From Flavobacteriales bacterium (GTDB lineage: Bacteria > Bacteroidota > Bacteroidia > Flavobacteriales_C > GCA-002722245), in NCBI GenBank assembly GCA_023251075.1, contig JAHEZM010000020.1, forward strand, positions 1 through 58,230: DNA of 58,230 bases. The letters run 5' to 3'. How positions within the stretch are numbered: position 1 is the stretch's first letter; each line of letters opens with the position of its first letter. Positions 1 through 58,230 of this stretch are shown in pieces. The notes beneath the pieces are model-generated. The model ran no database searches. It was not told the origin of the DNA and saw only the letters and a list, made by a program, of their open reading frames with translations. The translations under genes were made by a program, and so were the position numbers.

Positions 1-1
1 A

Positions 2-1492
2 ACCGGACTACTTGAACTTCGACTTTTCTCCTCTTTTAAATACCATGAAATACTTGTTTTACTTTTGGGCAACGTAGCTTTTACATTCTACATGCTTTTC
101 ACTAAATCGATTTTAAATTTCAAAAAATGGGATCCTCTTTGGAATAATCGTGTAAAGAAAGGATTGATCGTTTGGTCACTACTTAACATATTGGTATTTA
201 TCAATATTGAAAGTGCTATTCTTTTAGGATCAATTGGAGCACTTATCGGTTATACCATTGTTATTGTTTCCAGTATTAAAGCTGTTCGTGCCGGATCTAT
301 CCCTGCCAAATACTTTTTATTTGGAAATATATTTTACTACGTCGCCATTGTGGTTTCTATTCTACAAATCAATGGTGTTTTACCACACATTATTTATGGA
401 TTAACAGCTGTTGAAATTGTTGAAGGTGGCACTATGATTCAATTGGCTTTATTCTCCTTAACTCTTGGTTCAACGATTAATTATATGCGTGATAAACTGA
501 GCAAAAAAGAAAGAGAACAACAAAAATCAAAAGAAGAAAATCAACGCCGATATGCTGAATTAATAGAACAAAAAAATCAAGAACTGGAACAAAAAGTAGA
601 GGAACGCACTTTCGAACTCCTGGAAAGCAATAAAATAATAGAACGTAAAAACCATGACATCATGGATAGTATGAACTATGCACGAAGAATTCAAAATGCC
701 CTTCTTCCCGATCAAGAACTATGGAAAAGTGCATTATCTCAATCCTTCGTTTTCTATAAACCTAAAGAAATTATTAGTGGCGATTTTTATTGGCTGAATC
801 AATCGCACCAAGGAGACACCTTGTATTTTGCGGCTTGTGACTGTACCGGTCATGGTGTTCCCGGAGCCATGGTAAGCGTGGTAGGTTATAATAATCTTAA
901 CCGCTGTATTAATGAATTCAAATTAGTAAAACCTTCTGATATCTTAAATCGATTAAACCTACTGGTAGAAGAATCCTTTGAAATGGGAGGAAAAACCAAA
1001 GGTGAAATTAACGATGGTATGGATATCGCTCTTTGTGCATTAAGCTATTTACAAAAAGAAAATAACGATGCGCCTAAAGCAAAACTACAATTCGCCGGAG
1101 CAAATAATCCTCTTTGGATAGTAAGAAAAAATAATTGTAGAATCCCCGATACAGAAAACATAAAAACCTACTCCAATAATGGTTATTGCTTAATAGAAAT
1201 CATTCCAAACAAACAACCCATCGGACGTTTCAGAGATAGAATACCTTTCAACAATCAGGAAATTGATTTGTATGATAATGATCAACTGTACATTTTCAGC
1301 GATGGTTATGCCGATCAGTTTGGTGGACCGAAGGGCAAAAAATTTAAGCAAAAGCAATTGAAAGACTTTCTGATCAGTATTCAACATTTGGGACCCGACG
1401 AACAAAAACAAATGCTCTATAACCGTTTCCACGAGTGGCGTGGGGAAGAAGAGCAAGTTGACGATATTTGCGTTATAGGAGTGAAGATTTAA
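2..1492 (+). CDS. 7TM sensor fused to SpoIIE/PP2C phosphatase (5' truncated)
   Basis: The reading frame stays open to the window edge, so the start lies outside. The visible N-terminal third is a run of hydrophobic segments (about residues 1-140), as in 7TMR-DISM receptors. A charged coiled coil rich in Lys, Glu and Gln follows, then a SpoIIE/PP2C domain over about the last 270 residues. Phosphatase motifs are visible: SGDFYWL, the metal-binding CDCTGHGVPGAMVS, NDGMDIALC, FSDGYADQFGG and the terminal QVDDICVIGVKI. The protein should sit in the inner membrane and dephosphorylate Ser/Thr on a partner such as an anti-sigma antagonist. The ligand and partner cannot be told from the sequence. The output domain closely resembles that of the propeller protein at 36014-39103. 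Confidence 0.85.
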   Translation, partial: TGLLELRLFSSFKYHEILVLLLGNVAFTFYMLFTKSILNFKKWDPLWNNRVKKGLIVWSLLNILVFINIESAILLGSIGALIGYTIVIVSSIKAVRAGSIPAKYFLFGNIFYYVAIVVSILQINGVLPHIIYGLTAVEIVEGGTMIQLALFSLTLGSTINYMRDKLSKKEREQQKSKEENQRRYAELIEQKNQELEQKVEERTFELLESNKIIERKNHDIMDSMNYARRIQNALLPDQELWKSALSQSFVFYKPKEIISGDFYWLNQSHQGDTLYFAACDCTGHGVPGAMVSVVGYNNLNRCINEFKLVKPSDILNRLNLLVEESFEMGGKTKGEINDGMDIALCALSYLQKENNDAPKAKLQFAGANNPLWIVRKNNCRIPDTENIKTYSNNGYCLIEIIPNKQPIGRFRDRIPFNNQEIDLYDNDQLYIFSDGYADQFGGPKGKKFKQKQLKDFLISIQHLGPDEQKQMLYNRFHEWRGEEEQVDDICVIGVKI

Positions 1493-1500
1493 CTTTTTCC

Positions 1501-1530
1501 TTGTCCATTTAAAAAATTACCCTATCTTTG
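1501..1530 (+). promoter_or_regulatory. rpsP promoter (Bacteroidota -33/-7 type)
   Basis: TTG at 1501-1503, then 19 bases, then TATCTTTG at 1523-1530. This fits the known Bacteroidota consensus TTG-N19-TAnnTTTG. It is followed at once by TCGCCC, as in the rplM and tRNA-Leu promoters of this window. Confidence 0.75.
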
Positions 1531-1586
1531 TCGCCCTTATAAATTTATAACCGGCTACGTGTTAGCCAACTTTAAAAAACAGTATT

Positions 1587-2138
1587 ATGTCAACAAAAAT
1601 TAGATTACAAAGACAAGGAAAGAAAAAAACCGCTATTTATCATGTGGTTGTAACCGATTCACGTTCTGCTAGAAACGGTAAATTCATTGAGAAATTAGGT
1701 ACTTTCAATCCAGGAGTTAATCCTCCTGCTATCAGCCTTAATTTTGATAAAGCTTTGAACTGGGTTAAAACGGGTGCTGAACCAAGTGATGCAGTTAGAA
1801 CAATACTTTCTCATGCAGGTGTTTTGATGAAAAAACATTTAGATGGTGGTGTTGCTAAAGGTGCTATTACTCAAGATCAAGCTGATGCTAAGTTCCAAAC
1901 TTGGATCGATGGCAAAAAAAGTGCAATTGAAAAAGATTCTAAAAGCACAGTAAACGCTAAAGCAGAAGCTAAGAAAAAAGCATTAGAAGCTGAAAAAGCT
2001 GTTAACGCTGCGAAAGCTGAAGCATTGGCTGCAAAAAAAGCTGAGGCTGTAAAAGCTGCCGAAGTTGCTGCTGCTCCTGTTGCTGAAGAAGCTGCTCCAG
2101 AAGCTCCGGCTGCTGAAGCTACTCCAAGCGCAGAATAA
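1587..2138 (+). CDS. rpsP: 30S ribosomal protein S16 with long C-terminal extension
   Basis: The first 80 or so residues are a normal S16 core, starting MSTKIRLQRQGKKK and containing GKFIEKLGTFNP. It is a structural protein of the small subunit that binds 16S rRNA. At 183 residues it is about twice the length of E. coli S16. The extra part, from about residue 115, is a low-complexity run of Ala, Lys, Glu and Val ending in Ala/Glu/Pro repeats. Extended S16 proteins are usual in Bacteroidota, so I read the tail as real. The gene stands alone, with its own promoter and a terminator just downstream. The usual rimM-trmD partners are absent here. Confidence 0.95.
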   Translation: MSTKIRLQRQGKKKTAIYHVVVTDSRSARNGKFIEKLGTFNPGVNPPAISLNFDKALNWVKTGAEPSDAVRTILSHAGVLMKKHLDGGVAKGAITQDQADAKFQTWIDGKKSAIEKDSKSTVNAKAEAKKKALEAEKAVNAAKAEALAAKKAEAVKAAEVAAAPVAEEAAPEAPAAEATPSAE

Positions 2139-2157
2139 TATTCTATCCAAATCAAAC

Positions 2158-2190
2158 AAAAAGGACTGCTCGAAAGGCAGTCTTTTTTGT
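2158..2190 (+). terminator. rpsP terminator
   Basis: Stem GACTGC (2164-2169) pairs with GCAGTC (2177-2182) around a 7-base loop and is followed by a T run. It lies about 25 bases after the rpsP stop codon. Confidence 0.8.
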
Positions 2191-2219
2191 TTTGTGATAG
2201 AAAATCTAATTGTAATTGC

Positions 2220-2252
2220 AAGGCCATTGGTTCTAGTCCAATCCCCGCAACA
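2220..2252 (+). repeat. Partial copy of the initiator tRNA 3' end (pseudo-tRNA fragment)
   Basis: These 33 bases match the variable loop, T arm, 3' acceptor strand and trailing bases of the tRNA-fMet gene at 2381-2453 at 31 positions, but in opposite orientation. The mismatches are a C for T before the T stem and a T for G in the T loop (GGTTCTAGTCC against GGTTCGAGTCC). No D arm, anticodon arm or 5' acceptor strand exists upstream, so it cannot fold as a tRNA. A terminator follows directly, as though a tRNA unit once stood here. Confidence 0.8.
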
Positions 2253-2262
2253 GAGAAAAAAC

Positions 2263-2292
2263 AAAACCTCAGTGAAAACTGGGGTTTTGTTT
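2263..2292 (+). terminator. Terminator behind the tRNA fragment
   Basis: AAAACCTCAG pairs with CTGGGGTTTT (one G-T pair) around the loop tgaaaa and is followed by TTGTTT. It acts on the plus strand and follows the pseudo-tRNA segment, not a complete gene. Confidence 0.7.
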
Positions 2293-2334
2293 ATTAGAAA
2301 CTAATAAAAAGTGAGTGGTAGAATTTGAGAAAAG

Positions 2335-2371
2335 AAAAGAGAGTGGTCGCTTTCGCTTCTCACTCTCTTTT
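2335..2371 (-). terminator. tRNA-fMet terminator
   Basis: AAAAGAGAGTG and CACTCTCTTTT form an 11-bp stem whose loop holds a small GC-gaaa-GC hairpin. It begins 9 bases beyond the 3' end of the minus-strand tRNA. Confidence 0.7.
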
Positions 2372-2380
2372 CTGTTTTTG

Positions 2381-2453
<73 letters not shown>

Positions 2454-2462
2454 ATATGGGTG

Positions 2463-2492
2463 CAAACATACACAAATTAAAGGGAACTGCAA
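2463..2492 (-). promoter_or_regulatory. tRNA-fMet promoter
   Basis: On the minus strand, TTG (2492-2490), 19 bases, then TATGTTTG (2470-2463). The tRNA begins 9 bases further on. The box is followed by CACCC, comparable to TCGCCC at other translation-gene promoters here. Confidence 0.7.
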
Positions 2493-2555
2493 TGTTTAAT
2501 CTGAAATTTATGCAGGAAAGAAATTAACAGGAAATGAATTTTGGAGATAAAGTTC

Positions 2556-3611
2556 TCACAACCACTTCTTTTTCTTGAAATAAAAAACAAGTCCTACCAA
2601 TAATGCTAGCGTAATTGCCCAAAATCCATAATAACCAAAATGCCATTTTAGCTCCGGTAAATATTCGAAATTCATTCCGTAAACCCCGGCCAAAAAGGTA
2701 AGTGGAATGAAGATAGCAGATACCACTGTAAGAGTTTTCATTGTATCGTTCATTTTATGTCCCTGATATACAAAAAACAAATTGGCACCACTCTCTAGCT
2801 TATGAATATTAAAATCCAATTCCTCCACCAGCTGTATGGTTTGGTCTTTTAAATCGGCAAAATACTTTGCTGATTGTTGATCAATAAAGCCTGCTACTCC
2901 TTTTTCAATACTGTTCATAGCCTCCTTCAAAGGCTGAAGAGATCTTTTTAATTCATGCAAAGTTTCTTTTATTCTCTCTATCTCAAATAAATTACGAGGA
3001 TCTGCTTTTTCAATATTTTCGAACTTCACCAACTCATTCACTCGTAATTCAAGTTTATCAATCGCAAAAAAGTATTCTTCCAAAATCCCTTCCAATAAAG
3101 CGTACTGAAGAAAATCAGATCCCCTCTCTCTTACAACTCCTTTTGCTCTGAGTATTTTACGAATATGCTGAAAATGATTTCCCGACTTCTCTTGAAAAGA
3201 CACAACATATCCTTTGCCTAACAAAAAGCTGATTTGAGCCAACTCCACTCTATCGCTATCTGCTTCCACTTCTTGAATAGCTTTAATAGTAAAGAAAATA
3301 TATTGATCGAAATGCTGCAATTTTGGTCGGGAAGTAGTATCCAACAAATCCTGAATCACCAAAAAGTGAATGTCTAACTTCTCCCCAATTTTTTTAATTA
3401 ACTCAACATCATGTAAACCATGAAGATTCAACCAATACACATATTTATTATCACACAAAGTAGTGAGCTGATCAATAGTGAAATCCTGATTTTCAATATA
3501 CTCTTCCTTATTAAAAGAAAACAATTGAAGTTGCACTTCATCCAAATATTGCTTCCCAATAAATTCTAAAGAATCAATGCCCTCGAGTTCTATATCAAAA
3601 TGTTTTTCCAA
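2556..3611 (-). CDS. corA: CorA-type magnesium/cobalt transporter
   Basis: The C-terminus has the CorA signature YGMNF between two membrane helices, then a Lys-rich end (FYFKKKKWL). The long N-terminal part is a cytoplasmic alpha/beta domain plus stalk helices. At 351 residues it has normal length for a CorA channel, which works as a pentamer in the inner membrane. The start is TTG at 3611: an in-frame TAG sits directly before it and the next ATG is far inside the protein. It is divergent from the acyl-CoA ligase gene, with 124 bases between. Confidence 0.92.
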   Translation of the reverse strand: MEKHFDIELEGIDSLEFIGKQYLDEVQLQLFSFNKEEYIENQDFTIDQLTTLCDNKYVYWLNLHGLHDVELIKKIGEKLDIHFLVIQDLLDTTSRPKLQHFDQYIFFTIKAIQEVEADSDRVELAQISFLLGKGYVVSFQEKSGNHFQHIRKILRAKGVVRERGSDFLQYALLEGILEEYFFAIDKLELRVNELVKFENIEKADPRNLFEIERIKETLHELKRSLQPLKEAMNSIEKGVAGFIDQQSAKYFADLKDQTIQLVEELDFNIHKLESGANLFFVYQGHKMNDTMKTLTVVSAIFIPLTFLAGVYGMNFEYLPELKWHFGYYGFWAITLALLVGLVFYFKKKKWL

Positions 3612-3644
3612 CTAGAAAATTTTAAATGTAAAGTACTATCTTAA

Positions 3645-3687
3645 ATGCGAACGAACAGCGCAATTTAAAAATAAATTATGTTCGCAT
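3645..3687. promoter_or_regulatory. Inverted repeat between corA and the acyl-CoA ligase gene
   Basis: ATGCGAAC (3645-3652) and GTTCGCAT (3680-3687) are perfect 8-base inverted repeats 27 bases apart, in the middle of a divergent intergenic region. They could bind a dimeric regulator, possibly as two half-sites or a looped pair. No T run follows, so a terminator is unlikely. Function is inferred from position alone. Confidence 0.35.
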
Positions 3688-3744
3688 AACTTTTTTGTCA
3701 ATTATTGGTATATAGGTAATTCAAATTAATTTAACGTGACTCAC

Positions 3745-5505
3745 ATGAACGTAACTAGAACCTTCGATTTACTTGATTATTGCGACTCTACAAAGCCTTT
3801 AAAGGTGGCTTTCTCTAATAAGGTAAACGGAAAGTGGACGGAATACTCTTCTTCTGATTACAAAAATATTGCAACCAATTTAGCTTACGGTTTTTTAAAA
3901 TTAGGACTTCAAAAAGAAGATAAAGTAGTTATTATCAGCAGTAATAATCGTCCGGAATGGAATTTCGTTGATATGGGACTTTCCCAAGTAGGAGCTGTTT
4001 CTGTGCCAGTATACCCCACCAGCAGCGAAGAAGACTATAAATTTATTTTTAATGATGCTGAAGTTAAATATGCTATTGTCTCTGATAAGGAGCTTTACGA
4101 TAAGGTTAAAAGAGTAATGCCTAATGTTCCTACTTTAAAGGACATTTATACATTCAACGAAATTTCCGGGGCCAAAAATTGGAAAGAAATTGAACTTCTG
4201 GGAACATCAAATCCTAATCCCAGCGCACTTGAACAAACCAAAAAATCAGTAAATGCTGATGATTTACTTACCCTTATTTACACATCAGGAACAACAGGAA
4301 CACCTAAGGGTGTAATGCTATCTCATCGAAATCTGGTGAGTAATTTTATAACAGGTGCGTCACTTACTCCATTTGGTTATCACGATAGGGCACTAAGCTT
4401 CTTGCCTATTTGCCATGTATTTGAAAGAATGTTGGTTTATATGTACCAATATGTTGGAGTTTCAGTGTATTACGCGGAGAGCATTGATACAATAGGCGAT
4501 AATATTCGTGAAGTGAAACCACATACATTTACTGCTGTTCCTCGACTGATTGAAAAAGTTTACGATAAAATTGTTGCTGGAGGGAATGCAAAATCTCCTT
4601 TGCTTAAAATAATTTTTAATTGGGCATTGAAAATTGCTGCGAATTTCGATTTCGATAAAGGTGTATTATACAAAATTCAACATAGTATTGCTGATAAACT
4701 GGTATACGGTAAAATACGCGAAAATCTAGGTGGTAATGTAGTTTGTATCGTTTCTGGTAGTGCTGCCTTACAACCGCGTTTACAAAAATTCTTTTGGGCA
4801 GCAGGTATACCTATCCTCGAAGGGTATGGCCTTACCGAAACATCTCCAGTAATTGCAGTTAATTTATTGGGGAAAGGTAAAACCAAATTCGGAACAGTTG
4901 GAGAAGTAATTACTGATGTAGAAGTGAAAATTGCAGAAGATGGTGAAATTCTGGTGAAAGGACCTAACGTAATGAAAGGCTATTATAAACGCTCTGATTT
5001 AACTGAACAAAATATTATTAACGGTTGGTTTCACACGGGTGATATAGGAACCTTTGATGGAAAAATGCTGAAAATCACCGACCGCAAAAAAGAAATGTTC
5101 AAGACTTCGGGAGGGAAATATGTTTGTCCGCAACCCATTGAAAATAAATTCAAAGAATCTCCATACATCGAACAGGTAATGGTGATTGGTGAAAATCAAA
5201 AACATGCTGCGGCATATATAGTTCCTGCATTTGCTGAAGTTAAGAAATGGCTAAAAGAGCAAAGTGTTGAACCGAAATCGAATAAAGAATTGATTGAAAA
5301 CAAATCAGTAATAAAGCTTATTCAGGATGAAATCAATAAATTCAACCAAAGCATAGGTAAAGTTGAACAAATTAAAAAGTTTGAACTCATTGACCACGAG
5401 TGGACTACAGAGGGAGGAGAACTTACGCCAACCTTAAAACCCAAACGAAAAATCATCATGGAGAAACACAAGAATCTTTTCAACAAAATCTATGGGATAA
5501 ATTAA
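3745..5505 (+). CDS. fadD: Long-chain acyl-CoA synthetase (AMP-forming)
   Basis: This adenylating enzyme would convert a free fatty acid, ATP and CoA to acyl-CoA, the entry step for beta-oxidation or lipid synthesis. The AMP-binding P-loop YTSGTTGTPKG is at about residue 180, the GYGLTETSP motif is central, and GWFHTGDIG with the hinge DRKKEMFKTSGG lies near the C-terminus. At 586 residues it matches the long-chain family. ATG at 3745 is the preferred start; an in-frame GTG at 3736 would add three residues. It precedes fadN by 85 bases on the same strand, which fits a shared pathway. Chain-length preference cannot be read from the sequence. Confidence 0.9.
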   Translation: MNVTRTFDLLDYCDSTKPLKVAFSNKVNGKWTEYSSSDYKNIATNLAYGFLKLGLQKEDKVVIISSNNRPEWNFVDMGLSQVGAVSVPVYPTSSEEDYKFIFNDAEVKYAIVSDKELYDKVKRVMPNVPTLKDIYTFNEISGAKNWKEIELLGTSNPNPSALEQTKKSVNADDLLTLIYTSGTTGTPKGVMLSHRNLVSNFITGASLTPFGYHDRALSFLPICHVFERMLVYMYQYVGVSVYYAESIDTIGDNIREVKPHTFTAVPRLIEKVYDKIVAGGNAKSPLLKIIFNWALKIAANFDFDKGVLYKIQHSIADKLVYGKIRENLGGNVVCIVSGSAALQPRLQKFFWAAGIPILEGYGLTETSPVIAVNLLGKGKTKFGTVGEVITDVEVKIAEDGEILVKGPNVMKGYYKRSDLTEQNIINGWFHTGDIGTFDGKMLKITDRKKEMFKTSGGKYVCPQPIENKFKESPYIEQVMVIGENQKHAAAYIVPAFAEVKKWLKEQSVEPKSNKELIENKSVIKLIQDEINKFNQSIGKVEQIKKFELIDHEWTTEGGELTPTLKPKRKIIMEKHKNLFNKIYGIN

Positions 5506-5590
5506 TTGATAGGGGGAGAAAAAAGCTCCCGAAATACAAACGAATTGCACAAAATTCTTCTTATTTTTATAAACGTAATTACTTTTTTCA

Positions 5591-7996
5591 ATGAAAAGAC
5601 ACATCAGGAAAGCCGTAGTTCTAGGTTCAGGCGTAATGGGATCAAGAATAGCATGTCATTTTGCAAACGTTGGTATAGATGTTTTGCTTTTAGATATAGC
5701 TCCTAAAGAACTGAATGAAGCCGAAAAAGCTTCAGGGTTGGCTCTCGATAGCAAAAAAGTAAAAAACAGAATTGTTACTGACGCACTAACCGCAGCCATC
5801 AAATCGAATCCATCTCCATTGTATAAAAAATCTGATGCGAAATTAATTGCAACTGGAAATTTTGATGATGATATGGCGAAAATCTCTGATGCAGACTGGA
5901 TCATTGAGGCTGTTGTAGAAAATCTGAATATTAAAAAAATTGTTTTCGAACAAGTTGAAAAACATAGAAAACCCGGAACACTAATCAGTTCAAATACTTC
6001 TGGAATCCCTATCGAAATGATGCTAGAGGGCAGATCAGAAGATTTTCAAAAACATTTCTGCGGAACACATTTTTTCAATCCTCCTAGATATTTAAAACTT
6101 TTGGAAGTAATTCCATCTAGTAAAACTTCACCGGAAGTTACACAGTTTTTTATGGAATACGGTGATATTATTTTGGGTAAAACTACTGTTCTTTGTAAAG
6201 ATACTCCTGCTTTCATAGCCAACAGAATTGGCGTTTTTTCAATCATGAGTTTATTCCATCAAGTAGAGGAAATGGGATTAACTATTGATGAAGTGGATAA
6301 ATTAACCGGACCAGTTTTGGGTCGACCAAAATCTGCAACCTTCAGAACCTGTGATGTGGTTGGTTTAGATACTTTGGTTAAAGTAGCTCAAGGCGTTCAG
6401 CAAAACTGTACGAAAGACGAAGCTAACTCCGTTTTTGCCATCCCCAACTACATCACTCAAATGGTGGAGAAAGGCTGGCTAGGCTCAAAAACAAAACAAG
6501 GATTTTATAAACAAGATAAAAGTTCAGGGAAAAAAGAGATTCTTTCTTTGAATCTTAAAACTCTTGAATACGAAGCAAAGAAAAAAGTGAATTTTGCCAC
6601 TCTAGAAATGGCAAAAAATGAAGACAACTTAGCAAAGAGAATTAAAATATTAGCTTCCGGACCCGATAAAGCAGGTGATTTCTACAGAAAAAGTTTTGCT
6701 GCTTTATTCGTTTATGTATCGAATAGAGTTCCTGAAATTTCCGACGAGCTTTACAAAATCGATCAAGCCATGAAGGCTGGTTTTGGTTGGGAATTGGGTC
6801 CCTTTGAATTATGGGATGCAGTAGGTGTTAAAGAAGCTGTTGGTTTAATGCAAAAAGCAGGTGTTCAGCCAGCAGCATGGATCAACAAAATGGTAGAATC
6901 TGGTAAAACTAGTTTTTACACAGTAGAGAATGGAAACAGAAAATATTACGATGCGGTTTCATCATCTTACAAAACCATTCCTGGAACAGAAAACTTTATT
7001 ACCCTCGATAATTTAAGAACATCAAACGTTGTTTGGAAAAACTCCGGAACAACACTTTTCGATATTGGTGATGGTGTATTGAATCTTGAATTTCACACCA
7101 AAATGAATACCATGGGAAGTGAAGTGATTCAAGGGATTAACAAAGCTATAGATCTTGCCGAAAATGATGGATGGAAAGGATTAGTAATTGGTAGTCAGGG
7201 TGGAAATTTTTCGGCGGGTGCCAATTTAGGAATGCTATTTATGTTCGCTGCAGATCAGGAATGGGATGAAGTTGATTTCGCTATTCGCGCCTTCCAAAAA
7301 ACAATGATGAGAGTACGCTACTCCTCTATACCAGTAGTAGTTGCTCACTATCAATTGGCGTTGGGTGGTGGATGTGAAATTGCTTTGCATGCCGATCAAA
7401 TTCAGGCTCACGCGGAAACTTATGTTGGACTGGTAGAAGTAGGTGCAGGATTGATACCTGGAGGGGGGGGAACAAAAGAATTTGCATTACGACTTTCAGA
7501 TGCTACCTTTGAGGGAGATATTGAATTACCAGGTTTGAAAAATGCGTTCCTTACAATTGGTATGGCAAAAGTGGCAACATCAGCTCATGAAGCCTTTGAT
7601 TTAGGCTACTACATGAAAGGAAGAGATAGAATTACTTTGAATCAGGATCGTTTAATTTCCGATGCTAAATCATCTGTACTTAGACTAGCTAATCAAGGTT
7701 ATACTCAACCTGCCATGAGAAAAAACATTCGAGTATTAGGACGTGAAGGTTTAGGAATGGTGTATGCTGGGGCCAATACAATGTTCTCGGGAGGCTATAT
7801 TTCTGCTCATGATAAATTGATATCAGAAAAATTAGGATACGTAATGTGTGGTGGAGATATTTCTGCACGTACTGAGGTATCTGAACAATATTTATTAGAT
7901 CTTGAAAGAGAAGCTTTTTTATCGCTGTGCGGAGAAAAGAAAACTCTTGAAAGGATCCAAAGTATATTAACAACAGGAAAACCTTTAAGAAACTAA
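5591..7996 (+). CDS. fadN: 3-hydroxyacyl-CoA dehydrogenase / enoyl-CoA hydratase fusion (FadN-like)
   Basis: This bifunctional enzyme does the hydration and NAD-dependent oxidation steps of beta-oxidation. The N-terminal Rossmann fold has GSGVMGSRIA, then SSNTSGIPI and HFFNPPRYLKL, followed by the dehydrogenase C-terminal domains. The crotonase domain lies in the C-terminal third, with GNFSAGANLGM and ALGGGCEIALHAD. The order dehydrogenase then hydratase is that of Bacillus FadN and the reverse of E. coli FadB. It is 801 residues long. The thiolase and acyl-CoA dehydrogenase that follow also mirror Bacillus fadNAE. Confidence 0.93.
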   Translation: MKRHIRKAVVLGSGVMGSRIACHFANVGIDVLLLDIAPKELNEAEKASGLALDSKKVKNRIVTDALTAAIKSNPSPLYKKSDAKLIATGNFDDDMAKISDADWIIEAVVENLNIKKIVFEQVEKHRKPGTLISSNTSGIPIEMMLEGRSEDFQKHFCGTHFFNPPRYLKLLEVIPSSKTSPEVTQFFMEYGDIILGKTTVLCKDTPAFIANRIGVFSIMSLFHQVEEMGLTIDEVDKLTGPVLGRPKSATFRTCDVVGLDTLVKVAQGVQQNCTKDEANSVFAIPNYITQMVEKGWLGSKTKQGFYKQDKSSGKKEILSLNLKTLEYEAKKKVNFATLEMAKNEDNLAKRIKILASGPDKAGDFYRKSFAALFVYVSNRVPEISDELYKIDQAMKAGFGWELGPFELWDAVGVKEAVGLMQKAGVQPAAWINKMVESGKTSFYTVENGNRKYYDAVSSSYKTIPGTENFITLDNLRTSNVVWKNSGTTLFDIGDGVLNLEFHTKMNTMGSEVIQGINKAIDLAENDGWKGLVIGSQGGNFSAGANLGMLFMFAADQEWDEVDFAIRAFQKTMMRVRYSSIPVVVAHYQLALGGGCEIALHADQIQAHAETYVGLVEVGAGLIPGGGGTKEFALRLSDATFEGDIELPGLKNAFLTIGMAKVATSAHEAFDLGYYMKGRDRITLNQDRLISDAKSSVLRLANQGYTQPAMRKNIRVLGREGLGMVYAGANTMFSGGYISAHDKLISEKLGYVMCGGDISARTEVSEQYLLDLEREAFLSLCGEKKTLERIQSILTTGKPLRN

Positions 7997-8006
7997 CATT
8001 ATCAAC

Positions 8007-8600
8007 GTGAAACTTAAAAACAACCTTTTACTGATCCTTTTCTTTTTGGCTCTTTTGCCTACTTCTTTAATTCATGCGCAAGGTCCTCCTTCTGATGAAG
8101 AAATGACAGAAGAAAGACCTAAAAATGCATCTCCTGCCGATAAAGATCATCGAAACAAAAAGGATTTAACAGGTAAAAAATGGGGTGTTTGGAAGTTTTT
8201 TTCTTATGATAGAATTTTAATCTTAGAAATTGAATATTTCAATGGCCAACGTCATGGTAAATTTGCTAGATACAATACAATGAACGGTAAACCATTGGAA
8301 GTGGTCAACTATTTTTATGGCGTAAAAGACGGTGCATATCAGAAATATTATTCTTCAGGAGAATTAAGAATAGAAGGAGAATATGAGAATGGAAAGAAAA
8401 AAGGAACTTGGACTTATTATTACGGAGGAAGTGCAACAATTAAAGCCGTGGGTGATTATGTAAATGGCGTAAAAGAAGGGGATTGGAAATATTATGACAA
8501 AAAAGAGAACCTTGTAAAAACAGAAGTGTATAAGAACGGTCAAAATATGTCAACTCCTAAAAAAGAGGAGAAAAAAGACGATAAAACAAAAACCAAATAA
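8007..8600 (+). CDS. Exported YwqK/MORN-like repeat protein
   Basis: The protein starts at GTG with a clear signal peptide (hydrophobic core LLLILFFLALLPTSL, likely cleaved after IHAQ). Repeats of about 23 residues follow, of the form nG.k.G.w.yY, for example GEYENGKKKGTWTYYYGG and GDYVNGVKEGDWKYYD. These resemble the YwqK-type MORN variants common in Bacteroidota. It ends in a Lys/Glu/Asp-rich tail. It lies 10 bases after fadN and 4 bases before fadA, so it must be co-transcribed with them. Its role is unknown; an exported structural or binding protein inside a cytoplasmic pathway operon is odd. Confidence 0.8.
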   Translation: MKLKNNLLLILFFLALLPTSLIHAQGPPSDEEMTEERPKNASPADKDHRNKKDLTGKKWGVWKFFSYDRILILEIEYFNGQRHGKFARYNTMNGKPLEVVNYFYGVKDGAYQKYYSSGELRIEGEYENGKKKGTWTYYYGGSATIKAVGDYVNGVKEGDWKYYDKKENLVKTEVYKNGQNMSTPKKEEKKDDKTKTK

Positions 8601-8604
8601 ATAC

Positions 8605-9783
8605 ATGGAAGTTTATATTGTAGCAGGTTACCGTTCCGCTGTTGGTAAATCAAAAAAAGGTGGATTCAGATTTTTACGCCCTGATGATTTAGGTGCTCAA
8701 GTGGTAAATCATTTAGTAAAATCTCTTCCCAATTTTGATCCTGAATTAATAGATGATTTAATTTGTGGAAATGCTACCCCTGAGGCCGAACAAGGCTTAA
8801 ATATAGGTAGAATGATTTCACTCATTGGATTGAATACTGTGAAAGTTCCGGGAATGACCATCAACAGATATTGTTCTTCAGGAATTGAGGCTATAGCTAT
8901 TGCTCATGCAAAAATTAAATCAGGAATGGCTGATTGTATTGTAGCGGGTGGTGTTGAAACAATGAGTCCTATTCCTTTTGGTGGTTGGAAAATTGTTCCC
9001 AATTACGATGTTGCTAAAAATAATCCTGATTGGTATTGGGGAATGGGCTTAACAGCAGAGCAAGTTGCCAAAGACTATAATGTATCTAGAGAGGATCAGG
9101 ATATTTTTTCACTGAATTCACACATGAAAGCAATCAAAGCAATCAATGAAGGAAAATTTAAAGATGATATTGCTGCTATTAAAATAAAAGAGATCTACTT
9201 AGATAAAAATGAAAAACGACAAGAAAGAGAATATATAGTAGATACCGATGAAGGGCCAAGAAAAGAAACTACTATTGAAGCATTAACAAAACTGAAACCG
9301 GTATTTTCTGCTACTGGTTCTGTAACTGCTGGTAATTCTTCTCAAACTTCCGACGGTGGTGCCTTTGTAATGTTGATGTCGGAAAAAATGGTGAAGGAAC
9401 ACAACCTCGAACCTATTGCAAGATTAGTAAGTTACTCTGTAGCTGCTCTTGAACCAAGAATTATGGGAGTTGGACCAATCTATGCTATTCCACAAGCATT
9501 GAAAAAAGCAAAATTAAAATTGAAAGATATAGATGTGATTGAACTTAATGAAGCGTTCGCTTCTCAATCACTTGCAGTTATAAGAGATCTGGAAATAGAC
9601 CCTGCTATTGTTAATCCTAACGGAGGAGCAATTGCTCTGGGGCACCCTCTTGGATGTACAGGAGGAAAATTAACCGTACAGGTAATTAACGAACTACGTC
9701 GCCGAAATGGAAAATACGGAATGGTAACTATGTGCGTAGGAACCGGTCAGGGTGCTGCAGGAATCATAGAATTTTTGAAATAA
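8605..9783 (+). CDS. fadA: Acetyl-CoA acyltransferase (3-ketoacyl-CoA thiolase)
   Basis: The enzyme cleaves 3-ketoacyl-CoA with CoA to give acetyl-CoA, the last beta-oxidation step. Thiolase landmarks are all present: the acyl-accepting Cys in NRYCSSG near residue 90, the His in ALGHPLGCTGG, and the second Cys in CVGTGQG near the C-terminus. At 392 residues it has standard length. It follows the YwqK-like gene by 4 bases. Its position between fadN and fadE argues for a degradative thiolase over a biosynthetic one. Confidence 0.93.
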   Translation: MEVYIVAGYRSAVGKSKKGGFRFLRPDDLGAQVVNHLVKSLPNFDPELIDDLICGNATPEAEQGLNIGRMISLIGLNTVKVPGMTINRYCSSGIEAIAIAHAKIKSGMADCIVAGGVETMSPIPFGGWKIVPNYDVAKNNPDWYWGMGLTAEQVAKDYNVSREDQDIFSLNSHMKAIKAINEGKFKDDIAAIKIKEIYLDKNEKRQEREYIVDTDEGPRKETTIEALTKLKPVFSATGSVTAGNSSQTSDGGAFVMLMSEKMVKEHNLEPIARLVSYSVAALEPRIMGVGPIYAIPQALKKAKLKLKDIDVIELNEAFASQSLAVIRDLEIDPAIVNPNGGAIALGHPLGCTGGKLTVQVINELRRRNGKYGMVTMCVGTGQGAAGIIEFLK

Positions 9784-9852
9784 GTAAACCTATTTCAAAA
9801 CCCTTCGTAGCACGATCTCAATAACCATAAGTTAAACAACAAACTTTTTTAT

Positions 9853-11631
9853 ATGTCAAAAGCTTTAAAAGGAGGGGAATTCTTAATCGCTGATACTGAT
9901 TTCCAAAATGTATTTATTCCAGAAGAATGGGGTGAAGAACAAAAAATGATGGCGCAAACCTGTAAAGATTTTTTAGCTGCCGAAGTGTTTCCAAATTTAG
10001 ATAGAATTGATAAACAAGAAGAAGGACTAATGCCTTCCTTGCTTACTAAAGCAGGTGAATTGGGATTGTTGGGTGTTTCAATTCCTGAGCAATATGGTGG
10101 CTTTGGTGCCAACTTCAACACCTCTCTTTTAGTGAATGAAGCAACAGGTGGTGGACATTCATTTGCGGTGTCCTTAGCTGCACACACAGGTATTGGAACC
10201 TTACCTATCATGTATTATGGAAATGCTGCTCAAAAAGAAAAGTACCTTCCCAAATTGGCTACAGGTGAGTTAAAAGCATGCTACTGCTTAACAGAACCAG
10301 GTTCTGGTTCTGATGCAAACTCAGGAAAAACACAAGCTATTCCATCTGCTGATAAGAAATTTTATACTTTGAACGGACAAAAAATGTGGATCACCAATGG
10401 TGGTTTTGCAGATATATTTGTAGTGTTTGCTAAAATTGAAAACGATGAAACATTATCTGCTTTCATCGTTGAAAAAGGATATGGTGGGATCACTTTAAAT
10501 CCAGAAGAACATAAAATGGGGATTAAAGGATCTTCAACACGTCAGGTATTTTTTAACGACTGTAAAGTTCCCGCAGAAAACCTATTGGGGGAAAGAGAAG
10601 GCGGTTTTAAAATTGCTTTGAATATTTTAAATATTGGTAGAATTAAATTAGCTGGAGCTACATTAGGTGCTGCTAAAAAAGTAGTATCACAGGGTGTAAT
10701 TTACGCTAATGAAAGAAGTCAGTTTGGTAGATCAATTGCAAAATATGGTGCCATTAAACATAAAATTGGTGAGCAAGCCATTAGAGTTTTTGCTTTGGAA
10801 ACTGCATTGTATCGTTGTGGACAAGCCATTGATGCATGGACAGATAAATTGGTGGCAGAAGGAATGGATCACGAAAAAGCAAAATTGAAAGGTGTAGAAC
10901 AATTTGCAATTGAAGCTGCAATTCTGAAAGTATATGGATCTGAAACTTTGGATTTCGTAGTGGATGAAGGTGTTCAGATCTATGGTGGAATGGGCTTTTC
11001 AGCTGATGCACCAATGGATAGATCTTATAGGGATTCGCGAATCAACAGAATTTTTGAAGGAACCAACGAAATCAACAGGATGTTGACCGTAGATATGATG
11101 TTGAAACGTGCCATGAAAGGTGAATTAGATTTAATGGGGCCCGCAATGAATGTTGCGAAAGAATTAATGTCGGTACCCGATTTTGGAGATGGTGACACTG
11201 CATTATTTGCTGCTGAAAAAAAATATTTGAAAAACTTCAAGAAAGCAGTGTTAATGACCGCTGGTTCAGCAGTTCAAAAACTAATGCAAACTTTAAGCAA
11301 AGAGCAAGAGGTAATCATGAATATCTCTGATATGCTGATTGATATCTACGTTGCTGAATCAATGCTATTACGCGTTCAAAAAATGGTTGCTCAAAAAGGA
11401 GAAGCAGCATGCTCAGTATATATTGATGCTATGAGGGTATTTTTCTTTGATGCAGCAGATAGAATTAACGTAGCAGGTAAAAATGCTTTATGTTCTTTTG
11501 CCGAGGGCGACGAAGCAAGAATGATGTTTATGGGATTGAAAAGATTTACTAAAGTTGATCCAATCAATACTAAAGATACCAGAAGAAGAGTTGCTCAGCT
11601 TTTAATTGATGAAAATAAATACTGCTTATAG
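9853..11631 (+). CDS. fadE: Acyl-CoA dehydrogenase (FadE-like, long form)
   Basis: This FAD enzyme would oxidise acyl-CoA to trans-2-enoyl-CoA, passing electrons to ETF. Signature 1 is CYCLTEPGSGSDAN. The FAD-binding C-terminal motif YGGMGFSADAP is followed by RINRIFEGTNEINR, which holds the likely catalytic Glu. About 190 C-terminal residues exceed the usual 380-residue enzyme; they match the 590-residue Bacillus FadE type and very-long-chain dehydrogenases with an added helical domain. It sits 69 bases after fadA and ends at a terminator, closing the fad block. Confidence 0.93.
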   Translation: MSKALKGGEFLIADTDFQNVFIPEEWGEEQKMMAQTCKDFLAAEVFPNLDRIDKQEEGLMPSLLTKAGELGLLGVSIPEQYGGFGANFNTSLLVNEATGGGHSFAVSLAAHTGIGTLPIMYYGNAAQKEKYLPKLATGELKACYCLTEPGSGSDANSGKTQAIPSADKKFYTLNGQKMWITNGGFADIFVVFAKIENDETLSAFIVEKGYGGITLNPEEHKMGIKGSSTRQVFFNDCKVPAENLLGEREGGFKIALNILNIGRIKLAGATLGAAKKVVSQGVIYANERSQFGRSIAKYGAIKHKIGEQAIRVFALETALYRCGQAIDAWTDKLVAEGMDHEKAKLKGVEQFAIEAAILKVYGSETLDFVVDEGVQIYGGMGFSADAPMDRSYRDSRINRIFEGTNEINRMLTVDMMLKRAMKGELDLMGPAMNVAKELMSVPDFGDGDTALFAAEKKYLKNFKKAVLMTAGSAVQKLMQTLSKEQEVIMNISDMLIDIYVAESMLLRVQKMVAQKGEAACSVYIDAMRVFFFDAADRINVAGKNALCSFAEGDEARMMFMGLKRFTKVDPINTKDTRRRVAQLLIDENKYCL

Positions 11632-11649
11632 TTGATAAGCTTTGACACT

Positions 11650-11678
11650 AAAACCTCTACGAAAGTGGAGTTTTTTTT
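11650..11678 (+). terminator. Terminator after fadE
   Basis: CTCTAC (11655-11660), a GAAA tetraloop, GTGGAG (11665-11670), then a run of T. Upstream A residues would let it also serve the converging membrane-protein gene on the minus strand. Confidence 0.75.
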
Positions 11679-12621
11679 ATTTATAAAACAATAGAAACAA
11701 ATAGAATAATACTCCCAAATCAAATAGCCATTTTCGTTTTAACGTAAAAAAATAGTGACTAGCAAAATAACAAAGGGGCAAGAATATGAATATCGATTCT
11801 ATCAATATAGATCTACCAAAAAATAAAATAACAACGCTGAAAAATGTCATCCATAAAAGGATGTTATAAAACATCCTGATTTTCACCGTCATTTTATCCA
11901 TTTTCCGAATAGTAGAAACCAATGAAATCATTAATAAAACACATGTAAACAACCATAAATAGTTGTTTTGAAAATATTTCAAAAATTGATTGGGAAAGGA
12001 AAACTGAGTCAGTATTTCAAAAATCCACCAATATAAAGTATCATTTAAAAAATGATAAACCACATATAAATAAAATGGTATACAAACTCCTATCAACACC
12101 AAAATAAGATCTCTGAATTTGAAGGGTTTTACTTTAGCAAGAGAAATAATCAACCATATTAAAAACACAAAAACAGGATAGTAAAAATAAATTGACAAGC
12201 CTAAATACAAACCTAAATTAAGCGATTGACTAATTTTTCCTGTTGTTTGATGAATGCTAAAGAGTTGTTGAATCGATAGAATTAAAAATAATAAAGACAA
12301 CATCAAATCCAATGAAATATTAGTTTTCCAAAAGGCAACACTAAACATCACATAAAAAAAGAGGAATAATCCACCTTTAAAATCTACCAATTTATATTTC
12401 ATTAAAATTCTATTCGCCAAAATCCCTGAAAGTGTCCAAACCAAATAAAACAAAGACTTAATCAAAATATCACTTTCAAAAAAGATCAGATTTAAATCAG
12501 AAAAACAAAAAGGATTGGCTTGAATTTCAGCATTAAAAACGAAAAACGAAAAGCCCAATGCGATTAAAATACACAAAGCATAGGAAGCAAATTCATTGTT
12601 TCTTAAAACATTCAAAAACAT
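11677..12621 (-). CDS. Multi-pass membrane protein, DUF6427-like
   Basis: The 314-residue protein is mostly hydrophobic, with about eight to ten predicted membrane helices and short, often basic loops. No catalytic motif is visible. As far as I recall, Flavobacteria carry a DUF6427 membrane protein near a tiny membrane protein and purD, and this locus has that order. The assignment therefore rests on context as much as sequence. Function unknown. Confidence 0.6.
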   Translation of the reverse strand: MFLNVLRNNEFASYALCILIALGFSFFVFNAEIQANPFCFSDLNLIFFESDILIKSLFYLVWTLSGILANRILMKYKLVDFKGGLFLFFYVMFSVAFWKTNISLDLMLSLLFLILSIQQLFSIHQTTGKISQSLNLGLYLGLSIYFYYPVFVFLIWLIISLAKVKPFKFRDLILVLIGVCIPFYLYVVYHFLNDTLYWWIFEILTQFSFPNQFLKYFQNNYLWLFTCVLLMISLVSTIRKMDKMTVKIRMFYNILLWMTFFSVVILFFGRSILIESIFIFLPLCYFASHYFFTLKRKWLFDLGVLFYLFLLFYK

Positions 12622-12695
12622 AATGCAAAGTAAACCAAAAGATAAAAGTTATGACATAAAAAGAAATAAAGTTTTTATGAATTCATTTTTGTCTT

Positions 12696-12724
12696 TTGAC
12701 TTTAATTAAGAATTTCTATCTTTA
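12696..12724 (+). promoter_or_regulatory. Promoter of the 51-residue membrane protein gene
   Basis: TTG (12696-12698), 18 bases, then TATCTTTA (12717-12724). The start codon is 18 bases further on. Confidence 0.55.
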
Positions 12725-12742
12725 GCCCATAAATTATAAGTC

Positions 12743-12898
12743 ATGAGATTAAATTCATTCTTCGAATCACTACAAGATTTTTTCTACGCAACATTTGAGT
12801 TTATACCGGTGGTAGGAACGTTTGCAACTTATTTCTTCAGTTTTGCCTTGGCAGGATTTTTCTTTTACTGGCTAAGCGTATTAGCGAAACAAAAATAA
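12743..12898 (+). CDS. Small membrane protein of 51 residues (DUF6341-like)
   Basis: ATG at 12743 opens a 51-codon frame starting MRLNSFFESLQDFFYATFEF. A single membrane helix (TYFFSFALAGFFFYWLSVL) is followed by a basic end AKQK. It has a good promoter upstream and a terminator 20 bases downstream, so it is probably a real transcription unit. Similar short proteins sit next to DUF6427 and purD in Flavobacteria as I recall. Function unknown; it may partner the adjacent membrane protein. Confidence 0.65.
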   Translation: MRLNSFFESLQDFFYATFEFIPVVGTFATYFFSFALAGFFFYWLSVLAKQK

Positions 12899-12918
12899 TT
12901 CACAACCAATAAAAAAAT

Positions 12919-12949
12919 AAAAACCCTCTGTCGATGACCGAGGGTTTTT
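12919..12949. terminator. Bidirectional terminator between the small protein and purD
   Basis: AAAAACCCTC (12919-12928) pairs with GAGGGTTTTT (12940-12949). A and T runs on both sides let it work in both directions for the converging genes. Confidence 0.8.
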
Positions 12950-12964
12950 TATTTGATAATGTCA

Positions 12965-14239
12965 CTATTTCAAATCAAAACCAATATCTCTCCTGTAATA
13001 TTTTCCTTCAAATTTAATTTTCTCTGCATTGCTAAAACTAGCTTGTAAAGCTTGTTCCATCGTATCGCCATAAGATGATACTGCTAAAACTCTACCTCCA
13101 TTGGTTACAATATCATTTCCTGAGTTTTTAGTTCCTGCATGAAAGAGAATACTCCCTGAAGTACTATCAAAACCAGTCATCACTTTTCCTTTTTCATAAT
13201 CACCAGGATAACCACCCGCTACTAACATTACCGTAACACAAGTGCGATTGTCCAATTCTATTTTCATTTCTGATAAGCGACCTTGTCCCACCGCCTCGAA
13301 CAACTCCAAAACATCTGATTTAATTCTAGGCATCACCACTTCGGTTTCCGGGTCTCCCATTCTAACGTTATATTCAATTACTTGAGGATCTCCTCCATCA
13401 TTCATCAAACCAATAAAAATAAATCCTTTATACACAATTCCTTCTTGCTTTAATCCAGCTATAGTAGGTTTCACCACTCTATCCTCTACCTTTTTTAGGA
13501 AATCGCCTTTTGCAAAAGGAACTGGTGAAATAGCACCCATGCCTCCGGTATTTAAACCGGTATCACCCTCCCCTATTCTTTTATAATCTTTAGCTTCAGG
13601 AAGTATGACATAACCATTACCATCTGTGAGAACAAAAACCGACAACTCAATTCCTTTCAAAAACTCCTCTATCACTACTTTACTACTCGCATTGCCAAAT
13701 TTAGCATGCGCCAACATATCTGTTAATTCCTTCTGAGCATCCTTTACGTTATCTAAAATTACTACTCCTTTACCAGCAGCCAGTCCATCTGCTTTTAAAA
13801 CGTAAGGAGGTTTAATGGTTTCTAAATATTTTAATCCGTCTTCCAACTGATCTTTAGTAAAGCTTGCATATGCGGCAGTAGGAATACCATGTTTAATCAT
13901 GAATTTTTTGGAAAATTCTTTACTTCCTTCTAATTGTGCTCCATCTTTTTTAGGACCGATTACCGGAATTTTTTTTAACTGATCATCTGCCAGAAAAAAA
14001 TCGTGAACCCCTTTTACCAAAGGATCTTCAGGACCTACTACTACCAGAGAAATATTTTCTTTTAAAACCAGTTCCTTAATGGCTGGAAAATTATCAGCGG
14101 CAATATTCACGTTAGTTCCCACTTGAGCGGTGCCTGCATTTCCAGGAGCGATAAACAGTTTGCTAAGTTTTTTGCTCTGTGCAATTTTCCAACTGAAAGC
14201 ATGTTCTCGTCCGCCAGACCCTAATATTAATACGTTCAT
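12965..14239 (-). CDS. purD: Phosphoribosylamine-glycine ligase (GAR synthetase)
   Basis: The enzyme joins phosphoribosylamine and glycine with ATP, the second step of purine synthesis. It opens MNVLILGSGGREHAFSW, the PurD N-terminal signature. An ATP-grasp domain follows (LKADGLAAGKGVVI, VIEEFLKGIELSVF), with the family motif NVRMGDPETEV. At 424 residues it has full length. It lies 13 bases after the carboxylase gene on the same strand and is probably co-transcribed, although the pathways are unrelated. Confidence 0.96.
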   Translation of the reverse strand: MNVLILGSGGREHAFSWKIAQSKKLSKLFIAPGNAGTAQVGTNVNIAADNFPAIKELVLKENISLVVVGPEDPLVKGVHDFFLADDQLKKIPVIGPKKDGAQLEGSKEFSKKFMIKHGIPTAAYASFTKDQLEDGLKYLETIKPPYVLKADGLAAGKGVVILDNVKDAQKELTDMLAHAKFGNASSKVVIEEFLKGIELSVFVLTDGNGYVILPEAKDYKRIGEGDTGLNTGGMGAISPVPFAKGDFLKKVEDRVVKPTIAGLKQEGIVYKGFIFIGLMNDGGDPQVIEYNVRMGDPETEVVMPRIKSDVLELFEAVGQGRLSEMKIELDNRTCVTVMLVAGGYPGDYEKGKVMTGFDSTSGSILFHAGTKNSGNDIVTNGGRVLAVSSYGDTMEQALQASFSNAEKIKFEGKYYRRDIGFDLK

Positions 14240-14252
14240 TATCTGAAATTTT

Positions 14253-15797
<1,545 letters not shown>

Positions 15798-15919
15798 AAA
15801 TATATAGGTAAGTGTATGAGTAAAAGTAAAAAGACAAAAGAGAATTCCTACAAAAAGCTCAATTTTCGCTGATTGAGCCTAAAGTTTTCAGCAACTATTA
15901 AAAAAAAGATGTTGATAAT

Positions 15920-15950
15920 TTGTGCGTTATAAATATTAGTCCTATTTTTG
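15920..15950 (+). promoter_or_regulatory. rplM operon promoter
   Basis: TTG (15920-15922), 20 bases, then TATTTTTG (15943-15950), followed by TCGCCCG. It lies 52 bases before the rplM start and shares its downstream sequence with the rpsP and tRNA-Leu promoters. Confidence 0.7.
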
Positions 15951-16002
15951 TCGCCCGTTTTTCCCTTTTAAAGAAGAACGAAACCGTTTAAAATTTATAC
16001 AA

Positions 16003-16458
16003 GTGGATACTTTAAGTTACAGAACAGTTTCAGCTAACAAGAGCACGGCTAAAAAGCAGTGGGTAGTGGTAAATGCTGAAGGACAACATTTAGGAAGATT
16101 GGCTTCGAAAGTGGCAAATCTTATCCGTGGAAAACATAAAACAAATTACACACCTCACGTTGATTGTGGAGACAATGTAATTGTTATCAATGCTGAAAAA
16201 ATTGCATTAACAGGCGCGAAATGGGACGCTAAAGATTATATCCGTTACACTGGATACCCTGGTGGACAAAGAATTCTTTCTGCGAAAGAAGTTCACGATA
16301 AAAGACCTACCGCTTTAATTGAAAAGGCAGTTAAAGGAATGTTGCCAAAAAGCAAATTAGGTAATACTCTTTTCACTAATCTATATGTTTACGCTGGAAC
16401 AGAGCACAAGCACGAAGCACAGGCGCCAAAATTATTGAACATCAACGAACTTAAATAA
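16003..16458 (+). CDS. rplM: 50S ribosomal protein L13
   Basis: The 151-residue protein has the L13 motifs VNAEGQHLGRLASKVANLIRG-like near the N-terminus, VVINAEKIALTG, and AVKGMLPKSKLGN. It is an early-assembling 23S rRNA binder. The start is GTG at 16003. It opens the rplM-rpsI-rpsB-tsf run, with rpsI 5 bases behind it. Confidence 0.97.
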   Translation: MDTLSYRTVSANKSTAKKQWVVVNAEGQHLGRLASKVANLIRGKHKTNYTPHVDCGDNVIVINAEKIALTGAKWDAKDYIRYTGYPGGQRILSAKEVHDKRPTALIEKAVKGMLPKSKLGNTLFTNLYVYAGTEHKHEAQAPKLLNINELK

Positions 16459-16463
16459 TCCAA

Positions 16464-16850
16464 ATGGAAGTAATCAACACTGTTGGTAGAAGAAAATCCT
16501 CTGTAGCTAGGATTTACTTAAAAGAAGGAAACGGAACAATTACCGTAAATGAAAGAGATGCTAACGAGTATTTCCCAACTACAATTCTTCAATTCAAATT
16601 GAATCAAGCTGTAAAAATTGCTGACTTAGAAGGTAAATTAGATATTGATATCACTGTTAAAGGTGGTGGAATTACTGGTCAGGTTGAGGCAATCCGTATG
16701 GGTATCGCAAGAGCTTTGGAAAAATACAATGGTGAATTAAGAGCTCCTTTGAAAAAAGAAGGTTTATTCACTAGAGACCAAAGAGAGGTAGAAAGAAAAA
16801 AACCAGGTCAAAAGAAAGCAAGAAAGAGATTCCAATTCTCTAAACGTTAA
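16464..16850 (+). CDS. rpsI: 30S ribosomal protein S9
   Basis: The protein begins MEVINTVGRRKSSVARIYLK, the S9 N-terminus, and ends KKPGQKKARKRFQFSKR. The basic S9 tail with its final Lys-Arg reaches the P-site tRNA on the ribosome. At 128 residues it has normal length. It is directly behind rplM and 30 bases before rpsB. Confidence 0.97.
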   Translation: MEVINTVGRRKSSVARIYLKEGNGTITVNERDANEYFPTTILQFKLNQAVKIADLEGKLDIDITVKGGGITGQVEAIRMGIARALEKYNGELRAPLKKEGLFTRDQREVERKKPGQKKARKRFQFSKR

Positions 16851-16880
16851 TATTATTATTCAATTTATAAAACTGATTAG

Positions 16881-17675
16881 ATGGCTAAGGCAACTTACAA
16901 AGAGTTAATGGATGCAGGAGTACACTTCGGGCATTTAACAAGAAAGTGGAATCCGAATATGGCACCCTATATTTTCATGGAGAAAAATGGTATCCATATT
17001 ATCGACCTTAATAAAACTATTGGCAAATTAGACGAAGCTGCTGCAGCTTTGAAACAAATTGCTAAATCAGGAAAGAAAATACTTTTCGTAGCTACTAAAA
17101 AACAAGCTAAGGAAATTGTTGCTGAAAGAGTAAAGGCAGTAAATATGCCCTATGTAACTGAAAGATGGCCTGGTGGTATGTTGACTAACTTCTCTACTAT
17201 TCGTAAAGCGGTTAAGAAAATGGGTACTATCGATAAAATGGCTACTGACGGTACTTTCGACAACATGTCGAAAAAAGAAAGATTAAGCATCATGCGTATG
17301 AGAGAGAAATTGGATCGTAACTTAGGTTCAATTGCTGATCTTAGCCGTTTGCCAGGAGCGTTATTCATTGTTGATATTCACAAAGAAAATATTTCTGTTC
17401 AAGAAGCTCTTAAATTAAATATTCCGACTTTCGGTATCGTTGATACTAACTCTGATCCAAATAAAGTTGATTTCGCTATTCCTGCAAATGACGACAGTTC
17501 TAAATCAGTAGATTTACTTCTATCTGTAGTTTGTGCTGCTATCGCAGAAGGCTTGGAAGAAAGAAAAGCTTTGAAAGGAACTAAGAAAGATGAAGACGAG
17601 AAAGAAGGCAAAGAAGAAGTTGCTGTTGTAGCTGAAGCTAAAAATGCAACTGAAGAAATCGCTGACGAAGAGTAA
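16881..17675 (+). CDS. rpsB: 30S ribosomal protein S2
   Basis: S2 signatures are clear: MDAGVHFGHLTRKWNPNM at the start, ERWPGGMLTNFSTI in the middle, and PTFGIVDTNSDPNKVDFAIP. It binds late to the small subunit and recruits S1. The 264-residue length includes an acidic Glu/Ala-rich tail after about residue 230. The tsf gene follows, as in most bacteria. Confidence 0.97.
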   Translation: MAKATYKELMDAGVHFGHLTRKWNPNMAPYIFMEKNGIHIIDLNKTIGKLDEAAAALKQIAKSGKKILFVATKKQAKEIVAERVKAVNMPYVTERWPGGMLTNFSTIRKAVKKMGTIDKMATDGTFDNMSKKERLSIMRMREKLDRNLGSIADLSRLPGALFIVDIHKENISVQEALKLNIPTFGIVDTNSDPNKVDFAIPANDDSSKSVDLLLSVVCAAIAEGLEERKALKGTKKDEDEKEGKEEVAVVAEAKNATEEIADEE

Positions 17676-17755
17676 TTAATAAATTTGTTTGAAGTTCAAG
17701 GTTAAGGTGTAGTACAACCGGTTTCCTTGAACTTTTGACGTTAAAATCACACTAT

Positions 17756-18589
17756 ATGGCAACTATGGAAATCAATGCTAAAGATGTAATGAAGTTACGC
17801 GCTCAAACAGGTGCGGGGATGATGGATTGTAAAAAAGCATTAGCTGAGGCTGAAGGAAATTTTGAAGTAGCAATCGACGTATTAAGAAAACAAGGTCAGA
17901 AATTAGCTAACAAACGTGCCGACAGAGAAACAACTGAAGGTTTTGTTCTGGCTAAAACCAGTGCCGATAACAAAAAAGCATTTATCATTTCTTTGAACTG
18001 CGAAACTGACTTTGTTGCTAAAAATGAAAGCTTTGGAAAATTGGTAGAGAGATTTGCTGAATTGGCTTTGGCGAATAATTCTCAAACTGTTGAAGAAGTG
18101 AAAGCATTGAAATTTGATGATATCACAATTGGTGAAAAGGTAATCGAACAAACTGGTGTTATCGGTGAAAAATTAGAAATATGTTGTTTTGAAGCTATCT
18201 CTGGTGAGCAAGTTTATGCTTACAATCATCCTGGTAATAGAACTGCTGCAATTTTAGCTGTAAATACTGCTGTTGATGCTGAAGTAGTTAAAAACGTAGC
18301 TATGCAAATTGCAGCTATGAATCCTGTTTCTATTGATAAAGCAGATTGTCCGCAAGCTGTAATTGAAAAAGAAATTGAAATCGCTAAAGATTTATTGCGT
18401 CAAGAAGGAAAACCCGAAGATATGATTGAGAAAATCGCTCAAGGTAAATTGCAACGTTTCTTTAAAGACAGCACTTTGTTGAATCAAGATTTTATTAAAG
18501 ACAATAAAACTACTGTTGGACAATACCTTAAATCTACTAACAAAGATCTTACGGTAACCGCCTTCAGAAGATATTCATTGGCCGACTAG
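17756..18589 (+). CDS. tsf: Elongation factor Ts
   Basis: EF-Ts exchanges GDP for GTP on EF-Tu. The core motif LRAQTGAGMMDCKKAL is near residue 16, and SLNCETDFVAKNE follows at about residue 80. I choose ATG at 17756 (MATMEINAKDVM), giving 277 residues; an upstream in-frame TTG at 17735 would add seven residues that do not fit the family. The gene is 80 bases after rpsB and is closed by a strong terminator. Confidence 0.96.
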   Translation: MATMEINAKDVMKLRAQTGAGMMDCKKALAEAEGNFEVAIDVLRKQGQKLANKRADRETTEGFVLAKTSADNKKAFIISLNCETDFVAKNESFGKLVERFAELALANNSQTVEEVKALKFDDITIGEKVIEQTGVIGEKLEICCFEAISGEQVYAYNHPGNRTAAILAVNTAVDAEVVKNVAMQIAAMNPVSIDKADCPQAVIEKEIEIAKDLLRQEGKPEDMIEKIAQGKLQRFFKDSTLLNQDFIKDNKTTVGQYLKSTNKDLTVTAFRRYSLAD

Positions 18590-18596
18590 GCCGATT

Positions 18597-18629
18597 AAAA
18601 AAGAGAGATTTTTATCTCTCTTTTTTTTT
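18597..18629 (+). terminator. tsf terminator
   Basis: AAAAGAGAGA pairs with TCTCTCTTTT around a short T-rich loop, ending in a run of nine T. It separates the ribosomal block from pyrH. Confidence 0.8.
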
Positions 18630-18664
18630 GCGCAATACTCAACAACCTTAAACCTAAATCTAAA

Positions 18665-19372
18665 ATGAAGTACAAAAGAATCCTTTTAAAACTAAGTGGT
18701 GAAGCCCTAATGGGAGAAAAACAATTTGGAATTGATGAAAATCGCTTATTAGAATATGCTAAAGAAATTGCAGCCGTAGTTGAGAAAGGTGTAGAAGTAG
18801 CCATCGTAATTGGAGGTGGTAATATTTACAGAGGAATAAACGCAGAGAAATCAGGTATTGACAGAGTGCAAGGAGATCATATGGGAATGTTAGCTACAAT
18901 GATCAACAGCTTAGCATTGCAAGCAACACTTGAAAAAATTGGAGTAAAAACAAGATTATTGTCGGCCATAGTAATGGATCAAGTAGCTGAACCTTATATC
19001 AGAAGAAGAGCTGTTCGTCATTTAGAAAAAGGACGTGTAGTTATTTTTGGTGCGGGAACAGGAAATCCATATTTTACTACTGATACAGCAGCTTCTTTAA
19101 GGGCCATTGAAATTGAAGCCAACGTAATTTTGAAAGGAACTCGTGTAGATGGAATTTACACCGCCGATCCTGAGAAAGACAAAACAGCTACTAAATACAA
19201 TAAAGTAAGCTTTACTGAAGTGTATGAAAAAGGATTAAATGTTATGGATCTAACAGCATTTACTTTATGTAAAGAAAACAAATTACCTATCATCGTTTTC
19301 GATATGAACAAAATAGGTAATCTTAATAAAGTAGTGATTGGTGAGGAAGTAGGGACCTTGGTAGAGATTTGA
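18665..19372 (+). CDS. pyrH: UMP kinase
   Basis: The protein phosphorylates UMP to UDP. It opens [15 protein letters not shown], the PyrH signature, with [26 protein letters not shown] and [13 protein letters not shown] following. At 235 residues it has the standard length of this hexameric amino-acid-kinase-fold enzyme. It lies between tsf and frr, the usual bacterial order. Confidence 0.97.
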
Positions 19373-19431
19373 TACTATTGAATTTTCAAAGATTTAGACT
19401 AAAATATTATCTTTAAAAAAAATTATTTTCG

Positions 19432-19992
19432 ATGTCAGATATTAATTCAGTTTTAGGTGACGCTGAGAGCGTAATGCAAAAAGCAATTGAAAGATTAGAA
19501 AAAGAATTATCAAAAATTCGTGCTAGTAAAGCAAATCCATCTATGTTAGATAGCGTGAGAGTGGATTATTACGGAAGTCCTTCTCCTATTTCCAATGTAG
19601 CTAATATCAACACTCCCGATGGAAGAACATTAAGTGTGCAACCTTGGGAAAAAGGAATGATTGAGCCCATTTGCAAAGCTATCACTGATGCTAATTTGGG
19701 CTTGAATCCACAAAACAATGGCGATGTAATTATCATCTCTATCCCTCCACTTACCGAAGAAAGAAGAAAGTCGTTGGTAAAACAATGTAAATCAGTGGGT
19801 GAAGATGCAAAAGTATCTATTCGTCAGGCTAGAAAAGATGCTAACGACAACATCAAAACGCTGCAAAAAAATGGATTACCTGAAGACATGGCCAAAGGCG
19901 GTGAAACAAAGTCGCAGGATTTAACCAACAAATATGTGGCAGCAGTTGATAAACATGTAGGCGATAAAGAAAAAGAGATTATGACAGTATAA
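19432..19992 (+). CDS. frr: Ribosome recycling factor
   Basis: The 186-residue protein has the RRF features KIRASKANPSMLDSVRVDYYG near the N-terminus, PWEKGMIEPICKAI, and PPLTEERRKSLVKQ in the helical domain. With EF-G it splits post-termination ribosomes. It lies 59 bases behind pyrH and ends at a terminator shared with the converging peroxidase gene. Confidence 0.97.
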   Translation: MSDINSVLGDAESVMQKAIERLEKELSKIRASKANPSMLDSVRVDYYGSPSPISNVANINTPDGRTLSVQPWEKGMIEPICKAITDANLGLNPQNNGDVIIISIPPLTEERRKSLVKQCKSVGEDAKVSIRQARKDANDNIKTLQKNGLPEDMAKGGETKSQDLTNKYVAAVDKHVGDKEKEIMTV

Positions 19993-20010
19993 TCTATAAT
20001 CAAGAAAAAT

Positions 20011-20044
20011 AAAAAGTCCTCATCAAGCGATGGGGATTTTTTAT
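20011..20044. terminator. frr / peroxidase bidirectional terminator
   Basis: TCCTCATC (20017-20024) pairs with GATGGGGA (20029-20036), flanked by A and T runs on either side. It overlaps the last codon of the minus-strand gene. Confidence 0.75.
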
Positions 20045-20613
20045 TTCAAAGCAGAAATTATTTTTTCATCCAAAGGCTTCACAGCAGAAGGAAAAAAATG
20101 AGTTAAACTTCCATTTTCATCCACCAAATATTTCGCGAAATTCCATGTAGGAGCGCTGTTATTCCAACCATTTAAAGTAGAATCAGACAACCACTTAAAT
20201 ACTTCATTCTGTTTACTTCCTTTCTTCACAGAGCTTTTCAGAGCGATGGGAAATGTGATAGAATATTTTTGTTTACAAAACTTAACGATAGTTGAATCAT
20301 CTCCTGGTTCCTGCCCACCAAAATCATTGGCAGGAAAAGCCACAATCACCAATTTATTTTTATACATCGCATACAGTTTTTCCAAATCCTCATATTGCTT
20401 AGTGTAGCCACATTCACTGGCGGTATTCACCAACAATACCTTCTTTCCTTTCAATGAATCAGATGACAAAAGGGAACCATCATTCAATATTATTTTCAAA
20501 TTATAAAATGCTGAAGACGGCACAACATTTTTTTCATTCTTCTTATCCACTCCAGTACAGGAAATAAGATAAGAAACAATGGTTGTAAAAGAAAGGTATT
20601 TAATGAATTTCAT
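20041..20613 (-). CDS. Glutathione-peroxidase-family lipoprotein
   Basis: The family motif NTASECGYTKQYEDLEKLY holds the catalytic Cys; FPANDFGGQEPG holds the Gln and WNFAKYLVDENG the Trp of the active site. The Cys in VKFCKQKYSITFPI is placed like the resolving Cys of thioredoxin-dependent members. I choose ATG at 20613 (MKFIKYLSF), which gives a lipoprotein signal with lipobox YLISC, so the enzyme is probably membrane-anchored on the periplasmic side. A start nine codons earlier (20640) would bury that signal. It probably reduces lipid or organic hydroperoxides. Confidence 0.88.
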   Translation of the reverse strand: MKFIKYLSFTTIVSYLISCTGVDKKNEKNVVPSSAFYNLKIILNDGSLLSSDSLKGKKVLLVNTASECGYTKQYEDLEKLYAMYKNKLVIVAFPANDFGGQEPGDDSTIVKFCKQKYSITFPIALKSSVKKGSKQNEVFKWLSDSTLNGWNNSAPTWNFAKYLVDENGSLTHFFPSAVKPLDEKIISALK

Positions 20614-20639
20614 AATTAATAAGCATGAATTTAAAAACA

Positions 20640-20668
20640 AAAACCATCAGTTTAAGCTGATGGTTTTT
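20640..20668 (-). terminator. tRNA-Leu terminator
   Basis: AAAACCATCAG and CTGATGGTTTT form an 11-bp stem with a 6-base loop. It lies 4 bases beyond the tRNA 3' end on the minus strand and runs into A/T-rich sequence. Confidence 0.75.
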
Positions 20669-20671
20669 ATG

Positions 20672-20753
20672 TGCCCATGGAGGGACTCGAACCCCCATGC
20701 CTTGCGGCGCCAGATCCTAAGTCTGGTGCGTCTGCCAATTTCGCCACATGGGC
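20672..20753 (-). tRNA. tRNA-Leu (TAG)
   Basis: The acceptor strands GCCCATG and CATGGGC pair fully. The anticodon loop CTTAGGA in the stem CCAGA/TCTGG gives anticodon TAG. There is a long variable arm (GCGCCGCAAGGC region) typical of tRNA-Leu, and a T arm GGGGGTTCGAGTCCCTC. Length is 82 with discriminator A, and CCA is not encoded. Confidence 0.95.
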
Positions 20754-20766
20754 AATGAACGGGCGA

Positions 20767-20796
20767 CAAAGATACATTTTTCCTTGAAAACAGCAA
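20767..20796 (-). promoter_or_regulatory. tRNA-Leu promoter
   Basis: On the minus strand, TTG (20796-20794), 19 bases, then TATCTTTG (20774-20767), directly followed by TCGCCCG. The tRNA starts 13 bases beyond the box. Confidence 0.75.
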
Positions 20797-20879
20797 TTAT
20801 TTAAAAGAGATAGATGCAATTTATTCCTGAAATGAAGGAAAAGTGTTTATAAGATGTTACAATCTTTTACGCTTTTAAA

Positions 20880-20910
20880 TTGTTGAATTGAACCACTGGC
20901 TCTATTTTTA
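20880..20910 (+). promoter_or_regulatory. Promoter of the DUF3127 gene
   Basis: TTG (20880-20882), 20 bases, then TATTTTTA (20903-20910), with the start codon 20 bases further on. Unlike the ribosomal and tRNA promoters, no C-rich segment follows. Confidence 0.5.
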
Positions 20911-20930
20911 CAACACTAAAATTATATAAC

Positions 20931-21284
20931 ATGTCATTAAGTGTAAAAGGTCGTATTAAAGTTAAGATGAACGAACAAGTCATCAGTGAAAAATTTAAAA
21001 AAAGAGAATTCGTTGTTACCGATGAATCATCTCAATATCCACAGCAAATCATGTTTCAATTGACTCAAGATAAAACATCATTAATTGATCAATATAAAGA
21101 AGGAGAAGAAATTACTGTACACTTCAATTTAAGAGGAAGAGAATGGACCTCACCAACAGGTGAAGTGAAGTATTTCAACACCTTGGAAGCTTGGAGAATT
21201 GAGGCTGGAGCTGGAGCGCCTAGAGCTGCGTCTGCACCCGCTGCGGTAATTGAGGCATCTCAGGAAGATGATCTTCCTTTCTAA
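20931..21284 (+). CDS. DUF3127 family protein (OB-fold-like)
   Basis: This 117-residue protein opens MSLSVKGRIKVKMNEQ and has KREFVVTD and FNLRGREW, typical of the DUF3127 family found in Bacteroidota. A flexible Ala/Pro linker leads to an acidic end EEDDLPF-like (QEDDLPF). That layout, a compact beta domain plus an acidic DDLPF tip, looks like single-stranded DNA-binding protein (SSB), whose tail recruits partners. A nucleic-acid role is inferred, not shown. It is a single gene with its own promoter and terminator. Confidence 0.8.
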   Translation: MSLSVKGRIKVKMNEQVISEKFKKREFVVTDESSQYPQQIMFQLTQDKTSLIDQYKEGEEITVHFNLRGREWTSPTGEVKYFNTLEAWRIEAGAGAPRAASAPAAVIEASQEDDLPF

Positions 21285-21305
21285 GTAAAAACTAAAATTT
21301 AGAAG

Positions 21306-21337
21306 AAGCACAAAGAGAATTTTCTTTGTGCTTTTTT
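21306..21337. terminator. Bidirectional terminator after the DUF3127 gene
   Basis: AAGCACAAAGA pairs with TCTTTGTGCTT in an 11-bp stem, followed by a T run. It also faces the end of the converging lpx operon. Confidence 0.8.
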
Positions 21338-21956
21338 ATTGACTAATAAAATCTTCTATATTTAAAACAGAAGTACAAAAAGCAGCATCAATGCTAGGAT
21401 TATTAGAGCAAACCATTATAGTTTTTTCAGCAGAATATTTCCGTACCAGTTCATGATACCATTCTATAGTTTTATCATCTAAATTAGCCGTTGGTTCATC
21501 AACAATAACCAAAGAAGTACTTGATAAAAAAGAAATGAGCAACTTTAGTCTTTGCTTCATTCCCGACGAAAAATTACGAATATATTTATCCTTATGGGCT
21601 TCAAAATATCCTAACTCCAAAAGTTCTTTTATAGAAAGTGAAAGAGGTTTAAATCTATGATGAAAAGTAAGAAATTCCTGAATTGTAAAATCTTCTACCA
21701 AATCAATATAAGGACCTAATAGTTGAATCTCTCTATAGGCTTGTTCAGAACTAACAACAATGCCATTTTTTTTATACGTAATTGTACCCTCCGAAGGAAG
21801 TATTAAGCCTGCGATAGCTTTTGCCAGAGTGGATTTCCCTGAACCGTTTTTACCTGTAATTAGAATCTTTGAATGAGCAGGGACAGAAAGATTTACATTT
21901 CTGAAAATCCAATTCCCTTCATACTTTTTACTTAGTTTTTCAAGAGTCAGCTCCAT
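21336..21956 (-). CDS. ABC transporter ATP-binding protein
   Basis: The 206-residue ATPase has Walker A GKNGSGKST, signature FSSGMKQRLKLL and Walker B LVIVDEPTANLDD. No permease is next to it, so its partner is encoded elsewhere. Its start overlaps the end of lpxA by 17 bases, showing translational coupling to the lipid A operon. Single-domain ATPases of this size resemble CcmA or gliding/multidrug exporters, but nothing here decides between them. A role in envelope lipid or polysaccharide export is a guess from context. Confidence 0.85.
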   Translation of the reverse strand: MELTLEKLSKKYEGNWIFRNVNLSVPAHSKILITGKNGSGKSTLAKAIAGLILPSEGTITYKKNGIVVSSEQAYREIQLLGPYIDLVEDFTIQEFLTFHHRFKPLSLSIKELLELGYFEAHKDKYIRNFSSGMKQRLKLLISFLSSTSLVIVDEPTANLDDKTIEWYHELVRKYSAEKTIMVCSNNPSIDAAFCTSVLNIEDFISQ

Positions 21957-22743
21957 TGGATTTGCTTTGGAAATAACCTTTCATGATACCACGTTTTGAC
22001 TCCTGGATAAATGAAATTATTTCATCTCTTTCGGCAGTAGCAGTAAGAGAAGCTTCAATTAAAGAAATAGCCTGACTATTGTTATATCCTTTTAAATAAA
22101 GGTATCTATAAATCTCCTGAATAGATCCAATTTGCTCTGAAGTATAACCTCTTCTTCTTAAACCCACTGAATTTACGCCCACATAAGAAAGAGGTTCACG
22201 AGCCGCTTTAGTAAAAGGAGGAACATCTTTTCTAATTAAAGAGCCACCTGAAACCATAGCATGTTTACCAATGTGAACAAACTGATGTACCAAAGTACCA
22301 CCACCTAAAATCGCGAATTCATCTACTACAACATGTCCGGCCAAATTTACTGCATTGGCTAAAATCGAGTTTTTTCTAATGATGCAATCGTGTGCTACGT
22401 GCGAGTAAGCCATCAACAAAACATTATCTTCAATCACTGTTTTATTTCTGTCTTTAGTACCACGATTAACAGTAACACATTCGCGAATGGTAACATTATC
22501 GCCAATTTCAACGGTAGTATCTTCTCCGTCGAATTTCAAATCCTGAGGTAAACCAGCAATCACTGCTCCTGGAAAAATTCTACAATTCTTTCCAATCTTT
22601 GTTCCTTCCATAATAGTAACGTTAGAACCTATCCAGGTTCCCTCGCCTATTTCAACATTTTTGCTGATGGTAACAAAGGGTTCGATCACCACATTACGTG
22701 CGATTTTCGATTGAGGATGTATATACGCTAATGGTTGATGCAT
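21940..22743 (-). CDS. lpxA: UDP-GlcNAc acyltransferase
   Basis: LpxA adds a 3-hydroxyacyl chain from ACP to UDP-GlcNAc, the first step of lipid A synthesis. The protein is a left-handed beta helix of hexapeptide repeats (IGEGTWIGSNVTI, IGDNVTIRECVTVNRG). The catalytic His lies in MAYSHVAHDCIIRKN. The C-terminal helical part follows RRRGYTSEQI. At 267 residues it has the usual length. It begins one base after the end of the LpxC/FabZ gene. Confidence 0.95.
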   Translation of the reverse strand: MHQPLAYIHPQSKIARNVVIEPFVTISKNVEIGEGTWIGSNVTIMEGTKIGKNCRIFPGAVIAGLPQDLKFDGEDTTVEIGDNVTIRECVTVNRGTKDRNKTVIEDNVLLMAYSHVAHDCIIRKNSILANAVNLAGHVVVDEFAILGGGTLVHQFVHIGKHAMVSGGSLIRKDVPPFTKAAREPLSYVGVNSVGLRRRGYTSEQIGSIQEIYRYLYLKGYNNSQAISLIEASLTATAERDEIISFIQESKRGIMKGYFQSKSNGADS

Positions 22744-22744
22744 A

Positions 22745-24127
22745 TTATTTCACTTTTGCTAATTGAGCCATCATTTCTGCTTCCGATACAATTTTGTCTC
22801 CAACATATGCATAACCTGCCATATGAACAATTCCTCTACGGAAAGGAGTAACAAAATTCAATTCAAAAACTATGGTGTCACCAGGAACCACTTGTTGACG
22901 GAATTTCACCTTATCAATTTTCATGAAATAGGTCAGGTAATTTTCCGGATCAGGAACCTGGCTCAAAGCCAAAATTCCACCTACCTGAGCCATTGCTTCT
23001 AGTTGCAAAACACCCGGAAAAACAGGTTTCCCAGGAAAATGCCCTTGGAAGAACGTTTCATTGATTGTAATATTTTTACAACCAACAATTCTTTCTTTTT
23101 CCATTTCAATAATTCTATCGACCATCAAAAATGGTGGACGATGTGGCAGTAGCTCCATGATCTTATTTACATCATAGTAAGTTTTGGTTAGATCAAAACG
23201 CGGAGCAGATCCTTTTTCAGCTTCCATTTTTTTTCTTATCAGTTTAGCAAATTCAACATTGGCCGCATGGCCAGGTTTTTTAGCAATAATTTTTCCTTTG
23301 ATAGGAACACCTACTAATCCTAAATCACCTACTACATCTAGTAATTTATGACGAGCGGGTTCATTTTGGTGACGCAATTCCACATTATTCAAAATACCTT
23401 CACTTTTAACCTCTACTCTATCTCTGTTAAATAAAGAAGCTAATTTATCTAGTTCATCCTGACTCACCACTTTATCTACTACCACAATAGCATTACTTAA
23501 ATCGCCACCTTTAATTAAATTATGATTGAGCAACAATTCCAATTCATGTAAAAAACAAAAAGTACGGGAAGAAGCGATATTTTCTTCGAAATCATCTAGA
23601 TTGTCCAAATTAGCGTGCTGAGTACCCAAAACAGGAGAGTTATAATCAATCATAGCGGTAACGCTATACTTATCATCAGGTACCACCATTAACTCAACGC
23701 CTCTTGCTTCATCTTTATAAATGATAGGTTCTTTCACCACATAGTATTTGCGCGCTTCGGTTTGTTCTTTCGTTCCAACCGATTTAAGTAATTCAACAAA
23801 AGGTTTAGAACTACCATCCATAATAGGTACTTCCTGACCATTCAATTCGATTAAGCAATTATCTACTTTCAAAGCCACGAGAGAAGCCATTACGTGCTCT
23901 ACGGTATTAACCTTTGCTGTGTTTTTCTCGATGGTTGTGCCTCTTTCAACTTCGGTAACATTATCGGCAATAGCACTTACTTTAGGCTGACCTTCCAAAT
24001 CAATTCTTTGAAATACAATACCATGATTATCTGGTGCAGGCTTAAAGGTTAATTTCACTTTTTGCCCTGTATGCAATCCAACTCCCTCAATGGAAGTTTC
24101 CTTATCTATCGTGCGCTGTTTGTCCAT
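22745..24127 (-). CDS. lpxC/fabZ: Fused LpxC deacetylase / FabZ dehydratase
   Basis: The N-terminal 300 residues are LpxC, the zinc deacetylase committing to lipid A: VEHVMASL supplies a zinc His, RHKLLDVVGDLGLVG supplies zinc His and Asp, and KPGHAANVEF the catalytic His. The last 150 residues are FabZ, a 3-hydroxyacyl-ACP dehydratase, with LLPHRPPFLMVDRI and the active-site segment GHFPGKPVFPGVLQLEAMAQ. The fusion is known in Bacteroidota and ties lipid A to fatty-acid synthesis. It lies 42 bases after lpxD. Confidence 0.96.
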   Translation of the reverse strand: MDKQRTIDKETSIEGVGLHTGQKVKLTFKPAPDNHGIVFQRIDLEGQPKVSAIADNVTEVERGTTIEKNTAKVNTVEHVMASLVALKVDNCLIELNGQEVPIMDGSSKPFVELLKSVGTKEQTEARKYYVVKEPIIYKDEARGVELMVVPDDKYSVTAMIDYNSPVLGTQHANLDNLDDFEENIASSRTFCFLHELELLLNHNLIKGGDLSNAIVVVDKVVSQDELDKLASLFNRDRVEVKSEGILNNVELRHQNEPARHKLLDVVGDLGLVGVPIKGKIIAKKPGHAANVEFAKLIRKKMEAEKGSAPRFDLTKTYYDVNKIMELLPHRPPFLMVDRIIEMEKERIVGCKNITINETFFQGHFPGKPVFPGVLQLEAMAQVGGILALSQVPDPENYLTYFMKIDKVKFRQQVVPGDTIVFELNFVTPFRRGIVHMAGYAYVGDKIVSEAEMMAQLAKVK

Positions 24128-24169
24128 ATTCGAATTTGAATAGCGCCAAAAGTACAGAAATAAAGTTGC

Positions 24170-25201
24170 TTAACCTTGTTTTGAGATGGCTTTTTCCAAG
24201 TCACCTATTCTGCCCGCCAATTCAGGTAAATTACGGAACATTACGTAAGACCTTTTGTAGTCGCCAATATCAAAAGCCGGAGAACCTTGAACGATGGTAT
24301 TTTCGAGAGTTATATTGTGACCAATTCCTGATTGAGCAGCAATCTTAACTCCATCAGCTATAGTAAGATGTCCTACGATGCCGACTTGTCCGCCAATCAT
24401 ACAATTTTTACCAATTTTAGTAGATCCAGCCACACCCGTTTGACCAGCAATTACTGTGTTTTCCCCTATCTCCACATTGTGTGCAATTTGCACCAGGTTA
24501 TCGAGTTTAACTCCTTTTCTAATAATGGTTGATCCCATGGTGGCCCTATCAATAGCTGAATTAGCACCTACTTCCACATGATCTTCAATGACTACATTTC
24601 CTATTTGTGGCACTTTTTGGTAGTTATTTTCTTTATTAGGGGAAAAACCAAAACCATCGCTACCTATTACCACACCGGCATGTAAAATACAATGGCTTCC
24701 TACTTTGCAACCTTCGTAAACTTTAACACCCGAATAAAGAATAGTATTATCTCCAATCACACAATTGTCTCCCACACTTGCATTGGCATGAATTTGTACA
24801 TTCTTACCAATTTTAGTGTTATTTCCAATAGAAGAAAAAGCACCTAAATATATATTTTCTCCATAGGTTGAATTCTTGCCAATATGATGCTGACCTTCAA
24901 TACCTACACGGGTTCTTTTAATTTTATCGTACTGCGCCAAAAGCATAGCAAAAGCTTCATAGGCATTGGCCACTCGAATCAACGTAGTTTTAACCGCTCT
25001 TTCTGGTTGAAAGTCCTTATTGACTAAAACCACAGAAGAGTTGCAATCATAAATATATTGAGTGTATAAAGGATTGGCTAAAAACGACAAAGCACCTGAA
25101 TGCCCTTCCTCAATTTTTGCAACTGTATTCACCTTTGCGTTCACATCTCCCTCCACCGATCCACCGAGCATTCCCGCTATTTGTTGTGCTGTAAATTCCA
25201 T
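24170..25201 (-). CDS. lpxD: UDP-3-O-acylglucosamine N-acyltransferase
   Basis: LpxD adds the second acyl chain in lipid A synthesis. The N-terminal uridine-binding domain ([14 protein letters not shown]) is followed by hexapeptide repeats and the catalytic region [21 protein letters not shown] choose ATG at 25201, giving 343 residues; a longer frame reaching 25336 would add 45 residues without family resemblance. It is the first gene of the lpxD, lpxC/fabZ, lpxA, ABC operon. Confidence 0.95.
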
Positions 25202-25359
25202 GTCTTTGTTTTTGCGATAAAAGCAAATATAGTGTTCTTTTCTGCTTTTTGTAAATGAGGGAAAAAGTGTTGAAATATAATAGATAACATTTTCAATAAA
25301 TATGCGGCTTTCAAACTGAGAAAAATAAATTTGCAAAACCTAAATTTAAACCAAACAAA

Positions 25360-25378
25360 TCTTCACTTTTTGTGAAGA
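25360..25378. promoter_or_regulatory. Inverted repeat before higB, likely HigA operator
   Basis: TCTTCAC and GTGAAGA are perfect 7-base arms around TTTTT, 26 bases before the higB start codon. Toxin-antitoxin operons are usually repressed by the antitoxin binding such palindromes, so this is a natural candidate. The assignment is by position. Confidence 0.5.
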
Positions 25379-25404
25379 AACCTAATTAATTTTATTACAT
25401 TAGC

Positions 25405-25737
25405 ATGAAAGTTCATTTGATTAAAGAATCAACCATTAGAAATTTTGTCAAAGATCACGCGTTGAGTAAGGCCGCCTTTGAAGATTGGCTCTACAAAATA
25501 AAAAATGTGCAGTGGCAAAACCCACAAAATTTAAAACAGCATTTTGCGGGAGTTGATATTTTAGGTAATGGCTCCAAAAGAATAATATTTGATATCGGCG
25601 GAAATAATTACCGCTTGATCATCGAATATTGTAAAGGAGAAAAGGAGGTACATTTTTATGTTTGCTGGATTGGAACACACCACCAGTATGACAAGATTTG
25701 TAATAAAAGTGAACAATACACTATAAATATTTATTAA
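25405..25737 (+). CDS. higB: HigB-family mRNA interferase toxin
   Basis: The 110-residue protein matches the HigB family of RelE-like toxins: AFEDWLYKIKNVQWQNPQNLKQHF, then RIIFDIGGNNYRLI, then VHFYVCWIGTHHQYDKI. The conserved basic and aromatic residues near FYVCWIGTHHQYDK fit a ribosome-dependent mRNA endonuclease. It precedes its antitoxin by 3 bases, the toxin-first order typical of HigBA. The pair sits between lpxD and other non-core genes. Confidence 0.88.
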   Translation: MKVHLIKESTIRNFVKDHALSKAAFEDWLYKIKNVQWQNPQNLKQHFAGVDILGNGSKRIIFDIGGNNYRLIIEYCKGEKEVHFYVCWIGTHHQYDKICNKSEQYTINIY

Positions 25738-25740
25738 CCT

Positions 25741-26136
25741 ATGGAAACTCTCAAATACAAAATCATCACTACCGAAAAACAATACTTCAAATATTGTGAT
25801 ATACTTTGGAGTATTTTAAAGAAAAAGACAAAAACAAAAAACAATAAAGACGAAATCAGTTTACTCACTCTTCTTATTGAAACATACGACAGAGAACATT
25901 CTCCATTTAAGGAACTAGATCCTGTTCAATTGCTTAAATCTTTAATGAAAGACCATAAAATGAAAGCCATTGATATCGCTAAACTTCTCTGTGTTAGTGA
26001 AGGATTGGTATCCGATATGTTGAAGTACAAAAAAGGGTTCTCTAAAGAAAGCATTAGAATTTTAGCAGATAGGTTTAAGATGAGACAAGAAGCGTTTAAT
26101 AAACCTTATGAATTGAAAACTAAAAAAGCAGCATAA
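25741..26136 (+). CDS. higA: HigA-family antitoxin (helix-turn-helix)
   Basis: The 131-residue protein has a C-terminal XRE-type helix-turn-helix (about residues 72-115) reading MKAIDIAKLLCVSEGLVSDM. The N-terminal helices would wrap the toxin. It should neutralise HigB and repress the operon, probably at the palindrome 25360-25378. Its stop codon TAA overlaps the next start by one base (TAATG), coupling a third gene to the pair. Confidence 0.85.
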   Translation: METLKYKIITTEKQYFKYCDILWSILKKKTKTKNNKDEISLLTLLIETYDREHSPFKELDPVQLLKSLMKDHKMKAIDIAKLLCVSEGLVSDMLKYKKGFSKESIRILADRFKMRQEAFNKPYELKTKKAA

Positions 26137-26522
26137 TGAAAACACTTTTATTTACTTTATTTCTTCTATTTTCGATTACTCTGAAAGCAGAGGTTGAAGT
26201 TGATAAATACACCTTACAAGGTTATGCATATACCAAAGACAGCTTACCTATTGTTAATGATACCTTGACTTTTTTTATTCAGGGAAAAGAAAGAAAAATG
26301 GTAACTGATAAAAATGGATTTTATACTACAGAAGTAATATGGACTTTTGGGGAATGTATGAATAGAGGATCAGATAATGCAGAGAGAGATGAAAAAATGA
26401 ATCCTGATATCAAAATCAGGTACAAAAACAATACTGTTTTAATCGCCAATCAATGGAAGGAAGCAAGAATTGCGAGTGAAACCGACAAACGTTATGTTGA
26501 TCAGCAAAATCTAAGATTTTAA
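26136..26522 (+). CDS. Small exported protein coupled to HigBA
   Basis: A signal peptide (MKTLLFTLFLLFSITLKAE) is followed by about 108 residues. The segment KYTLQGYAYTKDSLPIVNDT then TDKNGFYTTEV resembles the start of a carboxypeptidase-regulatory-like beta sandwich, but it is too short and diverged to be sure. Its start overlaps the HigA stop by one base. A periplasmic product has no obvious role in a cytoplasmic toxin-antitoxin pair. I do not recognise the family. Confidence 0.7.
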   Translation: MKTLLFTLFLLFSITLKAEVEVDKYTLQGYAYTKDSLPIVNDTLTFFIQGKERKMVTDKNGFYTTEVIWTFGECMNRGSDNAERDEKMNPDIKIRYKNNTVLIANQWKEARIASETDKRYVDQQNLRF

Positions 26523-26526
26523 ATCT

Positions 26527-27810
26527 TCACAATCTTTTAAGCAGTTTAGAAAACACATTTTTCACTACCACCGAAAAATTATATCGCTTACCTAAATTGA
26601 GCAATTGAGAGAAATAAAAATAATTTTTGAAATTATTAATATTGCCCTTCTTAGGCACTTGAAAACAAGCATTTATATTGAGTGTATCGCCACCCCAATT
26701 GAATTTAAAACAATAAGCCAAAGATTCTGAATTGAGTACGATATCACAACTGTCTTCTTGAATAGAGTCGATAATCTCTAATCCTTTCAAATTTAAGCGA
26801 CAGGTTATTTTTAAATCCTCAATAAATAAATTGCAAGGATTTTTTAATTTATGCTTTAGAAGAATAGAATTATGGGCTGATTTAATTCGGTCTAGAAACT
26901 CATTTGCCAATCCTTTTAATTCTTGGAAAGGAATGATTTTAGAAGTAATTAAATTAGGGGCGCTCAAAAAGTTATTTTGATCAATTTTGTATTTTTCTAT
27001 TGCCTCTATATTTGAGTGTTGTTGTCCAAAAAACCACTGATCTCCTGGATAGAATATCACAGGAATTGCTTCAATATTTTTCAAAATAAATGCACTGACG
27101 TCTTCAATAGTATTGGCACCTTCATTCGCATAAAAGTTTGAACTTTTACAAAAATCAACAAAACTTGCAAAGGGAACAACGAATTTAGGTTTGAAAAAAT
27201 CGCACTGAAATTTCATATAAAGCAATTTATCTAGTGCTACTTTTTTTCGTTTCTCCAATTCATCTTTATTGCCTGCAAAGGAAGCGTAAGAAAACTGAGT
27301 AAACAATACGTCGATTGATGTAAAATGCTTTGCTATCGAATTAAGTTCCGCCTTCGTAGTAAAGCTAATAACATCGTTCATGTTTAGTAAAGTTTTGCCA
27401 TCTGCCACCACACCCAGCCAAGAATCTCCAAAACGATCATTTTGATTAATTAATTTGAAATTCGGGTTTAGTTCATACCATTTCAAAGAAGGCAATTCAA
27501 CTACATTAAAGTTTAATTTTTTACAGAAATCTATGATCTTTTTATCATTGGTGATTTGGTACAGCACTGTAATATTTTTTCTGATTTCCGCTGGTATTTT
27601 TTTGATGTTCACAGGATTAAAATGATCAGGATGTTCATGCGAAAACCAAATATGAGTCACTTTAGAAAAATCTTCATAAGTGAATTTCGACTTCGCCAAT
27701 AGTCGCCAACCATCGTGAAATATCTCCCCTTCAATCCAAGGGTCGCAGGCCAAAACCACATTGCCGCTTTCAACAATAAATCCTGCGTGATTAATCCATG
27801 ATATTTTCAT
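26527..27810 (-). CDS. MBL-fold metal-dependent hydrolase
   Basis: The first 230 residues form a metallo-beta-lactamase-like domain: MKISWINHAGFIVES, ACDPWIEG, and the metal motif FSHEHPDHF. The layout is like UlaG- or CMP-sialate-hydroxylase-related hydrolases. The 200-residue C-terminal part is unassigned and may bind substrate. It starts one base after the stop of the TylF-like methyltransferase gene, so the two are made together. Such pairs are often found among surface-glycan modification genes; that role is inferred. Confidence 0.75.
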   Translation of the reverse strand: MKISWINHAGFIVESGNVVLACDPWIEGEIFHDGWRLLAKSKFTYEDFSKVTHIWFSHEHPDHFNPVNIKKIPAEIRKNITVLYQITNDKKIIDFCKKLNFNVVELPSLKWYELNPNFKLINQNDRFGDSWLGVVADGKTLLNMNDVISFTTKAELNSIAKHFTSIDVLFTQFSYASFAGNKDELEKRKKVALDKLLYMKFQCDFFKPKFVVPFASFVDFCKSSNFYANEGANTIEDVSAFILKNIEAIPVIFYPGDQWFFGQQHSNIEAIEKYKIDQNNFLSAPNLITSKIIPFQELKGLANEFLDRIKSAHNSILLKHKLKNPCNLFIEDLKITCRLNLKGLEIIDSIQEDSCDIVLNSESLAYCFKFNWGGDTLNINACFQVPKKGNINNFKNYFYFSQLLNLGKRYNFSVVVKNVFSKLLKRL

Positions 27811-27811
27811 C

Positions 27812-28528
27812 TCAAATAATTTTAATAGCTACTTGACCGTAATTATTTACAGCACCAATAACTTTATACTTTTGGTAAAAGGAAGAGGAATAATGTTCGA
27901 GCGCTCTGAATTCGCCCATCAAATAGCCAAAATCATCAAAAATTATAACATCATCTTTTTTTAAGTGAGGATGAAGAGTAGACAAAACAAACAGAGTAGA
28001 ACTGTATAAATCGGCATCAAGATGAATCACCTTTTTTCGGTTCAATGTAGTTGATTTCAAGAATTCAAATAAGGTATTTTGATATAAGCCTTTTATGAAA
28101 TTAACACGGTCATCTTGTATTTGGGGAAAATTTCCATCCTGATTAAAGTCTCCTTGTTTATTGTGAAACCAAGCTTCAGGTAAACCCACAAAAGTATCGA
28201 AACCGTAAAATTTTGAATTTTCGCATTTATTGGCAGAACTCCACCACTTAATGGAGGTACCTGAAGCAACTCCAAATTCCAAATAATCAATTTCTTTATC
28301 TAATTCCTCATTCGTGAATATTTTTTCGTGGAGTATGAAGCGCCTTTTCGTTATATTTTTTTCAACCTTTTTATTGTCTAACACCGATGGTTTATGCACT
28401 CTAAGCCATTTAGAAAAGTAGGCAAAGTAAACTAAAGTTTCCAGATAATAGAGCAAGTATTTTAGGGGCGCGAATAAATTCAGTTTAATGAATAAATTAT
28501 GTATTTGATAGTATAAAGTACGTTTCAT
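27812..28528 (-). CDS. TylF/MycF-like SAM-dependent methyltransferase
   Basis: The 238-residue protein shows the SAM-binding motif YLEFGVASGTSIKWW and the later metal/substrate segment VIHLDADLYSSTL, then DDVIIFDDFGYLMGEFRA. These match the macrocin O-methyltransferase (TylF) family, which methylates sugar hydroxyls. No glycosyltransferase is adjacent, so the acceptor is unknown. It is the first gene of a two-gene unit with the MBL hydrolase. Confidence 0.8.
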   Translation of the reverse strand: MKRTLYYQIHNLFIKLNLFAPLKYLLYYLETLVYFAYFSKWLRVHKPSVLDNKKVEKNITKRRFILHEKIFTNEELDKEIDYLEFGVASGTSIKWWSSANKCENSKFYGFDTFVGLPEAWFHNKQGDFNQDGNFPQIQDDRVNFIKGLYQNTLFEFLKSTTLNRKKVIHLDADLYSSTLFVLSTLHPHLKKDDVIIFDDFGYLMGEFRALEHYSSSFYQKYKVIGAVNNYGQVAIKII

Positions 28529-28599
28529 AGGGGATAAACAATTTTTGTAAAACTATTAAAAAATAAACGATCGAAAAACAATATGCTTTTGGAAAATTC

Positions 28600-29820
28600 T
28601 CATGGTAAATAACATAGAAAATTCTTCTCTACCGGTTTCAATAGATTAGCTACATTAAACAAATCGAAAGTTTCGCTGATTTCCTTAACAGATCCATCTT
28701 TGTATAACAACATGATAGGCGATTTATCTCTGCGATAAATTTGATTTTTAATAGTATCCGTAAAAACAAAATACTCCATTTCTTCCTTACTCACAGAATA
28801 ATTCGATTTTAATTTTTCGATATAAGACGAATCGATGAGTTCGCTACTTAGTTCTACTTTATACAATTTGCGATTGATGAGATGTTTACAAAGCGTAGAC
28901 AAAATTGGATCACTATGTGTTTGCCAAACTTTAATCGATGTTAAAACATCGTAATCATCTAATTGTCCGAAAGCATTCAGCAATTCAGCATTTTTTTCAA
29001 AATCAGCACTGCTGAAGTCGTTGTATAAAAACTGGTGAAAAGAGGGAGTACAAAAAAGCTCTACTTTTTTTCTGGCCAGTTCCTTAGCGCGTTTCAATGC
29101 TTTGATTAAAAGGAACTCAGCAGCAATTACTGTTTTATGTAAGTAAACCTGCCAATACATGATATGACGAGCGATCAAGAATTTTTCTATAGAATAAATT
29201 CCTTTGGCCTCCACCACTATTTTATCCTCCTTCACATTCAGCATTTTAATGATGCGCTCTACCCCCACTACTCCTTCACTCACACCGGTGTAGAAACTAT
29301 CACGAGTGAGATAATCGAGTCGATCTACATCGAGCTGACTGGAAATCAGTTGATGTAAAAAACGTTTAGGGTATTCATCTTTAAAAATTGAAATAGCCAT
29401 CGTTAATTGTCCTTGAAACTCCTCATTCAATCGATTCATGAACATCATCGATAATTCTTCATGTTGGGTACCTTGAACAATAGTATTTTCTAAGGCATGA
29501 GAAAAAGGGCCATGACCAATATCGTGTAGTAATATTGCAATGGTTGCTGCTTGTGCTTCCTCCTCTGTAATATCAACTCCTTTTGTTTTTAAAGTTGTAA
29601 TTGCTTCTGTAATCAAGTGCATTGCACCTAAAGCATGATGAAACCGAGTGTGGTAAGCCCCCGGATAAACCATGGTAGTAAGGCCCAGTTGTCGGATTCT
29701 TCTTAATCGTTGAAAATACGTGTGTTCTATTAAATCATAAATGATTTCGTAAGGAAGAGTAATAAATCCGTACACTGGATCGTTGATGATTTTTCTTTTA
29801 TTAAACGGCTTGCTGTTCAC
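28600..29820 (-). CDS. HD-domain phosphohydrolase (dGTPase-like)
   Basis: The HD signature is complete: HTRFHHALGAMHL, then ILLHDIGHGPFSHALE, and the distal Asp in DVDRLDYLTRD. These bind a metal for phosphoester hydrolysis, as in dNTP triphosphohydrolases. The gene is divergent from porX. A start at TTG 29877 would run into porX; GTG at 29820 (MNSKPFNKRKIINDPVYGF) fits the family and gives 406 residues. In many Bacteroidota this gene directly precedes lpxD; here about 3.4 kb separates them. Confidence 0.88.
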   Translation of the reverse strand: MNSKPFNKRKIINDPVYGFITLPYEIIYDLIEHTYFQRLRRIRQLGLTTMVYPGAYHTRFHHALGAMHLITEAITTLKTKGVDITEEEAQAATIAILLHDIGHGPFSHALENTIVQGTQHEELSMMFMNRLNEEFQGQLTMAISIFKDEYPKRFLHQLISSQLDVDRLDYLTRDSFYTGVSEGVVGVERIIKMLNVKEDKIVVEAKGIYSIEKFLIARHIMYWQVYLHKTVIAAEFLLIKALKRAKELARKKVELFCTPSFHQFLYNDFSSADFEKNAELLNAFGQLDDYDVLTSIKVWQTHSDPILSTLCKHLINRKLYKVELSSELIDSSYIEKLKSNYSVSKEEMEYFVFTDTIKNQIYRRDKSPIMLLYKDGSVKEISETFDLFNVANLLKPVEKNFLCYLP

Positions 29821-29869
29821 TGAATGTAATTTACTATTTTCGGGTGCGATAGTCACAAAAATAAACAAT

Positions 29870-31426
29870 ATGGACAAGATAAAAATACTTTGGGCGGATG
29901 ATGAGATTGATTTATTGAAACCACACGTACTTTTTTTAACAGCAAAGGGCTACGATGTTACCACAGTATTAAGCGGAAATGAAGCATTAGAAAAAGTTAA
30001 AGCAGAACATTTCGACATTATATTTTTAGATGAAAATATGCCTGGGCTCACTGGCATTGATACTTTACAAGGAATTAAAAAAATAATAAAATCTGTGCCG
30101 GTCATCATGATCACCAAAAGTGAAGAAGAAATGATTATGGAAAATGCCATTGGCAGTGAAATTTCTGATTATTTAATAAAACCGGTTAACCCAAATCAAA
30201 TATTACTGTCGATCAAAAAAAATCTGGATGAGAAAAAATTAGTAAGTCAAAAATCAGTAACCGACTACCAGCAAGAATTTCGAAAAATAGGAATGCGATT
30301 AGGTGATAGAATGAGTTGGCAAGAGTGGATAGATTTCTACAAAGAATTAGTGTATTGGGATATGCAGTTGGATAGAGCCAAAGAACCCAGCATGACTGAT
30401 TTATTTAACATGCAAAAAACGGAAGCCAATCAACAATTCTGCAAATTTGTGGAGCGCAACTATGTAGAGTGGTTTAAAAAACCTGCAGAAGCACCGTTGA
30501 TGTCGCACAATCTTTTTAAGAAAAAAGTATTGCCTCATATAGGTAAAGGCAACCCGGTTTATTTTTTATTGATTGATTGTTTGCGTTACGATCAGTGGAA
30601 AGTTTTACAGGAAGTATTCAGTGAATATTTAAGTGTAAAAGAAGAAGAATGCTATTACTCCATTTTACCTACTGCTACTCAATTTGCACGCAATTCTATA
30701 TTCGCTGGTATCATGCCATCAGAAATTGCTAAAATGTTTCCTTCGATGTGGAAAGATGAAGATGAGGAAGGAAGTAAAAATCAGTTTGAAGAAAATTTTA
30801 TTGAAGCTTTCTTAAAAAGAAACGGACAAAATATTAAATGGAGTTACAATAAAATAGCGCATTTAGATCAAAGTAAACGATTGGTAGACAATATGAATCA
30901 GATTGAAAACAATGATTTGAATGTAATCGTTTTCAACTTTGTGGATGCTTTATCGCATGCAAGAACCGACATTAAAATTTTACGCGAATTGGCAGAAGAT
31001 GAATCGGCTTATCGCTCATTGATTCGATCATGGATTAACCATTCACCATTGTTGGAATTGATAAAAAAAATCAGCAGTAAAAAAGCAACGATTGTTATTA
31101 GTACCGACCACGGAACTATGCGTGTAAAAGAACCGGTAAAAGTAGTAGGCAATAAAGAACTCACCACTAATCTGCGTTACAAGCAAGGACAAGGAATGCA
31201 ATACAATCCGAAAGAAGTTTTTGAAATCACAAAACCAGAAGAAGTTTTTTTACCTAAAACACATATTAGTGCGAGATATATTTTCAGTAAAAATGCTGAT
31301 TTCTTTGCCTATCCAAATAATTTCAATCATTATGCAAAGCATTATAAAAACACTTTTCAGCACGGTGGAATTTCACTGGAAGAAATGATTATTCCGGTAA
31401 TTACCTTAAACAGTAAAACAAACTAA
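29870..31426 (+). CDS. porX: T9SS response regulator PorX
   Basis: PorX regulates type IX secretion genes with the kinase PorY and sigma factor SigP. The N-terminal receiver has the acidic pair in WADDEIDLL, the phospho-acceptor Asp in FLDENMPG, Thr in VIMITK and Lys in YLIKPV. The C-terminal PglZ domain, an alkaline-phosphatase-superfamily enzyme, shows LLIDCLRYDQWK and VISTDHGTMRV. ATG at 29870 (MDKIKILWADDE) gives 518 residues; an upstream frame from 29783 would add 29 residues overlapping the HD gene. PorY is not in this window. Confidence 0.94.
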   Translation: MDKIKILWADDEIDLLKPHVLFLTAKGYDVTTVLSGNEALEKVKAEHFDIIFLDENMPGLTGIDTLQGIKKIIKSVPVIMITKSEEEMIMENAIGSEISDYLIKPVNPNQILLSIKKNLDEKKLVSQKSVTDYQQEFRKIGMRLGDRMSWQEWIDFYKELVYWDMQLDRAKEPSMTDLFNMQKTEANQQFCKFVERNYVEWFKKPAEAPLMSHNLFKKKVLPHIGKGNPVYFLLIDCLRYDQWKVLQEVFSEYLSVKEEECYYSILPTATQFARNSIFAGIMPSEIAKMFPSMWKDEDEEGSKNQFEENFIEAFLKRNGQNIKWSYNKIAHLDQSKRLVDNMNQIENNDLNVIVFNFVDALSHARTDIKILRELAEDESAYRSLIRSWINHSPLLELIKKISSKKATIVISTDHGTMRVKEPVKVVGNKELTTNLRYKQGQGMQYNPKEVFEITKPEEVFLPKTHISARYIFSKNADFFAYPNNFNHYAKHYKNTFQHGGISLEEMIIPVITLNSKTN

Positions 31427-32857
31427 TTACTGAGCGCATTTTACAAATTTTTGGAAAAGAGGAGAACTATCAATCTTTAGGAGGTAAACACCATCTTGAA
31501 GATCACTAACATCAATTGTATTTTTACAGTCACGCTTTATTTCAACACCTTGTAAATCCAATATTCTCACCAATTTAACGTCTCCTTCAATATTCAACAC
31601 ACTAGTGGTAGGGTTGGGATAAATATTACGATGCAACACATTACTCTCATAAGCAGAAAGTAAGGATATTTTAAATATTTCTAATGGTCCTAAATGCGGA
31701 TAAACATTAATATATAACTTCCCATTCTTTTGAGTAAAATCGGTAATGCTAGTATTATTCTGCATTACTATCCATTGTTCACTCATTCCGGCCATATCAA
31801 CTATCACCGTCACTGGTGTCTTTATTGTTAAAGGCGCTAAATAATCGGCTACATTCACTGCTATTTCAGGTTTTGAATCTGCAAAATTCACGGTAGTAAC
31901 TTGTGAGTTTGCACTATAAGAAGCACTAGGAATAAATTTTAATTTTTGCATTTGATAGGTTAAAATTTCTGATACTGTTCCCATCCATAAATCACCACTT
32001 TGTACTTTCGATTTTACATAGTTTAAATGATTTCGATAAGGTGCAACACGAACAGTTCCCCATCCTGAATTTCCTACATTATGTAATTCTCTGTTGGCCC
32101 ACTCACCATACATAATAGCACTATCTACACCCAGATTTAAGGTGCTCAATTGTCCGGCATCATTTTTTAATCCATCTGCATCATCAAACACCTGAACCGA
32201 TGTACGGAAAAAACCTTTATCATCAGGATAAAAATCACCTAAATCATTGGCTTCATAGCCAAAACGAGGATAAGATCTTTGCACACCATCAATCGACCAT
32301 CCTGTACGCGATCCGATGTATCCCATAGATTGTAATTTAGAATTTGCTGTATCCGTAAATTGATCGTAGGGATAAATGTAAAATTTAGGAGCAACACCAG
32401 TTCCTGTAAGGATTGAATTATTGCTATTTACTAATTCTGTATTCCATTCAGAAGTACCCACTGTTTCGCCCCATCCTGTTACATCACAGGGTGACCAGCC
32501 ACGATTTACGGCACAACTATGCGTATGTGAATGATTAATAATTTCGTGATGATGCAAATCAATCATCACATTTTTAGCATAGCCGTAAGGATTAATATAC
32601 CCTTTGATATTTCTGTGGGTTTCGCATTCAATGGCAATAGCACCAAAAGTAATTTTTAAACCGCGATTAAAAGCAATGGTATCCGCATATTGCCATATAC
32701 CATCTACTACCGATGTACCATAATCATCATGAATAATAGTATAGGCTCCTTTCGCATCATTTTTCCATAATGCAATGGTGGCTGTTGGACTTTGAGAATA
32801 TATTTCATGACTAAATAATGCAATAGTAGCAAAGCACAAGAGAATATTTTTTTTCAT
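31427..32857 (-). CDS. T9SS-exported polysaccharide-deacetylase-like protein
   Basis: A signal peptide (MKKNILLCFATIALFS) leads to a NodB-like domain with IIHDDYG (catalytic/metal Asp) and the metal His motif INHSHTHS. The last 80 residues are a T9SS sorting domain with IYPNPTTSVLNIEG and ending LYLLKID-like (VYLLKIDSS). It would remove acetyl groups from a carbohydrate outside the cell; the exact substrate is unknown. I choose ATG at 32857 (476 residues); an upstream frame from 32944 hides the signal peptide. It converges with porX with no gap. Confidence 0.82.
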   Translation of the reverse strand: MKKNILLCFATIALFSHEIYSQSPTATIALWKNDAKGAYTIIHDDYGTSVVDGIWQYADTIAFNRGLKITFGAIAIECETHRNIKGYINPYGYAKNVMIDLHHHEIINHSHTHSCAVNRGWSPCDVTGWGETVGTSEWNTELVNSNNSILTGTGVAPKFYIYPYDQFTDTANSKLQSMGYIGSRTGWSIDGVQRSYPRFGYEANDLGDFYPDDKGFFRTSVQVFDDADGLKNDAGQLSTLNLGVDSAIMYGEWANRELHNVGNSGWGTVRVAPYRNHLNYVKSKVQSGDLWMGTVSEILTYQMQKLKFIPSASYSANSQVTTVNFADSKPEIAVNVADYLAPLTIKTPVTVIVDMAGMSEQWIVMQNNTSITDFTQKNGKLYINVYPHLGPLEIFKISLLSAYESNVLHRNIYPNPTTSVLNIEGDVKLVRILDLQGVEIKRDCKNTIDVSDLQDGVYLLKIDSSPLFQKFVKCAQ

Positions 32858-32993
32858 AGTCGATCTAATAGTATAAAGGGACGAGTAAGATATAAATTCA
32901 AACTCGATATAAAAAAATAGAATTTCACAGAAGTACCGAATCAAAAAAAGAGAATGAAAAAAATAAAAGATCTTATTTACTTATCTTTAAGCC

Positions 32994-33422
32994 ATGAAAT
33001 TTGAAGTGAAAAACTTAAATGAATTAGATCTTGTTGCGAAGCAAATTCTAGACACTTACAAAGACAACAAAATCTTTTTATTAAATGGAGAAATGGGAGC
33101 TGGTAAAACCACTTTAACCAAATCTTTCTGTAAATTTTTACAATGTGATCATGCAGGAGCTAGTCCTACCTTTTCTATTGTTAATGAATACTCCTCTGCC
33201 ACATATCAAAAAGTATATCATTTCGACTGTTATCGATTGAACAATGAGAATGAGGCCTTCGACATAGGTATAGAAGATTATCTCGACTCAAATTTTTACT
33301 GCTTTATTGAATGGCCAGAAAAAATAATTAACTTAATCCCATCAAAGCATATTTGCATTGATATTAGAGAAGAAAATTTAATTCGCATAATCACAGTAAG
33401 GGAAGCAAATGAAATCATCTGA
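32994..33422 (+). CDS. tsaE: tRNA threonylcarbamoyladenosine synthesis ATPase TsaE
   Basis: The P-loop LNGEMGAGKTTLTK is followed by GASPTFSIVNEY and FDCYRL, the TsaE signatures. With TsaB and TsaD it makes t6A37 on ANN-decoding tRNAs. At 142 residues it has standard length. A TATCTTTA box at 32982-32989 ends only 4 bases before the ATG, so the transcript may have almost no leader. Its end overlaps ald by 14 bases. Confidence 0.94.
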   Translation: MKFEVKNLNELDLVAKQILDTYKDNKIFLLNGEMGAGKTTLTKSFCKFLQCDHAGASPTFSIVNEYSSATYQKVYHFDCYRLNNENEAFDIGIEDYLDSNFYCFIEWPEKIINLIPSKHICIDIREENLIRIITVREANEII

Positions 33423-34632
33423 TGATTTATTAAGAAGTTTGGCAAAAACAGCGTTTTTGCCTCAAGAGGAAATGCTTGAAGTAGCTGATAAACAAAGCTC
33501 TTTGTTCATTGGGATCCCAAAAGAAAGTGCTATTCAGGAAACAAGAGTACCCTTGGTTCCTGATTCTGTAGCAGTATTGGTGAATAACGGCCATAGGGTT
33601 CTGGTACAAAGTAACGCAGGAACTGGTGCCAATTTTTCAGATCGAGATTATAGTGAGGCCGGGGCCGAAATCGTACACAGCACCGAAGATGTTTTTAAAG
33701 CAAATGTTTTGTTAAAGGTATCTCCTCCTACTATTGAAGAAATTAAATTTTTAAACCCTTCCTCCAAACAAATTCTTTTCTCTGCTTTGCAATTACCTGT
33801 TCAACCCAGAAATTTCATGCAGCAGTTAATGGCCAAAAAAATCACTGCTATTGCATTTGATTATATTAAAGATGGTGATGGCATTTACCCTATTGTTCGT
33901 GCCATGAGCGAAATTGCGGGTACTTCTTCTATGTTGATTGCGGCAGAATATTTAAGCAATGTGAGAGGCGGACACGGACATATGCTGGGAGGAATTTCAG
34001 GTGTAAAACCTACAGAAGTGGTAATTATTGGTGCAGGCACAGTGGGTGAGTTTGCTACCCGGGCAGCAATAGGATTAGGTGCATCAGTAAGGGTTTTTGA
34101 TAATAATATTTACAAACTACGACGCTTGCAAAATCATGTTGGACAACGATTAAATACTTCTGTAATACAACCAAAAGTATTGCGAAAAGCATTGAAAAAT
34201 GCCGATGTAGTAATTGGTGCCTTGAGTGCGAAAGATGGAAAAACTCCTTGTGTTGTTCCTGAAGATATGGTAGAAGAAATGAAAGCAGGAACAGTAATCG
34301 TTGATGTGAGTATTGATTCAGGCGGGTGTTTTGAAACATCACAGGTAACGTCTCATGAAAATCCAGTATTTGAAAAACACGGTGTAATTCACTATTGCGT
34401 TCCTAATATTGCTTCCCGAGTTTCAAGAACTGCTTCTTATGCCTTGAGTAATGTATTTACGCCTTTGGTTTTGGATATTGGAAACAATGGCGGAATAGAA
34501 AGAATGGTGAAGAAAGACACCGGGCTTCGTCATGGTGTGTATATGTACAAAGGAATTATTACCAATAAAATCCTTGGAGAAACTTTCAATTTACCTTACA
34601 AAGATATTGATTTATTAATGGCAGCATTTTAA
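33409..34632 (+). CDS. ald: Alanine dehydrogenase
   Basis: The enzyme converts L-alanine to pyruvate and ammonia with NAD. The N-terminal domain has IGIPKESAIQETRVPLVPDSV and the NAD domain has VVIIGAGTVGEFATRAAIGLGASVRVFD-like sequence starting at about residue 204. DVSIDSGGCFETS lies near the active site. At 407 residues it is about 35 longer than typical Ald, from an N-terminal extension (SSDDLLRSLAKTAFLPQEE), as in other Bacteroidota members. It overlaps tsaE and is 3 bases before the next gene. Confidence 0.92.
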   Translation: MKSSDDLLRSLAKTAFLPQEEMLEVADKQSSLFIGIPKESAIQETRVPLVPDSVAVLVNNGHRVLVQSNAGTGANFSDRDYSEAGAEIVHSTEDVFKANVLLKVSPPTIEEIKFLNPSSKQILFSALQLPVQPRNFMQQLMAKKITAIAFDYIKDGDGIYPIVRAMSEIAGTSSMLIAAEYLSNVRGGHGHMLGGISGVKPTEVVIIGAGTVGEFATRAAIGLGASVRVFDNNIYKLRRLQNHVGQRLNTSVIQPKVLRKALKNADVVIGALSAKDGKTPCVVPEDMVEEMKAGTVIVDVSIDSGGCFETSQVTSHENPVFEKHGVIHYCVPNIASRVSRTASYALSNVFTPLVLDIGNNGGIERMVKKDTGLRHGVYMYKGIITNKILGETFNLPYKDIDLLMAAF

Positions 34633-34635
34633 CTT

Positions 34636-35118
34636 ATGACCAGAAAACGACGATTTCTAATTTTCTTCTCCAGTGCGGGTTTAATGGTATTGTTTATTAT
34701 GCTGACTTTATATTTTCGTCAGGACAATAACGTTACCACCTCCATCAAAAACATGATTCCCGATTCGAGAGCCAAAGAAGCTCTTTTCGATCCCATGCAA
34801 GATATTATTTTCACCCCTAAAGCCAGCTGTTTGTTAGCGTGTAATGGCATTGGAAACCAGGAATTGATTGCAGCCTTAGAAAATGAAGGTGATGTGGAAT
34901 TGGGGCACGATTCTACCGATGTTCATGTTTTCCCCAAAAGATATTATATTGAAGTACCTATTGGCACCAAAAATTATTATGTGATTGTTAAAGCTGTACT
35001 GGGTCAAATCAAAGGCGATATTGATCATAAAGAAATTAAAAGAGGTCAAACTTTTATAACCAATATTGGTTTGATTGATCAGGCAGAAAAATGCGCCTGT
35101 GATACCATTAAGAATTAA
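34636..35118 (+). CDS. Membrane-anchored DUF4258-like protein
   Basis: An N-terminal membrane helix (FLIFFSSAGLMVLFIMLTLYF) follows a basic MTRKRR end, so most of the 160 residues face the periplasm. The body has paired Cys in ASCLLACNGIGNQELI and CACD at the end, and resembles a degenerate DUF4258 domain. I am only moderately sure of that family. It lies 3 bases after ald and is probably in the tsaE-ald operon. Confidence 0.65.
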   Translation: MTRKRRFLIFFSSAGLMVLFIMLTLYFRQDNNVTTSIKNMIPDSRAKEALFDPMQDIIFTPKASCLLACNGIGNQELIAALENEGDVELGHDSTDVHVFPKRYYIEVPIGTKNYYVIVKAVLGQIKGDIDHKEIKRGQTFITNIGLIDQAEKCACDTIKN

Positions 35119-35130
35119 TTAATTTTTACC

Positions 35131-35237
35131 ATGAAAAAAATTATTTCCTTCTTAGCGAATGCCGATGCATATATTTTCAATTCGATGCAGCTGAAACGAG
35201 TTTATTAAAAGTTAGTGTTGGTCCCGACAAAAAATAA
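35131..35237 (+). pseudogene. Possible remnant of a short gene
   Basis: ATG at 35131 opens MKKIISFLANADAYIF, which stops at 35208 after 25 codons. A second frame across the same bases reads QFDAAETSLLKVSVGPDKK and stops at 35237. Together they look like one small protein broken by an indel, but the segment is too short to be sure. It lies between the DUF4258-like gene and the Cys-rich genes. Confidence 0.3.
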
Positions 35238-35308
35238 CGGCTGTATTAAACACTGTTAATAAAAGTAAAAAATTAGTGATTGGGATTTCGAAGTGTTACC
35301 TTGTTGTA

Positions 35309-35641
35309 ATGAAATTCGTAGCCACCATATTAAGCCTTTTCATTATAATTCTTTTAGTGGCTCCTGTTAGTGCGTTAAAAAGTATTTCTTCAACAAAAGA
35401 ACCTCACACTTGCTGTAAAAGTAAAAAGCAACCTAAACAAGAGGAAAAAGGTCACTGCGGCAGTAAATCATGCAATCCTTTTGTAAGCTGTTGCTCCATG
35501 ATGGGTTTTATTCCAGTGACTTATCACTTACAACTAAAGCAAGCAGATCAGCTCTCTGAAAACACTTTCAACTACTATTCAATTAATTTGATTGGATTTT
35601 CAAATGAAAATTGGCATCCCCCGAAAATATTAGAAGCTTAA
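35309..35641 (+). CDS. Exported Cys-rich protein, possible metal handling
   Basis: ATG at 35309 gives 110 residues with a signal helix (MKFVATILSLFIIILLVAPV). The mature part has CCKSKKQ, HCGSKSCNPFVSCCSMMGF and ends in WHPPKILEA. Seven Cys with neighbouring His and Met suggest metal binding or disulfides. Such small Bacteroidota proteins often sit near metal efflux genes; none is visible here. The longer frame from 35276 would bury the signal. It is 42 bases ahead of a second Cys-rich gene. Confidence 0.7.
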   Translation: MKFVATILSLFIIILLVAPVSALKSISSTKEPHTCCKSKKQPKQEEKGHCGSKSCNPFVSCCSMMGFIPVTYHLQLKQADQLSENTFNYYSINLIGFSNENWHPPKILEA

Positions 35642-35683
35642 AATCAATTCAAATTAAGTTCTAATTATTTAAAATAAAATTTT

Positions 35684-35977
35684 ATGAAAAAGTATATTTC
35701 AATGTTAATGATAGCGTTATTTGCCTTTGGGTTTAACGCTAATGCGGGTGGCGGTGATTGTTGTAAAAAAACCGATTGCTGTAAAAACTGCAAAGATGAA
35801 AAATGTAAAACAACTTGTGAAAAAGTAAGCAAGATGAGTGATACCGAAAAGAAAAGTGAAGAAGGTAAAAAACTCATTGCCGACTGCAAGGAAATGTGTG
35901 TAAAAAACAAATGTTGTTCATCAGATACCACTAAGGCTTGTGAAAGCAAAAAAGGTAAAGGATGTTGTAAACATTAA
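35684..35977 (+). CDS. Exported Cys-rich small protein
   Basis: A signal peptide (MKKYISMLMIALFAFGFNANA) precedes about 76 residues with 15 Cys, arranged as GDCCKKTDCCKNCKDEKC, then CKEMCVKNKCC, CES and a final GKGCCKH. The Cys pairs and spaced CxxC-like units are mixed with Lys, which fits metal chelation more than a structural fold. It is followed by a strong terminator and probably shares a transcript with the Cys-rich gene before it. I do not recognise a named family. Confidence 0.75.
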   Translation: MKKYISMLMIALFAFGFNANAGGGDCCKKTDCCKNCKDEKCKTTCEKVSKMSDTEKKSEEGKKLIADCKEMCVKNKCCSSDTTKACESKKGKGCCKH

Positions 35978-35981
35978 AATT

Positions 35982-36015
35982 AAAAAGCTTCCGTCGAATG
36001 ACGGAAGCTTTTTTT
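35982..36015. terminator. Terminator after the Cys-rich genes
   Basis: AAAAAGCTTCCGTC and GACGGAAGCTTTTT form a 14-bp stem with loop GAAT and a T run. It also reads well on the minus strand for the converging propeller-SpoIIE gene. Confidence 0.85.
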
Positions 36016-39000
36016 AAATCTTGATTCCCAGAATACAAATATCGTCGACTTGTTCTTTCAATCCCTTCCACTTGTGAAAAGTATCTTCTAAAATTCTCTT
36101 TTGAATTTCTAAATCCCGATCAGCAATTTTAATCAGTAATTCCCTAAGATTTTTAGTTTTGAATTTCTTATCATCATCACCGCCAAACTGATCAGCATAA
36201 CCATCAGAAAAAGCATAAATAATATCATCTTTTTGCAATTGAATCACATGATGGGTAAATGGCAATAAAAAATCAAATTTCCCTACCGGTTGTTTATCGG
36301 CTTTATAAATGATTATTTCTCCATTTCTATAAATATACAGTGGATTATTTGCTCCTGAATATTCCAACATTAAAGTATTATAATCTATACAGCACAGGGT
36401 TATATCCATTCCGTCTTTCACACTATCGCCATCTGTATCAAAAATGCGAGTTACCAATAAACTAGTAATTAAATCTAAAATATGAGCCGGTTTAGTTACA
36501 CTCATTTCTTTCACCACCTGAGTGAGTAGATTTTTACACATAATACTCACCATTGCTCCGGGAACGCCATGCCCGGTACAATCGGCAACTGCAAAATAGG
36601 TTTTATTATTTACCTTTTCAACCCAATAAAAATCTCCGGAAACAATATCTTTTGGTAGATAAGAAACGAAATAATTTTTCAATTCGCTTTCCATAAACTT
36701 TCGTTTGGGAAGGATTGCGCGCTGAATTCTTTTGGCGTATTGAATACTATCCAAAATGGCTTTGTTTTTTTCTAAAACGATAGATTTTTGTTCAATGATT
36801 GTTTTTCGTTGCTCCCTTAATTTACTGTTTGCTTTTTGAATTCTAACATAAGAATATATCCAGGTGAAAATAATTAAAGCACAAAGCGAATAAAACCACC
36901 AAGTACGCCAGAAAGGTGGAGTAATTAAAAAGCTATATTCTACGGCAGGGGTACTCCAATTTTCGCCATCGGTTGAAACCTGTAATTGAAAAACATAATA
37001 ACCAGGATCTAAGCTTGAATACACAGCTGAAGGTTCATTGGTAACAAACCAGGTATTATCATAACCCACCAATTGATAACGATAACTTACCTTATCGGGT
37101 TTTTTCAAACTAATTGCTTTAAATAAAAAGGTGACATGATTCTGTTGAAAGCTTAATTCTAAGTTGTAGGGTAATCCATTCGGACTGATACTATCGGTAA
37201 ACTGAGTCCAGTCAACTTTATTATGAAACAATCGCAAATCAATAATTTGCAATGAAGGAATAATCATTTCATGAAAATACAAATGAGGCTGGAAAACGGT
37301 TAATCCGTTTTTGGTGCCTATCCATAAAACATCTTCTTTATCAATAAACAAAGAATTATTGTTACACTCCTTACCCAAGAAACCATCTTCGGCAGAAAGA
37401 AAAACAATTTTCTCTTTGGTAGTATCTGCGGGTATTTTGATAATACCGTTTGCCAATCCGGCCCAAACATTATTTTTACTGTCAACGGCTATAGAAAAAA
37501 TTGCATCTACTTTAACCGATGGAATTTTAATTTTGGTGAATTCGCCATTAAAAAAAGTGAATACTCCTTCGTTGGTAGCAATCCATATTTTTCCATTTTT
37601 ATCTTCGGCGGTACAGCGGACTCTCTGACTGGTAAATCCATTTTTTTTACCGTAGCTATTCAATTTTTTTCGGTCATAGATTAAAAGACCTTTTTCAGTA
37701 GAGAAATAAATATTTCCATTTTTCCCTTTTTTAATATCAAAAACATGATCGCTAATGTTACCAGCAATATTCCAATAAGCGATACTATCATGATCTATTT
37801 TACAAATCCCACCTTGAGTTCCCAACCAGATATTATTTTCATTTTCAGGAAAAACACTCCAGCACTTTGCTAAGCTTCTAACTTCACCTTTAGGAAGAAA
37901 CTCCTTTGTTTTATTGTCTTTTATTCTGGCTACACCAAAATTTGTAGCTACATAAATAGCTTCATTTAATTTTCCAAAATCGTATACTTCATTATGAATT
38001 CTAAGGTCTTTATTTAAATCGAAATTTATTTCGCCAATACATTTACCATCTTTAAACTTTACCACACCACTATCGGTACCTAACCATTTCACACCATTTT
38101 CAAATTCATCAACAACATATATAGTACTAGAAGGCAAACCTTGATCTACACTGTAATTTTCAAAAGATTGGGTGTTTAATTTTGAGAATCCGTTTTGATT
38201 GGAGATAAACCAAAGATTATGTTCATTGTCTTCCATAGTTCGCCAAACCACATTATCTACCAAACCATTGTCCATAGTATAATAAGTAAACTTATTCTCA
38301 GCAAATTTTATAGCGCCGGCATCAGAAGAAATCCAAATATTTTTTCTTGAATCTTTAAACAAATGAAACATGCGAATATTGGGCATTTTCAAATCGATTG
38401 CCTTTTTTCCTGCACCCAATTCAAACAAACCGGTTCTGCTTAAAACCCAGTATTTATCGGGGGATATCTCTATTACAGAACTCACAAAATTATTTACATC
38501 TTCTGCTTTATCAGTAAACAAATAATGTTGAAATTTAACTCCATCGTATTTTATTAAACCATTGAAAAGAGTACAAAACCAAATATTTCCTTTAGAATCC
38601 TCATAAATACTAAAAACGGGTTTATTGGCTAAAACACTATCACCAGTGAAAGGCAATACTTTTTCTTTAAACATATTCATTCCACCGTGTGTAGCCACCC
38701 AAAACCTACCTTTAGTATCCTTATATGTTACATAAATACGATTGTGTTTAAGACCATCTTTATCGGTGTAAGTTTTGAATTTCTTGCCATCGAAAACCGA
38801 CAAACCATTATTTGTTCCGAAATACTTCTTGCCATCGTATTCCTTTATGTCGAACACAGTATTATCAGGCAGGCCATTTTGCTTCGAATAAACTTCAAAA
38901 GATTTACCATCAAAAACATTCACTCCGCCATTATTGGTACCCAACCACAAGGAATGATCAACAGCATCCTGATGAATGCATAAAACCTGGGAAGAGGAGA

Positions 39001-39103
39001 GGCCATTTTCTGGAGTATAATTAACGAAAGGATATTTCTGTGCCGCTACACCTAGCGCTACAAAGCAAAAGAAAAAAAAACAAAACTTAATCTTAAAATT
39101 CAT
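36014..39103 (-). CDS. Periplasmic beta-propeller sensor with SpoIIE/PP2C phosphatase output
   Basis: A signal peptide (MNFKIKFCFFFFCFVALGVAAQ) is followed by about 600 residues of Reg_prop repeats (units such as GLPDNTVFDIKEYDGK and NIWLGTQGGI), as in two-component propeller sensors. A Y_Y_Y domain follows (about residues 665-745), then one membrane helix (WWFYSLCALIIFTWIYSY) and a coiled coil. The last 230 residues are a PP2C-type phosphatase with VSGDFYWV, CTGHGVPGAMVS, KDGMDITLCC and FSDGYADQFGG. No histidine kinase domain is present, so it signals by dephosphorylation. It is divergent from the beta-helix pair. Confidence 0.9.
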   Translation of the reverse strand: MNFKIKFCFFFFCFVALGVAAQKYPFVNYTPENGLSSSQVLCIHQDAVDHSLWLGTNNGGVNVFDGKSFEVYSKQNGLPDNTVFDIKEYDGKKYFGTNNGLSVFDGKKFKTYTDKDGLKHNRIYVTYKDTKGRFWVATHGGMNMFKEKVLPFTGDSVLANKPVFSIYEDSKGNIWFCTLFNGLIKYDGVKFQHYLFTDKAEDVNNFVSSVIEISPDKYWVLSRTGLFELGAGKKAIDLKMPNIRMFHLFKDSRKNIWISSDAGAIKFAENKFTYYTMDNGLVDNVVWRTMEDNEHNLWFISNQNGFSKLNTQSFENYSVDQGLPSSTIYVVDEFENGVKWLGTDSGVVKFKDGKCIGEINFDLNKDLRIHNEVYDFGKLNEAIYVATNFGVARIKDNKTKEFLPKGEVRSLAKCWSVFPENENNIWLGTQGGICKIDHDSIAYWNIAGNISDHVFDIKKGKNGNIYFSTEKGLLIYDRKKLNSYGKKNGFTSQRVRCTAEDKNGKIWIATNEGVFTFFNGEFTKIKIPSVKVDAIFSIAVDSKNNVWAGLANGIIKIPADTTKEKIVFLSAEDGFLGKECNNNSLFIDKEDVLWIGTKNGLTVFQPHLYFHEMIIPSLQIIDLRLFHNKVDWTQFTDSISPNGLPYNLELSFQQNHVTFLFKAISLKKPDKVSYRYQLVGYDNTWFVTNEPSAVYSSLDPGYYVFQLQVSTDGENWSTPAVEYSFLITPPFWRTWWFYSLCALIIFTWIYSYVRIQKANSKLREQRKTIIEQKSIVLEKNKAILDSIQYAKRIQRAILPKRKFMESELKNYFVSYLPKDIVSGDFYWVEKVNNKTYFAVADCTGHGVPGAMVSIMCKNLLTQVVKEMSVTKPAHILDLITSLLVTRIFDTDGDSVKDGMDITLCCIDYNTLMLEYSGANNPLYIYRNGEIIIYKADKQPVGKFDFLLPFTHHVIQLQKDDIIYAFSDGYADQFGGDDDKKFKTKNLRELLIKIADRDLEIQKRILEDTFHKWKGLKEQVDDICILGIKI

Positions 39104-39196
39104 CGTAGAACCAGCTCATGGAATTTAAAAACAAATTATACTCCATTTTGAGTTTGCAGTTACAAAATCATTCATTGAAATAATAAAGGCCAGATT

Positions 39197-41476
39197 ATGC
39201 AAAAATATTTACTCGTGACGTCGTTGCTTATATTTTCAAAATTATCCCTTACAGCAGGGTTAATCGGAGGGTATAACATTGGTCCTACTAATGCCGACTA
39301 TCCAACGATAGATTTGGCTGTTCAGGATTTAAACACAATGGGTATAGATGGTGATGTTACTTTCAATATCGATCCATTAGGAAATTACACTCAAAGATTT
39401 ACAATAAATAACTTTCCCAATGTCAACAATCACCATGTTGCCTTTATTTCATCTAGTCCATCACTAAAAGCAGTTTTAAATGTTGCTGGGGTATCGGCAG
39501 CAAATTATACTATAAATATTAATGGTGCAGCGAATATAAAATTTGAAAACATTCTGTTCAATAATCAAAGTAGCGTCTACAAAGGCATTATAGAATTTAA
39601 TCAGAACGGGGGTAATACTCCAAAAAACATAGAATTCTCAAAATGTCAATTTATGGTTTCTAACGGTGGAGTTTCAATCAATGGAAATGTTATTCATACC
39701 AATTGTGTACTTAACAATATCGATATAAACAACAGCTTTTTTAGTGGAGGATACGATTGTATTAATTTAGAAAATGCTTCAACTTATAGCTACAATATAA
39801 AAATAGAAAAAGACACTTTTTCATCTCATGATCACTCAGCGGTACAATTAAAATTTGTAAAAAGCTTCACATTAGTGGATAGTAAATTCAATAATGGAAA
39901 TAACATGGGTAACACTTTAGGTGTAAGATTAGAATACTCAGATGATACCACTACTATTTCACGCAATCAATTTATTGAAAATGCTATGCAATTATGGAAT
40001 TGTGCGAACACCACAGCGGGCAACAAATGGATTTCAATAGACAATAATTTCATCACCTGTAGTTCTTTAAATCCCTTAGAATTAACTAATGTTTCCGGGT
40101 TGGGAGAAATCAACATAATTCACAATACCATTACAAGCTCTAGTACAAGTGTACTTGGGTTTTATGGAACCATGGCACATTTACATTTCATGAATAATTT
40201 ATGTATTCAGTTCAATTCAGTAAATAATGTATTGCAAAAAAATGGAAATCAATCCGATTTTCATTTCAATCATAATGCTTATATCTATCCCAACCAGTTT
40301 GCATTAGTAAGTATGGCAAACACAACATTTACTCAATGGCAAACTGCACAACTTTTAGATGCAAATTCTATTGATGATCATGGTTTAGCCTGGGATCCAT
40401 CATGGGGAGCTTTTAAAGAATATCCTAATTGCCATTTTCCTTCAAAATATAAAATTGCATTATTTGTAGATAAAGATTTTGAAAATGATTTAAGCAACAT
40501 TAAAAGAAATTTTTATCCTTCGTGGGTGGGTTGTACCAATGTTGGTAAATCAAACAATTCTTTAGGAATAATAAGTGGAACCGTTAAAGCTGGTAACAAT
40601 ACTTTAACGAATGGAGAAGTTTCTATTTACGCCGACAACACTAACAAAATAATGTTGGATTTAGTGGCCACAACCACTATTTCTAATCTTGGTTTTTTCA
40701 GTTTTAATAATTTACCCAATAAAGAATATGCTTTAAAATTCACTCCCGATAAAATAAATGATCCTGCTAAAATTCCCACTTACTATGGCGGAAAATTCAA
40801 CTGGGGCACTGTTTTTCCAATGAATGCTGATAGTTGCTCAACAGGTATTAGTTTAGATTTTCAAGTAGATACAATGGAAACTATGGCGAGTGGAGCCGGA
40901 AAAATATCGGGATATGTCACCTATGATCTTGCAGGCACTAAAACCAGTGACCCTATTCCTGGAATTGATATTGTACTCGATAAAATTCCGCCCAGTAAAT
41001 CAGTAAACATGACCACTACAGATGCTTATGGCTACTATGAATTCAACAATCTTTCAATGGGTGATTATCAAATTAAAATCGATTTCACCGGTTTAGATAA
41101 TGACAGTTTATATATGGTCACCTTAGATAACAACAACAGTGAATATAGCACAATGGACTATTGCGTAGACACTAACGTTATTGCCAATATTTGTGGTGCG
41201 CCAGCTTCAGTAAAAAGTATTGAAAAAAAACAAAATAAAAACTTTTCAGTGCTACCGAATCCATTCAACAATGAATTACAAATTTCTACCTTAAATACTT
41301 TTAAAGAGATATTAAACATTACTATTTACGACCTTGCAGGAAGAATTATTCAAAACTCTAGCGCCTCAAATAGTACATCTTATAAAATAAATACTTCAAA
41401 CCTGGAATCGGGAATTTATATTATTGGCATAAATCATGAAGGGGTTCAAGAGAACTACAAAGTGATTAAAGAATAA
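39197..41476 (+). CDS. Large T9SS beta-helix surface protein (copy 1)
   Basis: A signal peptide (MQKYLLVTSLLIFSKLSLTA) leads to repeats of short hydrophobic strands (NIKFENILFNNQS, NNIDINNSFFSGGYDCINLE), which fit a right-handed parallel beta helix over about residues 20-450. Two later domains resemble carboxypeptidase-regulatory-like or SdrD-B folds, with SGYVTYDLAGTKTSDPIPG. The protein ends in a T9SS sorting domain (NFSVLPNPFNNELQIS). It would be surface-exposed or secreted, perhaps an adhesin or glycan-binding protein. Its neighbour is a paralogue 4 bases downstream. Confidence 0.8.
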   Translation: MQKYLLVTSLLIFSKLSLTAGLIGGYNIGPTNADYPTIDLAVQDLNTMGIDGDVTFNIDPLGNYTQRFTINNFPNVNNHHVAFISSSPSLKAVLNVAGVSAANYTININGAANIKFENILFNNQSSVYKGIIEFNQNGGNTPKNIEFSKCQFMVSNGGVSINGNVIHTNCVLNNIDINNSFFSGGYDCINLENASTYSYNIKIEKDTFSSHDHSAVQLKFVKSFTLVDSKFNNGNNMGNTLGVRLEYSDDTTTISRNQFIENAMQLWNCANTTAGNKWISIDNNFITCSSLNPLELTNVSGLGEINIIHNTITSSSTSVLGFYGTMAHLHFMNNLCIQFNSVNNVLQKNGNQSDFHFNHNAYIYPNQFALVSMANTTFTQWQTAQLLDANSIDDHGLAWDPSWGAFKEYPNCHFPSKYKIALFVDKDFENDLSNIKRNFYPSWVGCTNVGKSNNSLGIISGTVKAGNNTLTNGEVSIYADNTNKIMLDLVATTTISNLGFFSFNNLPNKEYALKFTPDKINDPAKIPTYYGGKFNWGTVFPMNADSCSTGISLDFQVDTMETMASGAGKISGYVTYDLAGTKTSDPIPGIDIVLDKIPPSKSVNMTTTDAYGYYEFNNLSMGDYQIKIDFTGLDNDSLYMVTLDNNNSEYSTMDYCVDTNVIANICGAPASVKSIEKKQNKNFSVLPNPFNNELQISTLNTFKEILNITIYDLAGRIIQNSSASNSTSYKINTSNLESGIYIIGINHEGVQENYKVIKE

Positions 41477-41480
41477 TTTT

Positions 41481-43772
41481 ATGATAAAAAGAATACTAAC
41501 ACTCATTTTTTTTAGCACTTCAATAACATTGTTTTCACAAGCACTTACTGGCGTGCAGCAAATAGGAAACGGTAAAACCTACACCACTATCACCAGTGCA
41601 ATAAGCGATTTAGTACAAAAGGGTATCAATGGAAATGTATATTTCGATATTTATTTTAGTGCTAATACTAAATATGTAGAACAAATAGTATTACCCAATT
41701 TTAATAAAGGACCAAACGACACCGTTTTTTTTCGATCTGCCGAATTACCCAGCAAAATAGATGTAGAATTTGCATCTTCTCAAAGCAACACCAACTACGT
41801 ACTTAATATAGATGAAGCACAAAATGTAGTTTTTGAAGATATAAGTTTTACTGCCACGGGCAGTACCATGAGTGGTATTGTGAAATTTACAGGTTCTGGT
41901 CAGGACCCACAAAATATTCTATTTAAAAATTGTGATTTTATCGCTCCAACAGGTTCAGGGCCGTACAGAGAATTGTGCTACAATAGTTGTTCAATACACA
42001 ACATATTTTTCATCAACGATACTTTTACTGGAGGTGATATGGGTATTTATTTCACATCGGCATCTACCTATCAAAATAATATCGTAGTGGAAAAAAGCAC
42101 ATTTAGCAATCAATTCAGTAGCTCCGTTTATATGAGTAAAATAAACAATATCGCTATTCATGAAAACAATATGATTGGAAATAATTGTGCTTATGGAATT
42201 CACTTGAGCGACATGCAAAACAACATTACTATTCACAGTAATTTCATAAACACACTGCAAACCATTTTTTTGCAAAATGCATCAGCAGGATGTAATCTTC
42301 AGGTGTTCAATAACCGCTTTATTTCAAACAATTATCTATACAGCGTATTTCTTAGTCAGCTACAATCCATTGAATTTATACATAATACTTTAGTAGAAAA
42401 ATCGGGAATAAATGTGAGCTTAATAAACATTAACGCATGTAGTAACGGGCCTTTTATTTTTAAGAATAACATCCTCATTAACAATTTATCGCAAACCGGA
42501 AATATTTATTCTTTCGATAATACCATTGGTTCAATTACCAAAGAATTTGATCATAATGCTTATCATACCACCGGTAACATTGGCTATAATGGTCAAAATT
42601 CCACTCCCTATAACAATTTAACTTCATGGAGATCTTTTTCTGACGATGAGGCCAATTCATTTAACGGTCCTGAAGTGAGTTTACCTTATCAGCCGAGCTG
42701 GTTCACCAATGATTATCATATCAATTGTCATCTTCCCAAAATATTTAGAGCTGCTGTTTATTTAAATCAGCAATATGAAATAGATGGAGATATGCAGAAA
42801 AGAAATTTTTATCCCGCATGGATGGGAGCGGTTGAAGTAAAACCTTACGTTGGAGATTTAACGAATATTGATGGTTATGTTTATTCCGGAAGCAATGTGA
42901 TTGGCAATGGAAAAGCAATACTCATGGCCGACATAAGCAATCGCGCTTTATTAGATACTGTATCGATTACTAACATTAATAATGATGGAAGCTTTGGTTT
43001 TTCTAATATGCACTCCAAAGACTATACTTTATTGGTAGTTCCTGATGCCAATATTTATCCCAATAAAATTCCAACCTATTACGGAGGACGATTCAACTGG
43101 ACCACCTATTTTCCTGTATCGGCAGACACATGCAGTAACGGACTCAATCTTTTTGTACAAGTAGATTCACTAGAAAACAGCAACTCAGGTACAGGTGTAA
43201 TTTCAGGGTATGTTACTTATGATGTTTTCGCTAATAAAACATCCGATCCTATTCCTGGAATTGATGTGGTGTTGGATAAAATACCACCCTCAAAATCAGT
43301 AAAAATAACCACTACAGGAAATGATGGTTACTATCAATTTGATTATTTAGAAAATGGAGATTATCAGGTTAAAATCGATTTTCCTGGATTGATTAACGAT
43401 AGTTTATTTTATGTTACTGTAGATAACAATACCAATCAATATTCATTAATGGATTATTGTGTGGATACTGCCAAAATAACGATGGTGTGTGGTTCAAATG
43501 TAAGTGTATCTAAAATAATAAAAGAGCAAAACAATCACTTTTACATTGCACCTAATCCATTTCAAAATGAGTTAACGATTTATGCCAACACTTCTTTTTC
43601 TACTAATGAAAATATCAGTATAAGCGATATTAGCGGACGAATTTTACGCCAAGAAAAAGTATCAGGAAACAAAAGTGTTCAGCTAGATATGAGTGGATTT
43701 GAATCGGGAATTTATATCATCCAAATTCAAAACAACGAAACAAAAGAAAACTATAAAGTAATTAAGGAGTAA
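41481..43772 (+). CDS. Large T9SS beta-helix surface protein (copy 2)
   Basis: This 763-residue paralogue has the same order as copy 1: signal peptide (MIKRILTLIFFSTSITLFSQ), parallel beta helix, regulatory-like domains and a T9SS tail (FYIAPNPFQNELTIYA). The C-terminal domains are most alike: VTYD-xxx-KTSDPIPGID and VLDKIPPSKSVK occur in both, while the helix regions differ more. That suggests tandem duplication then divergence of the ligand-facing part. Its 3' end overlaps the converging proline dehydrogenase by 11 bases, and no terminator is seen between them. Confidence 0.8.
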   Translation: MIKRILTLIFFSTSITLFSQALTGVQQIGNGKTYTTITSAISDLVQKGINGNVYFDIYFSANTKYVEQIVLPNFNKGPNDTVFFRSAELPSKIDVEFASSQSNTNYVLNIDEAQNVVFEDISFTATGSTMSGIVKFTGSGQDPQNILFKNCDFIAPTGSGPYRELCYNSCSIHNIFFINDTFTGGDMGIYFTSASTYQNNIVVEKSTFSNQFSSSVYMSKINNIAIHENNMIGNNCAYGIHLSDMQNNITIHSNFINTLQTIFLQNASAGCNLQVFNNRFISNNYLYSVFLSQLQSIEFIHNTLVEKSGINVSLININACSNGPFIFKNNILINNLSQTGNIYSFDNTIGSITKEFDHNAYHTTGNIGYNGQNSTPYNNLTSWRSFSDDEANSFNGPEVSLPYQPSWFTNDYHINCHLPKIFRAAVYLNQQYEIDGDMQKRNFYPAWMGAVEVKPYVGDLTNIDGYVYSGSNVIGNGKAILMADISNRALLDTVSITNINNDGSFGFSNMHSKDYTLLVVPDANIYPNKIPTYYGGRFNWTTYFPVSADTCSNGLNLFVQVDSLENSNSGTGVISGYVTYDVFANKTSDPIPGIDVVLDKIPPSKSVKITTTGNDGYYQFDYLENGDYQVKIDFPGLINDSLFYVTVDNNTNQYSLMDYCVDTAKITMVCGSNVSVSKIIKEQNNHFYIAPNPFQNELTIYANTSFSTNENISISDISGRILRQEKVSGNKSVQLDMSGFESGIYIIQIQNNETKENYKVIKE

Positions 43773-44952
43773 TTCGCGATTTTTCCATCGTATCACGTCT
43801 TCTTTTTTCAGTAATAATCAAACGAAGCTCTCTACCTGTTTGTCCGGCAATAGATGTATTTTCTTTTGCTCTTCGTATTAAATAAGGAAGCAATTTTTCA
43901 ACTGGTCCGTAAGGAACATACTTAGCTACATTATAACCTTCAGCCGCTAAATTGAAACTAATATGATTACTCATTCCAAATAACTGAGCAAAATAAACAC
44001 GATGATCGTTGTTTTTAATTCCTCGCTGAGCCATCATTTGTGTTAAGTGCAAACAACTTGTTTCGTTGTGAGTACCTGCACAAAAATTCACCGAATCAAT
44101 ATTTTCTATACAAATCGTAATGGCCTTATTAAAAAGTCGGTCGGTTTCCTCTTTTGTTTTATTAATAGGAGAATCATAAGCATTCACTTGCGCACGCTTT
44201 CTTTCTTTTTCCATGTATGCCCCTCTCACCAATTTTACTCCATAGAAATATCCTAAATTCCGTGCATTTAAAATTTGTTCTTTAAGGTACAAAATACGAT
44301 CATTTCTGTACAACTGAATAGTATTAAAAACGATGGCTTTTTCTTTATTGTACCTCACTATCATTTCTTCAGCTATTTCATCTATTACCTTTTGAATCCA
44401 TGTTTCTTCTCCATCCATGAAAATGCGAACATCACTATCAGCGGCAGCTTTACACAACTCCTCAATTCTTGCTTTAACACGATCAAATTCTAAACTCTCT
44501 TCAGCACTTAATTCTTCTTTAGCCTGTACTTTAACTAATAATTCAAAACGAGCCAAACCTGTAATTTTAAAAACGGAAAAAGGAATTCTTCTGTTTCCTT
44601 TTGCCAAAGCAATTGTTTTAAGAACTTCATTTTTACAATATTCAAACGATGCTTCAATAGCCTCTCCTTCGGCAGAATAATCGAGAATAGTTCCTACATG
44701 ATACCCACCATACAATTCATTAATTACATGATTGCATTCATTGATATTTTCTCCACCACAAAATTGCTTGTAGATAGTTTTTTTAATGATTCCTCTGATA
44801 GGTAGTTGTACTTTAAAAGCAAAGCGCAAAAAACCTTTTCCATACTTCACCAAGGAAGGGTAACCCATCATTTTAAAAAGAAAAAAAGATTGATTTAATT
44901 CCTTGTTGGAACGACCTTTAAAAGCTATTTCTGTATTTAAAAAACTTAGCAT
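43762..44952 (-). CDS. Proline dehydrogenase
   Basis: The 396-residue protein is a single-domain FAD enzyme oxidising proline to pyrroline-5-carboxylate. Key segments are FMDGEETWIQ, GVKLVRGAYMEKER, FCAGTHNETS and the C-terminal YLIRRAKENTSIAGQTGREL, which holds the substrate-binding Arg residues. It lacks the P5C dehydrogenase domain of PutA. The P5C reductase gene proC lies 2.6 kb away on the other strand, so both directions of proline turnover are encoded close together. Confidence 0.93.
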   Translation of the reverse strand: MLSFLNTEIAFKGRSNKELNQSFFLFKMMGYPSLVKYGKGFLRFAFKVQLPIRGIIKKTIYKQFCGGENINECNHVINELYGGYHVGTILDYSAEGEAIEASFEYCKNEVLKTIALAKGNRRIPFSVFKITGLARFELLVKVQAKEELSAEESLEFDRVKARIEELCKAAADSDVRIFMDGEETWIQKVIDEIAEEMIVRYNKEKAIVFNTIQLYRNDRILYLKEQILNARNLGYFYGVKLVRGAYMEKERKRAQVNAYDSPINKTKEETDRLFNKAITICIENIDSVNFCAGTHNETSCLHLTQMMAQRGIKNNDHRVYFAQLFGMSNHISFNLAAEGYNVAKYVPYGPVEKLLPYLIRRAKENTSIAGQTGRELRLIITEKRRRDTMEKSRITP

Positions 44953-44996
44953 GCTGAAAAGGTTTTAATGTCATACGTGAATAGCACGAACTAGTT

Positions 44997-45860
44997 TTAC
45001 TTCTTCTTTTTTCTCAAATACAATTTGCTTCCCGCTTTAAGTTCAACATCTTCTGTACTATTATTTTTTTTGTACAAATGCTTTAGCTTAATAGCGTATT
45101 TCTGAGCAATACTGCGATAAGTATCACCATTTTCTACAATGTAAATTTCAACTGTTGCTTTCCTTCTTTTGGGTTGAATATAAATATATTCCCTACTGCC
45201 TATTTTAGTGCTATCATTAGCATCGTTGTATTTCATTAAACGATTTTGATGCATTTGTAAAACTTTTGCCAAACTCTGCCAGGTATCACCCTCACGAGCG
45301 ATGATGTACTTTACGTGATTTGAACTTACCAATATTTTTCTTGCCGTAGTATCAGCAGGAAGTGAAGAAACAGTATCGTACTGTTGTAACGAATAGCGTT
45401 CAATCAAACTCACCAACAACTGCGGATATTTGGAATTGGTAGCGTATCCGGCATCTTTCAAGCCCTGAGCCCAACCTTTATAATCTGTTTTTTCTAAAAG
45501 AAAAAGAGCTGCATAGCGCGTTCTGTTTTTTAAAAATTTAGAATGATCGCGATAGGAATCTAAAACAGAAGGATATTTTCTAAAACATTCGTTAACAGCA
45601 TCGTCATCCATGTGATAAGTATCACCCGTCCAGTCGCTGTGGCATTTTATTCCAAAATGATTGTTGGCGTTAACAGCAAGAGTACTATTCCCATTACTCG
45701 ACTCCAACATTCCTTGCGCCAAAGTGATACTTGCCGGCACACCAAATTCTTTCATTTCCAGTATAGCATCGTTTTTATAAAGAGCAATATACTGCTCGGG
45801 GGTATTGTTAGCAAAAGCCGAACAAAAACAAAAAAATGATATATAGAAAATAAACCTCAT
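44997..45860 (-). CDS. Exported glucosaminidase with LysM repeats
   Basis: A signal peptide (MRFIFYISFFCFCSAFA) precedes a GH73-type glucosaminidase domain: ASITLAQGMLESSNGNS with the catalytic Glu, HFGIKCHSDWTGDTY, and later SKYPQLLVSLIERYSLQQYD. Two LysM peptidoglycan-binding modules follow (about residues 185-235 and 240-285; IAREGDTWQSLAKVL and VENGDTYRSIAQKY). It should trim peptidoglycan in the periplasm. It stands alone, with a 34-bp inverted repeat just upstream of its start. Confidence 0.9.
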   Translation of the reverse strand: MRFIFYISFFCFCSAFANNTPEQYIALYKNDAILEMKEFGVPASITLAQGMLESSNGNSTLAVNANNHFGIKCHSDWTGDTYHMDDDAVNECFRKYPSVLDSYRDHSKFLKNRTRYAALFLLEKTDYKGWAQGLKDAGYATNSKYPQLLVSLIERYSLQQYDTVSSLPADTTARKILVSSNHVKYIIAREGDTWQSLAKVLQMHQNRLMKYNDANDSTKIGSREYIYIQPKRRKATVEIYIVENGDTYRSIAQKYAIKLKHLYKKNNSTEDVELKAGSKLYLRKKKK

Positions 45861-45878
45861 TAATAGAATTTGAAGTTG

Positions 45879-45987
45879 AGTACAATAGTTCCTTCGGAGT
45901 ACCTCAGGATGACAAACAGAACTCAGGGTGAGAGTGAGGCTGGAGAGTGAATTTCATCCTGAGGTACTCCGAAGGAACTATTGTACT
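45879..45987. repeat. Perfect 34-bp inverted repeat (large hairpin element)
   Basis: 45879-45912 and 45954-45987 are exact inverted copies of each other, 34 bases each, around a 41-base loop rich in GAGAGTG. The arms carry AGTTCCTTCGGAGTACCTCA. No long T run follows, so it is not a normal terminator. A related half-copy lies at 51122-51154, which marks it as an interspersed element. Confidence 0.9.
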
Positions 45988-46048
45988 ACTTATAAAAATA
46001 CTGAAACTAAAAACCAGAAATTACTGATGACGAAATTGCTTTTAAACA

Positions 46049-46921
46049 TCACATTGTTAGGTCAACACCAAATCGTTCTTTTATACCTTCATTTCCCTGT
46101 AATCCACCTGTATGAATCACCAAAATTTTACTTCCTACGGGAAAAGCATATTTACCCACTAAATCAAAAAGTCCGTACATCATTTTTCCTGTATAAATTC
46201 CATCTAACGGGATTTTATAACGATGTTGGAAATCGAGAATAAAAGAAATTAATTCATCATTTAATTTTGCGTAACCACCAAAATGGTAATCAAAAATCAA
46301 TTGCCAGTTTTGCGCTTTGTAATCAATACTTTTTAAATTATTGGAAATGTCATTTTGTAAAAATTCGGCACCTTTCAGAACAGGAAATCCAAGAATTTTT
46401 TGTTTTACCAAAGTAGAAGCAATCAAACCGCTTATAGTATTTCCTGTTCCACAAGCGCAAACGATATAATCAAATTCTTCTGCTCTTGCATCTAAAATTT
46501 CTGAACAACCTTTCATGCCAAATTCATTCGCTCCTCCTTCAGGAATCACCCAAATCCCATTTCCACTCTCACTCTGCTTTAGTTTGTATTTTTCCCTTGA
46601 AACAAAATGCAATTCCATTCCTTGTTCTTTACAAAAATGTAATGTTGCATTTTCTACTTCCTCCCCTCTCACTATAGCAATAGTTTTAAAACCATTTTCT
46701 TTGCCCGCATAAGCAGTTGCTGCCAAGTGGTTGGAAAAGGCGCCACCAAAGGTAAGAATGGTGTGAGCCCTCATTTTTTTTGCTTCTTCTATATTGTATT
46801 TAAGTTTCCACCATTTATTGCCGGAAATAAAAGGATGACGCAAATCTTCGCGTTGAATAAACAACTTTACACCATTTAATTCGTCGATATTTTGAATAGG
46901 AATTGTACCTTTAAACATCAT
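46049..46921 (-). CDS. ACC deaminase / D-cysteine desulfhydrase family protein
   Basis: A PLP enzyme of the tryptophan-synthase-beta fold. The PLP Lys lies in FISGNKWWKLKYN, the GGAFSNHLAATAYAGK loop binds substrate, and VCACGTGNTISGL holds the phosphate-binding loop. It could deaminate 1-aminocyclopropane-1-carboxylate or desulfhydrate D-cysteine; the residues that separate these activities cannot be judged here. The start is taken as ATG 46921 (291 codons with stop); a longer frame to 47101 overlaps DUF5522. Divergent from DUF5522 by 9 bases. Confidence 0.85.
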   Translation of the reverse strand: MMFKGTIPIQNIDELNGVKLFIQREDLRHPFISGNKWWKLKYNIEEAKKMRAHTILTFGGAFSNHLAATAYAGKENGFKTIAIVRGEEVENATLHFCKEQGMELHFVSREKYKLKQSESGNGIWVIPEGGANEFGMKGCSEILDARAEEFDYIVCACGTGNTISGLIASTLVKQKILGFPVLKGAEFLQNDISNNLKSIDYKAQNWQLIFDYHFGGYAKLNDELISFILDFQHRYKIPLDGIYTGKMMYGLFDLVGKYAFPVGSKILVIHTGGLQGNEGIKERFGVDLTM

Positions 46922-46930
46922 TGAACAAAG

Positions 46931-47113
46931 GTGAGCGAAATTTTTGAAAGCGGAAAGCAATTTGAACCCGACGATTTCTATTGGGAAAACGGATTTAGGG
47001 TATTTACGGCAAAATATTTGCTGAAACGTGGCTATTGCTGTAAGTCGGGATGTCGTCATTGTCCCTACGGCTTTAAAAAAACAAAACCAAAAAATGATCA
47101 TCTACAACCTTAA
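46931..47113 (+). CDS. Small DUF5522-type Cys-rich protein
   Basis: GTG at 46931 opens a 60-residue frame with NGFRVFTAKYLLKRGYCC, then SGCRHCPYGF. The RGYCC...GCRHCPYG pattern is the DUF5522 signature as I know it, and its four Cys probably bind metal. It has no signal peptide. It lies 4 bases before the lipoprotein gene and can share its transcript. Function unknown. Confidence 0.8.
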   Translation: MSEIFESGKQFEPDDFYWENGFRVFTAKYLLKRGYCCKSGCRHCPYGFKKTKPKNDHLQP

Positions 47114-47117
47114 CACC

Positions 47118-47531
47118 ATGAAAACACAATCAATCCTCATCCTCACTCTCCTCACTGCTTTAGTGTCTTGTACTAAAGAACCCGAAACAAACAAAGACAT
47201 TAGAACCGATTTTTTAGGTACTTGGAAATGTACTCAATCCAGTAAGTTGAATGGAAGCTCAGAATTTTTAGTAAGCATTAAAATCGATTCCACACATGAT
47301 TCCCGTATCAATATGTTTAATTTTTACAATATTGGCAGTTCTAAAAAAATATATGCCAATATAAGTACAGTAGCGGCTAAACCACTAAGCATGCCTTTTC
47401 AACCCACTGGTTCTAGTGAGGATATTGAAGGTGATGGAAGTGATGTGTCGAGCACTAAATTAACCTTCGATTATGTTGTTGATGATGGTAATGCAATAGA
47501 TAGTATTTCGGCAATCTTTATCAAACAGTAA
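47118..47531 (+). CDS. Predicted lipoprotein, 137 residues
   Basis: ATG at 47118 gives a lipoprotein signal MKTQSILILTLLTALVSCT with a lipobox Cys at residue 18. The mature part holds FLGTWKCTQSSKLNG, a start seen in lipocalin-like Bacteroidota lipoproteins, followed by Ser/Asp-rich strands. No catalytic motif is visible. A longer frame from 47028 overlaps DUF5522 and buries the signal. Role unknown. Confidence 0.72.
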   Translation: MKTQSILILTLLTALVSCTKEPETNKDIRTDFLGTWKCTQSSKLNGSSEFLVSIKIDSTHDSRINMFNFYNIGSSKKIYANISTVAAKPLSMPFQPTGSSEDIEGDGSDVSSTKLTFDYVVDDGNAIDSISAIFIKQ

Positions 47532-47566
47532 TAATTTCTTACTTTAGCGACTCAAATTTTTAAACT

Positions 47567-48379
47567 ATGGCTTCAATCAATAAAATTGCAATTCTTGGCG
47601 GCGGTAATATGGGCTTAGCCTTTGCTCGCGGATTAGTTAAATCGGGAAAATTTAAACCTGAACAAATTATCTTAACCAGAAGAATGCTTCGTAATGTAGA
47701 AGCCATACAGGCAGAAGGATTTCCTGCTACACGTGACAATGCTGAAGCTATTGTGGGTGCAGATGTTATTATTCTTGCGGTTTTGCCACAACAGGTGAAC
47801 AATGTTTTAGATGATATTAAAGCCAGTGTTGATGTAAATAAACAATTCATTATTTCTTTGATCTCTGGTGTTACCACTACTGATATTAAAGGATATTTGA
47901 ATGCTAAAATTCCGGTGGTAATTGCCATGCCAAATACAGCTATTGCTATTCAACAATCAATGACTTGTTTGGCTGCTAAAAACAGCGACAAAGAATATAT
48001 CGATTTAGCTACCGAATTGTTTGAAACAGTGGGTGAAACAGTAACAATAGATGAAGGTCAGATGACTGCTGCAACAGCTTTATGCGCTTGTGGAATTGCT
48101 TTCTTTTTGCGTTCTATTCGTGCGGCTTCTCAAGGCGGAACGGAAATTGGCTTCCATTCACACGATGCTTTGAAAATGGCGGTTCAGGTAGCACGTGGCG
48201 CCGCAGAATTGTTACACCAACATGAATCTCACCCAGAAGATGAAATCGATAAAGTAACTTCTCCTAAAGGCTGTACTATTGCCGGTTTGAACGAAATGGA
48301 ACACCAAGGATTTAGTTCTGCAATGATCAAGGGAATTATTTTGGCCAACGATAAAGCAGGAACGCTTTATAAGAATTAA
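47567..48379 (+). CDS. proC: Pyrroline-5-carboxylate reductase
   Basis: The NAD(P) motif ILGGGNMGLAFARGL is near the N-terminus. VILAVLPQQ and AMPNTAIAIQQSMTCL follow, and the C-terminal dimerisation domain has TALCACGIAFFLRSI and VTSPKGCTIAGLNEME. It makes proline from P5C. At 270 residues it is normal. The gene is closed by a perfect palindromic terminator. Confidence 0.95.
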   Translation: MASINKIAILGGGNMGLAFARGLVKSGKFKPEQIILTRRMLRNVEAIQAEGFPATRDNAEAIVGADVIILAVLPQQVNNVLDDIKASVDVNKQFIISLISGVTTTDIKGYLNAKIPVVIAMPNTAIAIQQSMTCLAAKNSDKEYIDLATELFETVGETVTIDEGQMTAATALCACGIAFFLRSIRAASQGGTEIGFHSHDALKMAVQVARGAAELLHQHESHPEDEIDKVTSPKGCTIAGLNEMEHQGFSSAMIKGIILANDKAGTLYKN

Positions 48380-48399
48380 AATAAACAAAATTTATATTT

Positions 48400-48427
48400 A
48401 GAGACGCAAAATTTTGCGTCTCTTTTT
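48400..48427. terminator. proC terminator
   Basis: AGAGACGCAAAA followed directly by TTTTGCGTCTCT is a 24-base perfect palindrome, ending in TTTTT. The hairpin would close with a T/A-rich loop. Confidence 0.75.
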
Positions 48428-48453
48428 GTTTCAGAAAAAAAGAAATATCTTTA
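48426..48453 (+). promoter_or_regulatory. Possible lemA promoter
   Basis: TTG (48426-48428), 17 bases, then TATCTTTA (48446-48453), 48 bases before the lemA start. The spacing is two short of the usual 19, so this is tentative. Confidence 0.35.
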
Positions 48454-48501
48454 AAACGCTCTGAACAAAATATTTAAATCTTAATCTTTAAAAGTAAAAT
48501 T

Positions 48502-49068
48502 ATGGCAATTATTTTGGTAGTAGGAATCGTGATAGTTTTAATTCTACTATTCGTTTCTTCTTATAACAAGCTTGTGAAACTTAGAAACAACAGAGAAAAT
48601 GCATTTGCAGATATTGACGTTCAATTAAAACAACGACATGATCTTATTCCTCAATTGGTCGATACTGTAAAAGGATATATGAATCATGAAAGCAAAGTAC
48701 TCACTGATATAACAGCCGCAAGAAGCGCTGCATTAAACGCAAATTCAATTAACGATAAAATAGCTGCCGAACAATCTTTGTCTGGCGCACTAAGCGGATT
48801 AAAAGTCGCTGTGGAAGCATACCCAAACTTAAAAGCAAATACGAATTTCATTCAATTACAAGATGAAATATCTGATATCGAAAATAAATTGGCCGCCGTT
48901 CGTCGTTACTTTAATTCTGCTACAAGAGAATTAAACAATGCTGTTCAAATGTTTCCGTCAAACATTTTAGCTGGTATGTTCAATTTCAAAACTGAAAGCA
49001 TGTTTGATGTAGGTGTTGAAGAAAGAGCAAAAATGGAGCAAGCACCTAAAATCGATTTTAGTAAATAA
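48502..49068 (+). CDS. lemA: LemA family protein
   Basis: The 188-residue protein has an N-terminal membrane helix (AIILVVGIVIVLILLFVSSYN) with the short N-terminus outside, then long helices: NRENAFADIDVQLKQRHDLIPQLVDTVKGY is the LemA core. Later VRRYFNSATRELNNAV and FPSNILAGMF complete the family pattern. Function is not well known; LemA genes often stand next to an HtpX-like protease, as here. Confidence 0.92.
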   Translation: MAIILVVGIVIVLILLFVSSYNKLVKLRNNRENAFADIDVQLKQRHDLIPQLVDTVKGYMNHESKVLTDITAARSAALNANSINDKIAAEQSLSGALSGLKVAVEAYPNLKANTNFIQLQDEISDIENKLAAVRRYFNSATRELNNAVQMFPSNILAGMFNFKTESMFDVGVEERAKMEQAPKIDFSK

Positions 49069-49075
49069 ATTGCTG

Positions 49076-50005
49076 ATGCAATATATTGGAATTCAAACTC
49101 AAATTTCAAGAAACAACATTCGTTCAGTGCTGTTATTACTGAGCTTTCCTTCACTATTACTGGTTCTAACTTATTTGTTTTTCAACATTGTTTACAGCAA
49201 TGAAAACGATGAAAATACAAATAAAATGTTTTTCAGTGCAGCTCCATTAATTATGCTGTTCGTAGCTGTATGGTTTGCCATTGCTTGGTTCTCGCATACT
49301 GCAATGATTGCCAAAGCAACCGACTCAAAGCCCCTTGAAAGACAAGAAGGAAAAAGAGTGTATAATCTTGTAGAAAATTTATGCATTTCACGTGGTTTAA
49401 AAACACCCAAAATTTACATTATCAACGACGATTCTTTGAACGCCTTTGCAAGTGGAATCAATGATGATACTTATGCGATTTCTTTATCGAAAGGTATCAT
49501 CAATAAACTAGATGATGAAGAGTTAGAAGGCGTTATTGCACATGAGTTAACACACATTATTAATCGCGACGTAAGATTACTAATAATCTCCATCATCTTT
49601 GTTGGCATATTTTCTTTTATAGCGGAATTTGCCATGCGTTCTATTTCTTTTTCAAATAACAGTCGAGATAAAAATAAAGGTGCAGGCAATGCTATGATTG
49701 TTATTGCTGTGCTTGCTTTTGCCGGTTACTTATTATCTATCTTTTTTCGTTTAGCATTGTCAAGAAAAAGAGAATATTTGGCTGATGCTGGAGCTGTCCA
49801 ACTGACAAAAAAACCTTTGGCTTTAGCAAATGCACTTCGAAAAGTTTCGGGCGACCCCTTCATTGAAGCGGTAAAACGTGAAGATGTTGCACAAATGTTT
49901 ATAGAACATCCTCAAAAAGACAAATCATTTTTCTCTTCAATTAGCGCTCTTTTTGCCACTCATCCTCCTATTGAAGATAGAATTAAAATGCTTGAACAAT
50001 TTTAA
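49076..50005 (+). CDS. M48 family membrane metalloprotease (HtpX-like)
   Basis: Two N-terminal membrane helices are followed by the zinc motif AHELTHI at about residue 166 and the third ligand in REYLADAGAVQLT. Another helix pair lies between them. The layout is that of HtpX, which degrades damaged membrane proteins. I choose ATG at 49076 (309 residues); TTG at 49070 is possible, and the longer frame from 49013 overlaps lemA. It lies 7 bases behind lemA. Confidence 0.9.
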   Translation: MQYIGIQTQISRNNIRSVLLLLSFPSLLLVLTYLFFNIVYSNENDENTNKMFFSAAPLIMLFVAVWFAIAWFSHTAMIAKATDSKPLERQEGKRVYNLVENLCISRGLKTPKIYIINDDSLNAFASGINDDTYAISLSKGIINKLDDEELEGVIAHELTHIINRDVRLLIISIIFVGIFSFIAEFAMRSISFSNNSRDKNKGAGNAMIVIAVLAFAGYLLSIFFRLALSRKREYLADAGAVQLTKKPLALANALRKVSGDPFIEAVKREDVAQMFIEHPQKDKSFFSSISALFATHPPIEDRIKMLEQF

Positions 50006-50034
50006 TTGTTTTAGTTTAAAAAAAAATCACTTTA

Positions 50035-51087
50035 TTACACCCTTCTAATTTTAAACCCTATCCACAAACTAGTAGGAAAAGCAAACCAAATTAGAAACAT
50101 TGCATACCTAGGGATATCAAAAATCAAAGTGAATATATAGGAACAAATCGCCCAATAAACAGCAAAAAGAAGAGTACACAACCCATATTTCACAGAAGGA
50201 TAAAACTCATCTTTACCTGTCATTTTCGCTGCCAATTGATCAACCAAATAATACAAAGGTTGATGGATAATTAAAAAAGGAAAAGACAGGAAATAACGCA
50301 ACAAATCATTACTAATGCGCTTTGGGGGTTTCTCGTTTTTTACTTTCGATCGTTCTATTTCTACCAATTGTCGGCCTGATGTAGGTCGCAACACTTTCAT
50401 ATTAGTAGTCATTCGTTCATCCTCCAACGCATAATCTTCTTTAGGAAGATGCAATACTATATTTTTAAGTTCCTCTTCTACTCTACTGGTGAGAATTTTT
50501 ATTTGCTCCCCTGAAGATTGAAATTCTTTTGCTACAGCTTGCACCGAAATTGGTTTACCATAATCAACCCAAGTGAAAGAACGAAAACCAAAATGCTCAG
50601 AATAATTTACACCTACAGGTAAAATTTGTATATCCATATCAGGATAGCTTTCCAATGCTCCCAACGCAATTCTCGACATTCCTTTTTTCAACGGGAACAT
50701 ATGTTTGTGTGGTTCGCAGGTACCTTCAGGAAAAATAAGCACACACTTATTTTGTGCTAAAGCTTCATAACACCATTGAAAAACTTTTCCATTATTTTCT
50801 ACACCTGTTCCATCTTGTTGACGATAAATTGGAACGAGGTTCATAGCCTTTAAAACCTTCGCAGCAAATTTTCCTTTAAAAGCATCGGAACGCGCTAAAA
50901 AATAAACCTGCTTCTTCATTTTGTACGCCACCAAAACACCATCTAAAAAAGCATTTTGATGATTTGAAGCAATGAGAATTGGTTTATTAATAGGAATGTT
51001 TTCTAAACCACTTACATAAATTTTGCGATAGTACAATGGAAGCGTAACGCGAACAAGAGTGTGGAGTATGGTATAGATAGGATTCAA
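50035..51087 (-). CDS. 1-acyl-sn-glycerol-3-phosphate acyltransferase-like protein
   Basis: The acyltransferase HX4D motif is NHQNAFLD, near residue 45, and FPEGTCEPHKHM supplies the glycerophosphate-binding EGT block. At 350 residues it is longer than PlsC because of a C-terminal part with three membrane helices. It would acylate a lysophospholipid or a related lipid. The start is TTG at 51087 (MNPIYTILHTLV), as no ATG lies nearby. Which substrate it uses is unknown. Confidence 0.85.
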   Translation of the reverse strand: MNPIYTILHTLVRVTLPLYYRKIYVSGLENIPINKPILIASNHQNAFLDGVLVAYKMKKQVYFLARSDAFKGKFAAKVLKAMNLVPIYRQQDGTGVENNGKVFQWCYEALAQNKCVLIFPEGTCEPHKHMFPLKKGMSRIALGALESYPDMDIQILPVGVNYSEHFGFRSFTWVDYGKPISVQAVAKEFQSSGEQIKILTSRVEEELKNIVLHLPKEDYALEDERMTTNMKVLRPTSGRQLVEIERSKVKNEKPPKRISNDLLRYFLSFPFLIIHQPLYYLVDQLAAKMTGKDEFYPSVKYGLCTLLFAVYWAICSYIFTLIFDIPRYAMFLIWFAFPTSLWIGFKIRRV

Positions 51088-51121
51088 AATAATTACAATA
51101 AAATATTAAATATTCAGAACG

Positions 51122-51185
<64 letters not shown>

Positions 51186-51188
51186 TCC

Positions 51189-53606
51189 CTATCTCACTTC
51201 AGCGCCTAATTTCTCTTTATAACTCTTCATCAACTTCTCCATCACTTTATCAATTTGCGCATCCACTAAAGTTTTTTCGGCATCTTGTAAAATGAAACTT
51301 AAAGCGTAAGATTTTTTGCCTTCAGGTAAATTTTTGCCTTCGTAAACATCGAATAAATTCACTTCTTTCAACAGTTGTTTTTCTACATCGAAAGCCAATT
51401 GTTCTAGCTCAACAAATTTAATTTCCTTATTCAACAACAATGATAAATCTCTTCTCACCACAGGAAATTTAGGTAATTCGGCATATTGTATTTTTACATT
51501 TTGTGCCAATTCACAGAAATTATCCCATAAAATATTGGCAACATACACCTCTTGTTTTACATCGAATTTTTTACTGAGTTTTTTATTCAGCACACCTATT
51601 TCACCCAATACTTTTTTACCCACACGAATTTCAAAAACTTCAGTATATAAAGAATTTTCGCTCGCTTTAATTTTCAATTTCGATGCTCCTATTCTATCGC
51701 ACAATTGCTGAACATATCCTTTTAAGGAAAAGAAATTTACTTTGTCTTTAGAGGCATTCCAACTCTCTTCTTCTTTATTACCAGTGATTAAAAGAGTAAG
51801 GTTGTTTTGCTCAAAAAATCCGTTTTCTGTTTTGCGATAAGTTTTACCATATTCGAAAAACTTAAGATTAGAATGCTGACGATTCACATTTCTTTGCACC
51901 GCTTCCATCGCGCCAAAAATCATGGAGCGACGCATAATAGAAAGCTCACTGCTTAAGGGATTTAACAAAGAAACAAAACCTGCATCTTCAAATTCGGGAT
52001 ATTCGGTATAGTATTCTTTATTGCTTAATGAATTGCATAAAATTTCATTAAAACCTAAAGCACTCAACTGTTGTGAAACCACCATACGAATACGTTCCTG
52101 AGGAATACCAGTAGTTATTTCCAACGAAGCACTTAACTTCTCAGGAATAGCCACTGTATTGTATCCATAGATTCTTAAAATATCTTCTATCACATCAATT
52201 TCACGTTGAACATCTACACGATAGGGAGGAACTTTTAATTCCAAGGCATCGGCACTTTCTGAAACAATTTGAATATCTAAAACAGATAAAATATTTTTTA
52301 TTTTTTCTTTAGGAATTAGTTCTCCAATTAAATCATTGCAACGTTGAAAACGGAAATGAATATTGAAATGTTGAATGGGATGAGGATACACATCAACGAT
52401 TTCCGAAGCAATTTTTCCACCGGCTAGTTCTTGAATTAAAAGCGCAGCTCTTTTTAAAGCCACTGGGGTCATATTAGGATCAACACCTCTTTCAAAACGG
52501 AAAGAAGAATCAGATTTTAATCCTAAAACTTTAGAAGATTTTCTAACTACTACCGGATTAAAGTAAGCACATTCCAGGAAAATATTTTTTGTTTTTTGGG
52601 TAGTGCCCGAATGCAATCCACCCATCACACCACCCACACACATTGGTTCGGTGGCATTCCATATCATTAAATTTTCTTCTTTTAGTTCTCTCTCCACTTT
52701 ATCTAAGGCAGTAAATTTTATTCCTGCTGCATTTTTCTTTACCACTACTTTTCCTTTCACCGCTTCATAATCAAAAGCGTGTAAAGGTTGTCCGAGTTCA
52801 TGCAACACAAAGTTGGTAACATCCACCACATTATTAATAGGGTTCAAACCAATCAGTTTCAATTTATTTTTTAACCAATCGGGAGATTCTTTAACCTCTA
52901 CACCACTAATACAAACACCCATGTAACGAACACAAGCTTCTGTATCTTCCACTTTAATATCGATAGGCAATGATGTTTCCTGTACTTTAAATTCAGTAAC
53001 AGAAGGAAGCGTTAATTGAACATTTTCTCCTCTTGATTTTAAGTAGGCATATAAATCGCGGGCTACACCATAATGTGAAAGTGCATCGGCTCTGTTAGGG
53101 GTTGGCTCTACTTCTAAAATAAAATCACTTTCCACTTTGAAATAATCTTTGGCCAAAGTTCCAACAGCTACAGAAGAATCTAAAACCATGATTCCTTCGC
53201 TATGCCCCAAACCTACTTCATCGGCACCACACAACATACCTTCGGAAAGAGCACCACGAATTTTTGATTTTTTGATGGTGAACGATTCATCGCCATTATA
53301 CAATTCAGTACCAATAGTGGCAACAATCACTTTTTGTCCGGCAGCAACATTGGGTGCACCACAAACAATATTCAATAATTCAGCAGCACCAATATCTACT
53401 TTTGTTAAACTCAATTTATCGGCATCAGGATGTTTTTCTTTTTCTTTCACTTCTCCAATCACCAAACCTACCAATCCACCTTTTACCGATTGAAGCTCAT
53501 CCACACCACCTACCTCTAATCCGATATCGGTTAAAATTTTCGATACTTCCGAAGCAGGAAGATCAATATTCAAATACTGCTTAAGCCAGTTGTAGGAAAT
53601 TTTCAT
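51189..53606 (-). CDS. pheT: Phenylalanine-tRNA ligase beta subunit
   Basis: PheT forms the alpha2-beta2 synthetase with PheS. It starts MKISYNWLKQYLNIDLPAS and then has a tRNA-binding domain (HPDADKLSLTKVDIG), the B3/4 editing domain (NNVVDVTNFVLHELGQPLHAFD), a B5 domain, a catalytic-like core and a C-terminal anticodon-binding FDX-ACB domain (ELPKFPVVRRDLSLLLNKE). ATG at 53606 gives 805 residues, the family length; the longer frame from 53648 adds 14 unlikely residues. pheS is not adjacent. Confidence 0.96.
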   Translation of the reverse strand: MKISYNWLKQYLNIDLPASEVSKILTDIGLEVGGVDELQSVKGGLVGLVIGEVKEKEKHPDADKLSLTKVDIGAAELLNIVCGAPNVAAGQKVIVATIGTELYNGDESFTIKKSKIRGALSEGMLCGADEVGLGHSEGIMVLDSSVAVGTLAKDYFKVESDFILEVEPTPNRADALSHYGVARDLYAYLKSRGENVQLTLPSVTEFKVQETSLPIDIKVEDTEACVRYMGVCISGVEVKESPDWLKNKLKLIGLNPINNVVDVTNFVLHELGQPLHAFDYEAVKGKVVVKKNAAGIKFTALDKVERELKEENLMIWNATEPMCVGGVMGGLHSGTTQKTKNIFLECAYFNPVVVRKSSKVLGLKSDSSFRFERGVDPNMTPVALKRAALLIQELAGGKIASEIVDVYPHPIQHFNIHFRFQRCNDLIGELIPKEKIKNILSVLDIQIVSESADALELKVPPYRVDVQREIDVIEDILRIYGYNTVAIPEKLSASLEITTGIPQERIRMVVSQQLSALGFNEILCNSLSNKEYYTEYPEFEDAGFVSLLNPLSSELSIMRRSMIFGAMEAVQRNVNRQHSNLKFFEYGKTYRKTENGFFEQNNLTLLITGNKEEESWNASKDKVNFFSLKGYVQQLCDRIGASKLKIKASENSLYTEVFEIRVGKKVLGEIGVLNKKLSKKFDVKQEVYVANILWDNFCELAQNVKIQYAELPKFPVVRRDLSLLLNKEIKFVELEQLAFDVEKQLLKEVNLFDVYEGKNLPEGKKSYALSFILQDAEKTLVDAQIDKVMEKLMKSYKEKLGAEVR

Positions 53607-53725
53607 GCATTTATATTTTGCGTAAAAATACAATCTATCTGCCAACAAATGAAGAACTTTTTTTAAAGTAAAAAGTCGGGAATTAAACTCACCATCTCCT
53701 GCTTTCTGTTTTTTTCTTTTCTAAG

Positions 53726-53744
53726 CACTGACAAAACACTGACA
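53726..53744 (-). promoter_or_regulatory. 11-bp-period direct repeat upstream of the cellulase gene (site 1)
   Basis: On the minus strand TGTCAGTG, TTT, TGTCAGTG. Two exact 8-base repeats lie one helical turn apart, 90 bases before the start of the GH5 gene. A close relative lies at 56123-56141 before the next T9SS gene. The pattern resembles operators of OmpR/PhoB-type regulators. Regulatory role is inferred. Confidence 0.5.
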
Positions 53745-53834
53745 TTCAATATTTATAAGGATTACAGAAGGAAGATAGCCTTATCTTAGAAAAGCTTATT
53801 TACCTCAAACTATAAACAATAAACACTTAGTTTC

Positions 53835-56060
53835 ATGAAAAAAAACTTTTACACTTTATTACTTGGCGCATTGCTATCTCTAACCTTGAGCGCACAAAAT
53901 CCAGCACAAATGTATGGCGTTAATTTAGCTGGTGCCGAATTTGGCAGCAACTTTCCGGGTACTTCCGGTACCGATTATTTTTGGCCTACCAATAGCGATT
54001 TCGACTATTTTTCTGGTAAAGGACTAAAACTGATCAGACTTCCTTTTAAATGGGAGAGAATTCAACCTACCATGAATGCAGCCTTAAATACTGCCGAATT
54101 GAACCGACTTATTGCAGCAATAGATTATGCCCAAACCAAAGGGATGTACGTAGTGGTTGATATGCACAATTACGGCAGAAGAAATATCAACTGGACGGAT
54201 TATGTGATCGGTTCAAACACCGTGCCTGTGGCCAATGTAAAAGATTGCTGGACGAGATTGGCCACTGCATTAAAAAACAAAAGCAATATTTACGGGTACG
54301 GCATCATGAATGAACCACACGATATGTTGCAATCAGCTCCGTGGTCAACAATAGCCCAAGAAATTATTAATGGAATAAGATCAAGCGATTTAACTACCAA
54401 TATTATTGTAGGTGGAGATAGCTGGAGTTCTGGTTTAAATTGGCTTACCTACAGCAATAATCTTAAAAATTTAATAGACGTTTCAAACAAACTCATCTTT
54501 GAAGCACACGTTTATTTTGATGGTGATGCTTCAGGATATTATGATCAATCCTACGATGGAGAAGGTGCTTATGCTAACGTGGGGGTTGATAGAGTAACTC
54601 CTTTTGTGAATTGGCTTGAAGCCAATAATTTGAAAGGATACGTTGGAGAATATGGTATTCCGGCTAATGATTCGAGATGGAATACTGTTTTATCAAACTT
54701 CCTAACTTACATTCAAGCCCATTGCGTTAATGGAACGGCCTGGGCAGCTGGTGGATGGTGGGGAAATTATGCACTTTCATTACAACCTGCCAATAGTGTA
54801 GATAAACCACAAATGGCAACTTTAACTAATTTCTTAACTATACCCACCAACAATTGTTCGTTTATTTGTTCAGGGCCTCAGCCCAATTTAGGTAATGATC
54901 AAACGGTTTGTAATCAGTCGGTAACATTGAATTCGGGAGTAAATGCTGCTCAGGGCATTACCTTTCAGTGGTACAAAGACAATATATTAATCAATGGTGC
55001 AGGCAACAGCACTTACAGTGCATCGGGTGCAGGAACGTATAAAGTAACGGTTACACAAAACAGTTGCGCAAAATCAGATCAGATTAATATCAACGTTAGC
55101 TCAGGATTAACCGTGCAGGGCGATACAGTGTGCAACCCAGGTGATATGGCTCACCTAAATGTTTTAACTGCAGGTGGCCCCTACAACTGGTATGCAGCAT
55201 CAACAGGAGGAAACTCATTATATACAGGATCAACTTACGATGTTACCATCAATAACAATACTAATTTTTATGTAGAAGGAAACGGGGGAGTTCGCCAATC
55301 CATTGGACCAAAAACTACAATAAACAACCCAGCTACATCAATTGATGGCTGGTACATTAATTATAATTTAGCAAGTGCCGATTCTCTGCGATTAGATTTA
55401 GATGTTAATACTACTATCGATTCTATTGATGTTTATTGCGATTACGCAGCAAGCGATCAAACACTAAAATTTACTGTGTTTAATAGCAGCGGTGCCCAGG
55501 TAGGACAAAAAATTTACACTGTAGTTGCAGGTTCTCAGTACATGATTCGCGTACCTATAGGTATTTCATTAACTGCAGGAAACAACTACAAATTAACCTT
55601 GGCAGGAACCACCATCAAATTATGGTTCGATGGTCAGGATGCACCTTATCCTTATGTGGTTTCAGGACTAGGCACAGTAAAATGGGCCTTGGCTCCATGG
55701 GGTGCCGATGGATATGAAGTGCCAAGTATTTACAATATTATTTTGAATACTACCACCAACAATAGCTGCGGAAGAACTATGGTTCAAGCTACCATCGACG
55801 TTTGTACCGACGCCATTGAAGTGGAGAAAAATAAGTTGACAATTTATCCTAATCCAAGTAATCAAAACTTCAATCTTCAATTAGAAAACATAGATAATAT
55901 TTCACAAATCATTCTATTTGATATTTCGGGAAAAGAACTTATGAGGCTACCTATCTCTTCAAATAACTTATCATTTGGTGAAGAATTAAAAGAAGGAGTT
56001 TACATCCTTAAAATAATTTCAGGAAATAAAGAAGAATACAAACAAATCATTAAACTTTGA
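53835..56060 (+). CDS. T9SS-exported GH5 family cellulase/glucanase
   Basis: A signal peptide (MKKNFYTLLLGALLSLTLSA) is followed by a GH5 domain over about residues 25-335. The acid/base Glu lies in GYGIMNEPHD, the nucleophile Glu in GYVGEYGIP, and LKLIRLPFKWERI and FEAHVYFD fit the family. Ig-like regions follow (NLGNDQTVCNQSVTLNSG, GTYKVTVTQNSCA), then a beta-sandwich, and a T9SS tail (KLTIYPNPSNQNFNLQLE). It would cut beta-1,4-glucan outside the cell. It precedes another T9SS protein by 165 bases. Confidence 0.92.
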   Translation: MKKNFYTLLLGALLSLTLSAQNPAQMYGVNLAGAEFGSNFPGTSGTDYFWPTNSDFDYFSGKGLKLIRLPFKWERIQPTMNAALNTAELNRLIAAIDYAQTKGMYVVVDMHNYGRRNINWTDYVIGSNTVPVANVKDCWTRLATALKNKSNIYGYGIMNEPHDMLQSAPWSTIAQEIINGIRSSDLTTNIIVGGDSWSSGLNWLTYSNNLKNLIDVSNKLIFEAHVYFDGDASGYYDQSYDGEGAYANVGVDRVTPFVNWLEANNLKGYVGEYGIPANDSRWNTVLSNFLTYIQAHCVNGTAWAAGGWWGNYALSLQPANSVDKPQMATLTNFLTIPTNNCSFICSGPQPNLGNDQTVCNQSVTLNSGVNAAQGITFQWYKDNILINGAGNSTYSASGAGTYKVTVTQNSCAKSDQININVSSGLTVQGDTVCNPGDMAHLNVLTAGGPYNWYAASTGGNSLYTGSTYDVTINNNTNFYVEGNGGVRQSIGPKTTINNPATSIDGWYINYNLASADSLRLDLDVNTTIDSIDVYCDYAASDQTLKFTVFNSSGAQVGQKIYTVVAGSQYMIRVPIGISLTAGNNYKLTLAGTTIKLWFDGQDAPYPYVVSGLGTVKWALAPWGADGYEVPSIYNIILNTTTNNSCGRTMVQATIDVCTDAIEVEKNKLTIYPNPSNQNFNLQLENIDNISQIILFDISGKELMRLPISSNNLSFGEELKEGVYILKIISGNKEEYKQIIKL

Positions 56061-56082
56061 CCTAGTACAAATCATTGTTTAC

Positions 56083-56116
56083 CAATCCCCGAAAATCCTT
56101 TCGGGGATTGTTTTTT
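56083..56116 (+). terminator. Terminator after the cellulase gene
   Basis: CAATCCCCGAAA and TTTCGGGGATTG form a perfect 12-bp stem with loop ATCC, followed by six T. Confidence 0.88.
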
Positions 56117-56122
56117 ATAGCG

Positions 56123-56141
56123 CGTCAGTATTTCGTCAGTA
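56123..56141 (+). promoter_or_regulatory. 11-bp-period direct repeat upstream of the carbohydrate-binding-like gene (site 2)
   Basis: CGTCAGTA, TTT, CGTCAGTA. Two exact 8-base repeats at an 11-base period, 84 bases before the start codon. It differs from site 1 only at the first and last bases of each repeat, all transitions. Because a terminator lies just before it, this gene needs its own promoter, which makes a control site here plausible. Confidence 0.5.
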
Positions 56142-56225
56142 GGTATAGGCGGTGCTTTGTCGGTATCAAAAATTAGCTTCCTCCTTGTGCTCCAAATAAC
56201 TTTACCTCATCTAAATTTTATGATT

Positions 56226-57158
56226 ATGAAAAAACTTTTTACTCCTTTATTTACACTTGCGACACTCGCACTTCAATCACAAACACCCGGTTACACGGCA
56301 ACTTCAATTTATGATGATTTTGCACAAACATTAAACTATGCTGATCCTAATCCATCAGATCCAAACAATCCTGATGGAGCTTACTGGTGGGGAAAAGCAG
56401 CTACAGGAACCAACCCAAACAATGTGAACGATCCAAAAAATACAGATGCCTGTTATTTAGCGAACAAATATTCTTTATCAAGAACAGGAAATGGAAAATT
56501 AACTTTGAGTGTATCACAAGGAAGCGAATGTTGGGAGCCCTTTGGTATTTCAACAAAATTAGACTTAAGCAACAATTCAACATTTGAGGTTTCGATTACC
56601 AATACGTCAAATACAGCAATCTATTTCGACATATCTTTGGTAGATGAAAACAAAAAGGTAATCAATGCGAATGCCAATGGAGTGAACTACAGCGTAGCCT
56701 CAATCGCACCACAGGAAACCAAAATTTTTACTGGAAATTTTGCAGGTGGACAACATAAAACATGGCCTGGCCCACAATTATCAGGTGGATTAGATTTCTC
56801 AAAAGTTGTTGAAGTGGACATGACAGTAGTAAATGCCAGTCAGCCGGAAAACAACAACTGGGGTCCACTAGCGATTAGCGATTTATCAGTGCAAATTAAT
56901 TCTTTCAAAATTGGTGCTTCTGCAGGATCATCAATTTCTGAGACATTCAATAATGCAACTTTCTCTATTTATCCAAATCCATCGAGTTCAGGTGTTATTA
57001 CTTTCTCCAAAAACCTGAGCAATGTTAAAATGTACAATCAATTGGGTGAATTGATGCAAACGGCAACGAATGCATCAAAATTAGAGGTGAACACTTATGC
57101 TGCGGGTGTTTATTTCATTCACTCAGAGCAGGGCATCAGCAAAGTTATTTTACAGTAG
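56226..57158 (+). CDS. T9SS-exported protein, possibly carbohydrate-binding
   Basis: ATG at 56226 gives 310 residues with a signal peptide (MKKLFTPLFTLATLALQSQ). The central part (about residues 25-225) is a beta-rich domain with KLTLSVSQGSECWEPFGIS and VVEVDMTVVNASQPENNNWG, like galactose-binding or CBM-type sandwiches. The C-terminus is a T9SS tail (FSIYPNPSSSGVITFS). No catalytic residues are evident. It lies behind the GH5 gene with a similar upstream repeat, so it may bind the same plant polymer. The longer frame from 56157 is rejected as it overlaps the regulatory region. Confidence 0.72.
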   Translation: MKKLFTPLFTLATLALQSQTPGYTATSIYDDFAQTLNYADPNPSDPNNPDGAYWWGKAATGTNPNNVNDPKNTDACYLANKYSLSRTGNGKLTLSVSQGSECWEPFGISTKLDLSNNSTFEVSITNTSNTAIYFDISLVDENKKVINANANGVNYSVASIAPQETKIFTGNFAGGQHKTWPGPQLSGGLDFSKVVEVDMTVVNASQPENNNWGPLAISDLSVQINSFKIGASAGSSISETFNNATFSIYPNPSSSGVITFSKNLSNVKMYNQLGELMQTATNASKLEVNTYAAGVYFIHSEQGISKVILQ

Positions 57159-57194
57159 TCCCCCCTTTCGTAGTTAATAATAGTAGTTTCGTAC

Positions 57195-57220
57195 AAAACC
57201 CTCCGCCCGGAGGGTTTTTA
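57195..57220 (+). terminator. Terminator after the carbohydrate-binding-like gene
   Basis: CCCTCC and GGAGGG with loop GCCC, flanked by AAAA and TTTTT. It would stop transcription before the HEAT-repeat gene. Confidence 0.85.
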
Positions 57221-57294
57221 CTTTTATACCCTATACATTATTCAACGAAATACAAAAAATTGAAATCATCATGCAAATATTTTAGATTAGTAAT

Positions 57295-58032
57295 ATGTTA
57301 TTCGGAATATTTAAAAGTTTAGACGAGAAGGTTGAAGAAGACAAAGAAAAACTTATTTCTATGTTGAAATCTTGCGACATCAAAACTTTAATTTTTCAAA
57401 TGGGTAACAATGAACCCATATCTAATAACATCATTAAAAAGCAGAAACGGGATATGCGCTTTGGTAGTACAGATTCTCCCAGTTGGTTTGCATTTAGAAT
57501 TTCAGATGAATTAAGTGATAAGAATTTAAAAACTCCATTGATTCAGTTATTAAGTGACCCAACGTTTTCAGATTACAAAAAATATGTTTTAAGATGTTTA
57601 AGTAGTTTGTGTGTTAACACAAAAGACTTCGAGTTGTTTGACCTCCTTATTTCTAATTTAAAACAGATGGACGATGAAGAAATGATTACGACTGTTTTAA
57701 GCAGGCTCGACGAATTAAAAAAACCTAAAAACTTAAATATCGACTATCTAAAACATTTATTAATCAATGGAAACTATCAGAACAGAATTGATGCTCTCCG
57801 TGCCTTGAAAAACTGTGAACATTCAGATATTGAAGACTTATTGCTTCAAGAATTTAAAACAAGTGACCAACACACCAAAGAGATGATTTGTGCAACCCTC
57901 CGATCAACAGGAACTAAAAAATCTTTGGATATATTACAATCAGAATTTAAAAGAACAAGAAGTAATGATTTAAAGCACTTCATTGAAAGTGCAATAGAAG
58001 AAATAAATAAACAAGAGAATAGCAGTAGCTAA
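57295..58032 (+). CDS. HEAT-repeat-like protein, 245 residues
   Basis: The protein is mostly helical, with repeated pairs of amphipathic helices (NRIDALRALKNCEHSDIEDLL-like, then TKEMICATLRSTGTKKSLDIL). These resemble HEAT_2 repeats over the C-terminal half. There is no signal peptide or membrane helix, so it is cytoplasmic and probably binds another protein. Function is not known. It borders the transposase remnant. Confidence 0.7.
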   Translation: MLFGIFKSLDEKVEEDKEKLISMLKSCDIKTLIFQMGNNEPISNNIIKKQKRDMRFGSTDSPSWFAFRISDELSDKNLKTPLIQLLSDPTFSDYKKYVLRCLSSLCVNTKDFELFDLLISNLKQMDDEEMITTVLSRLDELKKPKNLNIDYLKHLLINGNYQNRIDALRALKNCEHSDIEDLLLQEFKTSDQHTKEMICATLRSTGTKKSLDILQSEFKRTRSNDLKHFIESAIEEINKQENSSS

Positions 58033-58130
58033 AAAGGTTTGTGTCGAGCGACCTAAATTTGACATACCATATTGTAATAAGCATGAGCTAATAATTTTTC
58101 CCCATTCTCCTCGGAGGGTAATGACCCATA

Positions 58131-58229
58131 TTAAGGCAAATTCATATCTACCATTCTTTTCAAGAGGATATTAAACCCTTTATCTTTTATTTTTCTGTGG
58201 TTATACTTGAAGGCCATTTCATCAAGATA
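58131..58229 (-). mobile_element. C-terminal end of a transposase (IS1595-like), cut by window edge
   Basis: Read on the minus strand from 58229, the frame gives YLDEMAFKYNHRKIK, then GFNILLKRMVDMNLP and a stop at 58131. The YLDE...NHR...F..LL pattern fits the end of IS1595-family transposases. The bases 58033-58130 should hold the IS end, but I cannot fix the terminal inverted repeat. Confidence 0.6.
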
Positions 58230-58230
58230 A

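Follow-up and report, generated by a model that had tools for sequence, protein, structure and literature searches.

The window examined here, a stretch of 58,230 nt, contains a gene for a secreted GH5 endoglucanase followed by a gene for a 312-aa T9SS-secreted protein, each preceded by a 19-nt direct repeat of the same build, and the question raised by this locus is whether the repeats are operators and, if so, which genes they control and which regulator reads them. Direct reading of the DNA found both repeats at the coordinates and with the sequences given in an earlier, sequence-only reading, and upheld its count of 15 identical positions out of 19, with transitions at all four differences. 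Read in the direction of the GH5 gene, operator 1 is CACTGACAAAACACTGACA. Its distance from the GH5 start codon also stood as given, while the 84 bp given for operator 2 holds for an alternative in-frame ATG at 56226, the distance being 78 bp from the ATG at 56220. The terminator claimed between the two genes is present as a hairpin with a T-run, so that each gene probably has a promoter of its own. The nearest solved structures to the window GH5 are endoglucanases (E 1e-73). Orthologues of the 312-aa protein are present in three other genomes of the genus (G002, G003 and G004), and in the three orthologous promoters TGTC(G/A) occurs 23 bp past the second half-site, compared with 24 bp for the possible third half-site in the window.

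Table 1. Window features, putative operator sites with the genes downstream of them, and related loci
Feature	Genome	Position	Strand	Basis or remark
Direct-repeat operator 1 (putative), TGTCAGTG TTT TGTCAGTG	G000, window	53726..53744	-	90 bp upstream of GH5 ATG at 53835
Direct-repeat operator 2 (putative), CGTCAGTA TTT CGTCAGTA	G000, window	56123..56141	+	Direct reading; 78 bp before ATG of 312-aa T9SS protein gene
GH5 endoglucanase, secreted, Ig-like domains and T9SS sorting tail	G000, window	53835..56060	+	Pfam PF00150 3e-41, PF18962 1e-8
Terminator-like hairpin and T-run between GH5 and 312-aa gene	G000, window	about 56084..56116	+	Sequence reading
Possible third half-site TGTCGG	G000, window	56158..56163	+	24 bp past second half-site of operator 2
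312-aa T9SS-secreted protein, no catalytic family assigned	G000, window	56220..57158	+	Pfam PF18962 1.9e-7 as sole match
922-aa candidate regulator gene	G000	C45:33181-35949 (L109:9182-11950)	-	Recurring transcription-factor gene adjoining sites
Site, 922-aa membrane regulator (candidate)	G000			98 bp upstream
Site, second GH5	G000			138 bp upstream
Site, 1720-aa T9SS surface protein	G000			75 bp upstream
Site, gluP/fucP-like sugar permease (MFS, glucose-type)	G000			80 bp upstream
Site, GH3 beta-glucosidase	G000			147 bp upstream; overlaps 3' end of preceding reading frame
Sites, GH5; giant T9SS protein; regulator; phosphoglucose isomerase (PGI); small carboxypeptidase-regulatory-like protein	G001			
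Site, GH3 and divergent weakly PhoD-like gene	G001			One site common to both genes
Sites, GH5; two giant T9SS proteins; GEVED-domain T9SS protein	G002			
Element CTGACAATAACTYGTCA, GH5b promoter	G000	L111 (C28:46296-46312)		
Element CTGACAATAACTYGTCA, GH5b and GEVED gene promoters	G002	L149 (C38:98563-98579); L138 (C2:93430-93446)		
55% regulator paralogue	G000	L140:3954-6761 (C42)		
Giant T9SS locus		L112:4866-10028	-	
Giant T9SS loci		L139:1870-6369; L138:11432-15925; L148:2725-7812; L217 near 1142		
GH9 cellulase gene near regulator genes	G004	L137:14347-15999 (C2)		Pfam-confirmed
GH9 cellulase gene near regulator genes	G002	L138:17699 (C2)		By eye

Motif searches covered this genome (G000, 3.28 Mb) and four others of the same genus (G001 to G004), and the control throughout was the reversed pattern searched in the same genome. 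One of these assemblies (G001, CAMBXP01; L012, contig C26) is labelled Chryseobacterium gleum; its genes match this genus and the label is probably wrong. The pattern YGTCAGTR-N3-YGTCAGTR matched exactly twice in G000, both times in the window, with no match for the control, and a search with the core GTCAGT-N5-GTCAGT at up to one mismatch yielded five further sites outside the window. The consensus derived from the window sites and these core-search sites, TGTCAGTNYTWTGTCAGTR (TGTCAGTnyTwTGTCAGTr), consists of two TGTCAGT half-sites with an 11-bp period. At up to two mismatches it gave 7, 7 and 4 matches in G000, G001 and G002, against 0, 0 and 1 for the control; G003 and G004 had no match at this threshold and one control match each, and looser patterns in G002 to G004 likewise had controls above zero. 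A looser pattern with K/N positions was abandoned, the two-mismatch matches it added being mostly noise on a par with the control. Each site was then scored with a matrix whose training set left out the target family of that site, and compared with a simulated 3.3-Mb genome, in which 16 of the 18 sites had no chance equal; operator 2 of the window had one per simulated genome, placing it among the weakest sites of the set, and the G003 site had five. Applied to 21 genomes, the site model placed all of its top 18 matches within this genus, a result that is partly circular. Two matches that had not been used for training lie upstream of a giant T9SS protein in G004, homologous to a known target, and upstream of a small carboxypeptidase-regulatory-like protein in G002, homologous to a G001 target. 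A search for a Bacteroidota -7 box (TAnnTTTG) at constant spacing from the sites found none.

The sites lie 34-147 bp from start codons, and the genes downstream of them, judged by their annotated families, would describe a path from cellulose through cellobiose and glucose to fructose-6-phosphate, together with surface proteins. The PGI site was seen in one genome only (G001), and the permease site was examined in G000 alone. A G001 site upstream of a uracil-DNA glycosylase gene (TGGCAGTTTTATGTCAGTC) was set aside as probably due to chance. That the two window sites face opposite ways relative to their genes had been regarded as a weak point; since most sites share the GH5 orientation, this objection falls away, the exceptions being the 312-aa gene of the window, the permease, PGI and the small G001 protein. 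The giant T9SS proteins (about 1500-1720 aa) have in common an N-terminal domain of ~400 aa without a Pfam match, and a later region resembles the grappling hook protein GhpA (9flp, E 8e-28); as members of the regulon they may act on or bind cellulose. GH9 cellulase genes also lie near the regulator genes of G002 and G004 and have no strong site of their own.

Conservation was traced through the GH5 genes of the window type, of which G000 has two and G001 and G002 one each, and a site is present upstream of all four. Genes of this type are absent from G003 and G004, which also lack a good consensus site, and among 78 GH5 loci of other genera no motif was found at up to two mismatches, two congeners excepted. 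Between G000 and G001 the GH5a promoters share 25 consecutive identical bases over the site within diverged surroundings, the regulator promoters share 21 identical bases over theirs, and four giant-protein promoters have CTGACAAAA...TGACAT in common. Degenerate counterparts of operator 2 (GGGAGTGTTTTGTCCGTA, GGGAGTGTTTTGTCCATTA and GGGAGTGAAATGTCAGTAT) occupy the same place upstream of the G002, G003 and G004 orthologues. The flanks of the sites are mutually unrelated, which argues against a mobile repeat. Three promoters contain a second conserved element, CTGACAATAACTYGTCA, at about 43 bp from the direct repeat. Its sequence would also fit two copies of the half-site in inverted order (TGACA-N6-YGTCA), and its presence suggests cooperative binding. 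The idea of a regulatory motif in the sequence-only reading was thus borne out by matches that are few, above the control and functionally grouped, and by sites kept upstream of orthologues; a general T9SS or glycoside-hydrolase signal was ruled out by the mere ~7 sites per genome.

The 922-aa candidate regulator has a site in its own promoter in both G000 and G001, and in G001 a further site lies upstream of the giant T9SS gene adjoining it. Two site-bearing T9SS genes of G002 are located among two copies of the regulator gene, and in G003 the interval separating the regulator from a giant gene contains a variant site, so that regulator and sites are linked in four of the five genomes. G004 has two regulator copies and sites that are only degenerate, the linked regulator genes themselves being without one. 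Close orthologues (67-80% identical over the C-terminal 283 aa) were found in this genus only, among 295 genomes of the class. At least five paralogues are encoded in G000, one of them 55% identical; the next relatives are at about 40% identity. The 55% paralogue has an MFS-like transporter gene on its upstream side and a secreted-protein gene on its downstream side; no TGTCAGT repeat was found at its locus, and it may have a separate motif of its own.

The regulator begins with a signal-like N-terminus, has a single hydrophobic helix at about residues 717-740 and ends in a predicted HTH domain. Its periplasmic part would be of propeller type: the G001 orthologue weakly matches Reg_prop (20.4 bits, cut-off 20.4) and Y_Y_Y (18.7 bits, cut-off 26.6), the former being the one sensor or HTH match to reach its curated cut-off, and no Pfam match to a histidine kinase, receiver or AraC HTH was found in the protein. 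GerE matched in seven of nine regulator members, the best E of 0.0043 being under the curated cut-off. AlphaFold2 modelling of the last 106 aa (21 sequences) reached a pLDDT of 85, and that of a longer, 190-aa C-terminal part (9 sequences) a pLDDT of 56, too low to be relied on. The C-terminal model has seven helices, including those at 51-61, 66-73, 77-90 and 99-105, and no strand. All 50 chains listed by VIA-align were of the LuxR/NarL type, the best with Z 7.6 and rmsd 2.2 over 66 residues, where the program's own guidance takes Z <8 as moderate; the top rows from Foldseek were mostly of the same family, and the structures matched include VpsT, VraR, EL222, ComA, DosR, LiaR and NarL. As modelled, the C-terminal domain is a four-helix HTH of the LuxR/NarL (GerE) type, a reading based, despite the moderate Z, on the one family found throughout the listed rows and its agreement with the GerE hint from Pfam.

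Taken together, these findings suggest, with a probability of roughly three in four, that the 19-nt repeats serve as operators in a scattered regulon for the utilisation of cellulose (beta-1,4-glucan) and that the 922-aa protein is its most likely regulator, the assignment being based on linkage. From the computed support, namely the sites, their rarity, functional grouping and conservation, the regulator linkage and the predicted fold, we infer binding of the regulator to the sites, its ligand, activation rather than repression, and the geometry of the dimer. Basal cellulase would free cello-oligosaccharides, which would then be the ligands of a periplasmic propeller/Y_Y_Y-like sensor, joined by the single membrane helix and a probable cytoplasmic coiled coil to the LuxR/NarL HTH. 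On binding ligand, the regulator dimer would rearrange through the membrane, and its paired LuxR-type C-terminal domains would settle on the direct repeat upstream of the promoters, each in one of two adjacent major grooves; with a spacing of one helical turn (11 bp), the head-to-tail half-sites would be expected to hold two DNA-binding domains side by side on the same face of the DNA. In this position the regulator would activate the GH5 and GH3 enzymes, surface T9SS proteins, glucose-type permease and phosphoglucose isomerase, and the site at its own gene suggests feedback.

The same regulon might instead be controlled by an OmpR/PhoB-type response regulator bound to tandem TGTCA-N6-TGTCA in the manner of the E. 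coli Pho box, where TGTCA is directly repeated every 11 bp. The core of most sites matches the Pho box layout, and a gene pair for an OmpR-type regulator and a histidine kinase lies about 6-7 kb from the regulator gene on contig C45. However, no pst/pho transport genes are among the targets of the best sites, the transcription-factor gene met repeatedly around the sites of the other genomes is the one for the propeller-LuxR protein, and the DNA-binding domain of that linked regulator, to which alone this point applies, is all-helical rather than winged. This alternative is considered unlikely, and the OmpR/PhoB-type regulator named in the sequence-only reading was probably the wrong one.

A slightly less probable alternative is that the regulon is real and the propeller-LuxR protein a mere target in it, the sites being bound by an unlinked factor such as an AraC-type protein, a paralogue from the propeller family or an ECF system. 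A site at the regulator gene would be expected of a target no less than of an autoregulator, and the paralogues in G000 offer other candidates; against this, several genomes have the regulator next to site-bearing genes, and the genomes with close regulator orthologues coincide with those that have sites. That the two short repeats are alike by chance, or have no regulatory role, would agree with the chance-level occurrence of three-mismatch versions of the motif within the window, but is made very improbable by the zero control matches, the functional grouping, the promoter footprints and the unrelated flanks.

The preferred reading, a small cellulose-use regulon with the propeller-LuxR protein as candidate regulator, of another type than first proposed, appears to be undescribed: literature searches of open-licence papers found no description of the motif or regulon, nor any DNA motif assigned to propeller sensors that carry a LuxR-type HTH. 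Since little is known of how scattered T9SS cellulase genes are controlled in non-PUL Bacteroidota cellulose degraders, the gain is a defined putative operator together with a list of its targets and a named candidate for the regulator, and membership in the regulon provides hints to the function of the giant T9SS proteins and of the uncharacterised 312-aa secreted protein of the window. With somewhat less assurance than for the regulon itself, the system is judged likely to be a new operator-regulator type, in which a membrane-tethered, one-protein sensor combining a propeller with a LuxR-type HTH would act without a phosphorelay on 11-bp repeats and control an unlinked, genome-wide cellulose regulon with secreted T9SS cellulases at one end and glucose uptake and phosphoglucose isomerase at the other.

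Among known systems, the E. coli Pho box and PhoB are alike in their repeats and differ in the target set and in the winged-helix domain. The LuxR/NarL proteins VpsT, VraR, LiaR, NarL and DosR share the modelled C-terminal four-helix HTH fold; these proteins act in the cytoplasm as response regulators or autoinducer receptors, whereas here the domain would be tethered to a membrane propeller sensor. Cellulose genes of another member of the Bacteroidota, Cytophaga hutchinsonii, are under ECF-sigma control (cited in PMC10766802), a mechanism of the sigma/anti-sigma kind and not a one-protein sensor on an operator. SusR-like regulators resemble the build proposed for the present candidate, each being one membrane protein that has a periplasmic sensor and a C-terminal HTH and activates glycan use from direct-repeat operators, but the distance between their predicted direct repeats is 67 or 77 bp (PMC3878776) and the period here is 11 bp. 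The HTCS of Bacteroides are membrane-spanning glycan sensors that likewise have direct-repeat operators upstream of glycan genes; their periplasmic domains are of the Reg_prop/Y_Y_Y type, which the sensor here matches weakly, and they combine a histidine kinase, a receiver and an AraC-type HTH, with operator repeats averaging 21 bp between sites (PMC3878776), whereas the regulator described here has no kinase or receiver match, a predicted LuxR-type HTH and an 11-bp period, and its putative targets are scattered over the genome rather than gathered in a susCD locus.
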